A stretch of 64,000 nucleotides of DNA from NCBI GenBank assembly GCA_027013095.1, contig JALUYI010000035.1, positions 62,001-126,000 of the forward strand. Direction: 5' to 3'. Positions within the stretch are counted from its first letter, which is position 1. Every line of letters starts with the position of its first letter. The notes below the pieces were generated by a model, which was given only the letters and a program-made list of their open reading frames with translations, searched no databases and had not been told where the DNA came from. This stretch comes from Paracoccaceae bacterium (GTDB taxonomy: Bacteria; Pseudomonadota; Alphaproteobacteria; Rhodobacterales; Rhodobacteraceae). A program made the translations under genes and the position numbers. Shown here piece after piece: positions 1 through 64,000 of the stretch.

Positions 1-2
1 TC

Positions 3-167
3 AGCCGCGACGGGATGACGGTTTCGGGTGACTCGATCATGGGGCTATTGATGCTGGCGGCCTCCAAGGGTACAGAGATCGTGGTCAAAGCCAGAGGGGC
101 CGAGGCTGAAGGCCTTGCAGATGCCCTTGAATTGTTGGTCAAGAACCGCTTCGGTGAAGAGGCCTGA
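3..167 (+). CDS. ptsH: HPr phosphocarrier protein, C-terminal part (5' end outside window)
   Basis: The window opens inside a reading frame that ends at TGA 165-167. The visible 54 residues match the C-terminal two thirds of HPr. They include SGDSIMGLLML, the region around the regulatory serine (Ser46 in classical HPr), and the closing helix with ADALELLV. HPr passes phosphate from PEP via EI to EIIA proteins; in alphaproteobacteria it usually belongs to a regulatory phosphotransferase system rather than sugar uptake. The active-site histidine lies upstream of the window and cannot be checked. The next gene follows 43 bp later on the same strand. Confidence 0.8.
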   Translation, partial: SRDGMTVSGDSIMGLLMLAASKGTEIVVKARGAEAEGLADALELLVKNRFGEEA

Positions 168-210
168 AACCATCGCGCCGAGAGTCGCGCTTCGAAAAGG
201 ATTGTTCCCG

Positions 211-1065
211 GTGCCAGACGATGTCTCCCCCTTGGATGATCGGCCCTATGACGGCCGAAACCTGTCTTATGCGGGGACATTCACAAATCCGTTCAAGGCC
301 AACACGATCCGCCTGATCGAGATGCTGACCGGCAAGCTGACGCTGCTGCGCCTCGTGCGAAAATTCGAGGCGGCCGGTCCGGTGGATAACCAGCATTTCT
401 GGAAACGCGCCATTGATTTGCTGGGGATCGATCTGCAAACCCCTGAGTCAGAGATTGCAAACATCCCCGAAAAAGGCCCTGTGGTGATCGTTGCGAACCA
501 TCCTTGCGGGCTGGTTGACGGGATGATCCTTGCGGAACTGGTCGGGCGCGTGCGTCAGGATTTCAAGATACTGACCCGCTCCTTGCTGACAAATGTGCCG
601 ATTATCCAGTATCACATGCTACCGGTCGCCTTTCCGCACGAACCGAACTCGGTGCGCATGAATCTGGCTATGCGCAAGGTTGCAATGCAGCATCTAGCCG
701 ATGGCGGTGCGATCATTCTGTTTCCGGCGGGTCAGGTGGCCACCTCGCCCGGATGGTTCGATGCGGCGGTCGAGGCGGACTGGCTGCCCTTTACCGCCAA
801 GATGATCCTGAAAAGCAAGGCTCGCGTCGTGCCGATTTTTTTCCCCGGCCAGAACAGCCGCTGGTTTCATCTGGCCAACAAACTGTCGGTGACAATCCGG
901 CAGGGGCTGTTGCTGCATGAGATTGCCTACACGATGAACAAGCCGCAAAAGCCGATTATCGGAGCGCCGATCGAGCGTGACGAGATCGACCTCTGGGCCA
1001 AGGATCCACGCGGGTTCATGGCCGACCTTCGCAGGCGGACCCTTAGTCTAGGGAAAAAGGGCTGA
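211..1065 (+). CDS. Lysophospholipid acyltransferase family protein (PlsC-like)
   Basis: This 284-residue protein has the acyltransferase block NHPCGLVDG (His97, Asp103) and a later LFPAGQVAT block equivalent to the FPEG motif of glycerolipid acyltransferases. The H-x5-D spacing differs from the textbook H-x4-D but fits the haemolysin/ornithine-lipid branch of the family. The likely role is transfer of an acyl chain to a lysolipid at the inner membrane; the substrate is unknown. The frame is open further upstream inside HPr. I chose GTG 211 because it follows the HPr stop and has AAAAGG about 10 bases before it; TTG 202 is out of frame. Confidence is high for family and low for substrate. Confidence 0.8.
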   Translation: MPDDVSPLDDRPYDGRNLSYAGTFTNPFKANTIRLIEMLTGKLTLLRLVRKFEAAGPVDNQHFWKRAIDLLGIDLQTPESEIANIPEKGPVVIVANHPCGLVDGMILAELVGRVRQDFKILTRSLLTNVPIIQYHMLPVAFPHEPNSVRMNLAMRKVAMQHLADGGAIILFPAGQVATSPGWFDAAVEADWLPFTAKMILKSKARVVPIFFPGQNSRWFHLANKLSVTIRQGLLLHEIAYTMNKPQKPIIGAPIERDEIDLWAKDPRGFMADLRRRTLSLGKKG

Positions 1066-1079
1066 TCAAGACGCCCCCC

Positions 1080-1955
1080 TCAGCGGGTCGGGACCGGCTC
1101 ATCCCCACGGTAATCGTAAAAGCCGCGCCCGACTTTGCGCCCGTACCAACCTGCCTCGACGTATTTGGTCAACAGCGGGCAGGGCCGGTATTTGGTGTCG
1201 GCAAGGCCTTCGTGCAGCACGTTCATGATTGCAAGGCACGTGTCCAACCCGATGAAATCTGCCAGTTCGAGCGGCCCCATCGGGTGATGTGCGCCCAGCT
1301 TCATCGAAGTGTCGATTCCCTTGACTGTGCCGACGCCCTCGTAAAGGGTGTAGATTGCCTCGTTGATCATCGGCATCAGGATTCGGTTCACGATAAAGGC
1401 TGGAAAATCCTCGGCTGACGTGGACACCTTTCCCAGCCGTTTGACGACTTCTTTCAAGGCGTCAAAGGTGGGCTCATCGGTTGCGATGCCGCGGATCAGT
1501 TCGACCAGTTCCATCACCGGCACCGGGTTCATGAAATGAACGCCCATGAACCGTTCCGGCCGGTCGGTGCGGCTGGCCAGCCGGGTGATCGAGATCGAGG
1601 ACGTGTTTGACGCCAGAATGGTCTCGGGTTTCAGATGTGGCAGCAACGCGTCGAAAATGGATTGCTTGACGGTTTCCTTTTCAGTTGCCGCCTCGATGAT
1701 CAGGTCGCTCTGCCCCAGATCGGACAGGGTTTCGGTGGTGGTGATGCGTTCCAGGGCCGCATTCATCTGTTCTTCGGTGATCTTGTTGCGGCTGACCTGC
1801 CGGGTCATGTTGCCGGTGATGGTTTTGATCCCGGCGCTCAGTGCCTCGGTGGAAATGTCGTTCAGCAGGACGTCAAATCCGGCCAGCGCAAAGACATGAG
1901 CGATCCCGTTTCCCATTTGACCCGCGCCCACAATTCCGACGGTCCTGATTTGCAT
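1080..1955 (-). CDS. 3-hydroxybutyryl-CoA dehydrogenase
   Basis: This 291-residue protein interconverts 3-hydroxybutyryl-CoA and acetoacetyl-CoA with NAD(P) in short-chain fatty acid or polyhydroxybutyrate metabolism. The N terminus carries a Rossmann motif (VGIVGAGQMGNGIA, residues 6-19). The catalytic segment GVHFMNPVPVMELVE follows in the middle, and the C-terminal domain contains HHPMGPLELADFIGLD. Length is typical for the single-domain Hbd/PaaH family. ATG 1955 is preceded by AAGGAGCACGAC, a strong ribosome site, so the longer open frame upstream is not used. It lies near the ETF genes on the same strand, consistent with fatty-acyl-CoA oxidation, although a divergent gene separates them. 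Confidence 0.92.
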   Translation of the reverse strand: MQIRTVGIVGAGQMGNGIAHVFALAGFDVLLNDISTEALSAGIKTITGNMTRQVSRNKITEEQMNAALERITTTETLSDLGQSDLIIEAATEKETVKQSIFDALLPHLKPETILASNTSSISITRLASRTDRPERFMGVHFMNPVPVMELVELIRGIATDEPTFDALKEVVKRLGKVSTSAEDFPAFIVNRILMPMINEAIYTLYEGVGTVKGIDTSMKLGAHHPMGPLELADFIGLDTCLAIMNVLHEGLADTKYRPCPLLTKYVEAGWYGRKVGRGFYDYRGDEPVPTR

Positions 1956-2128
1956 GTCGTGCTCCTTGCCTGCGCCTTTGGTCGAATTTGCCGCACCATA
2001 TTCCTGTCCGCGGGGCACTGGCAAGCCCATACTGGAGGGCCGGTTTGGTTCAAGTTTTAGGCTTAGCTTTTTGGTAAGAAACTTGCGCGACCCTGCCCGT
2101 GGGTGAAGTGAAAACATGGGTGAGTGAA

Positions 2129-2965
2129 ATGAAGAACGACTGTCTTCAGCACGGATCGCTGGACTATAAACTGTATCGTTATGGCAGGTCGAAAACCCTG
2201 TTTCGCGGACCGCGACCGGATTTTTCCAGCGCATATAACGTTTTTCTCGGGTCCAGCGAAACCTACGGGAAATTTGTGCCCCGCCCCTATCCGGATCTCT
2301 TGCAGGAGGAACTGGGGGTGGTCTCGGCCAATTTCTCGGCGCTGAATGCTGGGGTGGAAAGCTATCTTCGCGATCCTTCGGTCCTGCTGGCTTGCGCGGA
2401 TGCGGCGGTGACGGTGTTGGCCGTGGCCGGGGCTCATAACGTGTCGAACCGCTATTACATGGTTCACCCCCGCCACAATGACCGTTTTGTGCGGGCATCG
2501 GACTCGTTACATATTCTTTACCGGCAGGTCGAGTTCACTGACATTCACTATACGCGGCATCTGTTGAATACGCTGCGTCGGGTCGATGAGACCAGCTTTG
2601 CCCTTGTTGTCGAAGAGTTGCGCGCCGCTTGGACCGCCCGGATGAAATCGCTGATCGAGATGATCGAGGGCAAGACGGTGTTGCTGTGGATCTCGGATCA
2701 CGCGCCCGGCGATGTCTTGTCCGAGGGGCCGGTCAGCGCGCCGGGTCAGGAGCCGCTGTTTGTTAATCAGGAGATGGTGGACAGCCTCAGCCCGCTGGTC
2801 ACCAAGGTCGTTGAATGCATTGTTCCGCAGGACCCTGATATGTCGGGAACCGAGGGCATGGTTTTTCTCCCCTGCGAGCGCCGCGCCGCGGTCGCGCTGC
2901 CGGGGCCCGTGGTGCATGCGCAGGTTGCCCGGGTTCTGGCCCCGGTCTTGCAATCGTTGCTGTAG
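2129..2965 (+). CDS. DUF6473 family protein
   Basis: This protein of about 278 residues resembles the DUF6473 family known from Rhodobacteraceae; I recall no proven function. The N terminus has a conserved-looking block LDYKLYRYGRSKTLFRGP. The middle holds VFLGSSETYGKFVPRPYPDLL, whose GSSETYG recalls nucleotide- or SGNH-type loops, and a later block is LWISDHAPG. No signal peptide or membrane segment is visible, so it should be cytoplasmic. The start could be GTG 2099 or ATG 2129; neither has a clear ribosome site and I chose the ATG. It is divergent from the hydroxybutyryl-CoA dehydrogenase and convergent with etfA. Confidence 0.65.
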   Translation: MKNDCLQHGSLDYKLYRYGRSKTLFRGPRPDFSSAYNVFLGSSETYGKFVPRPYPDLLQEELGVVSANFSALNAGVESYLRDPSVLLACADAAVTVLAVAGAHNVSNRYYMVHPRHNDRFVRASDSLHILYRQVEFTDIHYTRHLLNTLRRVDETSFALVVEELRAAWTARMKSLIEMIEGKTVLLWISDHAPGDVLSEGPVSAPGQEPLFVNQEMVDSLSPLVTKVVECIVPQDPDMSGTEGMVFLPCERRAAVALPGPVVHAQVARVLAPVLQSLL

Positions 2966-3019
2966 GTTCGGATCCTGAGAGTCAGACCCCACGCACGGCC
3001 CAAAGCCGGACAAAATCGT

Positions 3020-3046
3020 GGCGGACCGGTTCAGGGACGGTCCGCC
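3020..3046 (-). terminator. Possible terminator of the etfBA transcript
   Basis: An 8-bp perfect stem (GGCGGACC 3020-3027 with GGTCCGCC 3039-3046) encloses an 11-base loop between DUF6473 and etfA. Read on the minus strand it is followed by ACGATTTTG, a weak T-tract, so it would mainly serve etfBA. Confidence 0.4.
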
Positions 3047-3082
3047 GGCAATCCGTCAAACTGGTGGCCTGCGGTTTGCGGC

Positions 3083-4012
3083 TCAGAGCAGTTTGGTCAT
3101 TTCAGGAACCGCGTCGAACAGGTCTGCCACCAGACCGTAATCGGCGACCTGAAAAATCGGCGCTTCTTCGTCCTTGTTGATGGCAACGATCACCTTGCTG
3201 TCTTTCATGCCGGCCAGATGCTGGATCGCGCCAGAGATCCCGCAGGCGATATAAAGGTCAGGAGCGACGACCTTGCCTGTTTGACCCACCTGCCAGTCGT
3301 TTGGTGCAAAGCCTGAGTCGACAGCCGCGCGGCTGGCCCCGACGGCGGCGCCCAGCTTGTCCGCCAGCGCCTCGATGATTGCAAAGCTTTCCTCCGAGCC
3401 GACGCCCCGCCCGCCGGACACGACGATTTTGGCCGAGGTCAGTTCGGGTCGGTCGCTTGCCTGCACCTTATCCTCGACCCATTCGCTAAGACCGGGGTTT
3501 GCTGCCGCCGAGATCGACTGAACCGGGGCATTGCCGGTTTCAGTCGCTGCATCAAAGGTCGAGGTGCGGATCGAAACGACCTTTATTGCATCTCTGGATT
3601 TCACCGTCTGGATCGCATTGCCCGCATAGACCGGACGTTCAAACGTATCGCCATCGACGATCCCGGTCACATCGGAAATCACCATGACATCCAGCAGGGC
3701 CGCGACGCGGGGCAGAATGTTCTTGGCCGCCGAGGTGGCCGGGGCGACGATGTGGGTGAAATCTCCGGCCAGCGAAACGATCAGATCTGCGACAGGTTCG
3801 GCCAGATTGTTGCCGTATTCGGGATCGTCGGCGCAGAGGACCTTGGCCGCGCCGTCCAGCTTTGCCGCGGCATTGGCGGCGTCGCTGCAGCCGTTTGATG
3901 CGCAAAGGATGGTTACCTCGCCCAGCGCCTTGGCCGCGGTCAGCGCCTTGGCTGTCTGGTCAATCGAAATCTCGCCGCCGAGAACCTCGGCCAAAAGTAA
4001 AACCGCCATCAC
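3083..4012 (-). CDS. etfA: Electron transfer flavoprotein subunit alpha
   Basis: This 309-residue FAD-binding subunit carries electrons from acyl-CoA dehydrogenases to ETF-quinone oxidoreductase. The C-terminal half holds the family FAD-binding signature, from [11 protein letters not shown] through [23 protein letters not shown] to [12 protein letters not shown]. The N-terminal half is the usual variable alpha/beta domain. Length is typical. It overlaps the upstream etfB gene by 4 bp (ATGA), so the two are translationally coupled and made as a heterodimer. Confidence 0.96.
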
Positions 4013-4770
4013 AGAACCCCCGCTTCGTCTTTGAGTTTCGAAATCAGTTCGGCCACATCCTTGACCATGACTCCCGCCTTGCGCGCCGCCGGCTCGGAGG
4101 TTTTCAGGATTTCCAGACGCGGGCTGATGTCCACGCCATAATCCGCCGGGGTCTTGATATCCAACGGCTTTCTCTTTGCCTTCATGATGTTAGGCAAGCT
4201 GGCATAGCGCGGCTCATTCAGGCGCAAATCAACGGTCACGATGGTCGGTGTCTTGACCCGGATCGTTTGCAGGCCGCCATCGACCTCGCGGGTGACAAGG
4301 GCGTGGTCGCCCTCGATGTCCAGTTTCGAGGCAAAGGTTCCCTGTGACCAGCCCAGCAGGGCGGCCAGCATTTGCCCGGTGGCGTTCATGTCGTTGTCGA
4401 TCGCCTGCTTGCCCAAAAGGACCAGCCCGGGCTGCTCGGCTTCGACAACGCCTTTCAGCAGCTTGGCGACAGCAAGAGGTTCAATATCGGTGTGAACATC
4501 ATCTGTGGCCTCGATCAGGATCGCCCTGTCCGCACCCATCGCCAGCGCCGTCCGCAACGTTTCCTGCGCCTGTTTGACACCGATCGAAACGGCAACGATT
4601 TCCGATGCCTTGCCTGCCTCGCGCAGGCGCAGGGCCTCCTCGACGGCGATTTCATCAAACGGGTTCATCGACATCTTGACGTTGGCGAGATCAACACCGC
4701 TTCCGTCCGCTTTGACGCGCACTTTCACGTTGTAGTCGATCACGCGCTTGACGGGCACCAGCACCTTCAT
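4009..4770 (-). CDS. etfB: Electron transfer flavoprotein subunit beta
   Basis: This 253-residue AMP-binding subunit docks acyl-CoA dehydrogenases. Visible family features are the start [19 protein letters not shown], the block [19 protein letters not shown] and the docking-loop segment [15 protein letters not shown] with Leu and Lys as expected. The C-terminal arm ([10 protein letters not shown]) is present. It is the first gene of the etfBA pair; the nearby hydroxyacyl-CoA dehydrogenase and the acyl-CoA dehydrogenase at 20389 fit a beta-oxidation setting. The 270-bp divergent region towards the S49 protease gene presumably carries its promoter. Confidence 0.96.
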
Positions 4771-4844
4771 TTTGCGTTTCTCCTGATTGGGCGTCCCAGA
4801 ATTGGAACAAACAAACGAATCTTGCTGCCTGATTTACTGAAAAG

Positions 4845-4898
4845 AACGCAAAACGTGTAGCGTTATTTCGACCTCGACCCCACAAATAACGTCGCGTT
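4845..4898. promoter_or_regulatory. Interrupted dyad upstream of etfB
   Basis: CGTTATTT (4861-4868) and AAATAACG (4884-4891) form a perfect inverted repeat with a 15-base centre. Outside it lies a second inverted pair, AACGC 4845-4849 and GCGTT 4894-4898. It is placed 75-130 bp before the etfB start and could be an operator or a hairpin. No regulator is identified. Confidence 0.3.
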
Positions 4899-5042
4899 TT
4901 TGGCAATCTAGGCCACATGCCGGTGCCGTTGGCGGGCATTTTCAGGGCGCGCTGCGCTGAAATGGTGACGTTGCAGACCTTGTTGCGGTGAAGATCGGCT
5001 TTCGACTTGTTCTTGCGGGATTCAGTACCTAAATCCAACAAC

Positions 5043-5846
5043 ATGACACTCTGGCCGAAATCCTTGAAAAAATCGCCGCGCGTTGCGGTTCTGCGCCTGC
5101 AGGGTGTCATTGCCAGCGCCGCCCGGTTCGGGGCAGGTGGGTTGAACGACGCCACACTGGCGCCGCTGATCGAGCGGGCCTTTCGCAAGGGTCGGCCAAA
5201 GGCGGTGGCGCTGGTTCTGAACTCGCCCGGGGGATCGCCCGTGCAGTCGTCCCTGATTGCCGCGCGGATCCGGCGACTGGCCGAGGAAAAGAACATCCCG
5301 GTTTATGCGTTCGTCGAGGATGTCGCCGCCTCGGGGGGCTATTGGCTGGCCTCGGCTGCGGATCGGATCTATGTGGACCAAAGCTCGATCGTCGGCTCGA
5401 TCGGTGTGATCTCGGCCTCGTTCGGGTTTTCCGAATTGATGCAGCGCCACGGGATCGAGCGACGCGTTCACACCGCCGGCAAGGACAAGTCGATGCTGGA
5501 CCCGTTTCGCCCCGAGCGCGCTGGCGACGTGAAACGGCTGAAGGCATTGCAGAGCCAGATTCACGCCGCGTTCATTTCTCAAATCAAGACCCGCCGGGGC
5601 GATCGACTGAATGGTGACGATCTGTTCACTGGTGAAATCTGGATCGGGGCGGGCGCCGTGGATGTGGGCCTTGCCGACGACATCGGGCATCTGGTGCCGA
5701 CGATGAAAGAAATCTTTGGCGACAAGACCCGTTTTGTGGTTCATGGTCCCAAAAAACCACTGCTCAGACGCTTTGGAGTCCAGGTTGCCTCGGATGTGCT
5801 GGGGGGAATCGAGGATCGGGCCCTCTGGGCGCAATATGGAATGTGA
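5043..5846 (+). CDS. S49 family serine peptidase (SppA/SohB-like)
   Basis: This 267-residue protein of the signal-peptide-peptidase family is expected to cleave membrane-released peptides by a Ser/Lys dyad. The nucleophile candidate is Ser97 in VAASGGYW; the general base candidate is Lys149 in GKDKSM, 52 residues later, the spacing known from the short Bacillus SppA. The supporting motif SSIVGSIGVI follows the serine. Length fits the short, single-domain type. No N-terminal transmembrane helix is obvious, unlike many SppA proteins. I chose ATG 5043 because homologues begin near it, though no ribosome site is seen; TTG 5007 in frame is possible. A small membrane protein gene follows directly. 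Confidence 0.85.
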   Translation: MTLWPKSLKKSPRVAVLRLQGVIASAARFGAGGLNDATLAPLIERAFRKGRPKAVALVLNSPGGSPVQSSLIAARIRRLAEEKNIPVYAFVEDVAASGGYWLASAADRIYVDQSSIVGSIGVISASFGFSELMQRHGIERRVHTAGKDKSMLDPFRPERAGDVKRLKALQSQIHAAFISQIKTRRGDRLNGDDLFTGEIWIGAGAVDVGLADDIGHLVPTMKEIFGDKTRFVVHGPKKPLLRRFGVQVASDVLGGIEDRALWAQYGM

Positions 5847-5848
5847 TC

Positions 5849-6034
5849 ATGGTTGTCCGCGTCGTCCTGCTGTTTTTGATCGGAATACTCGTGCTAGCGA
5901 TGTTCGGGCGGCTGAAAACACCAAAGATCAACTCAAGGCTGAAAAAGCCCAAAATTCTGAATTCCCGGAAATGCCCGAAATGCGGCAGCTACATTCTGGG
6001 TGAGGGGCCATGTGCCTGTGAAAAGCATCACTAG
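5849..6034 (+). CDS. Small membrane protein with a C-terminal zinc-ribbon-like Cys cluster
   Basis: This 61-residue protein has one N-terminal transmembrane helix (about residues 3-20), a Lys/Arg-rich linker, then Cys42-x2-Cys45 and Cys55-x-Cys57, probably a small zinc-binding knuckle facing the cytoplasm, ending EKHH. It begins 2 bp after the S49 peptidase gene, or overlaps it if GTG 5843 is used, so the two are almost certainly cotranscribed. No function is recognised. The positively charged zinc-knuckle tail might bind nucleic acid or a protease partner; that is inference. Confidence 0.6.
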   Translation: MVVRVVLLFLIGILVLAMFGRLKTPKINSRLKKPKILNSRKCPKCGSYILGEGPCACEKHH

Positions 6035-6069
6035 GTTTTAACAAAACCGGATCGGGACTGGAAAAAAGC

Positions 6070-7023
6070 ATGGACATTCTTTTTGCCGTAACCGGTCTAG
6101 TTCTGCTGTTGCTTTCCGGCGATGTTCTGGTGCGCGGTGCCGTCAATCTGGGGCTACGGCTGGGGATTCCGGCGCTGATTGTCAGCCTGACGATCGTCGC
6201 CTTTGGCACCTCGGCGCCGGAACTGCTGGTAGCCATCAAATCGGCCATGAACGGTTTGCCCGGCCTTGCCATTGGCAATGTGGTTGGATCGAACATTGCC
6301 AATATCCTGCTGGTTCTGGGGCTACCGGCGCTGTTTGCCGGGATCAACTCGGCCAAATGCGACAGCCGGAAAACCTACAGTTTCATGATGGGTACAACCG
6401 TCATTTTCATCGCGCTCAGTTACCTCGGGCCGCTTGGGTTCTGGCATGGCGTGATTTTGATCTCGTTGATGGGCGCAATGCTGCTGGAATCCTTTTTTGC
6501 CACGCAAAAGCATCGTGAGGCCGAGCGTTGCGAGGTTTGCGAAATCCCCGGCGAGATTGAGGGCGCCGACCCCGAGATGCCGTGGCTGAAGATCGGCCTC
6601 TATATCCTGCTGGGCGTGATCGGCCTGCCGCTGGGGGCGGAATTGCTGATCAAGGGGGCGCTGGCAATTGCCCGCGAGATTGGTGTCAGCGAGGCCGCCA
6701 TCGGTCTGACGCTGGTGGCGTTGGGCACCTCGATGCCGGAATTGGCAACGACCGTCATGGCTGCTATTCGTAAGCATGGCGATGTGGCGATGGGAAATGC
6801 CATCGGCTCGAACATGTTCAACATTCTCGGAATCATGGGGATCACCAGTTTTTTCGGACCGCTTGATATTCCGCCGGGCATCCTGCATTTTGACCTCTGG
6901 GTCATGCTGGCTGCGGCCCTTGCTATCGCCCCGTTCGTGTTTTTGCGCCGCAACATCACGCGGAAATGGGGGGCAGTCCTGACGGCATTTTATGTGGCCT
7001 ATGTGGTCATGTTGCTGACCTGA
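6070..7023 (+). CDS. Calcium/sodium antiporter, CaCA family (YrbG-like)
   Basis: This 317-residue inner-membrane exchanger has about ten hydrophobic helices and both inverted alpha-repeats of the cation/Ca2+ exchanger family. Repeat 1 is AFGTSAPELLVAI with GNVVGSNIANILLVLG; repeat 2 is ALGTSMPELATT with GNAIGSNMFNILGIMG. The glutamates in each PEL motif and the GSN motifs are the cation-binding residues. A hydrophilic loop with several acidic residues and two cysteines (around residues 152-165) divides the halves. It probably exports Ca2+ in exchange for Na+. It is a single gene 35 bp after the small membrane protein. Confidence 0.9.
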   Translation: MDILFAVTGLVLLLLSGDVLVRGAVNLGLRLGIPALIVSLTIVAFGTSAPELLVAIKSAMNGLPGLAIGNVVGSNIANILLVLGLPALFAGINSAKCDSRKTYSFMMGTTVIFIALSYLGPLGFWHGVILISLMGAMLLESFFATQKHREAERCEVCEIPGEIEGADPEMPWLKIGLYILLGVIGLPLGAELLIKGALAIAREIGVSEAAIGLTLVALGTSMPELATTVMAAIRKHGDVAMGNAIGSNMFNILGIMGITSFFGPLDIPPGILHFDLWVMLAAALAIAPFVFLRRNITRKWGAVLTAFYVAYVVMLLT

Positions 7024-7051
7024 GGAACATGGGGGGAGGGCGGTCTTGACA

Positions 7052-7834
7052 ATGGGCAAAGCAGCGCTGGTGACGGGCGGGGCCAGACGCCTCGGGCGGG
7101 CGATGGTCTTGGCGCTGGCCCGGCAGGGGTATGATGTCGCCATCCATTACGCCGATTCCGGGGTCGCCGCCGAAGAGACCGCCGAGGATGCCCGCGCCCT
7201 TGGGGCCAAGGCAGTGACTGTGCAGGCGGACCTCTTGTGTGCTGCGGATCAGGACGCGCTGATCGGGCGCGCGTCAAAGGCGCTGGGGGCGCCGCTTGGC
7301 GTTCTGATTAACAACGCCTCGATCTTTGAATATGATACGCTCGACACAGCCACCCGCGACAGTTGGGATCGCCATCTTGAAAGCAATCTGCGCGCGCCTT
7401 TCGTTTTGATCCAGCATTTCGCGCGACAGGTGCCAAAGGGGGCGCGGGACGCGCAGGCCGAGCCGTTGGCCTCGGGCTGTGTAATCAACCTGATCGACCA
7501 GCGCGTGCGCAAACTGACGCCCGAGTTCATGACCTACACGATTGCCAAGGCGGCGTTGTGGACGCTGACGCAAACCGCGGCCCGTGCCCTGGCCCCCGAT
7601 ATCCGCGTCAACGCCATCGGGCCGGGGCCGACATTGCAGGGGGCGCGACAGTCGGATGCGCATTTTTCCCGACAGCGCCGGGCGACGGTCCTGAAACGGG
7701 GCAGCAATCCCGAGGATATTGTCGGGGCCATGACCTATATTCTGGATGCGCCCGCCCTGACGGGCCAGCTTTTGTGCATTGATGCGGGTCAGCATCTGGC
7801 GTGGGAAACCCCGGATGTTCTGGGCGTCGAGTAG
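7052..7834 (+). CDS. SDR family oxidoreductase, pteridine-reductase-like (FolM/PTR1 type)
   Basis: This 260-residue short-chain dehydrogenase has cofactor motif TGGARRLG (residues 8-15). It fits TGx3RxG, the form found in pteridine reductases and FolM, rather than the usual TGx3GxG. The catalytic YxxxK is present as YTIAK and the NNA motif as INNASI. FolM-type enzymes reduce dihydromonapterin or dihydrofolate; that activity is inferred only from the motif. A GGAGG at 7035-7039 sits 12 bases before ATG 7052 and 6 bases before an in-frame TTG 7046, so the true start may be the TTG. It is followed by the large AT-rich gap. Confidence 0.8.
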   Translation: MGKAALVTGGARRLGRAMVLALARQGYDVAIHYADSGVAAEETAEDARALGAKAVTVQADLLCAADQDALIGRASKALGAPLGVLINNASIFEYDTLDTATRDSWDRHLESNLRAPFVLIQHFARQVPKGARDAQAEPLASGCVINLIDQRVRKLTPEFMTYTIAKAALWTLTQTAARALAPDIRVNAIGPGPTLQGARQSDAHFSRQRRATVLKRGSNPEDIVGAMTYILDAPALTGQLLCIDAGQHLAWETPDVLGVE

Positions 7835-8200
7835 ATTTTGACCTTGCGCGGATCGGGTCTTGTCCACGGGCCATCGACAGGTAACGAAGAAGTTATATTT
7901 CATTAATGTTTTCAGTATTTTGGCACGGTCTGCATTTTTTATTGTTTTAAAACAGTATGTTAATAATGTGCCTAAAATTTAAGCAAAACGAGGAACCGCC
8001 ATGTTTCAAACGGATTTTTGCCGATGACCGATTGTTATCCTCAGCTTTATCCACAGGTTTGGTGGACAGGTTTTGTCTTGATTCTGGAAACAAACTGGAG
8101 AACAGGTGGAAAGAATCACCCATGGCACGTTGCGAACAAGCGCGATGTGGTTTTCGCGCTGCAAACATGCGGAATTCCTACGCCTTAGTATCGAGTTGAA
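7835..8200. promoter_or_regulatory. AT-rich gap with DnaA-box-like sites upstream of uvrC
   Basis: This 366-bp stretch lacks a convincing gene; the short frames crossing it, on both strands, have no family resemblance. Bases from about 7890 to 7990 are strikingly AT-rich for this genome. An exact DnaA box TTATCCACA lies at 8047-8055, a one-mismatch copy TTATCCTCA at 8035-8043, both in the same orientation, and a two-mismatch copy TTGTCCACG at 7860-7868. It may be a DnaA-responsive regulatory region, or a replication-origin candidate, as well as the uvrC promoter. None of this is proven. Confidence 0.4.
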
Positions 8201-10114
8201 ATGACACGGCCGGATCAGGATACCCAGTTTGACGAAGAGGCCGCGCCCCCGGGCGGCGGGACGCAGGCGCGCGGCTATCGCCGTATCCGGGCGTATCTGA
8301 AAACGCTGGACAACTCGCCCGGGGTTTACCGGATGCTGGATGAAAAGGGTGCGGTCCTTTATGTCGGCAAGGCGCGGAACCTGAAAAAGCGGGTCAGCTC
8401 CTATGCCCGGGCCAGCGGGCACACGGCGCGGATCGGGCGGATGGTGGCGTCAACCGCCGCGATGATGTTTCTGACGACAAAGACCGAGACCGAGGCCTTG
8501 TTGCTGGAGCAAAACCTCATCAAGCAGCTCAAACCGCGCTACAACGTGCTGCTGCGCGACGACAAGAGCTTTCCCAATATTCTGGTTTCACGCGCGCATC
8601 CGTTTCCGCAGATCAAAAAGCACCGTGGTAAGCGCAGCGAAGAGGGCGATTATTTCGGGCCATTCGCCAGCGCTGGCGCGGTAAACCGCACGCTGAACCA
8701 GTTGCAGCGGGTCTTTTTGCTGAGAAACTGCACGGATGCGGTTTTTTCGACCCGCACGCGCCCGTGTCTGCTGCACCAGATTGCCCGCTGCTCGGCCCCC
8801 TGTGTGGGAAAGATTTCCGAGGCCGAATACGGGCGTCTGGTGGATGAGGCCAGCGCCTTTCTGTCCGGCCGCACGACGCGTATCCAGGCTGATCTGGCGG
8901 CGGAGATGGCCCGGGCAAGCGCGGCGCTGGAGTTCGAGCGCGCCGCCGCTCTGCGCGACCGGATCCGGGCTTTGACGCAGGTGCAATCTGCCCAGGGGAT
9001 CAATCCTGCCGGCGTGGCCGAGGCCGATGTCATCGCGCTTTATCAGGAGGGGGGGCAAGCATGTGTGCAGGTGTTCTTTATCCGCGCGCACCAGAACTGG
9101 GGCAATCGAGCCTATTATCCGCGCACCGGTTCAGGGGCCGAGGCGCCCGAGGTGATGGAGGCATTTCTGGGCCAGTTTTACGCCCGCCGTCCGCCGCCCC
9201 GGATGATTTTGCTGTCAACGCCGATTGAGCATATGGACCTGATGCGCGACGCGTTGAGCGGCAAGCTGGGGCGCAAGGTGACGCTGTTGTTGCCGCAACG
9301 GGGCGAAAAGGCCGAACTGGTCGAGAATGCCCTGCGCAACGCGCGCGAATCGCTGGGCCGCCGTCTGGCCGAAACCATTGCCCAAGGGCGGTTGCTGGAC
9401 GGTCTGGCGGCGGCGTTCGATCTGCCAAAGCGCCCCGAGCGGATCGAGGTTTATGACAATTCCCACATTCAGGGGGCACACGCGGTTGGCGCCATGATCG
9501 TGGCCAGCCCCGAGGGGTTCGTGAAATCCGCCTACCGCAAGTTCAATATCAAGGGCGATGATCTGACCCCCGGCGATGATTTCGGCATGATGAAAGAGGT
9601 GCTGACCCGCCGTTTCAAACGCCTGCTGAAAGAGGACCCCCAGCGACAAAGCGGCGCATGGCCCGACCTTTTGCTGATTGACGGGGGGGCCGGGCAGGTC
9701 AGTGCTGTGGCCGAAATCATGGCGGCTCTGGGCATCAGCGATGTTCCGTTCATCGGTGTCGCCAAGGGCGAGGATCGGGATGCGGGCAAGGAGGAATTCT
9801 ATTTTCCCGACCGGCCCAACCGACCGCGCGCGCTGGCCCGCACCGATCCGGTGCTCTATTTCATTCAGCGTCTGCGGGATGAGGCCCACCGGTTTGCCAT
9901 CGGCACCCACCGCAAGAAACGCGCCCGGGCGATGGGCGCAAACCCTCTGGACGAGGTGCCCGGCGTCGGGCCGGGGCGCAAGCGGGCGCTCCTGGCCCAT
10001 TTCGGCTCGGCCAAGGCAGTGGCGCGGGCGGCGCTGGCCGACCTGAAATCGGTCGAGGGCATTTCAGATACACTTGCAGAAACTATTCATGACTTCTTCC
10101 ATGAGCGCGGTTGA
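8201..10114 (+). CDS. uvrC: Excinuclease ABC subunit C
   Basis: This 637-residue nuclease makes both incisions in UvrABC nucleotide excision repair. Domains in order: an N-terminal GIY-YIG nuclease ([20 protein letters not shown], about residues 45-65) for the 3' cut; a Cys-containing region ([25 protein letters not shown]); a UVR domain that contacts UvrB (about 230-260); an RNase H-like C-terminal nuclease ([14 protein letters not shown] and [12 protein letters not shown] with the catalytic aspartates) for the 5' cut; and terminal helix-hairpin-helix motifs ([19 protein letters not shown]). Length is normal. ATG 8201 has only a weak GAGTTGA ahead of it. It is the first gene of a run with pgsA, moaD and moaE. 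Confidence 0.97.
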
Positions 10115-10156
10115 GCGGTTAGAAAAGGTCCAACCACTCGAATTTCGGAACATCTG

Positions 10157-10867
10157 ATGCGCTGGACCTTGCCAAATATCCTGACCGTTGGGCGGCTTGT
10201 CGCCGCGCCCTCTCTGGTCGTTGCTTATCTTGTTTTTCCGCGCCCGATCTCGGATTGGCTGGCGTTGGGGCTGTTTGTGGTGGCCTCGCTGACAGATTAT
10301 CTGGACGGCTATCTGGCCCGAGTCTGGAAGCAGGTCAGCGCCTTTGGCCGGATGATGGATCCGATTGCCGACAAGGCGATGACGTCGATTGCGCTGCTGC
10401 TGCTGGTTTACCTGATGAACGGTCGGGCCTTTACGCTGGGGCAGGTCAGCCTCGATGAGGCCACCATGGTCCTGATCCCGGCGGCGCTGATCATGTTCCG
10501 GGAAATCTTTGTCTCTGGTTTGCGCGAATATCTGGGCGGGGGCGCGGCAAATCTGGCGGTGACACGGTTGGCCAAATGGAAGACCGCCGCGCAGATGGTG
10601 GCCATTTCAGTTTTGTTTGCTCAAGGGCTGTTTGAGCATTATTTCGGCATTCTCGCCTTTGGCTTTACCAAGAAGATGACGCAGGCGATCCTGAGCGGTG
10701 CCGAGCAGGACCTGTTTGGCCTGCGCTGGAAATACGACGGGTTTTTTGTTGCGCAATATTCGGGGGTCGCTCTCCTGTGGCTTGCTGCCCTGTTGACCTT
10801 GTGGACGGGATTTGACTATTTCCGAAAGTCGCTGCCATATCTGCAAGAGGAAAATACCAATGATTGA
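10157..10867 (+). CDS. pgsA: CDP-diacylglycerol--glycerol-3-phosphate 3-phosphatidyltransferase
   Basis: This 236-residue inner-membrane enzyme makes phosphatidylglycerol phosphate, the committed step to PG and cardiolipin. The CDP-alcohol phosphotransferase motif is complete: Asp47, Asp50-Gly51, Ala54-Arg55, Gly64, Asp68 and Asp72, exactly in the D-x2-DG-x2-AR-x8-G-x3-D-x3-D spacing. Several hydrophobic helices surround it. The protein is longer than many PgsA (about 185 residues) because of an extra loop near residues 155-195. It starts 42 bp after uvrC, a gene order common in proteobacteria, and overlaps moaD by 8 bp. Confidence 0.94.
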   Translation: MRWTLPNILTVGRLVAAPSLVVAYLVFPRPISDWLALGLFVVASLTDYLDGYLARVWKQVSAFGRMMDPIADKAMTSIALLLLVYLMNGRAFTLGQVSLDEATMVLIPAALIMFREIFVSGLREYLGGGAANLAVTRLAKWKTAAQMVAISVLFAQGLFEHYFGILAFGFTKKMTQAILSGAEQDLFGLRWKYDGFFVAQYSGVALLWLAALLTLWTGFDYFRKSLPYLQEENTND

Positions 10868-11108
10868 CGTGGTCTATTTCGCCTGGGTGCGTGAGCGGGT
10901 CGGGTTGCCCAAGGAGCAGGTCGAAACCAGTGCCACGACTGTTGCCGGGCTGATCGAGGAATTGCGCGCCCGAGAAGAGCGCTATCAACTGGCCTTTTCC
11001 GACATGTCGGCAATTCGTGTGGCGCTGGACCAGACCCTCGTTGACGTTGATGCCCCGCTGGCCGGGGCGCGCGAGGTGGCCTTTTTCCCGCCGATGACCG
11101 GAGGTTGA
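10860..11108 (+). CDS. moaD: Molybdopterin synthase small subunit
   Basis: This 82-residue ubiquitin-fold protein becomes thiocarboxylated at its C terminus and donates sulfur during molybdopterin synthesis. The sequence ends in the diagnostic Gly-Gly (FFPPMTGG). It begins MIDVVYFAWVRERVG, typical of MoaD. ATG 10860 overlaps the pgsA stop by 8 bases; an alternative frame-start further upstream lies inside pgsA and is not needed. moaE follows after 1 bp, so both synthase subunits are coupled. Confidence 0.95.
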   Translation: MIDVVYFAWVRERVGLPKEQVETSATTVAGLIEELRAREERYQLAFSDMSAIRVALDQTLVDVDAPLAGAREVAFFPPMTGG

Positions 11109-11109
11109 G

Positions 11110-11547
11110 ATGAGTGTTCGCGTTCAGGCAGAAGATTTCGACATGGCGCATGAGCTGGCCGGCTTTGGCGGGTCGTCGGCGGGCGCGATCGTGACCTTTA
11201 CCGGCATCGTGCGCGACACCAAGGCCGCTGATCTGCAGGCCATGGAGATCGAGCATTACCCGGCCATGACCCAATCCGCGTTGGAGGCGATCGAGGCCGA
11301 TGCCCGCCGCCGCTGGTCGCTGGATGACTGCCTGATCGTTCACCGTTTCGGCCGCCTGCGCCCGGCCGAGCGGATCATGATGGTGGCCACCGCCTCGGCC
11401 CATCGGGCGGATGCGTTTGCGGCCGCCGAATTTTTGATGGATTACCTGAAATCCCGGGCGCCGTTCTGGAAAAAAGAGATCACCCGCGATGGCGAGGTCT
11501 GGGTGGAAAGCAAAGCTGCCGACGAAACCGCGCTAGAGCGCTGGTAG
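11110..11547 (+). CDS. moaE: Molybdopterin synthase catalytic (large) subunit
   Basis: This 145-residue subunit binds precursor Z and inserts two sulfurs delivered by MoaD. Family blocks visible are GAIVTFTGIVRD near the N terminus, LEIEHY-like MEIEHYPAMT, and IVHRFGRLRPAERIMMVATASAHRADAF. The catalytic-lysine segment KSRAPFWKKEI is present near residue 117. Length is normal. It ends the uvrC-pgsA-moaD-moaE run; a convergent hypothetical gene follows 25 bp away. Confidence 0.96.
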   Translation: MSVRVQAEDFDMAHELAGFGGSSAGAIVTFTGIVRDTKAADLQAMEIEHYPAMTQSALEAIEADARRRWSLDDCLIVHRFGRLRPAERIMMVATASAHRADAFAAAEFLMDYLKSRAPFWKKEITRDGEVWVESKAADETALERW

Positions 11548-11572
11548 CGGCACAGCTCAACGTCTGCGACTG

Positions 11573-11902
11573 TCAAGCGCCCTGGCTGTTGGCCTCGATA
11601 TAGGCGCGCAACTCGGCGGCCTCGCGGCGCGCTTCGCCCAACCCATCCATGGCCGCCTGCAGCTCGGCCTGCGTCTGCCCCAACATGCTGCTTAGTTCCG
11701 CCTCGCGTTTCTGCAAATAGGCGACGGCCTGATCGCGCGCCTCCTCGGCCTCGTGCAGGGCATTGGCCATCTGGTCCAGATCAGCGATATTTGTCGTCCC
11801 GACCCGGTTGAAACGGTGAATCAGAAGATGGGCAAGCCAGCCCAGAAGAAACGCGACAAAGAGGATGACCGCCATGATGATGACCAGTTCAGTTCGTCCC
11901 AT
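11573..11902 (-). CDS. Membrane-anchored coiled-coil protein, function unknown
   Basis: This 109-residue protein has one N-terminal transmembrane helix (residues 6-27, IIMAVILFVAFLLGWLAHLL). A heptad-like coiled coil rich in Ala, Glu and Gln follows from about residue 40 to the end. No enzymatic motif is seen. Its start overlaps the end of the OmpA-like gene by 14 bases (ATG at 11902 read in a different frame over the last OmpA codons), so it is translated from the same message. A structural partner of the OmpA-like protein in the envelope is a reasonable inference. Confidence 0.7.
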   Translation of the reverse strand: MGRTELVIIMAVILFVAFLLGWLAHLLIHRFNRVGTTNIADLDQMANALHEAEEARDQAVAYLQKREAELSSMLGQTQAELQAAMDGLGEARREAAELRAYIEANSQGA

Positions 11903-13865
11903 GTTTTGTCTCCGGTTTTTTGGATGGGGCTTTGGTGTTTCCGGCGGCGGGTTTTGCTGAAGCCGCCGATTTTGGTGCAGTTTCGGGCGCTGTCTTTGCG
12001 GCGGTCCCGGATGGCGTGGAATCGGGCGTTGCCGCGGGTGCGCCCGATGCCCCGATCAGATGGAATTCGATTCGACGATTGGCCTTGCGCCCTTCTTCGG
12101 TCTTGTTATCGGCAATCGGGTCGGCCTCGCCATAGCCCTTGGCGGTCAGATTGTTGGTCAGCACATCAAGGCTGAGGAGGGTGTCCAGAACCGCTTCGGC
12201 GCGGCTCTGGCTGAGGGTCAGGTTCATGCTTTCACGCCCCTGACTGTCGGTGTAGCCGGCGATTTCCATGTGGACATCGGCGCAGTCGCTCATAGCCTCG
12301 GCGATCTTTTCCATTGTTGCCATGGAATCGCCGTCGATTCGGGCCGAGGCGGGGCCGAAAACGATCTGTTTCTTTTTCAGGATGCCGTTGATCCGGTCCA
12401 CGCATTGCTGCGGGGTCGGCATGACTTTCTGCTGATGTAGCGAGGCATCATAGCTGACGTCGATCTTGTAGCGCAGGCCGTCGCCCAGTTGTTGCGAAAA
12501 CAGCTGCGTGATTTCGGTCTTGGCCTCGGGGCGACCCGTGCGGCCCTTTAGTTCGACCAGCCGCGGGCCGATGGTCAAAAGGCCGTTGTGCAGTTTGCCC
12601 AGACCTTGCAGCCCGACCATGATGCGGACTGGCCAGCCATCGGGCAGGTTGGCATTGAGGCGGGTCGAATCATGCAGATTTGCGGCGCCAAAGATCGAGG
12701 CGGCAAAATTGTGCACCGACAACCTGCTGCGCGCGTTGCGCAGACGTCCGCGCATCCGCACAAGGCCTTCGGGGCTTTTGGTGACCAGAAATTCCGGCGG
12801 CGGGGCCTTGGCCTTGGCCCCCGGTTTCGCCGGTTTGGGGGGCAGCACGGCGTGCAGGGAAAAGACGTCCGGCAAAGCCTGTTCCAGATCATAGGTCACT
12901 CGGTCGAAATCGGCCTGCTCGGTCTGCTCGGGGGCAATCAGGGTGATGTCGGCATCAGAGAATGTCAATTCGCCGCCATGGAGCGCCTTGACTGCCTTGA
13001 AGGCCGCCACGACCGCGTCTTTCCACCGCGGGCTGGGGGTTCCAAGGCCAACCGTGCAGGCCGCCTTTTCATTTATTCCAAGGGATCGCGCTGCCGCAAG
13101 AATGGCGTCTCTGGCCTCTGCGGTATCGGCCGAGCAGCTGTCAAAGCGCGCCCCCGTTGCGTCTTTGACCAGTCGCAGGCTGAACGGGGTGATGACGGGT
13201 CGGGGAGCGGTGATTTTCAGAGCCAGCACGATCCCTTTGGGGGCACTGGCCCTCAGCCGGGCCTCGATCTGTCTTTTCTGCGCGGCACTGTCGGTAATCG
13301 CGGTAATTGCCACCTTATCGGCGGTTAGCGAGATTTTCGAGCGCGGCAGCGCGCCAAGGCTGCCAAGGGCAAAATCAAGCGCGGCATCCCAGTGTTTCGG
13401 TTTGGGAAAATCGGCAGTCTCAAGCATGTTGGTGATCTTTGCGCCGCCGCTGGCCGCCTTGATCTGGTCCAGCACATGTGCGCTGCCGGTCTGTTTGGGT
13501 ATGAGGCCGATCAGCGAGATCCCGTCGTCATTTCGCAAGAGTTCCAGCGAAAACAGCGGCGGCGCCAGAGTGTTGGCGCTGACGATCCTGATCGTATCGC
13601 GGACCCGTGCCGCGCTGACGGTGCTTTTCAACAGCGACAGTGCCTTGAAGCGCGCAACTTCCGAAGGGGCGGGGCCGCTGACCCTTAGGAGCAGACCATC
13701 CGCCTGCACCCGCGCCCACGTGTATCCGGCGTTCTGCAACGCGGTTTCGGCCCGTCGGGTCGAGCTGCGTTCAACATAATTTGCGATCAGGCGGGCTCCA
13801 AGAAAGCTGCCACCAGCAGCCAGCACAATCGCCACTGCGCCGATGAAAATAGCCGGTTTTTGCAT
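11889..13865 (-). CDS. OmpA family protein with a long BON-like periplasmic region
   Basis: This 658-residue envelope protein begins with an uncleaved-looking hydrophobic segment (residues 4-26) that probably anchors it. A long region of about 430 residues holds repeated alpha/beta units resembling BON domains (for example SLIGLIPKQTGSAHVLDQIKA and VRMRGRLRNARSRLSVHNFA). The C-terminal OmpA peptidoglycan-binding domain follows (about 490-610) with AGYTDSQGRESMNLTLSQSRAEAV and EGRKANRRIEFHL. It ends in an Ala/Pro/Lys-rich low-complexity tail. The role is likely linking membrane and peptidoglycan. It overlaps the coiled-coil gene downstream. No beta-barrel is evident. Confidence 0.85.
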   Translation of the reverse strand: MQKPAIFIGAVAIVLAAGGSFLGARLIANYVERSSTRRAETALQNAGYTWARVQADGLLLRVSGPAPSEVARFKALSLLKSTVSAARVRDTIRIVSANTLAPPLFSLELLRNDDGISLIGLIPKQTGSAHVLDQIKAASGGAKITNMLETADFPKPKHWDAALDFALGSLGALPRSKISLTADKVAITAITDSAAQKRQIEARLRASAPKGIVLALKITAPRPVITPFSLRLVKDATGARFDSCSADTAEARDAILAAARSLGINEKAACTVGLGTPSPRWKDAVVAAFKAVKALHGGELTFSDADITLIAPEQTEQADFDRVTYDLEQALPDVFSLHAVLPPKPAKPGAKAKAPPPEFLVTKSPEGLVRMRGRLRNARSRLSVHNFAASIFGAANLHDSTRLNANLPDGWPVRIMVGLQGLGKLHNGLLTIGPRLVELKGRTGRPEAKTEITQLFSQQLGDGLRYKIDVSYDASLHQQKVMPTPQQCVDRINGILKKKQIVFGPASARIDGDSMATMEKIAEAMSDCADVHMEIAGYTDSQGRESMNLTLSQSRAEAVLDTLLSLDVLTNNLTAKGYGEADPIADNKTEEGRKANRRIEFHLIGASGAPAATPDSTPSGTAAKTAPETAPKSAASAKPAAGNTKAPSKKPETKHGTN

Positions 13866-13940
13866 GATACTTCAGGGTGCTCCATTGCCTGTGCCAGAAT
13901 TTTCTAGCGGCTTGGCCGGGGGCAATCAATCAGCAATCGC

Positions 13941-14930
13941 TCACAGCACGGCGGCGACGGCCAGAAACAGCGCAAGAATCAGGCCGGCATCCCGGTTGGC
14001 GCGAAACAAACGCAGGCAATTCTCGGGATTGTCGATGTCGAGTTGACGAAGCTGCCAGGCAAGGTGCCAGCCAAACGCCCAGACGCCAAGCAGCGCGACC
14101 AGCATTGCCCCAAGGTTGCCCTGCGCGACCAGTGCCAGAATGACCGCGCCAGCCAGCAGCAGGATCGCTCCGACAAAAAAGCCACCTAGCCATGCCTTGG
14201 TTTTGCCGGCAAACAGGCGCGCCGTGGATTTGACCCCGATCAGGGCGTCGTCCTCTTTGTCTTGATGGGCGTAAATCGTGTCGTAAAACAGTGTCCAGCA
14301 AATCCCGGCGAGATACAGCAACACCGGCGGCCAGCCCAGTTGCCCGGCATGCGCAACCCAGGCCAAGAGCGCACCCCAGTTGAATGCCAGCCCCAGAAAC
14401 ACCTGCGGCCACCATGTAAAGCGCTTGGCAAACGGGTAGATGACCACTGGCCCCAGCGCCAGAATGCCAAGAGCGATCGCCGCTCCATTGAAGCTGAGCA
14501 GGACGGCAAAGGCGATCAGCGCCTGCGCCACCATCCAGACCAGCGCCTGACGGACGCGCAATTGTCCTGACGGCAACGGGCGCGAGCGTGTGCGGGCGAC
14601 ACTTGCGTCGATCTTGCGGTCGGTGATATCGTTCCACGTGCAGCCGGCTCCGCGCATCAGAAATGCGCCGATCGCACAGCCTGCCGCAATCCAGAGGTCG
14701 CTCAGGCGGCCTCCGGCGGGATCGGCGGCCACTGCCAGTCCCAGCCCCCACCAACAGGGCAGCAACAAAAGCCACGTGCCGGCAGGACGGTCGGCGCGCG
14801 AAAGGCGAAGGTAGGGGCGCGTTGCGCGTGGCGCCAGCCGGTCCACCCAGTTGCGTCGGGTGGCATCGGCCACGCGCCCGTCCGGGTCCGATTGCGCCTG
14901 AGGCTCTGGTGTTCGTGATATTTGGGACAT
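13941..14930 (-). CDS. ubiA: 4-hydroxybenzoate octaprenyltransferase
   Basis: This 329-residue integral membrane prenyltransferase attaches the polyprenyl tail to 4-hydroxybenzoate in ubiquinone synthesis. Both aspartate motifs are complete: NDITDRKID (Asp101, Asp104, Asp108) and YDTIYAHQDKEDD (Asp217, Asp224, Asp227, Asp228). Eight or nine hydrophobic helices are visible. Length is somewhat over the E. coli form owing to an N-terminal extension of about 35 residues. It is head to head with rsmE with only 10 bases between start codons, and no ribosome site precedes the ATG. Confidence 0.94.
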   Translation of the reverse strand: MSQISRTPEPQAQSDPDGRVADATRRNWVDRLAPRATRPYLRLSRADRPAGTWLLLLPCWWGLGLAVAADPAGGRLSDLWIAAGCAIGAFLMRGAGCTWNDITDRKIDASVARTRSRPLPSGQLRVRQALVWMVAQALIAFAVLLSFNGAAIALGILALGPVVIYPFAKRFTWWPQVFLGLAFNWGALLAWVAHAGQLGWPPVLLYLAGICWTLFYDTIYAHQDKEDDALIGVKSTARLFAGKTKAWLGGFFVGAILLLAGAVILALVAQGNLGAMLVALLGVWAFGWHLAWQLRQLDIDNPENCLRLFRANRDAGLILALFLAVAAVL

Positions 14931-14940
14931 AAAAGGGCCT

Positions 14941-15675
14941 ATGGCAGGAAAACGAGCAAAAGTCAGGCTGTTTGTAGACGCCGAACTGGGCCCGGGGCAA
15001 GCGGTCCCTCTGTCGCGCGACGCGGCGCATTACCTTTTTGGCGTCATGCGGCTGGAGGCCGACGATCTGGTCGCCCTGTTCAACGGCCGCGACGGTGAGT
15101 GGACGGCCCGGGTGGTCAGCGTCGGCAAACGCAAGGGCATCCTTGTCTGTGTGCAGCAGAGCGCGCCACAAACCCTGCCCCCGGACCTCTGGCTGGTGTT
15201 TGCGCCGGTCAAAAAGGCGCGCACCGATTTTATCGTCGAAAAAGCAACCGAGATGGGCGTGCGCCGCATCCTGCCGGTGCAGACCCGATTTACCAACTCG
15301 GACCGGTTTCGTGTCGAGCGCCAGCAGGCCCATGCAATCGAGGCGGCCGAGCAATGCGGCGCGACCCATGCGCCGACCATCGAGCCTCTGCAACCGCTTG
15401 ACCGTCTGTTGGGCGACTGGCCCGCCGGGAGACGTCTTTTGTTCTGCGACGAGGCCTTGGCGGGAACCAGCGCAACGCCCAAGGACGCGTCCGACGCGCA
15501 GCAATGGGCCATCCTGATCGGCCCCGAGGGAGGATTTTCCCCAGACGAGCGCCAGAGTTTGCGTCAAATGCCCGATGTCATGACCACCAGCCTCGGGCCG
15601 CGAATCCTGCGTGCCGATACCGCGGCGGTTGCGGCATTGGCGCTGTGGCAATCCAGATGGGGGGACTGGCGATGA
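14941..15675 (+). CDS. rsmE: 16S rRNA (uracil(1498)-N(3))-methyltransferase
   Basis: This 244-residue SPOUT-class enzyme methylates U1498 of 16S rRNA. An N-terminal PUA-like domain (VRLFVDAELGPGQAVPLSRDAAHYLFGVMR) precedes the knotted SAM-binding domain with WAILIGPEGGFSPDE and LGPRILRADTAAVAAL, the typical motifs. AAAGGG lies a few bases before ATG 14941, within the short gap to ubiA. The stop overlaps the next gene by ATGA. Confidence 0.95.
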   Translation: MAGKRAKVRLFVDAELGPGQAVPLSRDAAHYLFGVMRLEADDLVALFNGRDGEWTARVVSVGKRKGILVCVQQSAPQTLPPDLWLVFAPVKKARTDFIVEKATEMGVRRILPVQTRFTNSDRFRVERQQAHAIEAAEQCGATHAPTIEPLQPLDRLLGDWPAGRRLLFCDEALAGTSATPKDASDAQQWAILIGPEGGFSPDERQSLRQMPDVMTTSLGPRILRADTAAVAALALWQSRWGDWR

Positions 15676-16208
15676 GCGGGTTCTTGCGCCCTCAGACGAA
15701 AAAATGGCTGTCCCGCTGGGGTGAGCCTTTGGGCGCGGCGCTGGTCGCGGCGCTGGGGGGCTGGCTGTTCTGGCGGGGTTACGGGCGGTACGACTGGATG
15801 CTGGAGCTGATCGGCCTCTCCCTGACGCTGGCCGGGCTGGCAGCGGGCTGGGCGGCGTTCCGGCGGGCGCAATTTGCGGCCGAAAATGCTGGCCCCGGGC
15901 TGGTCGATGTGACCGAGCGCCGGGTCAGCTATCTGACCTCGGAGGGCGGTGATTTTGTCGATCTCGAGGCCATGACTCGGCTTGAGATTCGTCCCACGGC
16001 CGGGTCGGGGCGGCTGTGGGTTCTCAAGCAGTCCGACGGGCCGACCCTTTATATTCCCGTCACCGCAACCGGCGCGGATCAGCTGTTTGATGCGTTTTCG
16101 GCGCTGCCGGGGGTGGATCAGGCCAAACTGATCGCCGCCGTGCACGCACCTGTCGATCACCGACAAGTGATCTGGCGTGGCACTGGACGATTCCTGCGCC
16201 TGACTTGA
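15672..16208 (+). CDS. Membrane protein of unknown function
   Basis: This 178-residue protein has two hydrophobic helices near the N terminus (about residues 20-37 and 45-62) followed by a soluble domain of roughly 110 residues with alternating beta-rich sequence (VDVTERRVSYLTSEGGDFVDLEAMTRLEI). The arrangement resembles bacterial PH-like membrane proteins, but I cannot assign the family firmly. Its start overlaps the rsmE stop by 4 bp, so it is cotranscribed with rsmE and probably translated by coupling. The glutamate-cysteine ligase gene follows 60 bp later. Confidence 0.7.
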   Translation: MSGFLRPQTKKWLSRWGEPLGAALVAALGGWLFWRGYGRYDWMLELIGLSLTLAGLAAGWAAFRRAQFAAENAGPGLVDVTERRVSYLTSEGGDFVDLEAMTRLEIRPTAGSGRLWVLKQSDGPTLYIPVTATGADQLFDAFSALPGVDQAKLIAAVHAPVDHRQVIWRGTGRFLRLT

Positions 16209-16268
16209 ACCCCCCCCGTTGACCCGTTAAGGCCGAGTCCGAAACACCTTTGAGCGGAGAACCCGACC

Positions 16269-17639
16269 ATGTCCATTCCTCAATCCGGCGGCGGCCCGAT
16301 CGAACATCACGAACAACTGGCCGAATATATGGCCGAGGGTTGCAAGCCGCGCGAGCAGTGGCGGATCGGCACCGAACATGAAAAATTCGGCTATTGCAAG
16401 GACACCCATCTGCCGTTGCCCTATGAGGGGCCGCGCTCGATCAAGGCGATGCTGGAGGGTTTGCGCGACCGCTTTGGCTGGTCCGAGGTCCGTGAGGGCG
16501 GCAATCTGATTGGTCTGGAAAAGGACGGCGCCAATGTCAGTCTCGAGCCGGGGGGGCAGTTCGAACTGTCCGGCGCGCCGCTGGAGACCATTCATCAGAC
16601 CTGCAACGAGGTTTCCGAACACCTGCGCGAGGTGCGCGAGGTGGCCGAAAAGATCGGCGCCGGGTTTATCGGTCTGGGGGCGGCGCCCGAGTGGACCCAT
16701 GAACAGATGCCGGTGATGCCCAAGGGGCGTTACCATCTGATGACCGGCTATATGGGCAAGGTTGGCAGCCACGGCACGCAGATGATGTATCGCACCTGTA
16801 CGGTGCAGGTGAATCTGGATTTCTCATCGGAATCCGACATGGTGAAAAAACTGCGTGTTGGGCTAGCCTTGCAGCCTGTTGCAACGGCGCTGTTTGCAAA
16901 CTCGCCGTTTTTCGAGGGCAAGATGAACGGCCACCAAAGCTGGCGCAGCCGGATCTGGCGCGATCTTGATCCGGCGCGAACCGGCACGCTGCCGTTTGTG
17001 TTCGAGGATGGTATGGGGTTTGAGCGCTGGGTTGACTATGCGCTGGATGTGCCGATGTATTTTGTCTATCGGGACGGCAAATATATCGATGCGCTGGGCC
17101 AGAGCTTTCGCGATTTCCTGCGCGGCGAATTACCGGCGCTGCCTGGCGAAAAACCCACTCTTTCCGATTGGGCCGACCACCTGACGACCCTGTTTCCCGA
17201 GGCCAGAGTCAAGCAATATCTGGAAATGCGCGGTGCCGATGGAGGCCCGTGGGGCCGGTTGTGCGCACTGCCTGCTTTTTGGGTCGGGCTGTTATACGAT
17301 CAGGGCGCATTGGATGCAGCCTGGGATATCTGCAAGGACTGGGACAGTGAAACGCGTGAACAATGGCGAGTCATGGCCTCGGTTGGCGGAATCCACGCCG
17401 AGGTTGGCGGGCGGCCGATGCTGGATCTGGCGGCGGAAGTGCTGGAGCTGGCAAAGGCAGGTCTGGGTGCGCGCGCGCGGGCCGAGCCAGGCGGCCCTCT
17501 CAAGGACGAAGTGCCCTATCTGCATGCGCTGGAGGAAACCGTCAGGACCGGTATTTCCCCGGCTGATGAGTTGCTGGCTAAATATAACGGCCCCTGGCAC
17601 GGTGATCTGAGCCAGATTTACGATGAGTATTGCTATTGA
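16269..17639 (+). CDS. gshA: Glutamate--cysteine ligase
   Basis: This 456-residue ATP-dependent enzyme makes gamma-glutamylcysteine, the first step to glutathione. It matches the plant/alphaproteobacterial GCS2-like class rather than the E. coli type. Visible blocks are RIGTEHEKFGY, SLEPGGQFELSGAPLETIHQTC, HLMTGYMGKVGSHGTQMMYRTCTVQVNLDF and SRIWRDLDPARTG. Length is typical. GGAGAA precedes ATG 16269. It is cytoplasmic and has a convergent neighbour, the DsbD-alpha-like gene. Confidence 0.95.
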   Translation: MSIPQSGGGPIEHHEQLAEYMAEGCKPREQWRIGTEHEKFGYCKDTHLPLPYEGPRSIKAMLEGLRDRFGWSEVREGGNLIGLEKDGANVSLEPGGQFELSGAPLETIHQTCNEVSEHLREVREVAEKIGAGFIGLGAAPEWTHEQMPVMPKGRYHLMTGYMGKVGSHGTQMMYRTCTVQVNLDFSSESDMVKKLRVGLALQPVATALFANSPFFEGKMNGHQSWRSRIWRDLDPARTGTLPFVFEDGMGFERWVDYALDVPMYFVYRDGKYIDALGQSFRDFLRGELPALPGEKPTLSDWADHLTTLFPEARVKQYLEMRGADGGPWGRLCALPAFWVGLLYDQGALDAAWDICKDWDSETREQWRVMASVGGIHAEVGGRPMLDLAAEVLELAKAGLGARARAEPGGPLKDEVPYLHALEETVRTGISPADELLAKYNGPWHGDLSQIYDEYCY

Positions 17640-17648
17640 TGCGGGCGG

Positions 17649-18479
17649 CTATGGGCGTGCGATGCGGCAGCCCGACATCTCGATTGCCTGATCTTCACCG
17701 ATAACGGTGATTCGCAGGGCCTTGGGGTTTGGTGAAAAGGCTTTGCCCGAAAGGCTGATCATGTCGGCTCTGGCCTCCAGCGTCGCGCCTTTTCGGCTGG
17801 TGGTGGCGCTGGCGATCCAGATGTCCGGGTCCGGGGTTTCAAACACCACCATCTCGGGTTTGTGACCCTTGTGGGGCAGGGAAAATCGACCGGTCAAGCG
17901 ATAGCCGTCTTCGGTCTTTTCCAGACGGCAGCTGCGCGCGTTGAGGCCCGCGGCGCGGGGATTGATCGGCTGGTCCGCAAGGGCCAACTGGATCAGAAAG
18001 TTGGGCTCGGTGGCGCTGGCCTTCAAGGACAGGGACAGATTCTTTGAGGCCGGGATGCAGACGTCCTTGCATATTCCGATCTGAAGGCGGGCGCGGGCAG
18101 TGATATCCTGACCGGCAACCTTGGGGGTGAATTCGATGGGCAGCACCAGTTCGTTCTTGTAGCCGATCACCGTCACCCCCTCGACAGTGATCAAATGCGG
18201 GCTGGGCCAGTGCAGCGTGACACCCGCCAGGTTTTCCGAGTTAGCCCAGTCAAAGCGCGGCGGAATGCCGGTTCCGCCCCCGGCGCGCCAGTAGGTTTTC
18301 CAGCCGGGTGCCATGGTCACCCGCAAGGCCCCCATGATATGCCCGTTGTCCAGCCGCCAGCCGCCGATCAGGCTAACGTCCGCCACCGCGCCGGCATCCG
18401 GTATCTCGACCACAGCCGCCGCGCCCGGAGATGCAAGGCCCAGCATGATAAGCAAGGCGCAAAGAATTGATTTCATCAT
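17649..18479 (-). CDS. Periplasmic protein with a DsbD N-terminal (alpha)-like domain
   Basis: This 276-residue exported protein has a signal peptide (MMKSILCALLIMLGLASPGAAA). It then has a single domain resembling the DsbD alpha region: YWRAGGGTGIPPRFDW, WPSPHLITVEGVTVIGYKNELVLPIEF, and GICKDVCIPAS with two cysteines as in DsbD. The membrane and thioredoxin domains of DsbD are absent, so it is a stand-alone thiol-handling protein of unknown partner. AAGGGGAC precedes the start. ATG 18479 and ATG 18476 are adjacent. It diverges from yqgE. Confidence 0.8.
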   Translation of the reverse strand: MMKSILCALLIMLGLASPGAAAVVEIPDAGAVADVSLIGGWRLDNGHIMGALRVTMAPGWKTYWRAGGGTGIPPRFDWANSENLAGVTLHWPSPHLITVEGVTVIGYKNELVLPIEFTPKVAGQDITARARLQIGICKDVCIPASKNLSLSLKASATEPNFLIQLALADQPINPRAAGLNARSCRLEKTEDGYRLTGRFSLPHKGHKPEMVVFETPDPDIWIASATTSRKGATLEARADMISLSGKAFSPNPKALRITVIGEDQAIEMSGCRIARP

Positions 18480-18608
18480 CGGGGTCCCCTTTGAGGCGGA
18501 CATTAACCCGCAGCCCGGACAAGTGAAAATCACGTTTGAGAGACATGAAAGGGCCCGCTCAGCGATTCCCACTTGAAACCGGACGCGCCGGGGATCATCT
18601 TTGTCGTT

Positions 18609-19184
18609 ATGGAACCGATGATTGAAAACGGCCATCTCGATGGCAAGATGTTGATTGCGATGCCCTCGATGACAGATCCGCGGTTTGCTCGCAGTCTGGT
18701 CTATGTCTGCGCCCATTCCGGTGACGGGGCGATGGGCCTGATTGTGAACAAGCCGGCGCCCGATCTTGAATTTTCCGACCTTCTGAAGCAGTTGAACATC
18801 ACGGCCGCGCCAGAAACGCCGGAAATCCGCATCCATGTTGGCGGGCCGGTCGAACATGGTCGCGGCTTTGTCCTGCATTCGGCGGAATATGACACGTCCG
18901 AATCCACCTTGCGGGTCAGTGATGACTTCGGGATGACGGCGACAATCGACATTCTGGAAGATATCTCCAGAGGGCAGGGCCCACGCTCGTGCCTGTTGGC
19001 GCTGGGCTATGCCGGATGGGGCCCGGGGCAGTTGGAGAGTGAAATACAGGCGAACGGCTGGCTGACATGCGAAGCTCGCCCCGAGCTGGTGTTTGATCTG
19101 GCCGATGCGACCAAGTGGCGGGCGGCACTGGACAGCCTTGGAATTTCACCGATGTTCCTGTCGGCCGAGGGCGGTTCGGCCTGA
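18609..19184 (+). CDS. YqgE/AlgH family protein (UPF0301)
   Basis: This 191-residue protein carries the UPF0301 signature: LDGKMLIAMPSMTDPRFARSLVYVCAHS near the start, GAMGLIVNKP, HVGGPVEHGRGFVLHS, and LLALGYAGWGPGQLESEI. Function in the cell is unsettled; members have been linked to transcriptional control of alginate genes in Pseudomonas. Length is typical. The frame is open upstream to 18573; I chose ATG 18609, and ATG 18618 is also possible. Confidence 0.88.
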   Translation: MEPMIENGHLDGKMLIAMPSMTDPRFARSLVYVCAHSGDGAMGLIVNKPAPDLEFSDLLKQLNITAAPETPEIRIHVGGPVEHGRGFVLHSAEYDTSESTLRVSDDFGMTATIDILEDISRGQGPRSCLLALGYAGWGPGQLESEIQANGWLTCEARPELVFDLADATKWRAALDSLGISPMFLSAEGGSA

Positions 19185-19288
19185 CGCAATAGACCCGGTG
19201 CAGGTCTCGTTGGCAACATCGCGCAAGGTCGGGATCGCGCCGAGCCCCGAGGGAGGCGTTATGAGATCTGCAGACAGGTCCGGGCAGA

Positions 19289-20266
19289 TTACGCCGGTTT
19301 CTGATCTCGCGGTGCCGCGGCGCGGGCCAGCCGGTCGTTGATGGCCTGACCAAGGCCGCTTTTGGGAATCGGAGCAACAGCGATCGAGCGCGCCGTTCCA
19401 GCGGCTGCCAGCGTATCCAGCCGGTGCAAATGGGCAAACAGATTGCTGGCCGCCTCGTGCAAGTCGCCGCTGGGGGACAGGTTCAGCGCGGCCCCGTCAC
19501 AGGCCGGACCGAACCCCAGCCAAAGGTCGCTCCTGTCCGGCGAGGTTACCTCCAGTCGCAGCGGAAGACGGGGCGCGTAATGAGACAGCATTTGCCCGGG
19601 AGACGTGGGTTTTGACGCATTTGCGCCATGGCTCAAGGGTTTGCCCAGTGCGGCCTCGATCGCCGCAACGGGCAGGCCTCCGGGGCGCAGAAGGGCCGGG
19701 ATCTCGGGCTTTACGATGGTTGATTCGACCCCAACCGTGCAGGGGCCCGCGTCCAGAATGGCCTCGATCCGCCCCTCTAGACCAGCGCGGACATGGGCGG
19801 CGCTGGTGGGGCTGATCCGTCCGGACGGGTTGGCCGAGGGGGCGGCAATCGCACCGCCAAACCAGGCCAACAGGTCGCGCGCCAGCGTCGAATCCGGTAT
19901 GCGTATGGCAACGTCGTGCAGGCCGGCCGTAACCAGAGGCGACAGGCCTTCCCCCTCGCGCACTGGCAGAACCAGCGTCAGCGGCCCCGGCCAAAAGGCA
20001 TCGGCCAAGCGCTGCGCATCGTCGGAGAAATGCGCATAGCGCTGGGCCGTGGCAATATCGGCAACATGGATGATCAGCGGATTTGTCGTCGGCCGTCCCT
20101 TGGCCCGAAAGATGTGCCCAACCGCAGCCGCGTTGCTGGCATCCGCGCCCAGCCCATATACCGTTTCAGTTGGAAAGGCGACCAGAGCGCCTGCGCGCCA
20201 CAGGGCGATTGCGCGGCGGGTGCCGGCCTGATCCGGCAAAAGCATCTCGGTCCTGATTGCGCCCAT
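19289..20266 (-). CDS. L-threonylcarbamoyladenylate synthase (long Sua5 type)
   Basis: This 325-residue protein makes threonylcarbamoyl-AMP from threonine, bicarbonate and ATP for the t6A modification of tRNA. The N-terminal YrdC domain has VAFPTETVYGLGADASNAAAV, KGRPTTNPLIIHV, and GAIAAPSANPSGRISPTSAAHV. The C-terminal Sua5 domain (from about residue 220; SPGQMLSHYAPRLPLRLE) makes this the long form. It is divergent from the acyl-CoA dehydrogenase with about 120 bp between starts. Confidence 0.93.
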   Translation of the reverse strand: MGAIRTEMLLPDQAGTRRAIALWRAGALVAFPTETVYGLGADASNAAAVGHIFRAKGRPTTNPLIIHVADIATAQRYAHFSDDAQRLADAFWPGPLTLVLPVREGEGLSPLVTAGLHDVAIRIPDSTLARDLLAWFGGAIAAPSANPSGRISPTSAAHVRAGLEGRIEAILDAGPCTVGVESTIVKPEIPALLRPGGLPVAAIEAALGKPLSHGANASKPTSPGQMLSHYAPRLPLRLEVTSPDRSDLWLGFGPACDGAALNLSPSGDLHEAASNLFAHLHRLDTLAAAGTARSIAVAPIPKSGLGQAINDRLARAAAPRDQKPA

Positions 20267-20388
20267 TGTGCCGCCACGTTTTGGTTGTTATGGCCGGGCA
20301 AGCCCCTGTATTCTGCCCATGGATTGCCGCTCTCATACCGTTTGATCCGCGACGACGCAATTTATCAGCCCGCAAGCAAGAGGAAAAC

Positions 20389-22134
20389 ATGTCATATACC
20401 GCACCGATTTCCGAGATACAGTTCCTGCTTGACCATGTGGTCGGATTTGACCGGGTCCGCGCCAGTGCAAGGTTTTCCGAGGCAACCCCGGATCTGTGCG
20501 CGGCGATCCTGACCGAAGGTGGCAAGTTGTCCGAAGAGGTTCTGGCCCCGTTGCAACGCAGTGGCGATCAGACCCCCGCGGTTCTGGACAACGGGGTTGT
20601 GCGCACATCCCCAGGCTTTGCCGAAGGTTACCGCGCGATTGCCCAAGGCGGCTGGATCGGCATGGCGGCAAGCCCTGAATATGGCGGCATGGGCCTGCCG
20701 CAAACGCTGGCGGTGGCCCTGAACGAGATGATGAGCAGCGCCTGCCTGGCGCTGTCGCTGAACCCCTTGATGACGCAGGGGCAGATCGAGGCGCTTGAGC
20801 ATCACGCCAGCGACGCGCTGAAATCGCTGGTTCTGCCAAAGCTGATCTCGGGCGAGTGGTGTGGAACGATGAATTTGACCGAACCGCAGGCGGGCTCGGA
20901 TGTTGGGGCGCTACGCACCCGGGCGGCGCCGAATGACGACGGCACCTACGCAATCAGCGGACAAAAGATTTTCATTTCCTGGGGCGACAGCGATTTTGCC
21001 GCCAACATCTGCCATCTGGTGCTGGCGCGTCTGCCCGGGGCTGCCGCCGGAACGCGGGGAATTTCCCTGTTTCTGGTGCCGAAATACCTGCCCGATGCAA
21101 ATGGCGAACCGGGTGAGGCAAACCGCCTGCGGGTGGTCTCGCTGGAACACAAGTTGGGGATTCACGGCTCACCCACCGCGGTGATGGCCTATGAGGGGGC
21201 GACCGGCTGGCTGGTCGGGGCGGAAAACGCCGGGATGAAGGCGATGTTTACGATGATGAACAACGCCCGCCTTGGTGTCGGAACCGAGGGGCTGGGCGTG
21301 GCCGAGGCCGCCTTTCAGCACGCGCTGGCCTATGCCATGGAGCGAAAACAGGGCAAGACCCCGGTTCCCGAGGGTCAGGGGACCATCATCGAGCATGCCG
21401 ATGTCCGCCGGATGCTGGTTGCGATGAAGGCCAGAACCGCCGCGGCCCGCGCCATCATTTATGAAACCGCCGTTGCAACGGATCTGGCCAAGGCCAATGA
21501 CAGTCAGGACATGGCCGCCCGCGCCGCGTTCCTGACCCCTATTGCCAAGGCCTTTGGCACCGATACCGGAATCGAGGTGGCCAGCCTTGGTATCCAGGTC
21601 CACGGCGGCATGGGATTTATCGAGGAAACCGGCGCTGCCCAGTATTTGCGCGACGTCCGGGTGACGGCGATCTACGAAGGCACAAACGGCATTCAGGCGA
21701 TGGACCTTGTTGGCCGCAAGTTGATGGACGGGGGCGCCGCAGCCTATGCCATCCTGAACGATATGAGTAAGACGGTCGCCGCCGCCGAAGTGCGATTCCC
21801 CGATCTGGCCGCCTTGCTTGACTCGGCGGTTCAGGGGTTGATCGCGACAACCGGTTGGATGGTCGAGCAGACGGACGTGACGGCACGCTTTGCCGGTGCG
21901 GTCCCTTATCTGCAGGCCTTTGCGTTGGGTCTTGGCGGGCATTTTCTGCTGAAAGCGGCGCTGGCCGAGGCGGATCTGGCCCCAGACACGAGTAACAGGG
22001 GTGCGCGCGCGGCCTTGGCGCGGGCCTTTATTCGCCGTCAGATGATCGCCTTTGACGCCCTCTGTGCCGAGGCGCGCGAGGGGGCGGATCAGCTTTATGC
22101 CCTGTCGGCCGAGGATTTGGCGGGGCAGAGTTGA
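20389..22134 (+). CDS. Acyl-CoA dehydrogenase (large DmdC-like type)
   Basis: This 581-residue flavoprotein has the acyl-CoA dehydrogenase fold with a C-terminal extension, the size of DmdC, which oxidises methylmercaptopropionyl-CoA in DMSP breakdown. Family blocks are LTEPQAGSDVGALRT (FAD and substrate site), QVHGGMGFIEETGAAQYLRDVRVTAIYEGTNGIQ (catalytic Glu in YEGTNGIQ) and the middle domain VMAYEGATGWLVGAENAGMKAMF. Rhodobacteraceae carry several paralogues, so the DmdC role is only possible. AAGAGGAAAAC precedes ATG 20389. The MBL hydrolase start overlaps its stop by one base. Electrons would go to the ETF encoded at 3083-4770. Confidence 0.88.
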   Translation: MSYTAPISEIQFLLDHVVGFDRVRASARFSEATPDLCAAILTEGGKLSEEVLAPLQRSGDQTPAVLDNGVVRTSPGFAEGYRAIAQGGWIGMAASPEYGGMGLPQTLAVALNEMMSSACLALSLNPLMTQGQIEALEHHASDALKSLVLPKLISGEWCGTMNLTEPQAGSDVGALRTRAAPNDDGTYAISGQKIFISWGDSDFAANICHLVLARLPGAAAGTRGISLFLVPKYLPDANGEPGEANRLRVVSLEHKLGIHGSPTAVMAYEGATGWLVGAENAGMKAMFTMMNNARLGVGTEGLGVAEAAFQHALAYAMERKQGKTPVPEGQGTIIEHADVRRMLVAMKARTAAARAIIYETAVATDLAKANDSQDMAARAAFLTPIAKAFGTDTGIEVASLGIQVHGGMGFIEETGAAQYLRDVRVTAIYEGTNGIQAMDLVGRKLMDGGAAAYAILNDMSKTVAAAEVRFPDLAALLDSAVQGLIATTGWMVEQTDVTARFAGAVPYLQAFALGLGGHFLLKAALAEADLAPDTSNRGARAALARAFIRRQMIAFDALCAEAREGADQLYALSAEDLAGQS

Positions 22135-23174
22135 TGGATGCGCCCTTGCAGCCGATTCGCCACCCGTTTGCGACCCCGCCCAAGGGCGCGGAGGCAGTCG
22201 AGGTTGCCGACGGGATCCTCTGGATGCGGATGCCCCTGCCGATGAAACTGGACCATGTCAATGTCTATGCCCTGAAGGAGGACGAAGGCTGGAGCGTAAT
22301 TGACACCGGATTTGCGTCGGGAAAATCGCGCGATCTCTGGCAGGCGTTGATCGACGGTCCCCTTCAGGGAGGGCCCGTCCACCGGGTCATCGTTACCCAC
22401 CATCATCCCGACCATGTTGGGCTGGCGGGCTGGTTTCAGACCCGGTTCGGGGCCGAGCTTTGGACCACCCGGACGGCTTGGCTGTTTGCACGGATGCTGA
22501 CTCTGGACGAGCAGGCGGTCCATAGCGAGGAAGCATTGCTTCACTATCGGCAGGGCGGAATGGATCCCCTGATTTATGCGCAGCGCAAGGCCGAGAGGCC
22601 GTTCAATTTTGCCGATGTCGTGGCCCCGATGCCGGTCGGATTCCGGCGGGTTCAGGCTGGCGATGTGATCACCCTTGGCGGACGGCGCTGGGATGTGCGC
22701 ATCGGCAATGGGCACGCGCCGGAACAGGCAACATTCTGGTGCCGCGAGGAGCCTCTGGTTATTTCCGGTGACCAGATCCTGTCCTCGATTTCCCCCAATA
22801 TCGGTGTTTATGCAACCGAACCCGAGGCTGACCCGCTGGCGGAATGGCTGGCCTCTTGCGAATATCTTTCGGGCTTTGCCCAAGATTCGCACCTGGTTTT
22901 GCCGGGCCACAAGCTGCCCTTCACGGGGTTGCCCGCCCGCATGCGTCAGTTGATTGAAAACCACCACGGTGCGCTGGAACGCCTGCGCCTTTTTCTGCGC
23001 GAACCCCACACCGCCGCCGAATGTTTCACGACCCTTTTTAAGCGCCCGATCGGGACCGGGGAATATGGTCTGGCACTGGTCGAGGCGATCGCACATCTTA
23101 ACCACCTCTACCACATGGGCGAGATCTCGCGCACGCGCCGCGATGACGACGCCTTACTGTGGAAAATGATCTGA
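22134..23174 (+). CDS. MBL fold metallo-hydrolase
   Basis: This 346-residue metallo-beta-lactamase-fold enzyme has the metal motif THHHPDHVG (His89, His91, Asp93, His94). Further ligand candidates are IGNGHAPEQATFW and SGDQILSSISPNIGVY, with LPGHKLPF near residue 262. Together they suggest a dinuclear zinc or iron site. A C-terminal winged-helix-like segment (RQLIENHHGALERLRLFL) is typical of the RNase Z/LACTB2-like subgroup. It overlaps the acyl-CoA dehydrogenase (TGATG), so they share a message; hydrolysis of a CoA thioester is possible but unproven. Confidence 0.85.
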   Translation: MDAPLQPIRHPFATPPKGAEAVEVADGILWMRMPLPMKLDHVNVYALKEDEGWSVIDTGFASGKSRDLWQALIDGPLQGGPVHRVIVTHHHPDHVGLAGWFQTRFGAELWTTRTAWLFARMLTLDEQAVHSEEALLHYRQGGMDPLIYAQRKAERPFNFADVVAPMPVGFRRVQAGDVITLGGRRWDVRIGNGHAPEQATFWCREEPLVISGDQILSSISPNIGVYATEPEADPLAEWLASCEYLSGFAQDSHLVLPGHKLPFTGLPARMRQLIENHHGALERLRLFLREPHTAAECFTTLFKRPIGTGEYGLALVEAIAHLNHLYHMGEISRTRRDDDALLWKMI

Positions 23175-23293
23175 GAGCCGCGCACCCATCGTTTCCGTTG
23201 CCTTTTCCCGCGCTCTAGGGCATAGGACTGTGCGCCGCAGTTGTCTGCATCGGATTTACGGATAAGTTGGGGCGAAAAACAACGGAGGGAAGT

Positions 23294-23428
23294 ATGGCCG
23301 AATTCAAACATGGCACGATGAATATCGAACAACAGGAAAAAACCTTTCACGGATTCGTCAAAGGCGCAATGTGGCTGGCCGGAATCGTGATTGCCGTTCT
23401 GATTTTCCTGGCTGTTTTCAACAGCTGA
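23294..23428 (+). CDS. aa3-type cytochrome c oxidase subunit IV
   Basis: This 44-residue protein (MAEFKHGTMNIEQQEKTFHGF, then a helix AMWLAGIVIAVLIFLAVF) matches the one-helix subunit IV of alphaproteobacterial aa3 oxidases. The subunit sits beside subunits I and III in the inner membrane and is not catalytic. GGAGGGAAGT just before ATG 23294 is a strong ribosome site, supporting this very short gene. No other aa3 subunit gene lies in the window, so it is unlinked from the main oxidase locus. Confidence 0.88.
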   Translation: MAEFKHGTMNIEQQEKTFHGFVKGAMWLAGIVIAVLIFLAVFNS

Positions 23429-23496
23429 CTGTCTGGAAAACGGAAACATTTTGGGCGCGGTGACCTGAACTGGTGAAATAATCCGGTTTGGGTCTT

Positions 23497-23508
23497 CACA
23501 AATTTGTG
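23497..23508. promoter_or_regulatory. Perfect 12-bp palindrome upstream of the lipoprotein pair
   Basis: CACAAATTTGTG is a perfect inverted repeat in the gap between the CoxIV gene and the first tandem lipoprotein, 132 bp before its ATG. It could be an operator for a dimeric regulator; no cognate protein is identified and chance is possible. Confidence 0.3.
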
Positions 23509-23639
23509 GCTTGTGCGATTCCGCTGCAACAATGTCGTACAAGGCGTGCCGGCGGGGGTTGAGCTTGCGGCTGATTTATGGCGCTGTTTGCCTCAGCGGT
23601 TGGTCTGGGGCCGCGTTGGATAAAGAAACGGGGGTCTCC

Positions 23640-24203
23640 ATGGCCGGTTGGCGACGATTACTACCACTTGTCTTGCTTGTTGCGATATCGGCCTGCACAA
23701 AGCCACGGGTCTGGGCCAGCGACGATGCCGTTGCCCGCGCCGCCTATGTCGACAAAGGCGCGCCGTCCCTGACTCTGGTCACGGTGATCAACAACAAGAC
23801 CGGCGCCGGGGGCCATACGGCACTGGTCATCAATGCCGAGCAGCGGGTGGTGTTCGACCCCGCGGGCAACTTCAAATACAAGGATGCACCCGAACGCAAC
23901 GATTTCGTTTACGGAATGACTCCGCCGGTCTTGCGCGGATATTACGGGTTCCACGCGCGGAAAAAATGGCACGTGGTGACCCAGAAAATTACCGTTTCGC
24001 CCGATGTCGCCGAGCAGGCCTATCAGCTGGCAAAAAACCACGGTGCGGTTCCCGACGGCTTTTGCGCCGAAAGCGTGACCACGATCTTGCACAAATTGCC
24101 CGGCTTTGAAACGATCAAACCGACCCTTTTCCCGGTTCGGGCGATGAAGGAATTTGCAACCCTCCCCGGAATTGTAACGGACAAGATTTACGAGTACGAT
24201 TAA
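23640..24203 (+). CDS. Lipoprotein, first of a tandem paralogous pair
   Basis: This 187-residue exported lipoprotein has lipobox ISAC with Cys19. The mature part contains GAGGHTALVINAEQRVVFDPAG, YGFHARKK and GAVPDGFCAESVTTIL, so His59, Asp73, His105 and Cys142 stand at exactly the same residue numbers as in the next gene. A His-before-Cys order with GHxxL and a Cys at the start of a helix recalls permuted NlpC/P60 (papain-like) hydrolases such as YaeF; this is inference. No catalytic assignment is certain. The start ATG 23640 has GGGG upstream; the frame is open further back. It is followed 73 bp later by its paralogue. Confidence 0.7.
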   Translation: MAGWRRLLPLVLLVAISACTKPRVWASDDAVARAAYVDKGAPSLTLVTVINNKTGAGGHTALVINAEQRVVFDPAGNFKYKDAPERNDFVYGMTPPVLRGYYGFHARKKWHVVTQKITVSPDVAEQAYQLAKNHGAVPDGFCAESVTTILHKLPGFETIKPTLFPVRAMKEFATLPGIVTDKIYEYD

Positions 24204-24276
24204 CCAGGTCCATGATCCCTGGGGTGGCGGCACGAGCAGAGCAGGTTACGTCTTGATTATTCACGGAGGAATTCGC

Positions 24277-24864
24277 ATGCCCCGCCTTAAACTGGTCTTT
24301 GCTTTCCTCGCGCTGGCGGTTCTGGGCGCGTGCGCCGCGCAGTTGCCCTGGGCCTCGGACGCCCGCGTGGCGCAAGCGTTTTACAAGGGGCCGGGGCCAA
24401 CGTCGATTACCTTGATGACGGTCGTCGCCAATGACAATAACGCGGCGGGGCATTCGTCCTTGTTGATCAATGCCTCTCAGCGCGTTCTTTATGATCCGGC
24501 CGGAACGTGGTTCAACAGGGCGGTCCCCGAGCGGGCGGATATGCTCTATGGGATGACGCCAAAGATGCTGCAATATTACATCGACTATCACGCCCGCAAA
24601 CGGTTTCGCGTGGTCATGCAGACGCTGGTCGTGCCCCCTGCCGTTGCGGAAAAGATATTCCGTGCCGCGGTTGAACGTGGCGCAACCCCCAGCGGGTTCT
24701 GCGCCAACGCCACTTCGCACCTCCTAAACCAGATTCCGGGGCTTGAGAAATTTCCAGTCAGCATCTGGCCGAAAAGCGCGCTTGAGGCGATGGCAAAAAT
24801 TCCCGGAGTCACGACGCGCGTCATCTATCAGGACGATATTGGCAAAGATTTGCACGGTGCGTGA
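24277..24864 (+). CDS. Lipoprotein, second of a tandem paralogous pair
   Basis: This 195-residue lipoprotein has lipobox LGAC with Cys19 and aligns without gaps to the preceding gene for about 180 residues. Shared blocks are WASDARVAQAF, AAGHSSLLINASQRVLYDPAG, PERADMLYGMTP, YHARKRFRVV and GATPSGFCANATSHLLNQIPG. His59, Asp73, His105 and Cys142 are conserved in both. GGAGGAATTCGC precedes ATG 24277. The pair probably arose by duplication. Both are predicted to be anchored at the outer face of a membrane; the function is unknown, with a papain-like peptidase or acyltransferase the best guess. Confidence 0.72.
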   Translation: MPRLKLVFAFLALAVLGACAAQLPWASDARVAQAFYKGPGPTSITLMTVVANDNNAAGHSSLLINASQRVLYDPAGTWFNRAVPERADMLYGMTPKMLQYYIDYHARKRFRVVMQTLVVPPAVAEKIFRAAVERGATPSGFCANATSHLLNQIPGLEKFPVSIWPKSALEAMAKIPGVTTRVIYQDDIGKDLHGA

Positions 24865-24872
24865 TCTGACGC

Positions 24873-24905
24873 AAAAAAAATCCCCCGGGGCAAGCCTCGG
24901 GGGGT
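24873..24905 (-). terminator. Rho-independent terminator of rpsU
   Basis: On the minus strand a stem of about ten pairs (CCCCCGAGGC with GCCCCGGGGG, one G-U) closes on a two-base loop and is followed by eight T residues (24880-24873). This is a textbook intrinsic terminator 48 bp after the rpsU stop. Confidence 0.85.
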
Positions 24906-24952
24906 CTCAGAGGACGGGGCAGCCCCGCCGGTTCGTTTGCTGAAGGCGTTGC

Positions 24953-25159
24953 TCAGAGCAAACCTTCGCGCTGGGCCTTTTTACGGGCCAGTTTGCGCGC
25001 GCGTCGGACTGCTTCGGCCTTTTCACGGGCTTTCTTGACGGAGGGTTTTTCGTAATGTTGCCGGAGCTTCATTTCACGAAAAACGCCTTCGCGTTGCAGT
25101 TTTTTCTTGAGCGCACGAAGCGCCTGATCGACATTGTTGTCGCGAACCGATACCTGCAT
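24953..25159 (-). CDS. rpsU: 30S ribosomal protein S21
   Basis: This 68-residue basic protein begins [40 protein letters not shown], the S21 signature, and ends in an Arg/Lys-rich tail. S21 sits on the small-subunit platform near the 3' end of 16S rRNA. The start has AAGGTGGTGA upstream. It has its own promoter and a strong terminator, so it is monocistronic. The 5' leader holds a small hairpin (GCAAAT 25181-25186 with ATTTGC 25195-25200). Confidence 0.96.
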
Positions 25160-25210
25160 GTGGTGTCACCACCTTTCTAAGCAAATGTTTCAAGATTTGC
25201 AGGAAGGCGC

Positions 25211-25239
25211 CATATAACAAGCTGGACTTCCTTTGTCCA
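25211..25239 (-). promoter_or_regulatory. Predicted sigma-70-type promoter of rpsU
   Basis: Minus-strand TGGACA (25239-25234) and TATATG (25216-25211) are separated by 17 bases. Transcription would start near 25204, giving a leader of about 45 nt before the S21 start. Confidence 0.5.
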
Positions 25240-25266
25240 CAGCCGCCAGAATGAGGAGCGCCGCCA

Positions 25267-25986
25267 GTGCCTGAAAAACAGCAGAAAACTGAAGAGGATC
25301 ATTTGGCCGAAACCCGCGATGCAATGATCTCGGCGGCGATGACGCACGTTCCCTTTGATGGTTGGAGCGAGGAAACATTTCATGCAGCAATGCGCGATTC
25401 GGGGGTGGCAATGGGTCTTGCCCACCTCGCCTTTCCGCGCGGCGTTCTGGATTTGGCGCTGGCCTTCCACCGGCAAGGGGACTGCGAAATGGTGCAGCGG
25501 ATGCAAACTGCCGATCTGGCGTCCCTGCGGTACAGCGCCCGGGTGGCAACGGGGGTACGATTCCGGATAGAGGCAATTCCTGACCGAGAGGTTGCTCGCC
25601 GCAGCATCACCTTTTTTTCCACGCCGCATCATGCCTCGGAGGGTTCAGCGGCGATTTGGGGGACGGCGGATCTGATCTGGAAGACCCTTGGCGACCGCTC
25701 GGACGATCTGAACTGGTACAGTAAGCGCGCGATTTTGTCGGCGGTTTATGCGTCCACATTGCTTTACTGGCTGGGGGACGAAAGCGTGGAGCACAGCGAC
25801 ACCTGGCAGTTTCTCGACCGGCGGATCGGGAACGTCATGCAGTTTGAGAAATTCAAGAGTGGGGTCAGAGACAATCCTTTCTTTCAGGGGTTCATGCGTG
25901 GACCGGGGCGGTTGCTGGAGCGAATCACGGCACCAAACCCGCGCGGAAAAAATGAACTCCCCGGATTTATGGCTGAAAAAAGATAA
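25267..25986 (+). CDS. COQ9 family protein
   Basis: This 239-residue homologue of mitochondrial COQ9, a lipid-binding TetR-like fold protein, supports ubiquinone hydroxylation by Coq7. The family region runs from AMISAAMTHVPFDGWSEETF to the conserved TADLIWKTLGDRSDDLNWYSKRAILSAVYASTLLYWLGD segment, which includes the WYxKR block. No membrane segment is seen. GTG 25267 is preceded by GAGGAGCGCC. It is divergent from rpsU and followed 16 bp later by a quinone oxidoreductase. ubiA, at 13941, is the other ubiquinone gene in the window. Confidence 0.9.
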   Translation: MPEKQQKTEEDHLAETRDAMISAAMTHVPFDGWSEETFHAAMRDSGVAMGLAHLAFPRGVLDLALAFHRQGDCEMVQRMQTADLASLRYSARVATGVRFRIEAIPDREVARRSITFFSTPHHASEGSAAIWGTADLIWKTLGDRSDDLNWYSKRAILSAVYASTLLYWLGDESVEHSDTWQFLDRRIGNVMQFEKFKSGVRDNPFFQGFMRGPGRLLERITAPNPRGKNELPGFMAEKR

Positions 25987-26002
25987 CAAAAGGATAAGAC
26001 CT

Positions 26003-27013
26003 ATGCGTTTACCCCGCACAATGCGCGCCATCGAAATTTCGCGGCCCGGCGGTCCCGATGTTTTGACCCAAGCCGTCCGCCCCGTTCCGACGCCCGGTAT
26101 TGGCGAAATTCTGATTCGCCTTCGCGCTGCAGGGGTGAACAGGCCTGATGCGTTGCAGCGTGCGGGTAGCTATGCGCCGCCGCCCGGCGCCTCTGATCTG
26201 CCCGGGCTCGAGGGCGCAGGCGAGGTGGCCGCTTGTGGCCCCGGCGTCACCAAATGGCGCGTCGGAGATCAGGTTTGCGCCCTGTTGCCGGGCGGAGGTT
26301 ACGCTGAATTTTGTGTTGCAAATCAAGACCATGCCCTTTCTATCCCGAAAGGTATGGAAATGAGTCAGGCTGCCGCCCTGTGTGAGACCTATTTCACCGT
26401 CTATTCCAATCTGTTCATGCGTGGCGGGTTGAAAGGCGGCGAGATATTCCTTGTTCACGGTGGAACGTCGGGGATCGGCACAACTGCCATTCAATTGGCC
26501 AACGCCTTTGGCGCGCGGGTTTTTGCGACTGCCGGCTCGGATGAAAAATGTCGTGTGTGTCGGGACCTTGGCGCCGAACTGGTGGTCAATTACAAGCAGT
26601 CGGATTTTGTCGCTGAAATTCGGGCTGCAACCGGCGGATATGGGGTGGATATCATCCTCGATATGGTCGGAGGTGAATATATATCCCGCAATATCAGGCT
26701 GTTGGCTCCGGATGGACGGCTGGTGATGATTGCTTTTCTCGGCGGGCCGATCACAGAATTGAATTTTGCGCAGATCATGGCCAAACGCCTGGTTGTGACG
26801 GGCTCGACCCTGCGGCCGCAAAGCGATCTGGCCAAGGCGGGGATTGCGGCGGCCCTACGCGCGCAGGTCTGGCCGTTGCTGGCCTGCGGGCGGGTCGGGC
26901 CGGTGATGGATTCGACCTTTGCGTTGGAACGGGCGGCGGACGCACACCGGCGTCTTGAGACGACGAATCATATCGGCAAGATTGTGCTGACAATGGATGA
27001 CCCGGCCCCCTGA
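26003..27013 (+). CDS. NAD(P)H-quinone oxidoreductase, zinc-free MDR family
   Basis: This 336-residue medium-chain dehydrogenase/reductase resembles quinone oxidoreductase (Qor/PIG3). It has GVNRPDALQRAGSYAPPPGASDLPGLEGAGEV at the N terminus and the cofactor loop VHGGTSGIGTTAIQLANAFGARVFATAGS (about residues 150-178). The zinc-ligand pattern of alcohol dehydrogenases is absent. PIG3-type enzymes reduce quinones one electron at a time. AAAAGGATAAGACCT precedes ATG 26003; a second in-frame ATG is 18 bases on. It is 16 bp after the COQ9 gene and likely cotranscribed. Confidence 0.9.
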   Translation: MRLPRTMRAIEISRPGGPDVLTQAVRPVPTPGIGEILIRLRAAGVNRPDALQRAGSYAPPPGASDLPGLEGAGEVAACGPGVTKWRVGDQVCALLPGGGYAEFCVANQDHALSIPKGMEMSQAAALCETYFTVYSNLFMRGGLKGGEIFLVHGGTSGIGTTAIQLANAFGARVFATAGSDEKCRVCRDLGAELVVNYKQSDFVAEIRAATGGYGVDIILDMVGGEYISRNIRLLAPDGRLVMIAFLGGPITELNFAQIMAKRLVVTGSTLRPQSDLAKAGIAAALRAQVWPLLACGRVGPVMDSTFALERAADAHRRLETTNHIGKIVLTMDDPAP

Positions 27014-27030
27014 CCCGCGGCTTTGGGAGG

Positions 27031-27672
27031 TTAGCGTAGCGGCGGAAAGAGGACCTTTTTGCGACAATCCCGACGCAGGTCAGCCCCGCAGGCGCGGGGT
27101 GTCAGGGCCTTGGACAGGCAGATGCGGACCTCTTGAAAGTAACCGTTTTTGCAGCTTAGCCTGATCATGTCCGGTTTCAGCGTCGGGTTAACCTCTAGAA
27201 ATGCGGCCTTGACCACCGAGGCGGGCAGCGCGACCGGGCGCAGAATTTGCCTGAGAATCGCAGGCCGTCTTATCCTCTCAAAGGCCTTTTGCGCGGTGTT
27301 GAAATAGGCCTTTGCGCTTAGCCCGGCGCATCGCCCGTGTTTGTCCCATTGATGGGCCACCGCCGCTGGTGACCCCATGATCTGCGCCATTGTTTCCCTG
27401 ATCCCGGGGCTTGGCGGGGGCGCAGTCGTATCGCAATAGGAAGGCCAGCCGTGTTCGAACTGCGGCCACAACCCGTGCAGGACAAAGCCGCGCTTTTGCC
27501 CAGCAGCACATTCCGCCGCGCCACGGGATGTGCCGCCCAATGCGCACCAGCTGGGGGACCAGTCAAGCGACAGCACATAATAGTCAAACCTCCCCGCCAC
27601 GGTTTTACCCCCGGCGACCGCATGGCCAATCATCAGGACGGACAACAGCACGAATGCGCTCAGGCGAAGCAT
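27031..27672 (-). CDS. Ribonuclease T2 family protein, periplasmic
   Basis: This 213-residue secreted endoribonuclease has signal peptide MLRLSAFVLLSVLMIGHAVA. Both catalytic blocks are present: HGLWPQ (His66) and QWDKHGRC (Lys111, His112). Six or more cysteines in the mature part suggest disulfides. T2 enzymes cut single-stranded RNA with little base preference through 2',3'-cyclic intermediates. Periplasmic scavenging of RNA is the usual role in bacteria. It is convergent with the quinone oxidoreductase and divergent from trcR. Confidence 0.92.
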   Translation of the reverse strand: MLRLSAFVLLSVLMIGHAVAGGKTVAGRFDYYVLSLDWSPSWCALGGTSRGAAECAAGQKRGFVLHGLWPQFEHGWPSYCDTTAPPPSPGIRETMAQIMGSPAAVAHQWDKHGRCAGLSAKAYFNTAQKAFERIRRPAILRQILRPVALPASVVKAAFLEVNPTLKPDMIRLSCKNGYFQEVRICLSKALTPRACGADLRRDCRKKVLFPPLR

Positions 27673-27803
27673 GAAATCCCCCTTTTATTTTTCGCCGATA
27701 CCTTTTATATACGCCGGTAATTCCCCTTTGAGAACGGACAGTCGCGGAATTCCGCAGCCGGTTTCACCGATCAGGGAAGATGTGTTTGAAACGAGGTACC
27801 CCA

Positions 27804-28562
27804 ATGGCCCTGCCCATCATGGCAAAAGCAACCGCCGTCTGGCTGGTGGATAATACCAGCATGACATTCAAGCAAATCGCCGATTTCTGCGGCCTGCATG
27901 AGCTGGAGGTCAACGGGATTGCCGATGGCGAAGTTGCGGTGGGGATCAAAGGCTTTGATCCGATCACCAACAACCAGCTTGACCCCGAGGAAATCGAGCG
28001 GGCCGAAAAGGATCCGGCCCACAAGCTGAAGCTGAAATATAACCCTGCCGCCGAGGGCGAACTAAAGCGCAAGGGCCCCCGCTATACGCCGCTCAGCAAG
28101 CGTCAGGACCGCCCCAGCGCAATCGCGTGGCTGGTGAAATTTCACCCCGAGCTGGCCGACAGCCAGATTTCAAAGCTGGTCGGTACGACCAAACCGACGA
28201 TTCAGGCCATTCGCGATCGCACCCATTGGAACATTTCGCAGATTCAGCCGGTTGACCCGGTCGCTCTGGGCATGTGCAAGCAGATTGAACTGGATGAGGC
28301 GGTGCGCAGGGCGGCGGCCAAAAAGACCAAGGGTGGCGAAGTCATGACCAATGACGAACGCATGAAGCTGGTCTCGACCGAGCAGTCGTTGCAGATGGAC
28401 ACCGAGCCAAAGATCCCCGCCAGCATGTCCGGGCTGGAAACCTTTACTCTGTCCGGCTCAGACAGCGCCAAGGAGGAGCCCTCGGAGGTTCTGGATGCAG
28501 AGAGCCTGTTCAACCTGCCAAAGTCCGGTGAGGACGACGACGAGAACAGCGCCGAGGATTGA
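27804..28562 (+). CDS. trcR: Cell cycle transcriptional regulator TrcR (DUF1013)
   Basis: This 252-residue DUF1013 protein is nearly confined to alphaproteobacteria. The N-terminal block MAKATAVWLVDNTSMTFKQIADFCGLHELEVNGIADGE resembles a helix-turn-helix unit; a second one is in the middle (HPELADSQISKLVGTTKPTIQAIRDRTHWN). The C-terminal third is acidic and low in complexity. The family is annotated as a cell-cycle transcription regulator. ACGAGG lies upstream of ATG 27804; an in-frame ATG at 27822 is also possible. It stands alone between divergent RNase T2 and a convergent SDR gene. Confidence 0.88.
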   Translation: MALPIMAKATAVWLVDNTSMTFKQIADFCGLHELEVNGIADGEVAVGIKGFDPITNNQLDPEEIERAEKDPAHKLKLKYNPAAEGELKRKGPRYTPLSKRQDRPSAIAWLVKFHPELADSQISKLVGTTKPTIQAIRDRTHWNISQIQPVDPVALGMCKQIELDEAVRRAAAKKTKGGEVMTNDERMKLVSTEQSLQMDTEPKIPASMSGLETFTLSGSDSAKEEPSEVLDAESLFNLPKSGEDDDENSAED

Positions 28563-28589
28563 ACGGCGCGCACTTGATGGGTCTACGCC

Positions 28590-29399
28590 CTAATGAGCCG
28601 AGGCACTGACTGGATCAATCAGAGTGCGCCCGCCGTCCACGGTCAGGATCTGACCCGTCACGAAACCGGCACAGTCCGAGGCCAGATACTGAACCGCTTC
28701 GGCGACCTCGTCGGCCTCGCCGATCCGGTGCATTGGGGTGATTTCGGTTACGCGATTGCGCATGTCCGGGCTCTCGCGCAGTTTGCCTTGCAGGCTGGCG
28801 CTCATCACGCTGCCAATAGCCACGGCGTTCACGCGTATGCGGTGTTCGGCCAGCGCCACCGCCATCGAACGCGTAACTTGATCCAAGGCTGCGGCGCTGA
28901 CCGAAAATGCCAGAAGGTCGGCTCGCGTCCGCCGGGCCGCAATTGAGGTCAGGTTGACAATCGAACCGATATTGCCCTCGGCCTGTTCATCGTCCTGCGC
29001 CTGCTTGATCATGCGTTTGGCGATCAACTGGCTGAGACGCAGGCTGGTGGCCACGTTTTGCTCCATCAAGGTTTCAAAGGCGTCCTCTTTGGGGTCCAGT
29101 GGATTTGAGGTCAGAACCTGCCGGCTGGCATTCACCAGAATATCCACGCGATCAAATTCGGCAAGGGTTGCGGACAACAGGTTGGCAAGCGTCAGATGCT
29201 GGCGCAAATCGCCGGCGAAATAGCGGGCAACACCCTCTTCAGCCGAGATTGCGTCGACCTCCGAGGCCAGTTTTTCCTCGTCCATGTCGGCGAACATGAC
29301 GCGCGCCCCCTGGGTCACGAAATGTCGCGCAATGGCCAGCCCGACGCCGTTCGCCGATCCGGTGACGATAGCGGATTTTCCGGAAATCGAAAACGACAT
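28590..29399 (-). CDS. SDR-fold protein lacking the YxxxK catalytic residues
   Basis: This 269-residue protein has a clear short-chain dehydrogenase fold. The cofactor loop TGSANGVG is at 13-20, the Ser site at Ser152 in NLTSIA and the C-terminal GQILTVDGGRTLIDP. The catalytic tyrosine and lysine are replaced: residues 165 and 169, at the correct 13-residue distance from Ser152, are Phe and Ala (AFSVSA instead of AYSASK). NNAG is also changed to NASR. It may bind NAD(P) without normal oxidoreduction, as a regulatory or structural protein. It lies 2 bp from the RsmC-like methyltransferase gene and likely shares its message. Confidence 0.85.
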   Translation of the reverse strand: MSFSISGKSAIVTGSANGVGLAIARHFVTQGARVMFADMDEEKLASEVDAISAEEGVARYFAGDLRQHLTLANLLSATLAEFDRVDILVNASRQVLTSNPLDPKEDAFETLMEQNVATSLRLSQLIAKRMIKQAQDDEQAEGNIGSIVNLTSIAARRTRADLLAFSVSAAALDQVTRSMAVALAEHRIRVNAVAIGSVMSASLQGKLRESPDMRNRVTEITPMHRIGEADEVAEAVQYLASDCAGFVTGQILTVDGGRTLIDPVSASAH

Positions 29400-29401
29400 G
29401 G

Positions 29402-30475
29402 TTATCTCCTTTTCCGTCGCGGGCCGGTTCGGGCCGGGGCGGCGGAATTCGCGGATTGATGGGGTCGGCTGCTCTTGGGGCGGGCGGCGAGGATCGCCTT
29501 GAAATGATGGGTCTCTTCCAGCGTCTGGATATGCGCAAAACGGGCATCCAGCGTTGCCTCATAGGGCAATTGCCGGTTGGCGACAAGCCACAGCGTGCCC
29601 TTTGGTTTTAGCAGGCGGGCGGCGGTTTCGATAAAGGAAAGGCCCAGCGACGGGGTTGCGGCGCGCCCCTGATGAAAGGGCGGGTTGCAAAGGATTGCGT
29701 CATATCGCGGGTCGGTATCCATCTGCACGACATCCGCCCAGTGAAACGTGGCCCGTGGATCGGCAATATTCTGGCGCGCCGCCTCAAGCGCGGTTTTTTC
29801 GGCCTCAAAAAGGTCAATCCGCCTGATGTCTGGCGCTGTTTTCAGGGCCGCTGCGCTGAGCCAGCCCCATCCGGCGCCAAGGTCGGCCACATCCCCGGCA
29901 ATACGCGTATCAAAATGCGCGGCCAGCAAAAGTGATCCGGGGTCGGCACGGGCTGGCGAGAACATGCCCGGAGCGCTGAAAAAACCGTCCTTGTTTCGGG
30001 CCAGGTTCAGATCGTCGCGCCATGCCAGTACGGGGTCGGGCAGAACCACGGGACGCCGGATCCAGAAGATCCGCCCGTGATGCTTGGCCAGACTGCCGTC
30101 CGGGGGCAGGTGGGATTTGCAATGCTTGTGGATCGAGTCGATTCCGTCGGTGCGGTTCCCGTCAACGATCACTAGCCCCCCGGCTTCGGTTGCCAGCAGT
30201 GCCTTGGCAATCAGGCCGAGGGTCTCCTGCTTGGAGCGGGTGATATGAACGAGGCTGGCGCCAAATTGGCCCTCTTTGGGGACGTCGGGCGCTGCCGGGC
30301 CTTGGACCTGCAGGCCGTCATGCTGGGGTTTGAAGCTGTTGAAAAACCGCCGTCGGTTGGCCGGCAGTACATCGTAGTTAAAATCGGTCTGCGCCCGAAA
30401 AACGGCGATCTCGCCGGTTTGCGGCAAGACCAGTTCGGACCGCTCAAGAGCTATATTCAGGCGGGACACCGGCAT
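29402..30475 (-). CDS. Class I SAM-dependent methyltransferase (RsmC/RlmG-like)
   Basis: This 357-residue protein resembles rRNA guanine-N2 methyltransferases. The C-terminal half has the SAM-binding motif VADLGAGWGWLS and the catalytic NPPFHQGR (Asn-Pro-Pro-Phe with the HQG extension typical of RsmC/RlmG). The N-terminal half is a degenerate methyltransferase-like domain, also as in RsmC. It likely methylates a guanine in 16S or 23S rRNA; the exact site is not decidable here. The C terminus is a basic tail (RTGPRRKRR). It lies between clpS and the SDR-like gene. Confidence 0.85.
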   Translation of the reverse strand: MPVSRLNIALERSELVLPQTGEIAVFRAQTDFNYDVLPANRRRFFNSFKPQHDGLQVQGPAAPDVPKEGQFGASLVHITRSKQETLGLIAKALLATEAGGLVIVDGNRTDGIDSIHKHCKSHLPPDGSLAKHHGRIFWIRRPVVLPDPVLAWRDDLNLARNKDGFFSAPGMFSPARADPGSLLLAAHFDTRIAGDVADLGAGWGWLSAAALKTAPDIRRIDLFEAEKTALEAARQNIADPRATFHWADVVQMDTDPRYDAILCNPPFHQGRAATPSLGLSFIETAARLLKPKGTLWLVANRQLPYEATLDARFAHIQTLEETHHFKAILAARPKSSRPHQSANSAAPARTGPRRKRR

Positions 30476-30496
30476 GATGCGTATAAGGCGCGGGCC

Positions 30497-30856
30497 TTAT
30501 TCCTTCTCCATGGTGCATTGAAGAGGGTGCTGGTTGCGGCGCGCCAATTCCATCACCTGCGCGACCTTGGTTTCTGCAATTTCAAACGAGAAAACACCCA
30601 CGACGGCGACCCCCTTGTTGTGAACGGTCAACATGACGTCAACCGCGTGTTGATGGGAAATGCCGAAAAACCGCTCCAGAACATAGACGACGAATTCCAT
30701 TGGCGTGTAATCGTCGTTCAACAACAGAACCTTGTAGAGCGGAGGCCGTTTGGTTTTTTCGCGCGTTCGGGTAACAACGGCGGTATCGCCATTGCCGTCC
30801 TTGTCGTCTGAACCTGTCATGACCAAGGGGATCAAGGGTCCCTCCGCGTGACTCAT
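30497..30856 (-). CDS. clpS: ATP-dependent Clp protease adaptor ClpS
   Basis: This protein of about 119 residues delivers N-degron substrates to ClpAP. The core matches Clp[29 protein letters not shown], with the DDYTPMEFV degron-binding pocket, followed by [20 protein letters not shown]. Alternative starts are GTG 30865 and ATG 30820; none has a good ribosome site. A minus-strand TATACT at 30878-30873 could be a -10 element giving a very short or absent leader. The methyltransferase gene follows 21 bp downstream. Confidence 0.94.
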
Positions 30857-31115
30857 GTGCTGCACATTCTTTAGTATACGTCAGAAATGGTAAAAAATGA
30901 ATTAGTGTCTGCGGCGCGAAAATTCCAGTTATATTTTCCGAATTCGGCGATTCAAGGTCGATTGGCTCATTCGGGCTGGCGGCAAAATCGACCGTTCGTC
31001 ACCACCCAAAGGGAAAAAATGATTTTATTGGGCCAAGTCACATGTTACGGTCGGATCACAACAAAAGAAGTCGCGCAAACAGTGGCTCTTGAGGCAGTTC
31101 ATCGTCGGAGTTCCG

Positions 31116-32438
31116 ATGGCAAGGCAGGTTATTCGCGGGTTTTTCCTTGCGCTGGTGCTCGTGTTTGCGGGTGCTGCGGTGCGGGCTGCACCGTTTGCCG
31201 CCATCGTGATCGATGCGCGGGACGGCAAGGTTCTTTATGCGCGCAACGCCGATACCCGTCTTTATCCGGCGTCGCTAACCAAGATGATGACCCTTTATGT
31301 GACCTTCGAGGCCATTCGGAACGGTGAAATCACGCTGGATACGGTGGTTCGGATATCCAAAAAGGCAGCTGCCGAGCCGCCGTCCCATCTGGGTTTGCGC
31401 CCCGGTCAGCGCATCAAGCTGCGCTATCTTATTCGCGCCGCGGCGGTCAAGTCGGCAAATGACGCGGCCACTGCGATTGGCGAGGCCGTCGGGGGCAGCG
31501 AGGCGGGTTTTGCCCGACGGATGAACAGGACCGCCAAGGCGCTGGGGATGACCCGCACAACCTTTAGAAATGCCAATGGTCTGACCCGATCCGGGCATCT
31601 CTCGACGGCGCGGGACATGGCCATTCTGGGGCGGCATCTGTTTTTCGATTTTCCGCAATATTACAACCTGTTTTCGCGTCTCAAGACCAATGCCGGTGGC
31701 AAGATCGTGCACAACACCAACCGTCGGTTCCTGCGCTCGTACCGGGGTGCGGACGGGATCAAGACCGGATATACGCAGGCCGCCGGTTTCAATTTGGTGG
31801 CCTCGGCGCGGCGTGGCCAGAAACGTATTATCGGCGTCGTATTCGGCGGGCGCTCGACCGCGATGCGCAACGCCAAAATGGCCCAGCTTCTGGACCTCGG
31901 CTTTCGTCGTGCGCCGGCCTTTGTCAAGATCCAGAAGCCAGCCTTGCCGACCTATGGTCGGCCAAAGCCGGTGTTGCTGGCCTCGGGTGCGGTTACGCGC
32001 AGCATAAGGCCACGGCCACGGGCGGTGCGCAGCAAGCTGGAAACAAAAAAACTGATGCTGGCCATCGGAGACGCCGTGAAAAAGGCCCAGAGCGAGGCCC
32101 CGGATGTCACGGCCAGTCAGGCCGAGACCGCAACGCTCCGTCCGGCCCCACGGGACGACGGGCTTAAGGTGATCACCCGCGTGTCAACCTCCTCAGGGGA
32201 TCGCCAGTGGGACGTTAGGATCGGGATATTACCAACCCGCAACAAGGCAGAAAAACTGTTGTTGCAAACGGCGTTGATGGACCTCAGCTCTCTGGATGGC
32301 GCGTTGCGCAAGGTGGTGCCAAAGGCGGGGCGGTATCAGGCGCACTTCGTCGGCCTCAGCCGGGCGTCGGCAGAGCGCGCCTGCAGCCGCCTTAATGCGT
32401 GGCAACGGTCCTGCGTGGTGATCGGCCCGAACGGGTAA
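31116..32438 (+). CDS. D-alanyl-D-alanine carboxypeptidase (peptidase S11) with SPOR-like tail
   Basis: This 440-residue penicillin-binding protein of the DacA/DacC type trims D-Ala from peptidoglycan stem peptides. Signal peptide: residues 1-25. Active-site motifs are all present: SLTK at 53-56, SAN at 113-115 and KTG at 216-218. After an Ala/Arg/Lys-rich linker (about 280-360) a C-terminal SPOR-like domain follows (QWDVRIGILPTRNKAEKLL to ACSRLNAWQRSCVVIGP), expected to bind denuded glycan at division sites. GGAG precedes ATG 31116. The 250-bp gap to clpS is AT-rich and presumably holds both promoters. Confidence 0.92.
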   Translation: MARQVIRGFFLALVLVFAGAAVRAAPFAAIVIDARDGKVLYARNADTRLYPASLTKMMTLYVTFEAIRNGEITLDTVVRISKKAAAEPPSHLGLRPGQRIKLRYLIRAAAVKSANDAATAIGEAVGGSEAGFARRMNRTAKALGMTRTTFRNANGLTRSGHLSTARDMAILGRHLFFDFPQYYNLFSRLKTNAGGKIVHNTNRRFLRSYRGADGIKTGYTQAAGFNLVASARRGQKRIIGVVFGGRSTAMRNAKMAQLLDLGFRRAPAFVKIQKPALPTYGRPKPVLLASGAVTRSIRPRPRAVRSKLETKKLMLAIGDAVKKAQSEAPDVTASQAETATLRPAPRDDGLKVITRVSTSSGDRQWDVRIGILPTRNKAEKLLLQTALMDLSSLDGALRKVVPKAGRYQAHFVGLSRASAERACSRLNAWQRSCVVIGPNG

Positions 32439-32492
32439 TATCCCCTGCGTATGAACAAAGCAACGCCTCGGCGACGTCTTGGGTGCCGCGGG

Positions 32493-32651
32493 TCACTCTT
32501 TGGGGTGGTCGTCATAATCCGTACGCAGGATGCGGTTCGCGTCGCCCTCGGGATCGTCGAATTGGCCGGCCTTGACCATCCAGAAAAAGGCGGCCAGACC
32601 AAGCCCCCCCAGAAATAACGAAACCGGAATAAGTACGGCGATGATTTGCAT
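32493..32651 (-). CDS. ccoS: cbb3-type cytochrome oxidase assembly protein CcoS
   Basis: This 52-residue protein has one membrane helix (IAVLIPVSLFLGGLGLAAFFWMV) followed by KAGQFDDPEGDANRILRTDYDD, the CcoS hallmark. CcoS is needed to mature the cbb3 oxidase, probably with haem or copper insertion into CcoN. It starts 2 bp after ccoI and ends the ccoGHIS operon. The gene lies inside a longer unused open frame. Confidence 0.94.
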   Translation of the reverse strand: MQIIAVLIPVSLFLGGLGLAAFFWMVKAGQFDDPEGDANRILRTDYDDHPKE

Positions 32652-32653
32652 GA

Positions 32654-34843
32654 TTAACGCAGCCTCCACGAGTTGAGAGTCACCGTGATCGAGGATGCGC
32701 TCATCGCCAGCGCCGCAAGCAGGGGGGTGGCCAGCCCCAGCAGGGCAACAGGTATGGCGATGGCGTTGTAAATCACGGCGAGGCCAAAATTCTCCTTGAC
32801 CCGTTGCCGCGCCGAGCGGGCGGTTTTCACACATTCCGCGATTACCGAGAAATCCTGCCCGAGAATCACGATATCAGAAGCGACCCGCGCAACGTCAAGC
32901 GCCGACGCTGGCGAGATCGAGACATGGGCTGCGGTAAGGGCGGCAGTGTCGTTCAGACCGTCACCTACCATCAGGACCTTGTGACCCTGCTCGCCCAGAC
33001 TGGTGATCTTGCCGAGTTTTTCATCCGGCAGGACATTGGCGATGACCTGATCGAGGCCAAGGTCGCCACCAACCGCTTCAGCGGCCATTTGCGTGTCACC
33101 TGTCAGTATCACGGTTTTCAGGCCCATTGCCGAGAGCTGCGGAATAAGATCGGCAGCGCCGGGACGCAGGGCATCGGCAAAGGCGAACATGATTGGCTCG
33201 CCGTCCCCGCGCCGAAGATAGGTTGCGGTGGTTTCCCCCGCGCTGGCGCCGACCCATGATGCACGCCCCAGACGGACCTCAACGCCTCTCAAATACGCCC
33301 GGACGCCATATCCGGGAACCTCTTTGACGGCATCAAGCCCGGGGAGGTCGACCGCCAGACCCCGGTCCTGTGCGGCGGTCAACAGCGCCGTCGCCAGAGG
33401 GTGGGCGCTGTGCCGCGCAAGACTGGCGGCGAGGGCAAGGTCACGCGCGTCAATGGTGTCCGCTGACACCAGTCGCGGCGTGCCTTGGGTCAGCGTGCCG
33501 GTCTTGTCAAACAGGACCGTATCGACCTCGGCTAAACGCTCCAGCGCGGTTCCGTTTTTCAGCAACACACCCTGACGATACAAACGTCCGCTGGCTGCTG
33601 TTGTGACCGCGGGGACAGCCAGCCCCAGCGCACAGGGGCAGGTGATGATCAGGACCGATATGGCGATATTGATGGACAGCCGCAGATCGCCGGTCAGCAG
33701 AAACCAGCCGACAAAGGCGGCGGCAGCCAGCAGGTGGACCCCCGGTGCGTAGATGGCGGCGGCCCGGTCGGCCAGCGAGGTATATCTGTTGCGTGAGCTT
33801 TCTGCCAGCGCCACCAGACTGGCCATTTTCTGCAGGGTTGAATCCTTTGCCTGGGCGGTGACTCGCATGGTCAGGCTGCCCGTCAGATTGATCTCGCCGG
33901 CGTTGATCGGTTGGTTCGGGCCGACATAGGCCGGTCGGCTTTCGCCGGTCAGAAAGGCGCGGTCGATCTCGCTTTCGCCGCTCAGAACCACCCCGTCCAC
34001 AGGCACCCGGATCCCGGGTTTTATGATGACGATATCGCCCTTGTTCAGGGCTCCCACATCGGTGATCACTTCTTGCCCGTTCACCAGTTTCAGGGCGCGA
34101 GGAACCTCAAGAGCGGTCAGTTCCTGTGCCGCCGAGCGGGCGCTGGCACGGGTGCGGTAATCCAGATAGCGCCCGGCAAGCAGAAAGAAGGTCAGGGACA
34201 AGGCCGCATCGAAATAGGCGTCACGTCCCCCGGCCATGGTTTCAAACAGCGACATGCCTGCGGCCAGTGTGATTGCCAGCGAGATCGGCACGTCCATATT
34301 CAACCGCCGCACACGCAGGGCAGACAGCGCGTTCCTGAAAAAGGGTTGGGCGGCAAACCCCACCGCGGGAAGGGCGACAAGGGCCGAGAACCAGTGCAGA
34401 AGGTTTCGCGTCTCCCCCTCGGCTCCGGCCCAGACTGCCACCGACAGCAGCATGACATTCATGGCGGCAAAACCGGCAACCGCCAGACGCATCAAGAGGT
34501 CGCGCCCTCCGGTATCAACGCGCGCTTCTGCCAGCAGGGCGGGTTCCAACTCATGCGCTTCATAGCCGATGCCCGAGAGGACCTCAACCAGATCGGCAGG
34601 GCTGATCGATTCATCGGCTTTGACACTGACCCGTTTCAGCGACAGGTTGACCCGCGCCTCCGAGACGCCCTCGACCTTTTCCAGCCCGCGCTCAACCGCC
34701 GAGATGCAACCTGCGCAATGGACCGTGGGAACCGACAGCATGATATTGCCGCCATCAGGGGCGGCCTCGGGTGCCGCAACCTCGGCGGGGCTGACGGCAC
34801 AGGCTGGGCAGGCCGCCGGGCGTGGGAGGACCTCGGGGGCCAT
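32654..34843 (-). CDS. ccoI: Copper-translocating P1B-type ATPase CcoI
   Basis: This 729-residue membrane pump supplies copper for the cbb3 oxidase. An N-terminal CPAC (Cys12, Cys15) comes before a heavy-metal-associated domain with HCAGC (Cys43, Cys46). About eight helices follow; helix 6 carries ITCPCALGLAVP. The phosphorylation site is DKTGTLTQG, the nucleotide domain has HSAHPLA, and the hinge has GDGLNDTAAL. The additional N-terminal CxxC may be a second metal site. It is the third gene of ccoGHIS and follows ccoH by 2 bp. Confidence 0.96.
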   Translation of the reverse strand: MAPEVLPRPAACPACAVSPAEVAAPEAAPDGGNIMLSVPTVHCAGCISAVERGLEKVEGVSEARVNLSLKRVSVKADESISPADLVEVLSGIGYEAHELEPALLAEARVDTGGRDLLMRLAVAGFAAMNVMLLSVAVWAGAEGETRNLLHWFSALVALPAVGFAAQPFFRNALSALRVRRLNMDVPISLAITLAAGMSLFETMAGGRDAYFDAALSLTFFLLAGRYLDYRTRASARSAAQELTALEVPRALKLVNGQEVITDVGALNKGDIVIIKPGIRVPVDGVVLSGESEIDRAFLTGESRPAYVGPNQPINAGEINLTGSLTMRVTAQAKDSTLQKMASLVALAESSRNRYTSLADRAAAIYAPGVHLLAAAAFVGWFLLTGDLRLSINIAISVLIITCPCALGLAVPAVTTAASGRLYRQGVLLKNGTALERLAEVDTVLFDKTGTLTQGTPRLVSADTIDARDLALAASLARHSAHPLATALLTAAQDRGLAVDLPGLDAVKEVPGYGVRAYLRGVEVRLGRASWVGASAGETTATYLRRGDGEPIMFAFADALRPGAADLIPQLSAMGLKTVILTGDTQMAAEAVGGDLGLDQVIANVLPDEKLGKITSLGEQGHKVLMVGDGLNDTAALTAAHVSISPASALDVARVASDIVILGQDFSVIAECVKTARSARQRVKENFGLAVIYNAIAIPVALLGLATPLLAALAMSASSITVTLNSWRLR

Positions 34844-34845
34844 GC

Positions 34846-35304
34846 TCAGCGAGTCACATAGATTGGCAGGCGCTGGTGGAATTTTTCACCATCGGGCGCG
34901 GTTGCGGTAAAACGGACCTCCCATTTTCCCGGCGCCAGACTGAGCGGAACGCGGTACGGGCGCGCCCCTTGTGCAAAGGTCAGCTTTTTATCGGCCCAGT
35001 CATAGGCGGCGCGCCCGACCGTGGCCTCAAGCAGCGTGATCCGGGCGGGGGCCCCCGTCTTGTCGCGAATTTGCAAGGTCAGGACCTTGCCGTCAAACGA
35101 CGTCTTGGCGTGCCAGCCAAGGTTGATCTGCGCCTCGCGGTCGCGGTTGAAATTCTGGCTGGCGACATAGGTGTTGTGCACCTCAAGCCCTGGGAACGTT
35201 CCCAGCGCCGCATAGACCAGCGACAAGTTTGCGCCAATAATGACCAGAAAGAACGAGACAACCACCAACAGGAATTTCCGGCCGGTAAATTTACGCACAG
35301 CCAT
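34846..35304 (-). CDS. ccoH: FixH family protein, cbb3 oxidase assembly
   Basis: This 152-residue protein with one N-terminal helix (about residues 9-30) and a periplasmic beta-rich domain matches CcoH/FixH. Conserved features are the NFNRD block (SQNFNRDREAQINLGWHAKTSF) and the end APDGEKFHQRLPIYV. It helps assemble or stabilise the cbb3 complex. It follows ccoG by 1 bp. Confidence 0.92.
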   Translation of the reverse strand: MAVRKFTGRKFLLVVVSFFLVIIGANLSLVYAALGTFPGLEVHNTYVASQNFNRDREAQINLGWHAKTSFDGKVLTLQIRDKTGAPARITLLEATVGRAAYDWADKKLTFAQGARPYRVPLSLAPGKWEVRFTATAPDGEKFHQRLPIYVTR

Positions 35305-35305
35305 G

Positions 35306-36736
35306 TCAGCGTCCTTTCCCGTTAAAGACGGTGTCCTTGTAGACCCGGTCCTTTGTTTCCATATCTTCGACCCAAATGCGGATGTCTGTCAAACCCGCCT
35401 TAGCCGCCGGTGAATTGCGAAATGCCGTTACGAACAGCTTGTGCGAGCCAGTCTCGTCGGCAGGAACCGTAACCATGCCGTCCTTTTGTCCCTGAACGGT
35501 GGTGCCGAAAATACCTTTTGGCGTGACCGAGATCATGAACCGATGCGCCTGACCCTGCTTGTTGTGGATCCGCAAGTTGAAGGTGTTTCGGATCGAGCCG
35601 TCCGAAAGCGTCACATAGACCGGGTTGCGTACCGGCGAGACGTTGAAATCGATGTTCGAGCGCAGGAACAGGGCGGCGATCAGGAATGCCCCGACCCCGG
35701 CCCAGAGAACGGTATAGATGATCGTGCGCAGCCGCAGGATGTGTTTCCAGACAGGTTTGGGGGGTTTTCCCGAGCGCTCGCGTGCTTCGTCGGTCAGGGC
35801 CATGTAATCGATCAGGCCGCGGGGCTTGCCGACCTTGGCCATCATGCCGTCGCAGGCGTCGATGCACAATGCGCAGGTGATGCAGGCCAGTTGCTGCCCG
35901 TCGCGGATATCGATGCCCATCGGGCAGACATTGACGCAAGCATTACAGTCGATGCAATCGCCCAACTTGTCGGCATCCGCGGATTTGCGATGCTTGCCGC
36001 GCGGCTCGCCCCGCCAGGCGCGGTAGGCGACGGTGATCGTGTCCTCGTCCATCATCGCCGCCTGAATTCGCGGCCACGGGCACATGTAGATGCAGATTTG
36101 CTCGCGGGCAAACCCGCCGAACAGAAAGGTCGTTCCGGTCAGCGACAGGATGAACACATAGGCGATATAAGGCGCGCTGCCATGCACCAGCTGTTGCAAA
36201 AGGGTGGGGGCGTCGGCGAAATAGAACACCCAAGCCCCGCCGGTTGCGACGCTGATCAGAAGCCAGACAAACCATTTGGTCAGGCGCAGGCGAATCTTGT
36301 GGGCGTCCCACTTGGCCTTGTAAAGGCGGACGCGGGCATTGCGGTCGCCCTCGATCCAGCGCTCGACAGTAACAAAAAGGTCGGTCCATACGGTTTGCGG
36401 ACAGGCATATCCACACCAGACCCGCCCTAGCGCCGAGGTGAACAGAAACAGACCAAGCCCCGCCATGATCAGAAGGCCCGCGACAAAGTAGAATTCCTGT
36501 GGCCAGATCTCGATCCAGAAAAAGAAGAATCGACGTGTAGAGAGATCGATCAGCACCGCCTGATCGGGCAGGTTTGGCCCCCGGTCCCAGCGGATCCACG
36601 GAGTGATATAATAGATCCCAAGGGTGACGATCATCAGGCTCCATTTCAGGCTGCGGAAAAAACCGTAAACCCGGCGCGGAAAGATCGGTTCCTGTGCGGC
36701 ATAAAGTTTCGGGGGCTCTTCGGCAGAGTTTGTCAT
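35306..36736 (-). CDS. ccoG: Cytochrome c oxidase accessory protein CcoG (polyferredoxin)
   Basis: This 476-residue membrane iron-sulfur protein matches CcoG/RdxA/FixG, which is reported to reduce copper for cbb3 assembly. It has several N-terminal helices, CGYACPQTVW, CMCPWPR-like YMCPWPRIQ, and two ferredoxin clusters: CIDCNACVNVCPMGID and CITCALCIDACDG. The C-terminal periplasmic Ig-like domain (from about residue 370) is typical. It is the first gene of ccoGHIS, separated from ccoP by a terminator, so it has its own promoter; no FNR box is seen before it. Confidence 0.95.
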   Translation of the reverse strand: MTNSAEEPPKLYAAQEPIFPRRVYGFFRSLKWSLMIVTLGIYYITPWIRWDRGPNLPDQAVLIDLSTRRFFFFWIEIWPQEFYFVAGLLIMAGLGLFLFTSALGRVWCGYACPQTVWTDLFVTVERWIEGDRNARVRLYKAKWDAHKIRLRLTKWFVWLLISVATGGAWVFYFADAPTLLQQLVHGSAPYIAYVFILSLTGTTFLFGGFAREQICIYMCPWPRIQAAMMDEDTITVAYRAWRGEPRGKHRKSADADKLGDCIDCNACVNVCPMGIDIRDGQQLACITCALCIDACDGMMAKVGKPRGLIDYMALTDEARERSGKPPKPVWKHILRLRTIIYTVLWAGVGAFLIAALFLRSNIDFNVSPVRNPVYVTLSDGSIRNTFNLRIHNKQGQAHRFMISVTPKGIFGTTVQGQKDGMVTVPADETGSHKLFVTAFRNSPAAKAGLTDIRIWVEDMETKDRVYKDTVFNGKGR

Positions 36737-36860
36737 CCTGAGAAATCCTTGGGCCTGTTCGCGACTGGTTTCGCGATTTGTCGGCTGGGTTGGTGTTGTG
36801 CTACTCTAGAAACTGGTGCGGCCCGGCGCTTGGGAAAAGCGCGTAAAGTCGTCGCAGGTC

Positions 36861-36944
36861 ATAAAAGACACCGGCTCCCCTACGGTGTGAACAGGACGGG
36901 GGAGCCGGTGCCGGATCCTCCGGGCGCAAGAGGGAGCGCCCGGA
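36861..36944 (-). terminator. Double hairpin terminating ccoNOQP
   Basis: After the ccoP stop, minus-strand transcription meets a 9-bp stem (36944-36936 with 36927-36919), then a 12-bp perfect stem (CACCGGCTCCCC 36869-36880 with its complement 36899-36910). This is followed by TCTTTTAT. It separates ccoNOQP from ccoGHIS. Confidence 0.75.
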
Positions 36945-36954
36945 GAACATGTGT

Positions 36955-37818
36955 TTATTCACCACCGCCTTGCTGGTGAATATAGGTGGCGACCTGACGA
37001 ATTTGCGATTCGCTCAGACGGCCGGACCATGCGGGCATGACGCCCTTGCGGCCGTAGGTGACCGTCTTGGTGATGGTCTTGACGTCGCCGCCATAAAGCC
37101 AGATCGCGTCGGTCAGGTTCGGGGCACCGAAATCACGCCCGCCTTTGGCATCTTCGCCGTGACAGGCCGCGCAATTGTCGGCAAACACCGTGGCCCCGGC
37201 CTTGGCGGCCGCCTTGTCGGCCTGACCGCCCGAGATCGACAGGACATATTGAACGACATTGGCAATCTCTGCCTTGGACAGCTGGTCGCCCCACGCTGGC
37301 ATTTCGGAATCGCGCGTGTCCGGGTCGGCGGCATAGCGAATGCCGTGGCTGACCGTCTGGTGGATGTCCTGAATGGTTCCGCCCCAGAGCCAGTCGTCGT
37401 CGATCAGGCTGGGAAAGCCCTTGGCCCCGTTGGCCCCGGCGCCGTGACATTGGGCGCACCATGTCCGGAACACCGCCGCGCCGCCGTTCATGGCATAGCT
37501 GTTCAGCTCGGGGTCTTTCTCGATGGCGTTGAGATCGGCCGAGGCCAGACGCTTGTCCACAGCGGCATTGGCGTCGTTATATTTCTTGATCTCCTTGGCG
37601 ACATCCGCGCGTGAACTGTAATGCCCAAGGCCAGCCCAGGCCCCCTTTGTCGAGATCGGCCACGAGGGATACCAGATGAACAGGTAGATCGCAAAGGCGA
37701 TGCAGGCATAGAACGTCCACAGCCACCAGCGCGGCAACGGGTTGTCCAGTTCTTCGATCCCGTCCCAGCTGTGACCCGTGGTTGGCACCTCGGGGTGTTT
37801 GTCGTCTTTCTTGCTCAT
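36955..37818 (-). CDS. ccoP: cbb3-type cytochrome c oxidase subunit III, di-haem c
   Basis: This 287-residue subunit feeds electrons to CcoO/CcoN. One N-terminal helix (about residues 33-50) anchors two cytochrome c domains with CAQCH (Cys121, Cys124, His125) and CAACH (Cys216, Cys219, His220). Methionine ligands are in EMPAWG and VMPAWSG. The N terminus has the usual HSWDGIEELDNPLPRWW signature. It overlaps ccoQ by 4 bp. Confidence 0.97.
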   Translation of the reverse strand: MSKKDDKHPEVPTTGHSWDGIEELDNPLPRWWLWTFYACIAFAIYLFIWYPSWPISTKGAWAGLGHYSSRADVAKEIKKYNDANAAVDKRLASADLNAIEKDPELNSYAMNGGAAVFRTWCAQCHGAGANGAKGFPSLIDDDWLWGGTIQDIHQTVSHGIRYAADPDTRDSEMPAWGDQLSKAEIANVVQYVLSISGGQADKAAAKAGATVFADNCAACHGEDAKGGRDFGAPNLTDAIWLYGGDVKTITKTVTYGRKGVMPAWSGRLSESQIRQVATYIHQQGGGE

Positions 37819-38039
37819 GTCCGGGTCTCCTTCCGGGGGGTCGGGTTTGTCTCGTCGATGGTTTTCAGATCATCCTCCAGATTGTCACCGCGCAGCAGAA
37901 CGATGTTGGCGGCTTCTGCGTATTTCTTCTTGGCTCCGGGACGGAGATAGGTTCTGACCAGCACCAGAAGAAAGACAAAGAGCATCAGAAACATGCCCCA
38001 ACTTTCGGCAAATTCCCGCAGGATATTATACTTGTCCAT
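37815..38039 (-). CDS. ccoQ: cbb3-type cytochrome c oxidase subunit CcoQ
   Basis: This 74-residue one-helix protein (MFLMLFVFLLVLVRTYLRPGAKKKYAEAANI) matches CcoQ, a small stabilising subunit. Position between ccoO and ccoP is diagnostic. The C terminus is longer and more acidic than in shorter CcoQ forms. It overlaps ccoP by 4 bp and starts 14 bp after ccoO. Confidence 0.92.
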   Translation of the reverse strand: MDKYNILREFAESWGMFLMLFVFLLVLVRTYLRPGAKKKYAEAANIVLLRGDNLEDDLKTIDETNPTPRKETRT

Positions 38040-38053
38040 GTTCAGCCCTCCCC

Positions 38054-38782
38054 TCAGCGGCTTGCGTCTGGAATGAAGGTCGAGAAATCAACCATCGTAC
38101 CAAGAACTTGCAAATAGGCAATCAGGGCGTCCATCTCGGTCAGCTGTGGCTGGCCGTCAAAGTTGCGCACGTTGACCTTGTCACCATAGCGTTTCAGGAG
38201 CCCGGATGTGTCAGCATCGGGGTTGGCCTGGGCCTTGAAATCGGCCAGTGCGTTGGCGATCTGCTCATCCGTGTAAGGGACACCCACCTCGCGGTTGGTC
38301 TTCATCACGTCGGCGATATATTTGCCATCGATGACGTCATGCAGCATGAAGCCATAGGTCGGCATCACGCTCTCGGGGACAACCGAGCGCGGGTCGGTCA
38401 GGTGGTGGACGTGCCACTCATCCGAGTAGCGTCCTCCAACCCGGGCCAGATCAGGGCCGGTGCGTTCCGAGCCCCACTGGAACGGGTGGTCATACATCGA
38501 CTCTGCGGCCAGCGAATACGGCCCATAGCGTTCGACCTCGTCGCGCAACGGGCGGATCATCTGGCTGTGGCAGAGATAGCACCCCTCGCGCACGTAGATG
38601 TTCCTCCCGGCCAGCTCCAGCGGGGTATAAGGGCGCATGCCCTTCACCTTTTCGATGGTGTTCTGGATGTAAAAGAGGGGAACGATCTCGACCAGACCGC
38701 CAACCGAAACGACCAGCAGGCTGAGAATCAGCAGAACCGTCGCGTTGGTTTCGATGAACTTGTGTTTTGATAGTAACGACAT
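38054..38782 (-). CDS. ccoO: cbb3-type cytochrome c oxidase subunit II, mono-haem c
   Basis: This 242-residue subunit has an N-terminal helix (about residues 15-36), a haem c site CYLCH (Cys68, Cys71, His72), the motif [20 protein letters not shown] and the axial methionine region MPTYGFM. It takes electrons from CcoP to CcoN. It starts 15 bp after ccoN. Confidence 0.97.
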
Positions 38783-38797
38783 GTTTCTCTGCCTCTC

Positions 38798-40399
38798 TTA
38801 TTCAGCCGGAACCGCAGAGGCGGTCAGGTCGGATTTGGCCGGTGCACTGGTGACGGTCTTCCAGAGGTTGACCACCATGATCACCCCGCCAGTGAGGTAA
38901 AGAACCCCGCCCAGTCCGCGGATGATATACATCGGGTGCATCGCTGCGACCGTGTCGGCAAACGAGTTCACCAGAAAGCCTTGCGCATCGACTTCGCGCC
39001 ACATCAGGCCCTGGGTGATCCCCGCAACCCACATCGAGCTGGCGTAAAGAACGATACCAATGGTGGCCAGCCAGAAGTGCCACGAGACCATGGACAGGCT
39101 GTAAAGCCGCTCTTTCTTCCACAGGCGCGGGGTCAGGAAGTAAAGTGCGCCAAAGGTGATCATGCCGTTCCAGCCCAGAGCGCCGGAATGCACGTGGCCG
39201 ATGGTCCAGTTGGTGTAGTGGCTGAGGCTGTTGACAGCGCGGATCGACATCACCGGACCTTCAAAGGTGGACATGCCATAAAAGGCCACCGAGATCACCA
39301 TCATCCGCAGGATCGGATCGGTCCTCAGCTTGTCCCACGCCCCCGAAAGGGTCATCAGTCCGTTGATCATACCACCCCAGGAGGGCATCCACAGCATGAT
39401 GGAAAAGGCCATGCCCAGATATTGTGCCCAGTCGGGCAGGGCGGTGTAGTGCAGGTGGTGCGGGCCGGCCCAGATGTAAAGAAAGATCAGCGCCCAGAAG
39501 TGGATGATCGACAGTTTATAGCTGTAGACCGGGCGTTCGGCCTGCTTGGGCACAAAGTAATACATCATCCCAAGGAACCCGGCCGTCAGAAAGAACCCGA
39601 CCGCGTTGTGGCCATACCACCACTGGGTCATCGCATCCTGCACCCCGGCAAACAGCTGCACGGATTTGGACCCAAAGATCGATACCGGCACAGCGAGGTT
39701 GTTGATGACGTGCAGCATCGCGATCGTCACGATAAAGCTGAGGTAGAACCAGTTGGCCACGTAGATGTGTTTTTCCTTGCGTTTCAGGATGGTGCCAAAG
39801 AACACCGCCAGATAGGCGACCCAGACGATGGTCAGCCAGATATCCACATACCATTCCGGCTCGGCATATTCCTTGGACTGGGTGACCCCCATCAGATAGC
39901 CGGTCGCGGCCAGCACGATGAACAGCTGATAGCCCCAGAACACGAACCACGCCATGTTGCCCCCCCAGAGCCGCGCTGCACTGGTGCGCTGCACGACATA
40001 AAACGAGGTGGCGATCAGGGCGTTGCCGCCAAAGGCAAAAATGACCGCTGATGTGTGCAGCGGCCGCAGGCGCCCAAAGTTGCCGTAACCTTGGAGGAAC
40101 TCGAAATTGAGGTGCGGAAAGGCCAGTTGAAAGGCAATGAAGGTCCCGGCCAGAAAGCCGACAATTCCCCAGAACCCGGTGGCGATCACCCCGGCGCGAA
40201 TGACCCCGTCCATATAGCCGGTCGGTGCCGGTTTTGGTGGATCGTTGGTGTGCCGCAGCGTGTAGATGAACAGGCCGCCGGCTATTATGACGATCAGGAT
40301 CGCATGTAGCTCAAAGGCAAAATCATGTGCAAAATTGGCTGCCATCGCCGCAAACAGCGTGATGACCGCCAACACAATCAGTTTCAAGTAGTCCAGCAT
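38798..40399 (-). CDS. ccoN: cbb3-type cytochrome c oxidase subunit I
   Basis: This 533-residue catalytic subunit reduces O2 and pumps protons with high oxygen affinity. About twelve helices are visible. Haem and CuB histidines are recognisable in [59 protein letters not shown] and [21 protein letters not shown]. The conserved tyrosine of the cbb3 active site lies in the Tyr-rich block near [19 protein letters not shown]. It is the first gene of ccoNOQP, with an FNR-type site about 100 bp upstream. Confidence 0.97.
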
Positions 40400-40492
40400 C
40401 GAGTGTCCCTTCGTTTTTTTGCGCGCACCTGTCCTGGTCGCGATCTGGTCCCGACCATAGACGACAACTGGTCAAACCGGCGCGAAGATTCT

Positions 40493-40506
40493 TTGATCTA
40501 TGTCAA
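40493..40506. promoter_or_regulatory. FNR-type box in the ccoN/usp divergent region
   Basis: TTGATCTATGTCAA matches the FNR/FnrL consensus TTGAT-N4-ATCAA with one mismatch. Its centre is 100 bp before the ccoN start and 114 bp before the stress-protein start. The linked fnrL gene makes FnrL the likely binder, activating ccoNOQP at low oxygen. Confidence 0.75.
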
Positions 40507-40541
40507 AAAAGTCTGAACAGAGACTGTGCGATATTGTCCGA

Positions 40542-40555
40542 TTGATTCATGTCAT
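40542..40555. promoter_or_regulatory. Second, weaker FNR-type box before the stress-protein gene
   Basis: TTGATTCATGTCAT fits TTGAT-N4-ATCAA with two mismatches. An AT run containing TATATA (40573-40580) about 30 bp downstream could be the -10 of the usp promoter, placing this box near -40, the class II activator position. Confidence 0.5.
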
Positions 40556-40613
40556 TGAGGCGAAGACTTCGCTATATATACCATGATCGGACCCACAAGA
40601 AAGGAGTCTTTGA

Positions 40614-41450
40614 ATGGCCTATAAAACGATAATGAGTGTGTGGGACGCCCGCGAGCAGAGCCACGCCGCCGTCGATATGGCCGCGCGTATGGTGGCGGCC
40701 GAAGACGGGCACCTGACGGTCCTGTGCCTTGGTGTGGACCGAATTCAACCGGGGCTCTATTACGCCGGAGCAGCGCCATCGGTGATGGATGACGGGATGC
40801 AGATGGCCCGCGATGACGCCAAGAAATTCGAAACCGAGGCCCGGGCGATGCTGGACGCAGCCAAAATCAACTGGTCCTGCCACCCGATGGTGGCCCAGAT
40901 CAGCGGGATTTCCTATGCGGTCGGCTCGGTCGCACGCTACAGCGACCTTGTGGTTTTGCCATCGCCCTACGCCGGTGGGGCAGGGGAAGACGCGTCGCTG
41001 GTTCTGGAAAGCGTGATGTTTGACGGGCACGCGCCGGTTCTGGTTTGTCCTTCGACAGGTTGCGAGTTGCCCGGCAAGCGCATCGTCGTGGCCTGGAACC
41101 AGAGCGCCGAAGCTCTCGCCGCGATTCGGGCGGCGATGCCGTTTCTGGTCGCGGCCGAAGCCGTCGATATCGCCATCGTCGATCCCGGTCGCCATGACAA
41201 GCACGAGAGCGACCCGGGGGTGCAATTGTCAAAGATGCTGGCCCGGCACGGAGCCAATGTGACCGTGACGGTTCTGGCCCGGACGATGCCCAAGGTGGTC
41301 GAGGTGCTCGAACGGCACGTGACCGATTTTGGCGCCGACCTGCTGGTCATGGGGGCCTATGGTCATTCGCGGTTTCGCGAGTCCATTCTGGGTGGCGCAA
41401 CCCGCGACATGCTGCAAACGGCAACCTTCCCGGTCTTCATGGCACATTGA
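40614..41450 (+). CDS. Universal stress protein, two UspA domains
   Basis: This 278-residue cytoplasmic protein has two Usp domains in tandem. The first starts YKTIMSVWDAREQSHAAVDMAARM; the second (about from residue 155) starts KRIVVAWNQSAEALAAIRAAMPFL. The second ends with the ATP-binding signature VMGAYGHSRFRESILGGATRDML. The first domain's equivalent loop is degenerate, so one nucleotide site per chain is likely. An AAAGGAG precedes ATG 40614. Usp genes often sit beside cco/fnr loci and respond to low oxygen, which fits the FNR-type boxes here. Confidence 0.92.
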   Translation: MAYKTIMSVWDAREQSHAAVDMAARMVAAEDGHLTVLCLGVDRIQPGLYYAGAAPSVMDDGMQMARDDAKKFETEARAMLDAAKINWSCHPMVAQISGISYAVGSVARYSDLVVLPSPYAGGAGEDASLVLESVMFDGHAPVLVCPSTGCELPGKRIVVAWNQSAEALAAIRAAMPFLVAAEAVDIAIVDPGRHDKHESDPGVQLSKMLARHGANVTVTVLARTMPKVVEVLERHVTDFGADLLVMGAYGHSRFRESILGGATRDMLQTATFPVFMAH

Positions 41451-41497
41451 ACGCGCCAAAGCCGGGGGCGGGATCGGAAAAAACCTTGCGCGGCCGC

Positions 41498-42244
41498 TCA
41501 GGTCAGCATTCCGCCGTCGGAATCGTCTCCGGTCTCGTTCATTAGGCGGGCGAAATCAGGGACGGTGACGTGGCGTTTCCCCTCCAGCTCGATGATGCCC
41601 TCCCGTTTCAGCGCCGAGATTTGTCGGCTGACCGTTTCCAGCGTGACGCCAAGGTAATCGGCCATCGCCTCGCGCGAAAGCGGCAGGTCAAAGCGCACAT
41701 TGCTGCTGGCCGAGGCCAATCGCAGATGGGCGTCCCGCCGCGCCAGGATTGTCAGCAGGCTGGCGATCTTTTCCCGCGCCGTCTTGCGCCCGAGCAGCAA
41801 CATCCATTCCCGCGCTGCGTCCAGCTCATCCAAGGTCATTTCCAGCAGCCGCGACGAGATCGAGGCCGAGCGGCCCAGCAGTTCTTCAAACGGGGCCTTG
41901 GCAAATTTGCACAGCGTCACCTCGTTTGCCGCAACTACGTCAAAGGGGGCGTAATCCCGCCCCGGGCGGCCAACGAAATCGCTGGGCAACAGCAAGCCGA
42001 CCATCTGCCGCCGGCCGTCCTCCATCGTTTGCGACAGGGCCGCCACCCCGGTGACTACCGAGCCGACGAACTGCACCTTGTCTCCGGCCCAGACGATCGT
42101 TTGCCCCGGTGCGTAGGTCTTGTAGGATTTCATCTGGTCCAACAGCGCCAATTCGTCCTCTTCACAGCGCGCGCAGACCGCCCGATACCGTATCGGACAA
42201 CTCTCGCAGGAGGATTCGGCTAACAAATTGGCCTGGACGCTCAT
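41498..42244 (-). CDS. fnrL: Crp/Fnr family oxygen-sensing regulator FnrL
   Basis: This 248-residue transcription factor senses O2 through a 4Fe-4S cluster. Cluster ligand candidates are Cys13, Cys16, Cys24, Cys27 and Cys112, the arrangement of FnrL rather than of Crp. The cyclic-nucleotide-like domain spans about 30-150. The C-terminal helix-turn-helix carries the FNR-type recognition sequence ETVSR in REAMADYLGVTLETVSRQIS, so it should bind TTGAT-N4-ATCAA. AAGGATAATA precedes the ATG. A perfect FNR box lies only 21 bp from the start codon, suggesting autoregulation. Confidence 0.95.
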   Translation of the reverse strand: MSVQANLLAESSCESCPIRYRAVCARCEEDELALLDQMKSYKTYAPGQTIVWAGDKVQFVGSVVTGVAALSQTMEDGRRQMVGLLLPSDFVGRPGRDYAPFDVVAANEVTLCKFAKAPFEELLGRSASISSRLLEMTLDELDAAREWMLLLGRKTAREKIASLLTILARRDAHLRLASASSNVRFDLPLSREAMADYLGVTLETVSRQISALKREGIIELEGKRHVTVPDFARLMNETGDDSDGGMLT

Positions 42245-42258
42245 TATTATCCTTGGAT

Positions 42259-42272
42259 TTGATCTTGATCAA
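42259..42272. promoter_or_regulatory. Perfect FNR box between fnrL and hemN
   Basis: TTGATCTTGATCAA is an exact TTGAT-N4-ATCAA palindrome. Its centre (42265.5) is 41.5 bp before the hemN ATG and 21 bp before the fnrL ATG. It suits activation of hemN and repression of fnrL by FnrL. Confidence 0.88.
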
Positions 42273-42295
42273 GGTAAGGTCGGAACATACACCCC

Positions 42296-42301
42296 TAGAT
42301 A
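42296..42301 (+). promoter_or_regulatory. Predicted -10 element of hemN
   Basis: TAGATA ends 5 bases before the hemN ATG. If used as -10, transcription begins at or next to the start codon, and the FNR box is at -41.5. No ribosome site lies between, so a leaderless message is predicted. Confidence 0.5.
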
Positions 42302-42306
42302 CGACA

Positions 42307-43662
42307 ATGACAGACAATAGACAACTCGCCAACCTCGGTTTGTTTGAATCGAAGGTTCCCAGATATACGAGCTATCCGACTGCTCCGCACTTTACCACCG
42401 GGGTGCAGCGGCCCGAGTTCGAACGCTGGCTGCGTGCCGTCAAACCGGGCGCATCCATATCATTATACGTCCACATTCCGTTCTGCCGGCGCCTGTGCTG
42501 GTTCTGCGCCTGTCGGACCCAAGGCGTGCGCACGGACGACCCTGTGCATTCCTATCTGGGGACGCTGATGGAGGATATCGGGCAGGTCGGGCTGGCTCTG
42601 CCCGAGGGTGTGACCCTTGCGCGCCTCCATTGGGGCGGCGGGACACCGACCATCCTTTCGCCAAAGATGATCGAAATGCTGGCCGGGCGAATCAAGCAGT
42701 TCATGCCGTTTGCCGACGGGGCCGAATTTTCGGTCGAGGTGGACCCCAGCGAGGTTGACGAGGCGCGCATGGATGCGCTTGCGGCCGCCGGCATGAACCG
42801 GGCAAGCATCGGCATTCAGGATTTCAACCCGGAAATTCAAAAGACGATCGGCCGCGAGCAGAGCTTTGAACTGACCGCAGCGACGGCGGAAAAGCTGCGG
42901 GCACGGGGGATTCACAGCCTGAATACCGATATTCTTTACGGCTTGCCGGATCAGGACAGGGCCAGCATCGAGGACACGACGCGCAAGCTGATCAGCCTCG
43001 GGCCGGACCGCGTCGCGCTTTATGGCTATGCCCATGTTCCGTGGATGGCCAAGCGGCAAACGATGATTCCCGAGGACCGGTTGCCCAATTCGATTTCGCG
43101 CCTTGACCTTTACGACGCGGCGCGCAAATTATTTCTTAATGCGGGCTATAGCGGGATCGGGATCGACCATTTTGCCAAGATCGGCGACGGTCTGGATGTT
43201 GCCGCGCGTGAAGGTCGGCTGCGGCGGAATTTTCAGGGCTACACCGATGACCGCTGTGACACGCTGATCGGCCTCGGGGCGTCGGCGATTTCACGGTTTC
43301 CTCAGGGTTATGTGCAAAATGTCAGCGCCACCGCAGGCTATCTTGCGCAGGTGCGCGACGGCAAGTTTGCAGCCGCGCGCGGCCATGCCTTTGCCGGGGA
43401 TGACTTGTTGCGGGCCCGTGTGATCGAAGAACTGATGTGCGCGTTCCGCGTGGATCTTGACAAGATTGAGGCCGAGTTTGACGAGGTCGAGGTCGATCTG
43501 CGGCTGGAACTGGCGCGCGTTCATCAAAAGTTTTCGCCGTTCACGCGCCAGACCAACGCGGTGCTGGAAATCACGCCACAGGGCCAGCCCCTGACCCGGA
43601 TGATCGCCCGCGAGTTTGACGCCTACAGCATGGATGCCGCCGGCCACAGCCTGGCCATATAG
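42307..43662 (+). CDS. hemN: Oxygen-independent coproporphyrinogen III oxidase
   Basis: This 451-residue radical-SAM enzyme decarboxylates coproporphyrinogen III in haem and bacteriochlorophyll synthesis without O2. The 4Fe-4S motif is CxxxCxxC with an extra Cys (Cys60, Cys64, Cys67, Cys69) in HIPFCRRLCWFCACR, as in true HemN. The following blocks LHWGGGTPTIL, SVEVDPSEVD, GIQDFNPEIQKTIGREQ and IGIDHFAK also fit. The C-terminal HemN domain is present. The frame is open upstream to 42109, but ATG 42307 gives the normal HemN start. Regulation by the FNR box upstream is very likely. Confidence 0.95.
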   Translation: MTDNRQLANLGLFESKVPRYTSYPTAPHFTTGVQRPEFERWLRAVKPGASISLYVHIPFCRRLCWFCACRTQGVRTDDPVHSYLGTLMEDIGQVGLALPEGVTLARLHWGGGTPTILSPKMIEMLAGRIKQFMPFADGAEFSVEVDPSEVDEARMDALAAAGMNRASIGIQDFNPEIQKTIGREQSFELTAATAEKLRARGIHSLNTDILYGLPDQDRASIEDTTRKLISLGPDRVALYGYAHVPWMAKRQTMIPEDRLPNSISRLDLYDAARKLFLNAGYSGIGIDHFAKIGDGLDVAAREGRLRRNFQGYTDDRCDTLIGLGASAISRFPQGYVQNVSATAGYLAQVRDGKFAAARGHAFAGDDLLRARVIEELMCAFRVDLDKIEAEFDEVEVDLRLELARVHQKFSPFTRQTNAVLEITPQGQPLTRMIAREFDAYSMDAAGHSLAI

Positions 43663-43763
43663 GGTGAAGGTTTGGGAGGCGGGCTTATGCAGCTGGCCCC
43701 GTCCAAATCACGCCGGTGCCGGTTTTGCGTTGCAAAATGGCAGGGGATGTTCATATTGCGGTG

Positions 43764-44546
43764 ATGAACAATCTGACGATTTCCATTTTTCAGGCGGGCG
43801 ACCGTCATGAGAGTGCCGATGCGCGTTTGAGCTGGATGGATATGGTCGCCGAGCGCGCCTCGGATTCCGGCGCAGAGCTGCTGATTTGCCCGGAACTTAC
43901 CCTGTGCGGACACAGACTATCCGAACCGCTGGAACAGACGGCGCGACCGGCGCAGGGAGAATACGCCGAGCGCGTGGGCGAGATTGCGTTTCTGCACGAA
44001 ATCGCGATTGTTTTTGGCTATCCCGAGGCTGTTGAGGGCGGCTATTCCAATTCTGCCATGTTCATTGATGCAACGGGCAAGGCCATCACCAACCACCGCG
44101 CCCTCTATCCGGGTGCAGGGACGGACGGCGCGGCCTTTGTCCCGGGGGATCAGGCGCTGGTCTTTGACTATCAGGGCTGGAAACTGGCGGTCTTGATCGG
44201 GCGTGACCTTGAGCATCCCGAGGTTGCCCGCCATGCGGCGTTGAACGGGGCTGAGCTGCTTGTGGTTCCGGCCGCCCTTGGGGTCGGGCGCGAGGGTGTC
44301 GCGGAAAAGCTGGTGCCCGTCCGGGCACTGGAAAACGGCGTTTTCGTTGCTTATGCAAACTGGGCCCACAACAACGGCCCGGAGGCCTGTCTTGGCGGCA
44401 GTTGCATCATCTCGCCCACAGGGACGACCGAGGCCACCGGCGGGCGCGAGGCGACCATTCTTGAGGCAACGCTGCACAAGGACGCAATTTCAGAGGCCCG
44501 CCAAACCCAGCCTTACCTCGCTGAACGGCGCAGTTTCGGGGATTGA
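43764..44546 (+). CDS. Nitrilase-superfamily protein lacking the catalytic Lys and Cys
   Basis: This 260-residue carbon-nitrogen hydrolase-fold protein keeps the catalytic Glu44 (LLICPELTLCG) and overall family architecture. At the lysine position the sequence is NHRALYPG (Ala113 where YRKxHL has Lys). At the nucleophile position it is LIGRDLEHPEVARHAAL (Gly146 where CYDIxFPE has Cys). Both codons are plain in the DNA, GCC and GGG. It is therefore probably not a hydrolase, or uses other chemistry. The start ATG 43764 has no clear ribosome site; ATG 43737 is in frame. It lies about 100 bp after hemN and 12 bp from yejF, convergent. Confidence 0.82.
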   Translation: MNNLTISIFQAGDRHESADARLSWMDMVAERASDSGAELLICPELTLCGHRLSEPLEQTARPAQGEYAERVGEIAFLHEIAIVFGYPEAVEGGYSNSAMFIDATGKAITNHRALYPGAGTDGAAFVPGDQALVFDYQGWKLAVLIGRDLEHPEVARHAALNGAELLVVPAALGVGREGVAEKLVPVRALENGVFVAYANWAHNNGPEACLGGSCIISPTGTTEATGGREATILEATLHKDAISEARQTQPYLAERRSFGD

Positions 44547-44558
44547 GGGGGCTTGGCC

Positions 44559-46204
<1,646 letters not shown>

Positions 46205-46208
<4 letters not shown>

Positions 46209-47320
46209 TGAAAGGTCTTTCTGGGGTCAAACGCATCGCGCACGCCCTCGAAGATGAACACCAGCAAGGACAGCATGGTGGCAAATGTGGTGAAGGCGGC
46301 AAAGGCCAACCAGGGCGCTTGCAGGTTTTGCTTGGCCTGCAGCGCCAGTTCGCCCAGCGACGGATAAGAGGCTGGCAGCCCAAAGCCGAGAAAATCGAGG
46401 CTGGCCAAGGTGCCGATGGCGCCAGTGATCAGAAACGGGGCAAAGGTCAGGGTGGCTACCATGGCGTTGGGCAGAATATGGCGGAACATGATGCGCCAGT
46501 CGCCAACCCCCAGCGCCCGGGCGGCGCGGGTGTATTCAAAATTTCGCGCGCGCAGGAATTCGGCCCGTACGACGCCGATCAGCGAGGTCCAACTGAACAG
46601 CGCGATCAGGATGGCCAGCAGGGTGAAATCCATCGTGAACATGGCCGACAGGATGATGATGATGTAAAGGCTGGGAATATTGCCCCAGATTTCGACCACG
46701 CGCTGAAATGTCAGATCAACCCAGCCGCCGAAATACCCCATCGATGCGCCTGCCGCGACGCCGATAACCGAGCTGACGCCAACCACGAAAAAGGCAAACA
46801 GGGTTGAAATGCGAAACCCATAGATGATCCGCGCCAGCACATCGCGGGTCTGATCGTCAGTCCCCAGCCAGTGCTTGGCATCCGGCGCGCCCGGTGCGGG
46901 CTGAACATCGTAATTGATGGTGTTGAAGCTGTAGGGTATCGGCGCCCAGAGCAGCCAGCCTTTCTGGATTTTCTTGCCGTTGACAACACCGTCCGCCGCA
47001 TCGGCCATGATCCCCTTGGGGTCGTCGAAACAGGCGTCCAGCCCGCCGGTCACGATCAGGCACTGCACCTCGGGGGCGGGATAGTCGGCCTCGGTCTGAA
47101 ACTCGCCTCCAAACGCGGTTTCGGGGTAGAATCGGAAGGCCGGGGCGCGAATTTCGCCGCGATATGAAACCAGCAGCGGCTTGTCATTGGCGACGAATTC
47201 GGCAAACAGGGCGATCGTGAACAGGATTCCGAAAATCCACAACGACCACAGTGCCCGGCGGTTGGCGGTAAAATTGCGCCAGCGCCGCTGCGAAAGGGAT
47301 CCCTCGCGGAAAACCCTCAT
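46205..47320 (-). CDS. yejE: Peptide ABC transporter permease (YejE-like)
   Basis: This 371-residue inner-membrane permease has an N-terminal helix, a periplasmic domain of about 100 residues (YRGEIRAPAFRFYPETAFGGEF) and five further helices with the EAA-like loop EYTRAARALGVGDWRIMFRHILPNA. The large first periplasmic domain is characteristic of YejE. It overlaps yejB and yejF by 4 bp each. Confidence 0.92.
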
Positions 47321-48396
47321 GTTTCGCGGCTCGCAAAATCAATGCGCGGGTCCACCCAGACATAGGTGAGGTCCGACAGCAGATTGACGAAAAGGCCCAG
47401 CATCCCGAAAACGTAAAGCGTGCCGAACAGCACCGGATAGTCGCGGTTGATGGCCGCTTCGAACCCCAGCCGACCCATGCCATCCAGTGAGAACACGATC
47501 TCGATAATCAGCGAGCCGGTAAAAAAGATGGCAATGAACGCGGCGGGAAATCCCGAGATCGGGATCAGCATGGCATTGCGAAAGATATGGCCATAAAATA
47601 CCCGCCGCTCAGACAGGCCCTTGGCGCGGGCGGTAATGACGTATTGTTTCTTGATTTCATCCAGAAAGCTGTTCTTGGTCAACAACGTCAACGTGGCAAA
47701 GGCCGCGATGGTGTTGGCGGTGACCGGCAGCACGATATGCCAGAGGTAATCCTTGATCTGCATTAACGGCGTCATGTCGGCGAAATTCTCGCTGGTCAAG
47801 CCACGCAGGGGAAACCATTTCACAAAAGAGCCCCCGGCAAACAGCACCAGCAGCAGGATCGCGAACAGAAACCCCGGAATCGCATAGGCCACGATAATCG
47901 CCCCCGAAGTCCATGTGTCGAAGGTCGAGCCATCCTTGACCGCCTTGCGAATGCCCAGCGGAATCGAGATCATATAGGCAATCAGGGTGGTCCAGAGCCC
48001 CAGCGAGATACTGACCGGCAGCTTTTCCTTGACCAGATCGATGACGCTGATCGAGCGGAAATAGCTTTCGCCAAAATCAAAGCGCGCATAGTCGCGCATC
48101 ATCAGCAGGAAGCGCTGCAGCGGCGGTTTGTCAAATCCGAATTGCTTATTCAGGTTCTTGATGAAATCCGGTGGCAGCCCCTTGGCGCCCTGATATTGAA
48201 CCGAGGGGCTGGCGGCCCCCGCCTCGTTGCCCCCGCCGGCAATCCGGGCAGTGGCGCTGCTCTGCTGGTCCAACTTGCTGAGGATTTGCTCGACCGGGCC
48301 GCCGGGGACGAATTGAACGAGGACAAAGTTAATGATCATGATCCCCAGCAAGGTCGGGATCATCAACAATATCCGCCGGATGATATACGCGCCCAT
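47317..48396 (-). CDS. yejB: Peptide ABC transporter permease (YejB-like)
   Basis: This 359-residue DppB-family permease starts MGAYIIRRILLMIPTLLGIMIINFVLVQFVPGGPVEQ. It carries the YejB-specific insert of polar sequence before helix 2 (about residues 40-85), and the EAA loop KKQYVITARAKGLSERRVFYGHIFRNA. Six helices are visible. It follows yejA by 19 bp. Confidence 0.92.
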   Translation of the reverse strand: MGAYIIRRILLMIPTLLGIMIINFVLVQFVPGGPVEQILSKLDQQSSATARIAGGGNEAGAASPSVQYQGAKGLPPDFIKNLNKQFGFDKPPLQRFLLMMRDYARFDFGESYFRSISVIDLVKEKLPVSISLGLWTTLIAYMISIPLGIRKAVKDGSTFDTWTSGAIIVAYAIPGFLFAILLLVLFAGGSFVKWFPLRGLTSENFADMTPLMQIKDYLWHIVLPVTANTIAAFATLTLLTKNSFLDEIKKQYVITARAKGLSERRVFYGHIFRNAMLIPISGFPAAFIAIFFTGSLIIEIVFSLDGMGRLGFEAAINRDYPVLFGTLYVFGMLGLFVNLLSDLTYVWVDPRIDFASRET

Positions 48397-48415
48397 ATTT
48401 CGGGTTATCCTGTTC

Positions 48416-50320
48416 TCAGAGGGCGCCAGCCGCCTTTAGCCGCGCCTCTTTTGCCTTGTCATACCACCAGAAATCGATTTCGCCCACCGCAAATGGTGCC
48501 GGTTTCTTTGGCCGGCTGAACACATCCAGATAAGCGATGTTGTGATAGGGGTTGTACCATTGTGGCACCCAGATATGCATTGCCCGCAGGGCGCGGTCCA
48601 GCGCCTTGACGGCGACGTTCAGCTTTTTGCGGCTATCGGCCTTTTCAATTGTATCGATCAGGCTGTCGATGGCCGGGTTGGCAACCCCGGCGATATTGTT
48701 CGAGCCCTGCAGATTGGCCGTCCGGCTTGAAAACATTCCGCGCAGTTCGATCCCCGGGGTCAGCGACATCGTATAGCGCCGAACGACGATATCGAAATCA
48801 AAGGTTTTTTCGCGCTCGACCTCTTGGGCGCTGTCAACGTTGCGCAGACTGGCCACGACGCCAAGACGTTTCAGGTTGTCGATATAGGGGTTCATGATCC
48901 GCTCGAACGAGGGGCTGTCGTTCAGAATTTCGACCTCCAGCTTGTCACCTTTGGCGTTTTGGCGAACGCCGTTGACCACTTTCCAGCCGGCCTGATCCAG
49001 CAGTCGGCCGGCGCGACGCAACACCCGCCGGTCCAGCTTGGTTGGTTTGGAAACCAGCGGCGTGAACGCCGGTTTGGTAAACACCGATTTTGGCAGATCC
49101 TTGCGCAGCGGCTCCAGAATGGCCAGTTCGGCCTTCGTGGGCATCCCTTGGGCCTGCAGATAGGAATTCTCCCAGAAACTGTCGGTACGATCGTAAATGC
49201 CGTAAAACAGCGCCTTATTCGACCATTCGAAATTGAACGCCATTCCCAGCGCCTGACGCACCCGTGGATCCTTGAATTTTGCCCGTCTCAGGTTGAACCA
49301 GAAGCCCTGTGTTCCCGAGGGGTTGCCGTCCTTGATCTGTTCCTTCTTGACCCAGCCCTTTTGAATGGCCGGAAAATTGTAGGCGGTTCCCCAGAGCTTG
49401 GACAGATACTCTTCACGGTAGTTGTACGAGCCGCCTTTGAAGCCCTCAAACGCGGCCGTATAATCCGTGTAATACTCGATCCTGATCTTATCGAAATTGT
49501 AGCGCCCGACGTTGACCGGCAGGTCCTTGGCCCAGTAATCGGCGCGCCTTTTGTAGATGATCGTTTTTCCTGGCACCACTTTTTCCAGCATATAGGGCCC
49601 CGAGCCCAAGGGCGGCTCAAGCGTGCTCTGGGCAAAGTCGCGGGTTGCGTAATAGGCCTTGGAAAAGATCGGCAACCCGGCAACGGTCATTGGCAATTCG
49701 CGGGTGTTGGCGCCTTTCTTGAACGTGAATTTTACTCGCAGCGGGGTTAGGGCCTCGACCTTTTTGATGTCCGATAGGGTAACCTTGAAGCTGGGGCGGC
49801 CCTTGTCAAAAAGCGCGTGAAACGAGAACACCACATCCTCGGCCCGGACCGGGGAGCCATCGGAAAAGCGCGCCTCTGGGCGAATGTTGAAAATGACCCA
49901 TTGGCGGCTCTCGGGATACTCGATGCTCGAGGCGACAAGGCCATACATGGCATCCGGTTCGTCAGCGTCTCCGGTCATCAGGCTGTCAAAGAAGATGGTG
50001 GACAGGTCTGCCGCGTTGCCCTTTAGGATATAGGGAGTCAAACTGTCAAAGGTGCCAAAAGCCCAGGTCGAGAACTCACCGCCCTTGGGAGCCGCGGGGT
50101 TCACATAATCGAAATGCTTGAAATCCGGCCCGTATTTCAGATCGCCAAAGGTCGATATCCCGTAGGATTTGATGATCTTCTCCCCGGCCCGGACCGGGGC
50201 GGTGAGGACGGCAAACGCGATCAGCAAAATTCCCGTCAGCAGCATCGCCGACGCCGGATTTTTGCGCCCTTGGCGGCGGCAGGCGGCAATGCGGGGATGT
50301 CTGGTGCGTGGATGTCTCAT
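48416..50320 (-). CDS. yejA: Extracellular peptide-binding protein of the Yej transporter
   Basis: This 634-residue periplasmic binding protein belongs to the SBP_bac_5 family. A basic N-terminal stretch precedes a late hydrophobic signal segment (ASAMLLTGILLIAFAVLTAPVRA), so the signal peptide is unusually long, or the true start is the internal ATG before LLTGILL. The mature part has YGISTFGDLKYGPDFKHFDYVNPAAPKGGE, FDSLTPYILKG and NNIAGVANPAIDSLID, typical of YejA. AAAGGGAC lies before ATG 50320. It heads yejABEF. Confidence 0.9.
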   Translation of the reverse strand: MRHPRTRHPRIAACRRQGRKNPASAMLLTGILLIAFAVLTAPVRAGEKIIKSYGISTFGDLKYGPDFKHFDYVNPAAPKGGEFSTWAFGTFDSLTPYILKGNAADLSTIFFDSLMTGDADEPDAMYGLVASSIEYPESRQWVIFNIRPEARFSDGSPVRAEDVVFSFHALFDKGRPSFKVTLSDIKKVEALTPLRVKFTFKKGANTRELPMTVAGLPIFSKAYYATRDFAQSTLEPPLGSGPYMLEKVVPGKTIIYKRRADYWAKDLPVNVGRYNFDKIRIEYYTDYTAAFEGFKGGSYNYREEYLSKLWGTAYNFPAIQKGWVKKEQIKDGNPSGTQGFWFNLRRAKFKDPRVRQALGMAFNFEWSNKALFYGIYDRTDSFWENSYLQAQGMPTKAELAILEPLRKDLPKSVFTKPAFTPLVSKPTKLDRRVLRRAGRLLDQAGWKVVNGVRQNAKGDKLEVEILNDSPSFERIMNPYIDNLKRLGVVASLRNVDSAQEVEREKTFDFDIVVRRYTMSLTPGIELRGMFSSRTANLQGSNNIAGVANPAIDSLIDTIEKADSRKKLNVAVKALDRALRAMHIWVPQWYNPYHNIAYLDVFSRPKKPAPFAVGEIDFWWYDKAKEARLKAAGAL

Positions 50321-50440
50321 GTCACGTGTCCCTTTCTGGGCCCGCCCCTGCAGGTGGCCGAGCAGATTTGCCCGCCCAAGGTAAAAGTGAGCAGACCTTT
50401 TTTGCAAGACGCGATTGCGTGAAATTTCTTGCAACCCTGT

Positions 50441-50475
50441 AAAAGAAAACAGCCGCCCGTTGTGGGGCGGCTGTT
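50441..50475 (-). terminator. Terminator of the cytochrome c gene
   Basis: An 11-bp stem (AACAGCCGCCC 50448-50458 with GGGCGGCTGTT 50465-50475) closes on a six-base loop. On the minus strand it is followed by a T-rich tract (TTTCTTTT). It ends the cytochrome transcript before yejA. Confidence 0.8.
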
Positions 50476-50497
50476 GGTCAGCATATCCTGCGTGTCT

Positions 50498-51442
50498 TCA
50501 ATTCGAGAGCGACTTCAGATAGGCGATGATATTGACGCGATCCTTTTCTTTTTTCAGACCGCCAAAGCCCATCTTGGTTCCCGGGGCGAAATCCCGGGGC
50601 TTTTTCAGCCAGTCGCTGAGGCGCGCTTCGGTCCAGTTTCCGCCAAGGCCTTTCAGCGCGTTTGAATAGGAATAACCCGCTTCGCTGGCGACGGGGCGCC
50701 CGACCACGCCAAACAGCGACGGGCCGATCCCGTTCACCCCGGCAACCGTCTTGTGGCAGACCTTGCATTTCTTGAAGACCTTCTTGCCCTTGGCGGGGTC
50801 CCCTGCTGCGGCGACCTTGGGTGCGGGCGCCGGGGCCGGTGCTGCCGGTGCAGCCTTGGCAGGGGCCGGCGCCGCGGCTTTTGCCGGAGCGGCCGCCGGT
50901 GCTGCCGCTTTCTGGGCTCCGGCGGGTGCCAGTGTTCCCAGATAGGCAATCACGTTGGCCCGGTCCTTCAGTTTCTTCAGCCCGGCAAAGCCCATCTTGG
51001 TTCCCGGGGCGAAATCCCGCGGTTTTTTCAGCCATGTGCTGAGGCGCGCCACAGTCCATTTGCCGCCCACCCCTTTCAGGGCACCGGAATAGCTGAATTT
51101 GGGCTCGCTGGCCACGTCACGTCCGACCACGCCATAGAGTGACGGGCCGGTGGCGTTCACACCCGGCTCGATCTTGTGGCAGGCCTTGCATTTGGAAAAC
51201 ACCTTCTTGCCCTTTGCCGCGTCGCCGGCCGCCAGAATGTCGGCCTCGGATGGGGCAGTGGCCGCGGCTTTCTCTGCGGGTTGCGGGGCTTCAGCCGTTT
51301 CAATGACATACGCGGGTTTGGCCTCGCCCTCGTGTTTGGTCAGCCCATAGATGGAATCCGACGCCCAGTTGATGAGGAGGAAAACGAGCAGCGCCCCGGC
51401 TAGCGCCCCGCCATATTTTGTGAGAGTCGTGGTATTGAACAT
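50498..51442 (-). CDS. Membrane-anchored cytochrome c with two tandem class-I haem domains (c_y-like)
   Basis: This 314-residue protein has an N-terminal helix (about residues 10-27), a short linker, then two homologous cytochrome c domains at 73-171 and 214-312, joined by an Ala/Pro/Lys-rich linker (172-213). Haem sites are CKACH (Cys85, Cys88, His89) and CKVCH (Cys226, Cys229, His230); methionine ligands are Met150 and Met291 in GTKMGF. The domains are identical at 75 of 99 aligned positions. Rhodobacter cytochrome c_y (CycY/CycM) has the same anchor-linker plan but one haem. It probably carries electrons from bc1 to the cbb3 or aa3 oxidase. Confidence 0.9.
   Translation of the reverse strand: MFNTTTLTKYGGALAGALLVFLLINWASDSIYGLTKHEGEAKPAYVIETAEAPQPAEKAAATAPSEADILAAGDAAKGKKVFSKCKACHKIEPGVNATGPSLYGVVGRDVASEPKFSYSGALKGVGGKWTVARLSTWLKKPRDFAPGTKMGFAGLKKLKDRANVIAYLGTLAPAGAQKAAAPAAAPAKAAAPAPAKAAPAAPAPAPAPKVAAAGDPAKGKKVFKKCKVCHKTVAGVNGIGPSLFGVVGRPVASEAGYSYSNALKGLGGNWTEARLSDWLKKPRDFAPGTKMGFGGLKKEKDRVNIIAYLKSLSN
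50563..51019. repeat. Internal direct repeat within the two-haem cytochrome gene
   Basis: Bases 50563-50596 and 50986-51019 are identical over 34 positions. They lie in homologous places of the two haem domains (around the GTKMGF methionine). The surrounding sequence is also closely similar, indicating recent duplication or gene conversion. Confidence 0.85.
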
Positions 51443-51569
51443 GACTTTCCTATCCTGATGAGCGGATCAAACCGCGTGTCCCGAAAACTGCGCCTTTCTA
51501 AACGCTTCCCCTTGCCAGTTGCAAGGTGTAGAAGCCGCGACGAAACGCCCAGAGACGCAAGAGTTGCCA

Positions 51570-52430
51570 ATGAACGCACCGAACAAGAAAATTTCCTTTC
51601 AGGGTGAGCCGGGGGCCTATTCGCATCAGGCCTGCCATCAGGCGATGCCCGACCATCAGGCGGTGCCCTGCGCGACATTCGAAGACGCTATCGAGGCCTT
51701 GCGCACCGGCGCGACCGATCTGGCCATGTTGCCGGTGGAAAACTCGACCTACGGGCGGGTTGCGGACATTCACCACCTGTTGCCGGACTCGGGACTGCAC
51801 ATCGTTGGCGAGGCCTTCGTGCGCGTCCATATCAACCTGCTCGGTGTGCCCGGCGCGCGTCTTGAGGACGTGACCTCGGCGCTCAGCCACACCGTCCTGC
51901 TGGGCCAGTGCCGCGGATTTCTGGGCGAACACGGGATCCGGGCGGTGACCGGGGCGGATACGGCGGGCTCGGCCCGGCATGTGTCCGAGGCCAAGGACCC
52001 GACCCAAGGCGCCCTTGCCAGCGAACTGGCCGGCGAGATTTACGGCCTTGAGGTTCTGGCCCGCCATATCGAGGATTACCAGAACAACACGACCCGCTTT
52101 CTGATCATGTCGCGCGAAGCGGATCACACGCGCCGCGGCACTGATATGGTGACCAGTTTCGTGTTTCGTGTGCGCAATATTCCGGCTGCGCTCTACAAGG
52201 CCATGGGCGGCTTTGCCACCAACGGCGTCAACATGGTCAAACTGGAAAGTTATATGGTCGGAGGGTCCTTCACCGCCACCCAGTTCTATGCCGATATCGA
52301 GGGGCACCCGGACGATCCCGCGGTGCGTCTGGCCTTGGAGGAGCTGGAATTTTTCACCTCCTATATGAAAATCCTCGGCGTTTACCCCGCCGATAGTAAC
52401 CGTCGGGCGCTGGCCGCTCAGGCGGACTGA
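51570..52430 (+). CDS. pheA: Prephenate dehydratase
   Basis: This 286-residue single-function enzyme converts prephenate to phenylpyruvate for phenylalanine synthesis. The catalytic domain runs from FQGEPGAYSHQAC to the NTTRF motif (residues 173-177). It also contains LPVENSTYGRV. The C-terminal ACT domain (about 192-275; TSFVFRVRNIPAALYKAMGGFATNGVNMVKLESYMV) confers feedback inhibition by phenylalanine. No chorismate mutase part is present. It diverges from the cytochrome gene; its 3' end overlaps the convergent SRPBCC gene by 13 bp. Confidence 0.95.
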   Translation: MNAPNKKISFQGEPGAYSHQACHQAMPDHQAVPCATFEDAIEALRTGATDLAMLPVENSTYGRVADIHHLLPDSGLHIVGEAFVRVHINLLGVPGARLEDVTSALSHTVLLGQCRGFLGEHGIRAVTGADTAGSARHVSEAKDPTQGALASELAGEIYGLEVLARHIEDYQNNTTRFLIMSREADHTRRGTDMVTSFVFRVRNIPAALYKAMGGFATNGVNMVKLESYMVGGSFTATQFYADIEGHPDDPAVRLALEELEFFTSYMKILGVYPADSNRRALAAQAD

Positions 52431-52882
52431 ATCCGTTTTTCCAGATCGCGCCCGAAACGGGCCAGGCGCTGGTGGAACTTTCGCGCCAGACGCCCCTTGG
52501 CCAGTCGCGCAGACTGCAGCATCAGACGCGCGGCCAACGAGGTTGGGCGGATGTCAAAAGAGATCTGCGCCCGGGTCTGGCGGGCCGACAAGGGGACCAG
52601 ATCGACCCGGACCGTTGCGTCAAAGCCACTGGTGACGGCCTTGAAATCCAGTGAATTTGGCGGATCGTAATCTACCAGCTCGGCCTCGATCTTGCGCGGC
52701 TTGCCTCTGAATTCGGCCTGAATATCCCACATCATCCCGGGGCCGGGGCTGATCAGATCGTCGGTGCGTGCCACTCTGGTTCCGGCCCGCGTTGCGTCCC
52801 GTTCAAAGGCGTCAAAATCGGCAAAGGCCGCAAAGGTCGTCGTCAGAGAGGCCTCTATTTCCGTTTTCCCGCTAAATTTCAT
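52418..52882 (-). CDS. SRPBCC family (START-like) protein
   Basis: This 154-residue protein has the Bet v1/START-like pattern: MKFSGKTEIEASLTTTFAAFADFDAFERDA at the start, alternating strands (AELVDYDPPNSLDFKAV) and a long C-terminal helix (LMLQSARLAKGRLARKFHQRLARFGRDLEKR). Such folds bind hydrophobic ligands; the ligand is unknown. The frame extends upstream to 52951 but the family start is ATG 52882. Confidence 0.78.
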   Translation of the reverse strand: MKFSGKTEIEASLTTTFAAFADFDAFERDATRAGTRVARTDDLISPGPGMMWDIQAEFRGKPRKIEAELVDYDPPNSLDFKAVTSGFDATVRVDLVPLSARQTRAQISFDIRPTSLAARLMLQSARLAKGRLARKFHQRLARFGRDLEKRIQSA

Positions 52883-52943
52883 GCAATGAATTCCGCTGTC
52901 TGTCGTTCTGATATCTATCCACTTTATCTTAATCAACTGTGTC

Positions 52944-53912
52944 TTAATCAAGGGTATCTGACAACCAGTTCCGGATCAGAAAATGCGCAATCGCCCCCTT
53001 GCGGGCGGCGATACGGGTGCTGCTTTTGGTGGCCCAGGCGTCCATGACCTGTTCGCGCGAGACCCAGCAGGCGTCCTCGATCTCCTTTTCGTCGATGATG
53101 ATTTCGCGCGTCGTGGCCTCGCCCCGGCAGCCGATCATCAGGCTGGCGGGAAAGGGCCAGGGCTGGCTGGCAAGATAGCTGACGGCGCTGACCCTGACGG
53201 CGGTTTCCTCAAAGACTTCGCGCCGGACGGCTGCTTCGACGGTCTCGCCGGGCTCCATGAACCCTGCCAGCAGGGAATACATGCCCTCGGGCCAACCCGG
53301 AGAGCGCCCGATCAATAGGTCATTGCCATGGGTGATCAGCATGATCACAACCGGCTCGATATGAGGGAAATGCAGGCGCGCGCAGGCCGGACAGCGGCGC
53401 TGCCATCCGGCCGCCGCGATTTCGGTTGCAGCACCGCAATTGGGGCAAAAGCGATGCGTGTGGTGCCATGTGAACAGCCCGGTCGCCGTGACTGCAAGGC
53501 TGGCTTGGGGTGCGGGCAGGCGGGCCATGTGGATGCGCAGTTCGGCAAAACGACAGTCCGTGGCAAGCGAGGGGTGCTGCTGTATCGACTGATCGTGAAA
53601 GCCGCTTGAGCCGACCGGCTCGTCCACGGGTCCGGCCCAACCGGAAATGTCGCGCCCAAAGATCGGGAGACCCCCGTCCAAACCCAAAAAGACCGCCGGC
53701 TCGGGCGCGTCCGCAAAAATTTGGTGATCCGGGGCAAGCAGCTGCAGCGCATCGCAAGTTTCATTGCAAAACAGCGGCTTGCCACGCCAGACCGGCAGAA
53801 CCCGCGCATCCCTCGCCCCCAGCAGGGCGGCGATTTTCTGGGGATCGGTGCGAAATTCGGCGGCCCGCTCCAGTCCGGGTCCGCCAAAGGTGACCGTCTC
53901 GGCAAGTTTCAT
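52944..53912 (-). CDS. nudC: NAD(+) diphosphatase / RNA deNADding hydrolase
   Basis: This 322-residue Nudix hydrolase cuts NAD(H) to NMN and AMP, and removes NAD caps from RNA. Zinc ligands are Cys156, Cys159, Cys174 and Cys177 (FCPNCG, CPAC). The Nudix box is GFMEPGETVEAAVRREVFEET (residues 217-237), and the NudC-specific SQPWPFPASLM motif follows. The N-terminal domain is the usual NudC lead. It is a likely single gene. Confidence 0.94.
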   Translation of the reverse strand: MKLAETVTFGGPGLERAAEFRTDPQKIAALLGARDARVLPVWRGKPLFCNETCDALQLLAPDHQIFADAPEPAVFLGLDGGLPIFGRDISGWAGPVDEPVGSSGFHDQSIQQHPSLATDCRFAELRIHMARLPAPQASLAVTATGLFTWHHTHRFCPNCGAATEIAAAGWQRRCPACARLHFPHIEPVVIMLITHGNDLLIGRSPGWPEGMYSLLAGFMEPGETVEAAVRREVFEETAVRVSAVSYLASQPWPFPASLMIGCRGEATTREIIIDEKEIEDACWVSREQVMDAWATKSSTRIAARKGAIAHFLIRNWLSDTLD

Positions 53913-54107
53913 GTCGTCCTATCCTCAATATCCGGCTGAAAACGCCGATTTCAGCGGTGTGCTTGTTGGTCGTAACCCTTTGTTTGTGCCCGCGTCCCGA
54001 CGCCTTTGTGCCGATCCTAACCGCAGCCTCGGTCTGGCGACAAGAAGAGAATGACCGCCCCGCTCTACCATCCCCGGCCCGGATGCCATGCCGCGCGCTC
54101 TTGGCTC

Positions 54108-54136
54108 TTGTCGTTGCGGCGCGAATCCCCTAAATA
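54108..54136 (+). promoter_or_regulatory. Predicted promoter of the SRP RNA gene
   Basis: TTGTCG (54108-54113) and TAAATA (54131-54136) are 17 bases apart. The start would fall at about 54143, the first bases of the SRP RNA closing stem. Confidence 0.6.
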
Positions 54137-54141
54137 ACGCG

Positions 54142-54239
54142 GCGAGAGGTTGGCGCGGGCAAACGCCTCGCCAACCCGGTCAGGTCCGGAAGGAAGCAGC
54201 CGTAACGAGTCCCGTTTGGGTCGTTGTCCAGCCTCTCAC
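54142..54239 (+). ncRNA. ffs: Signal recognition particle RNA, small bacterial type (4.5S)
   Basis: The conserved SRP core, containing GGTCAGGTCCGGAAGG followed by AAGCAGCC, lies at 54178-54201. GAGAGGTTGG (54144-54153) pairs with CCAGCCTCTC (54228-54237), closing a single long hairpin of about 97 nt. This is the domain IV-only bacterial form that binds Ffh. The gene stands upstream of dnaX-ybaB-recR, a familiar alphaproteobacterial order. Confidence 0.93.
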
Positions 54240-54279
54240 CCTTTCCATGCCAGATCTTTCCGCAAATTTTCCCCGTATT

Positions 54280-54774
54280 TTACCGGCGCTCGGCCGCCCC
54301 GCAAGGTGCGGTTGCCCAGCGATATTGCGCGTCGGTCTCAACGGCTCCCGGACGCTGTTCACGTAGACGGGCCAGCGCCGTTGGCGGGTTCTCTCCTCGC
54401 TCGACCATCAGGCGCAACAGAACCATGCCCGAGCGCCCCTGCCCTCCGTAACAATGGGCCAGCACCGCGCCCTTCGCGTCCAGAACGCGATGCAGGTGAC
54501 GGGAAACCTGTGCCCAGCCCAGCGCGGCGGGCGTGGAAAAATCTTGCACCGGAAAATGTAGCCATGAAATTCCCATCTGCTCCAAAAGAGCGCCGAGATC
54601 GGCCATGTTGTGACGCTCCATTTCCACAGTCTGGGTCATCGAGATGACCAACTCCGGTGACCATTGCGCTATCGTTGCTAGATCTGCCAGCCCGTTGCCG
54701 TCACGACCGGGCAGTGGGCAGATCCCCAGTCGAGCCCCATTTTCCAGCCGCAAGGTTTTTATTTTGAACGCCAT
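54280..54774 (-). CDS. Tyrosine/dual-specificity phosphatase family protein
   Basis: This 164-residue protein has the signature HCYGGQGRSG (His107, nucleophile Cys108, Arg114), i.e. HCx5R. It also has a general-acid candidate Asp78 in FPVQDFSTP. Length and motifs fit small cysteine phosphatases of the DSP/CDKN3 type. Its substrate is unknown; the motif HCxxGxGRSG also occurs in phosphoinositide and RNA phosphatases. It is convergent with ffs and divergent from dnaX. Confidence 0.85.
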   Translation of the reverse strand: MAFKIKTLRLENGARLGICPLPGRDGNGLADLATIAQWSPELVISMTQTVEMERHNMADLGALLEQMGISWLHFPVQDFSTPAALGWAQVSRHLHRVLDAKGAVLAHCYGGQGRSGMVLLRLMVERGENPPTALARLREQRPGAVETDAQYRWATAPCGAAERR

Positions 54775-54851
54775 CTTTACCCCTCAAGGGACTCGCCTTT
54801 TCGGTTACCCCGCATTAGGTATGAGGACCAGACGGGCAGCGGGCAAGGGAA

Positions 54852-56648
54852 ATGAGCGACACAGCCGAACAGACGAAAACCTATCAGGTTCTGGCGCGCA
54901 AATACCGTCCGGCCACCTTTGCCGATCTTGTCGGTCAGGAGGCGATGGTCCGCACCCTGAAAAACGCCTTTGCCGCTGGACGGATCGCGCAGGCGTTCAT
55001 TCTGACGGGCATCCGTGGCACCGGCAAGACGACCACCGCGCGCATCATTGCCAAGGGGATGAACTGTATCGGAGCGGACGGGCAGGGCGGCCCCACGACC
55101 GAGCCATGTGGGCACTGTGAACACTGCGTCTCGATCATGCAAGGCAGCCATGTGGACGTGATCGAGATGGACGGCGCCAGCCAGACCCGCATCGATGATA
55201 TCCGCAGCAATATTCTGGACAGCGTTCACTATGCCCCGGCCTCGGCGCGCTACAAGATCTACATCATCGACGAGGTTCACATGCTTTCGACCAGCGCTTT
55301 CAACGCGCTGTTGAAAACACTGGAAGAACCGCCAAAACACGTCAAATTCATCTTTGCGACGACCGAAATCCGCAAGGTTCCGGTAACCGTCCTCAGCCGC
55401 TGCCAGCGCTTTGATCTGCGCCGGATGGAGCCCGAGGATACCATGGCCTATCTCAGGAAACTGGCCGATCTGGAAGGGGCGCAAATTTCGGACGAGGCGC
55501 TGGCGCTGATCACCCGTGCCGCTGAGGGGTCGATGCGTGATGCGGTCTCGATCCTCGATCAGGCCATCGCCCACGGGGCCGGTGAGACCGGCGCCGATCA
55601 GGTTCGGGCGATGCTGGGACTGGCGGATCGCGGGCGGGTTCTGGACCTGTTCGATCTGGTCATGAAGGGCGAGGCCGCTGCGGCGCTAAACGAATTGTCG
55701 GCGCAATACGCCGATGGGGCCGATCCCATGGCGGTGCTCAGGGATCTGGCCGAGGTCACCCATTGGACGTCGCTGATCAAGATTACGCCCGAGGCGCTGG
55801 AGGATCCGACCGTCAGCCCGGACGAGCGCGCGCGCGGGGCCGAGATGGCCGCGCGTCTGTCCATGCGGGCACTGACACGGATGTGGCAGATGCTGCTGAA
55901 GGCGCTGGAAGAGGTCGCCAGCGCACCCAATGTCATGATGGCGGCGGAAATGGCGATCATCCGCCTGACCCATGTTGCCGAACTGCCCGACCCCGAAGAT
56001 TTGGTGCGAAAACTGCAGGGCATGCCAGTTGGCGGCGGCGGTTTGGCTGGCCGTCGTGGCGGCGGTGGAACCGACGCTCCCGGTGTAGGGGCCGGCGCAC
56101 AAGGCGCGCAAGATGCGGGGAGCGTACCGATATCGAGACAGCAACACCCGGCGCCGACGCATGGCGGCGGGCCGCTGGCCATGGCCGTGCCAGCCCCCGA
56201 GGCCGCCCTTGCCCGGTTTCCCAGCTTTACGCACGTCGTTGCCCTGATCCGGGCCAATCGCGACATGCAGTTGCTGGTCGAGATAGAGGACAATTTCCGT
56301 CTGGTACGCTACAGTCCCGGACGGATCGAATTCCAGATGACAGAAAACACCCCGCGCAATCTGGCCCTCGATTTGGCCCGCCGGTTGCAGAGCTGGACCG
56401 GCGTGCGCTGGGTGGTCAGCGTCGTCAACGACGGGGGCGGGGCAACGATTGCCGAAACGCGCCGTGCGGCACGGGACGATCTGCAGGCTCAGGCGATGAC
56501 GCACCCTCTGGTGCAGGAGGTTCTGAAATATTTTCCGGGGGCCGAAATCCGTGAGGTGCGCAGCGAAACCGCGGATGATTCCGCGGCCGTTCTGCCCATC
56601 GACCCCGAGGATGCCGCCGATGATTGGGACCCGTTTGAACGGGATTAG
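54852..56648 (+). CDS. dnaX: DNA polymerase III subunits gamma and tau
   Basis: This 598-residue clamp-loader ATPase has Walker A GIRGTGKT (residues 53-60) and zinc ligands Cys72, Cys86, Cys89 and Cys92. The DExx-type box is IYIIDEVHMLS, and the sensor/arginine region is ATTEIRKVPVTVLSRCQRF. Domain III follows. A Gly/Ala-rich linker (about residues 395-440) joins the C-terminal tau part that contacts polymerase alpha and DnaB. I saw no A-AAA-AAG slippery site inside the gene, so a frameshifted gamma form is not predicted from sequence. It starts the dnaX-ybaB-recR run. Confidence 0.96.
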   Translation: MSDTAEQTKTYQVLARKYRPATFADLVGQEAMVRTLKNAFAAGRIAQAFILTGIRGTGKTTTARIIAKGMNCIGADGQGGPTTEPCGHCEHCVSIMQGSHVDVIEMDGASQTRIDDIRSNILDSVHYAPASARYKIYIIDEVHMLSTSAFNALLKTLEEPPKHVKFIFATTEIRKVPVTVLSRCQRFDLRRMEPEDTMAYLRKLADLEGAQISDEALALITRAAEGSMRDAVSILDQAIAHGAGETGADQVRAMLGLADRGRVLDLFDLVMKGEAAAALNELSAQYADGADPMAVLRDLAEVTHWTSLIKITPEALEDPTVSPDERARGAEMAARLSMRALTRMWQMLLKALEEVASAPNVMMAAEMAIIRLTHVAELPDPEDLVRKLQGMPVGGGGLAGRRGGGGTDAPGVGAGAQGAQDAGSVPISRQQHPAPTHGGGPLAMAVPAPEAALARFPSFTHVVALIRANRDMQLLVEIEDNFRLVRYSPGRIEFQMTENTPRNLALDLARRLQSWTGVRWVVSVVNDGGGATIAETRRAARDDLQAQAMTHPLVQEVLKYFPGAEIREVRSETADDSAAVLPIDPEDAADDWDPFERD

Positions 56649-56670
56649 ACAAAAAGGAAAAGGAGCCGCA

Positions 56671-57015
56671 ATGCTGAAAGGTCTGGGTGGCCTTGGCGAC
56701 ATGGCCAAGATGATGAAACAAGCGCAGGAAATGCAGGGCAAGATGGCCGAGATTCAGGCCAGTCTGGACCAGATCAACGTGGTTGGTCAGTCCGGCGCCG
56801 GGATGGTTGTTGCCACGACCAGTGCCAAGGGCAACCTGAAGGCGCTGGAGATTGACCCGTCGTTGCTGACCCCTGACGACAAGGACGCGCTTGAGGATCT
56901 GATCGTTGCGGCGGTTCGGGACGCCCAGACCAAGGCGGCCGAGACGCAAGCGGCGGAAATGGCCAAGCTGACCGAAGGGCTGAACCTGCCTCAGGGCATG
57001 AAGCTGCCGTTCTGA
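56671..57015 (+). CDS. YbaB/EbfC family nucleoid-associated protein
   Basis: This 114-residue protein with [27 protein letters not shown] at the N terminus and a helical C terminus belongs to the YbaB/EbfC family, which binds DNA as a dimer. AAGGAAAAGGAGCC precedes ATG 56671, 22 bp after the dnaX stop. recR starts 10 bp downstream. The trio is common in bacteria and linked to recombination repair. Confidence 0.95.
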
Positions 57016-57025
57016 GGAGGCCGTC

Positions 57026-57625
57026 GTGACCGGCCCTGACGGCGATATCGAGGCGCTGATTGCGCTGATGGCCCGATTGCCGGGGCTTGGACCGCGCTCG
57101 GCGCGCCGGGCTGTTCTCAGCATGATCAAAAAGCGGGGCGTCCTGATGGAGCCGCTGGCCTCCGCCCTGCAACGGGTGGCGATCAGCGCCCGCGAATGCG
57201 TGACCTGCGGAAACATCTCGACCCGGGAAACCTGTGTGATCTGCGCGTCAGAAAAACGCGCCAATGGCACGCTCTGCGTCGTCGAGGATGTCGCCGATCT
57301 CTGGGCGATGGAACGCTCGGGCGTGTTTGCCGGGCGCTACCATGTGCTGGGGGGGGTGCTGTCGGCGCTGGACAATGTGGGGCCGGACGATCTGCGCATA
57401 CCGCTGTTGCGCGGGCGCGTGCGCGAGGAGGGCATCACCGAGGTCATTCTGGCCCTGAACGCCACCGTCGATGGGCAGACGACAGCGCATTACATCGCCG
57501 ATGAGCTGCACGGAACCGGCGTCGCGGTGACATCGCTGGCCCAAGGCGTGCCGATCGGCGGAGAGTTGGACTATCTTGACGACGGGACGATCTCGGCGGC
57601 GCTGCGGGCGCGACGGGCGCTGTGA
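57026..57625 (+). CDS. recR: Recombination mediator RecR
   Basis: This 199-residue protein loads RecA with RecO at gapped DNA. Features are the N-terminal helix-hairpin-helix ([16 protein letters not shown]), zinc ligands Cys58, Cys61, Cys70 and Cys73, and a Toprim domain ([28 protein letters not shown]). GTG 57026 follows GAGGAGGCC. Length is normal. Confidence 0.96.
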
Positions 57626-57654
57626 TCGCCAGAACCTGACCCCGCACGCAAAAT

Positions 57655-57680
57655 CCCGCCGCGTTCGGGGGCGTGGCGGG
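57655..57680. terminator. Possible bidirectional terminator between recR and rpmG
   Basis: CCCGCCGCG (57655-57663) pairs with CGTGGCGGG (57672-57680), one G-U, around an eight-base loop. Minus-strand continuation GGATTTTG offers a short T run for rpmG. The plus side lacks a T-tract. Confidence 0.45.
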
Positions 57681-57745
57681 TGCAAATCCTTGCGTTCATG
57701 GAGGAGAGGCCGTGGGTCGAGGAAGGGAGCAAGAGGGCGCTGGGC

Positions 57746-57913
57746 CTACTTGATCTTGCCTTCCTTGTATTCGACATGCTTGCGCGCCACCGGGTCGTAT
57801 TTGCGAACGACCATTTTTTCGGTCATCGTGCGGGCGTTTTTCTTGGTCACGTAAAAGTGGCCCGTATCGGCGGTCGAGTTCAGGCGAATCTTGATTGTGG
57901 TTGGCTTGGCCAT
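57746..57913 (-). CDS. rpmG: 50S ribosomal protein L33
   Basis: This 55-residue basic protein ([20 protein letters not shown] at the start, then [14 protein letters not shown] and [18 protein letters not shown] at the end) is L33. The Cys pairs of zinc-type L33 are absent, so it is the zinc-independent form typical of proteobacteria. It is convergent with recR and stands about 350 bp or less from rnpB on the same strand. Confidence 0.96.
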
Positions 57914-58019
57914 GTTAAGTCTCCTGTCGCGGGCGGCCCGCGTGTTGGCGACTCAAATTGCCGCCCTGAAATCTGGAACCTGCCTTTTATACGCGTGCGC
58001 CCTGCAGTCAAGGGCAAAG

Positions 58020-58398
58020 GCGCGCGGATGGCCTGTAAGCCGGATTCTGTCCAAAGGGCGTTGAACCCTTCTGGATGATCATTCATCTGGCCCTGCTGTT
58101 GCCAACAGGATCAAGCTGCCGACCCGGACCACCGGGCTGAAGAAACCCTGACGCAGGCGCCGTGTGGTCCCTATTTGGCATTGCTCCGGGTGGGGCTTGC
58201 CATGCGAGGCCTGTTGCCAGCCCTCCGGTGGGCTCTTACCCCACCTTTTCACCGTTACCCCCATGTGGGGGCAGTCTGTTTTCTGTGGCGCTTTCCCTCG
58301 GGTTGCCCCGGCCGGGCGTTACCCGGCACCCTTTCTTCATGGAGTCCGGACTTTCCTCGCGCGGGGGTGCCGCACGCGATCATCCAGCCATCCGCGCA
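58020..58398 (-). ncRNA. rnpB: RNase P RNA, bacterial class A
   Basis: Minus-strand reading gives the conserved 5' region with GAGGAAAGTCCGGACTCC, then the long class A body, and the 3' region ACAGAATCCGGCTTACAG. P1 forms between GCGCGGATGG at the 5' end (near 58397) and CCATCCGCGC at the 3' end (near 58021-58032). This RNA is the catalytic part of RNase P, which matures tRNA 5' ends. The frames reading through it on both strands are not genes. Ends are estimated to within a few bases. Confidence 0.94.
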
Positions 58399-58403
58399 GG
58401 GTT

Positions 58404-58432
58404 GATCTAGGGCCTGCCGAGGTTCGGGTCAA
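58404..58432 (-). promoter_or_regulatory. Predicted rnpB promoter inside the amidase gene end
   Basis: Minus-strand TTGACC (58432-58427) and TAGATC (58409-58404) are exactly 17 bases apart. Transcription would start near 58397, at the P1 helix. The TAG of the -10 is also the amidase stop codon. Confidence 0.7.
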
Positions 58433-59153
58433 CGGGGAAGCGTGCCGCCAGATCACAGGCCCGCGCCATGCTCTGCCCATCCAGCGCCCCCGTTGTCCCC
58501 GGCAAAAAGCGCAGGCGAAAGGCGGCAAGAAGGGTCTCTGGCGACGCCTCGGGATCATAGCCGATTGATGTGCATGCGGCGCGAAAAAGGGCCGGGTCGG
58601 GTGACACCGGCCTCGGGTTGGCGGGCCAGACCGACAGGCCTTGACGCGCAAGGCGCTGCCAGTCGAATTTGGGTCCGGGGTCGGCCTTTCGCGCCGGGGC
58701 CATGTCGGAATGGGCGATTACGCGCTCGGGCGGGATCTGCCAGCGGGCAAGGATTGTGGACAGCAGTTCGTCAAGCGCATCCATCTGTGCGGCGCTGAAC
58801 GGCGGGAATCCGGCCAGCGGCCCGCTATTAGCCAGCTCGATCCCGATTGAGTGCGAGTTTACGTCCCGCACCTGCCCCCAGCGTCCGGTGCCCGCGTGCC
58901 AGGCTCGACGGGTTTCGCTGACAAGCCGGACGATTTCGCCGCTTTCGGCGATCAGGTAATGCGCCGAAACCTCGGCCCGGGGGTCACACAGTCGGGCCAT
59001 CGCGGCGGCGCTGGTTTGCATTGCAGTGTGGTGCAAAACCACCATGTCGGGCGGTTTTCCATGTCGGCGCGGACCGTGGTTTGGCGAGTGGATTTCTGTC
59101 GCCTTCACGTCTACGCCTCGGGGCTTGGACCTTGGGACAGCCCTGCGGGGCAT
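58407..59153 (-). CDS. N-acetylmuramoyl-L-alanine amidase (AmpD/Amidase_2 type)
   Basis: This 248-residue zinc amidase cleaves the bond between muramic acid and L-Ala in peptidoglycan. Zinc-site features are VVLHHTAM (His), a tryptophan/His block RRAWHAGTGRWG, NSHSIGIELAN and VIAHSDMAPARKADPG (His and Asp). The C-terminal part carries a peptidoglycan-binding-like segment (FRAACTSIGYDPEASPETLLAAFRLRF). No signal peptide is seen, suggesting a cytoplasmic AmpD-like recycling role, unless GTG 59108 is the start. It begins 1 bp after the upstream lipoprotein gene, so they are cotranscribed. Confidence 0.88.
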   Translation of the reverse strand: MPRRAVPRSKPRGVDVKATEIHSPNHGPRRHGKPPDMVVLHHTAMQTSAAAMARLCDPRAEVSAHYLIAESGEIVRLVSETRRAWHAGTGRWGQVRDVNSHSIGIELANSGPLAGFPPFSAAQMDALDELLSTILARWQIPPERVIAHSDMAPARKADPGPKFDWQRLARQGLSVWPANPRPVSPDPALFRAACTSIGYDPEASPETLLAAFRLRFLPGTTGALDGQSMARACDLAARFPVDPNLGRP

Positions 59154-59154
59154 C

Positions 59155-59778
59155 CTATTTCTTGACCAGTTTGCGATAGGTGTCCGGCGACCAGCTACAG
59201 GCAAACCCGTCACCGTCCGGATCAAGGTTCAGCGGATCCCGGCGTGGCCCTCCCGCGCGCAGAAAGGCCAGCTGCGCCTGATCTGATTCATCATAGCGCG
59301 CACAGTTCCGTTTTGCCAGTTGTGCGCCCAACGGGTTGAACCGCGAGTATTTTTTTACCCCAAGCGGGTTTGTCGTGCTCAGTGCGTATTGCACGACGCT
59401 GATGGTCTTTACCCGCTTGGGCAGCTTGGTCGGGGCAATGACCTTGAATTCCTTGCGCTGGGCCTGCAGCAGCGCCTTGTCCTGCTCGATCGAGACCTTT
59501 TCGGTCACCGCACCAAAGTCCTGAGTATCGGAAATCTTCGGATGGTTCGTGGTGACAAGGGCCACAGCATCCGCCGTCTTGCCCTGATCGGTCGCGCTGT
59601 TCGTGGCGGTTGCCGTATCGGCATTGGCGGTTTGACTGGCGGTCTGATCGCTCGCCTGCGTGGCGACGGGTTGCTGCGTATCCGCAACGGCCACCTTGTC
59701 AGACGGCGGGGTGGCGGATGGCGCGGTCTCGCAGGCGGCAAGGATCAACAGTGCAAAAAATGGTGATCGGCGGCGCAT
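59155..59778 (-). CDS. Lipoprotein with a C-terminal excalibur-like calcium motif
   Basis: This 207-residue lipoprotein has lipobox LAAC (Cys16). A Thr/Ala/Gln/Asp-rich disordered stretch follows, then a folded C-terminal part ending DPLNLDPDGDGFACSWSPD. DxDxDGxxC with an earlier Cys (KRNCARYDE) matches the excalibur motif, a small calcium-binding, disulfide-bonded unit found in surface proteins. Function is unknown. The amidase gene begins 1 bp after its stop. Confidence 0.78.
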   Translation of the reverse strand: MRRRSPFFALLILAACETAPSATPPSDKVAVADTQQPVATQASDQTASQTANADTATATNSATDQGKTADAVALVTTNHPKISDTQDFGAVTEKVSIEQDKALLQAQRKEFKVIAPTKLPKRVKTISVVQYALSTTNPLGVKKYSRFNPLGAQLAKRNCARYDESDQAQLAFLRAGGPRRDPLNLDPDGDGFACSWSPDTYRKLVKK

Positions 59779-59817
59779 TATTTCCCTCCGGATTGGAAAT
59801 ATCCTGTTTTCAGCCTC

Positions 59818-61305
59818 TTACCACCATTTTTCAGGTTTTGAAACAAACCCGACAGCTTGTTCCAGCACATAGGCGGAATTCAGCATATCGGCCTCTTCCC
59901 ATGGGCGCCCGATCAGTTGTAGGCCCAAGGGCAGGCCGTCCTTGTCCAGCCCGGCGGGAACCGAGACCCCCGGCAGGCCGGCAAGGTTGACCGTGACCGT
60001 GAACACGTCATTGAGATACATCTTGACCGGGTCCTGATCGGCCATCTCGCCAAGGCCGAATGCCGCCGAGGGGGTGGTCGGAGTCAGGATCGCGTCGATG
60101 CCACTGGCAAAGACCGTTTCAAAGTCGCGCTTGATCAAGGCCCGCACCCGTCGCGCGCGGTTGTAATACGCGTCGTAAAAGCCGGCGGACAGGACGTAGG
60201 TTCCGATCATCACCCGACGCTGAACCTCGGCCCCGAACCCTTCGGCGCGGGTCTTTTCATACATTTCCGTGATGCCTTCGTTTGCATCGAGCGCCGCGCG
60301 AAGGCCGTATTTAACGCCGTCATAGCGCGCAAGGTTGCTCGAGGCCTCGGCCGGGGCGATCACATAATAGGCGGGCAGGGCGTATTTCGTGTGCGGCAGG
60401 CTGACATCGATGATCTCTGCCCCCGCGTCGCGCAGCATGTCCGCCCCCTGCGCCCAGAGCGACTCGATCTCGCCGGGCATCCCCTCGAGGCGGTATTCCT
60501 TTGGCAGGCCGATCTTTTTGCCGCGGATATCGCCGCTCAGCGCTGCCTCGAAATCCGGCACCGGCAGGTTGGCGCTGGTGCTGTCCTTGGGGTCGTGTCC
60601 GGCCATGGCCTTTAGCAGGATCGCCGCATCGCGCACATCCTTTGTCATCGGCCCGGCCTGATCCAGCGAACTGGCAAATGCAATGATTCCCCAGCGCGAG
60701 CACCGCCCGTATGTCGGCTTGACCCCGACAATGCCGGTAAAGGCGGCCGGCTGGCGGATCGAGCCACCGGTATCCGTTCCGGTCGCGGCCAGACACAGAT
60801 CGGCCGCTACTGCCGCGCCCGAGCCCCCTGATGAGCCCCCCGGAGTAAGGCGCGTATCGGTGTCTCGGCGCCGCCACGGGCTGGTGACCGGCCCGTAGAT
60901 CGAGGTCTCGTTGGATGAGCCCATGGCGAATTCATCCATGTTCAGCTTGCCCAGCATGACCGCGCCCTGATCCCACAAGCCTTGTGTGATCGTGCTTTCG
61001 TATTCTGGCTTGAACCCGGTCAGAATGTTCGAGGCTGCCTGCGAGGCAACCCCGCGTGTGCAGTAAAGATCCTTGATGCCAAGGGGAATACCGCAAAGGT
61101 CCGGGGCGTCGCCCGCCTTCAGGCGCGAGTCTGCCGCAGCGGCCTGAGCGCGCGCCCTGTCAAAGGTCGGGTGCACGACGGCGTTCAGCGTATCGGCCCC
61201 CTCGATGGCCTGAATGCAGGCCTCCGTCAGCTCTGTCGAGGTCATGTCCCCGGCGCGCATGGCGTCGCGGGCGGCGGCAATCGTCAGTTTGTTCATCTCG
61301 CCCAT
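59818..61305 (-). CDS. gatA: Asp-tRNA(Asn)/Glu-tRNA(Gln) amidotransferase subunit A
   Basis: This 495-residue amidase subunit supplies ammonia for making Gln-tRNA(Gln) or Asn-tRNA(Asn). The Ser-cisSer-Lys triad region is intact: [14 protein letters not shown] (Lys), [15 protein letters not shown] and [14 protein letters not shown] (Ser residues). Length is normal. GGAGTAAGGC precedes ATG 61305; ATG 61296 is a possible internal start. It starts 4 bp after gatC. gatB is not in the window. Confidence 0.96.
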
Positions 61306-61309
61306 TGCC

Positions 61310-61597
61310 TTACTCCACCACTTTGGGCACTGCGAAAAACCCCTCGCGGGCGTCGGGCGCATTGGCCAGAATCTTGTCGGGATAGCCCCCGTCCGTCACC
61401 ACATCGGCGCGCCGTGGCAGGGCCATCGGCGTGACCGAGGTCATCGGATCGACTCCGTCGATATCGACCTCGTTCAACTGCTCCATAAAACCCAGTATGT
61501 GGCTCAGTTCGCCAGCCAGCGCCTCGAGGTCATCCGAGGCAACGCGGATGCGCGCCAGATGTGCCACGCGGCGCGCCGTGTCCTTGTCAATCGACAT
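61310..61597 (-). CDS. gatC: Asp-tRNA(Asn)/Glu-tRNA(Gln) amidotransferase subunit C
   Basis: This 95-residue small subunit holds GatA and GatB together. Signature: [45 protein letters not shown], then [10 protein letters not shown]-like [27 protein letters not shown]. It heads the gatCA pair and is divergent from the UPF0173 gene across a 271-bp gap with no other gene visible. Confidence 0.96.
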
Positions 61598-61868
61598 CTT
61601 GAGAAATCCTCTTCATTCCGTGCGCTTCCTTTACCCGCCACGGACGCGCTTCGCAAGGCAGAGTCCGCCGACGCGGCCTTGCGCGAAAATGCCCATAGGC
61701 GGGATAAAAGGACTTTGGCGATTCAAAATCTCGTTGAAGCGCCATATCCCGGCCACTGGCCGGAAAAGCATCGCGCTTATAGTGGACTTTTTCGCCGTTG
61801 GCGAGGATATTTGCCTGACAGAAAGGCCGCGCGGGCGAGTCGCTGGCAGGGCTGCAAGGGAGAGTGAC

Positions 61869-62561
61869 ATGAAAATTATCTGGCTTGGCCATTCCGGCTT
61901 TCGCATTGAAATTGCAGATCAGGTGTTACTGGTGGACCCTTGGCTGGTGGGCAACCCCATGTTCCCCGAAGAGCGCAAGGCCCAGGCTATCACCGGCGCA
62001 ACCCATGTGCTTGTCAGCCACGGCCACGGCGATCATTCCGGCAATGGCGGGGATATCGCGGGCGAACTGGGTATTCCGGTGGTCGGGATTTACGATCTCA
62101 TGCATTGGTGGGAAGAAAGCCGCGGTCTGACCACCATCGGCTTTAACAAGGGCGGCACGGTTGAGCTGGGCGAGGTCCGGGTGACGCTGGTCAACGCGCT
62201 CCATTCCTCCAGCGTGGATGGCAAGGACGGGCCGATCTATACCGGCAGCGAAGCGGGCTTTATCATCGAGGGCGAAGGGCACCGGATCTATTTTTCGGGA
62301 GACACCGATGTGATGATGGATATGGCGCTGTTTGAGGAATTGCACCATCCCGACATCGGCATTCTCTGTGCCGGGGGCTATTTCACCATGGACATGAAAC
62401 GGGCCGCCTTTGCGGCAAAGAAGTTCTTCAATTTCAAGACCGTGATCCCGTGCCATTACCGCACATTTCCGCTGCTGGAACAAAACGCCCGAGAAATGGT
62501 CGCGGCCCTGCCCGACGTGCGCGTGATCGAGCCTGAGGTTCTGGAGGCGATCGGGATATAG
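61869..62561 (+). CDS. UPF0173 family metal-dependent hydrolase (MBL fold)
   Basis: This 230-residue metallo-beta-lactamase-fold protein of the YtkL/UlaG-like UPF0173 group starts MKIIWLGHSGFRIEI. Metal ligands are HGHGDH (His51, His53, Asp55, His56), HSSS in NALHSSSVDG, GDTD in YFSGDTDV, and PCHYRTFP near the C terminus. Family members are magnesium or manganese hydrolases of unknown substrate. AAGGGAGAGTGAC precedes ATG 61869; the longer open frame upstream is not used. Confidence 0.93.
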   Translation: MKIIWLGHSGFRIEIADQVLLVDPWLVGNPMFPEERKAQAITGATHVLVSHGHGDHSGNGGDIAGELGIPVVGIYDLMHWWEESRGLTTIGFNKGGTVELGEVRVTLVNALHSSSVDGKDGPIYTGSEAGFIIEGEGHRIYFSGDTDVMMDMALFEELHHPDIGILCAGGYFTMDMKRAAFAAKKFFNFKTVIPCHYRTFPLLEQNAREMVAALPDVRVIEPEVLEAIGI

Positions 62562-62592
62562 CCAGTTGAGGTGGCACAGGCGGGTCTGGGTC

Positions 62593-62925
62593 CTAGGGTA
62601 GGAATTCGATCCGAAAGGGGCTGAGCTGCAGGCGGCCGGTGGCCGAGGTGTAGCGCACGAAGGTGAGGCGGGCAAAGCGGGGCTCATCCCCCGCCCGGCA
62701 GATGATTTCAAGGATTTGCAGGGTGCCTTTCTGCGCCTCGCGAAATTCGAGCGGCTGTTGGCAGTCATCAAGCGCGCCGACCCCGGCGGCCATGAACGAC
62801 AGGCTGGACGCTTTGCCGACGTATTTGCGCAAATCCGCCGGCCTGCGTGTTACGGGGCCGATCTGGGCAATTGTTGCGGCGGGCACAAGGCCAAACAGAG
62901 TTGTGGCAAGCAGAAGCAGTTTCAT
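62593..62925 (-). CDS. Exported protein of unknown function
   Basis: This 110-residue protein has signal peptide MKLLLLATTLFGLVPAATIA and a compact mature part with two cysteines (DDCQQPL, IICRAGDE) that could form a disulfide. Sequence suggests a small beta-rich domain (TLQILEIICRAG, FARLTFVRYTSATGRLQLSPFRIEFL). No family recognised. Convergent with the UPF0173 gene and divergent from the methyltransferase. Confidence 0.65.
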   Translation of the reverse strand: MKLLLLATTLFGLVPAATIAQIGPVTRRPADLRKYVGKASSLSFMAAGVGALDDCQQPLEFREAQKGTLQILEIICRAGDEPRFARLTFVRYTSATGRLQLSPFRIEFLP

Positions 62926-63090
62926 GGCAACAGCCTAGGGGGGTGCCGGGCAAAGGCAAGGCACGGTCGTTCAACTCTGCGTCAGGCCGGCACTCAGGCG
63001 CCACATCGGGGGCGGTGGTAAAAGGGATCAGAAGGCGGTAATCCTTTGCGGAATGACGCCATGTTCCGGTTTTCCAGAGGCTAAAAAAGG

Positions 63091-63573
63091 ATGCAGACAA
63101 TCATCGCTCAAAGCCTGACTTTTGCCTCTCCGCTGGGGACGATGTGCGTGGTTCAGGAGGGGACGGATATCACTCGTCTGTTCTGGGGTGACGGACTGGA
63201 CGTGGACCCGGCGGCCCAGGCAACGCCGCTGCTGATCGATGCGCGGGCACAGCTGATGGCCTATTTCAGCGGTCGTCTGAAGCGGTTTGATTTACCCCTG
63301 TCCTGCCCGGCAACCCCCTTTCAGCATGGTGTGCTGGAATCGATGATGTCGATTTCCTACGGGCGCACCAAGACCTATGGACAGATCGCCGGGTATGTCG
63401 ATGGCTCGGCGCAGGCGGTGGGGCGGGCGTGTGGCGCAAACCCGCTGCCGATCCTTATTCCCTGCCACCGGGTTGTTGGCGCCCATGGTCCGGGGGGGTA
63501 CTCCGGGCATGGCGGCATCGAGGCAAAACTGTTCCTCTTGCGCCTTGAGCACGCCGAAGGGATTCTGATTTGA
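63091..63573 (+). CDS. ogt: Methylated-DNA--protein-cysteine methyltransferase
   Basis: This 160-residue repair protein takes alkyl groups from O6-alkylguanine onto its own cysteine. The active-site block is LIPCHRVVGAHGPGGYSG with Cys125 in PCHRV. The helix-turn-helix region YGRTKTYGQIAGYV with the following GSAQAVGRACGANP fits. The short N-terminal domain makes it Ogt-like rather than Ada. Its end overlaps the transporter gene by 4 bp. Confidence 0.94.
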   Translation: MQTIIAQSLTFASPLGTMCVVQEGTDITRLFWGDGLDVDPAAQATPLLIDARAQLMAYFSGRLKRFDLPLSCPATPFQHGVLESMMSISYGRTKTYGQIAGYVDGSAQAVGRACGANPLPILIPCHRVVGAHGPGGYSGHGGIEAKLFLLRLEHAEGILI

Positions 63574-64000
63574 GCACGGCGGTCTTCCTTCTGGTGCTGA
63601 TGGCGGCGGCGCTTCATGCCGGTTGGAACGCCATTATCCGGTTTGGCCGCGACAAGGTTCTGGGCATGTTCGTCATGTCCTCGTCACAGGGCATGATGGG
63701 GGCGCTGATGGTCCTGTTTCTGCCTTGGCCGCGGCATGATGTCTGGCCTTGGCTGGCATTGTCCACGGTGCTCCATTCCTCCTACAAGGCCTTTCTGACC
63801 CTAGCCTATTCGCGTGGCGATCTCAGTCGGGTCTATCCGATTGCCCGGGGCACGGCGCCGATGCTGGTTGCACTGGTCGGGGCCATCTGGTTGGCGGACC
63901 GGCTGACGCAGGCGCAGTATCTGGGTATTTTCGCGCTGGGGTGCGGCATCCTGCTGATGGCACGTGGAGTTTTTTCCCAAGGCGAATCGCGCCGTCTGTT
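63570..64000 (+). CDS. DMT (EamA) family transporter, N-terminal part (runs off window)
   Basis: The frame starting TTG 63570 (LSTAVFLLVLMAAALHAGWNA) runs to the window end with at least four hydrophobic helices and the first EamA repeat (LAYSRGDLSRVYPIARGTAPMLVALVGA). The motif ARGxAP before a helix is typical of drug/metabolite transporters. The start overlaps the ogt stop by 4 bases; a TTG start is inferred from coupling and family alignment, with ATG 63600 an alternative. Substrate unknown. Confidence 0.8.
   Translation, partial: MSTAVFLLVLMAAALHAGWNAIIRFGRDKVLGMFVMSSSQGMMGALMVLFLPWPRHDVWPWLALSTVLHSSYKAFLTLAYSRGDLSRVYPIARGTAPMLVALVGAIWLADRLTQAQYLGIFALGCGILLMARGVFSQGESRRL

Follow-up and report, generated by a model that had tools for sequence, protein, structure and literature searches.

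The window, which is the whole 64,000-nucleotide stretch of DNA analysed here, carries a gene for a membrane-anchored cytochrome with two haem heads on a single anchor. The protein is strongly supported, by comparison with its sequence relatives, as an ortholog of cytochrome c_y/CycM (c552), and among these relatives it is best read as one case of a recurrent modular variant. It probably serves as a tethered carrier between the bc1 complex and the oxidases, with two largely equivalent heads that provide more carriers per anchor. That two- and three-headed forms recur at a single locus is of more interest than the window case, which is itself a sound annotation and no great surprise.

The open reading frame lies on the reverse strand and occupies exactly the interval to which a sequence-only reading of this DNA had assigned it. 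The features of the gene and its surroundings are collected in Table 1. Pfam Cytochrom_C matches two stretches of the protein. In an AlphaFold2 model built from 22 sequences (mean pLDDT 80, pTM 0.43), a helix at residues 4-32 is followed by a flexible stretch, a confident cytochrome c head, another flexible stretch and a second confident head. Values of pLDDT below 50 occur at residues 35-61, 178-193 and 195-200, all within the two linkers, and the low pTM fits heads that have no fixed position relative to each other. In the alignment, Met150 and Met291 fall in the ligand column of the c_y family. Each head thus has the features of a class I cytochrome c head, a CxxCH motif and a distal Met, and the predicted fold is complete. 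The two intact haem domains and the Ala/Pro linker between them, both proposed in the sequence-only reading, are therefore borne out. Just past the stop codon, the putative hairpin suggests where the c_y transcript may end; the scanned region contains five terminator-like sites against 2.2 (sd 1.2) in shuffled sequence, which is consensus evidence only.

Table 1. Features of the two-headed cytochrome c_y gene and of the neighbouring genes, in window coordinates
Feature	Position	Strand	Basis and remarks
Two-headed cytochrome c_y (CycM-type) gene	50498..51442	-	314 aa, ATG start; ORF call, Pfam, best PDB sequence match
N-terminal transmembrane anchor, residues 4-32	51347..51433	-	AlphaFold2 helix, hydrophobic stretch, alignment with 21 relatives
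Linker 1, residues 33-72	51227..51346	-	Low-confidence coil 35-61; short helix 66-72 leading into the head
Proximal haem head, residues 73-171	50930..51226	-	CKACH 85-89 (CxxCH codons 51176-51190), Met150
Linker 2, residues 172-213	50804..50929	-	42 aa, 81% Ala/Pro, four Lys, zero acidic residues
Distal haem head, residues 214-314	50501..50803	-	CKVCH 226-230, Met291
Putative terminator-like hairpin with T-rich tail	50448..50475	-	Just past the stop codon; 11 pairs, 8 GC
pheA (prephenate dehydratase-like; name assigned in this analysis)	51519..52430	+	Divergent neighbour marking the orthologous c_y locus; outside the mechanism
cbb3 genes ccoN, ccoO, ccoP (names assigned in this analysis)	36955..40399	-	ORFs; COX1 match 38900-40198; two Cytochrom_C matches in the ccoP ORF

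The assignment to cytochrome c_y, also made in the sequence-only reading, has strong support from homology, anchor, fold and gene order. The best PDB sequence match, covering residues 1-168 at E 1.7e-39, is 9fks_o ('Cytochrome c, class I'), followed by Paracoccus c552 (3m97, E 3.7e-30) and then R. capsulatus c_y (6xkw, E 1.6e-29). Judging from its identity to 3m97, 9fks_o is presumably the Paracoccus protein at full length, with c552 as its soluble part. Foldseek also ranks 3m97 first, with 51% identity across 107 columns. The best NCBIfam model, cytochrome c-550 CycA (NF043008), scores 149.5 bits and thus remains below its cut-off of 240. The membrane anchor and flexible linker that characterize c_y/CycM are present in the model and in the anchor alignment. 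By tblastn synteny, a divergent pheA adjoins 146 of the 148 family c_y loci among the matches listed, the window's included, the exceptions being L184 and L227. The typical c_y arrangement of one head per anchor is absent, the window protein having two; a single head is treated as non-defining because the number ranges from one to three among orthologs at this locus.

The two heads (residues 73-171 and 214-312) align without gaps and are identical at 75 of 99 positions, the very count given in the sequence-only reading, while the best of 2000 shuffles reaches 18. To call them nearly identical, as that reading did, is too strong: the nucleotide sequences are 75% identical, and third codon positions only 57%. 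The duplication is also visible in the DNA as two direct repeats in register, with a spacing of 423 nt, one of 154 nt at 80% identity and the other of 128 nt at 77%. The NG86 method gives a dN of 0.18 and a dS of 0.93 between the heads, and two further methods give dN values of 0.19 and 0.19 with dS values of 0.97 and 0.80. The resulting dN/dS of about 0.2, at a dS of about 0.9, indicates purifying selection during the divergence of the heads. The duplication is real, and it is not recent.

Of the 154 heads extracted, 128 were placed in a tree to assess their relationships. Both window heads group with the single heads of two congeners, G004 and G009 (support 99/96), and fall apart from the heads of every other multi-headed protein; their branch lengths are 0.22 and 0.24. 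An origin of head 2 in a different cytochrome, for example the soluble c2-like protein of contig C18, was rejected, as head 2 is nearest to head 1 and next nearest to the single heads from G004 and G009. Within this group, the best tree places head 2 with the G004 and G009 heads at a support of 39/15. AU tests, which bear on whether the duplication preceded or followed the split from these two species, reject neither the pairing of head 1 with head 2 (p 0.475) nor that of head 1 with the G004 and G009 heads (p 0.484). The nearest PheA proteins in the genus likewise come from G004 and G009 (82 and 81% identity). Residues 1-32, which include the anchor (window 51347-51442; compared with loci L003, L004, L006 and L007), have a different affinity, with 27 and 25 of 32 residues identical in G002 and G003 against 19 and 20 of 32 in G004 and G009. 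Given this difference from the heads and PheA, recombination may have taken place at the c_y locus or within the gene.

The survey of homologues for domain number, which the sequence-only reading had called for, covered 10 genomes of the same genus and 198 genomes of the family. The family loci came to 150 among the matches listed, of which L158 and L221 were left out as two-haem proteins of another kind. The remaining 148 c_y loci, in 148 genomes, comprise 138 single-headed, 7 two-headed and 3 three-headed proteins among the matches listed, window included. As for the other 50 of the 198 family genomes, 49 have no locus among the matches listed, one of which, G166, gave no match at all, and G017 has only a dropped row. 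Within the genus, the c_y loci of the eight other genomes that have one are all single-headed. The remaining congener, G008 (94% complete), has a c2-like match and no c_y match, which may reflect either loss of the tethered carrier or a gap. L158 and L221, together with L016, L096, L099, L106, L116, L117 and L123, were excluded from the c_y counts or trees; all nine are presumably Sox-type two-haem proteins.

Public genomes were scanned in the best 80 of 237 relatives, a set ranked by likeness to the window protein and hence biased. In these best 80 of 237, two-headed c_y occurs in Roseovarius (L071, L072), Cribrihabitans (L121) and strain EL129 (L064), as well as in metagenome-assembled genomes (MAGs) of Rhodobacteraceae (L052), Alphaproteobacteria (L053, L054) and Rhodospirillaceae (L066, L067), and a three-headed form occurs in Pelagibacterium lacus (L062). 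Besides the window protein, at least 15 two-headed proteins are pheA-linked (L024, L028, L052, L053, L054, L064, L066, L067, L071, L072, L121, L156, L160, L177 and L237). At least four three-headed proteins lie at the pheA locus, three in family genomes (L033, L214, L225) and the fourth being L062. In the Pelagibacterium protein, heads 2 and 3 are 93% identical, which points to a recent further duplication. Two other proteins with paired haem motifs were encountered. L114, from the MAG Plut_88856, is a two-headed cytochrome whose heads are 89% identical and whose signal-peptide-like start lies close to the first head; pheA was not found beside it, on a contig of only 4229 bases. In the window's own genome, a 299-aa ORF on contig C19 (L255) has two CxxCH motifs in a layout unlike that of c_y.

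Changes in head number were counted on a quick tree of the anchor and first head from 211 distinct pheA-linked loci (191 single, 16 double, 4 triple), from which 13 loci with no pheA or with a short start had been dropped. Parsimony requires 13 changes, at least six of them on well-supported branches; the figure of 13 is an estimate because 93 of the 208 forks in this tree are open. Head number thus seems to have changed several times among the relatives. The Met ligand is kept in all 234 aligned heads of the 211-locus set, among them all 43 that belong to multi-headed proteins; the second head of L028, which ends at a contig edge, was left out of this alignment.

The window heads are distinguished by their charge. 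The proximal head has a net charge of +13 and the distal head +12, while head charge has a median of 0 and a maximum of +10 at 208 measured single-headed loci (repeats of one gene retained) and ranges from -13 to +9 in the 12 of 19 other multi-headed proteins measured. The window heads are therefore more cationic than any measured. Their linker also differs from those of other multi-headed c_y, being short and composed of Ala, Pro and Lys, whereas 11 of the 12 other multi-headed proteins measured have inter-head linkers with a net acidic character (seven others lying outside the set). Within the genus, c_y heads and c2-like cytochromes vary together in charge from genome to genome (Spearman 0.93, 8 of 10 genomes); G003 is omitted because it has no c2-like match and G008 because it has no c_y, and two c2-like values were averaged in each of G001 and G002. 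This correlation may reflect docking of both carriers on the same partner surfaces or a general shift in protein charge. Linker 1 of the window protein is about 33-40 aa long. Work on R. capsulatus describes about 45 linker residues as proficient for respiration and 69 as necessary for fast transfer to the reaction centre (PMC7876108). Linker 1 is slightly below this respiratory length, though most single-headed relatives measured in the same way have linkers of similar length, and its shortness fits a non-phototroph. No match for a reaction centre, for the copper nitrite reductase NirK or for cytochrome cd1 was found in the window's own genome.

The same genome encodes candidate respiratory partners. 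Cytochrome c1 is encoded on the same contig as c_y, and there are two COX1 matches, one of them inside the cco cluster of the window. The cbb3 oxidase is a likely electron acceptor of c_y, and the second COX1 is probably of the aa3 type, judging by its score class. The cco cluster extends over window positions 32654-43662, where ccoN, ccoO, ccoP and ccoG are followed by ccoH- and ccoI-like genes beside fnr- and hemN-like genes (names assigned in this analysis). FNR-box-like sites occur in the cluster at 40493, 40542 and 42259. Unlike the cco cluster, the c_y gene has no FNR-like box and so gives no sign of co-regulation, which is counted against the preferred explanation. The genome further encodes a soluble c2-like cytochrome, and c_y may therefore not be the limiting carrier. 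Two correlates of head number were considered and rejected. Replacement of soluble c2 by multi-headed c_y is unsupported, since a c2-like match outside c_y is present in 8 of 10 multi-headed genomes searched, that of the window among them; the two lacking one are G165 (86% complete) and G131 (76% complete), and among single-headed genomes it is lacking in 1 of 19, G003 (83% complete). An association of head number with oxidase number is not supported either, as PF00115 match counts overlap (1-9 in multi-headed and 1-6 in single-headed genomes).

In the proposed mechanism, c_y would act as a single-span tethered carrier that is reduced by cytochrome c1 in the bc1 complex and passes the electrons on to the terminal oxidases, namely cbb3 and the second haem-copper oxidase, read as aa3-type. 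The haem head would have been duplicated in the lineage of the window species and its nearest single-headed congeners, and one anchor would now bear two largely equivalent one-electron heads, one after the other, each of them flexible and strongly cationic. Both heads are predicted to be loaded with haem, and both would exchange single electrons with bc1 and the oxidases. The gain would consist of more heads per anchor, with a higher local concentration and a wider distal reach, and would involve no new reaction. The sequence-only reading had left a choice between raised throughput and the bridging of two partners. For the window protein, throughput is favoured over bridging because the heads are alike in ligands, charge and branch length.

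The main alternative, which appears unlikely, is a division of labour in which the proximal head would serve transfer from bc1 to cbb3 or aa3, while the distal head, with its longer reach, would serve another partner. Such a role has a parallel in Neisseria, where the terminal haem domain of cytochrome c5 is described as supporting nitrite reduction (PMC2924362). The pattern of divergence is also suggestive: in 12 of the 15 two-headed pairs, including the window's, the single-headed norm is better matched by the proximal head than by the distal one, and the middle head is furthest from it in four of four three-headed proteins. The 15 pairs are, however, non-independent, and in L237, L052 and L053 it is the distal head that is closer. 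In the window protein, mean identity to the 191 single heads is 57.6% for the proximal head and 52.8% for the distal one, and the 24 of 99 positions that differ between them would be enough for different partners. Against this stand their identical ligands, similar charge and similar branch lengths, as well as the lack of a NirK or cytochrome cd1 match in the genome.

It is considerably less probable that the tandem duplication is neutral, with a second head merely tolerated and internal duplication eased by Ala/Pro linkers, without functional gain. A variant that comes and goes would be expected to show the patchy spread seen in the family, where 10 of 148 loci among the matches listed are multi-headed, and the 13 parsimony changes agree with it. 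A useless head would nevertheless be expected to decay, and the intact ligands (43 of 43 multi-headed heads keep Met) together with the low dN/dS at a dS of about 0.9 therefore count against neutrality. An assembly artefact duplicating one domain, which the sequence-only reading had named as grounds for giving up the two-headed protein, is ruled out for practical purposes by the 25% nucleotide difference between the copies and by the same-locus architecture in other genomes.

A carrier with two largely equivalent heads thus remains the preferred reading of the window protein. A broader proposal, advanced tentatively and with some doubt, is that heads have been repeatedly gained and lost on one tether at this locus (one, two or three), tuning both the number of electrons held by the bc1-oxidase supercomplex and the distance over which they are carried. 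Within a multi-headed c_y, electrons could also be relayed from head to head. Tethered cytochromes are simple shuttles that carry electrons among the respiratory complexes. The effect of cytochrome tethering and channelling on flux is discussed and disputed (PMC8361435). The natural one-, two- and three-headed c_y proteins of a single locus form a series in which head number, linker length and charge can be tested against flux.

No paper naming a multi-headed c_y was found in the open literature; most subscription journals lie outside that scope, which makes this weak evidence of absence. The c_y described in PMC7876108 is single-headed, and two- and three-headed forms may be undescribed, as far as these sources indicate. 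The R. capsulatus protein has a 30-residue helix, a 69-residue linker and one haem head of 100 residues (PMC7876108). The window protein resembles the R. capsulatus and Paracoccus c_y/CycM/c552 proteins in its N-terminal anchor, flexible linker and class I head with CxxCH and Met; it differs from R. capsulatus c_y in having two heads and a shorter first linker. With the other two- and three-headed alphaproteobacterial c_y proteins it has in common the pheA-linked locus, the anchor and the heads.

Cytochrome c5 of Neisseria belongs to a different cytochrome subfamily from c_y. This protein (CycB) contains two haem domains with an AlaSerPro-rich linker between them (PMC2924362). The likeness, compared at the level of architecture and by description, lies in the paired haem domains and the Ala-rich flexible linker. 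The differences lie in the lineage and in the terminal domain, which is tied to nitrite reduction in Neisseria, whereas the present genome has no match for the corresponding reductases. The tri-haem CcoP of Neisseria likewise carries an extra haem domain attached through an AlaSerPro linker, and this domain has been proposed to derive from c5 by recombination (PMC2924362). It resembles the window protein as a respiratory cytochrome that has gained a haem domain. However, the extra domain of CcoP sits on an oxidase subunit and is proposed to be c5-derived, while the heads of the window protein are most similar to each other.
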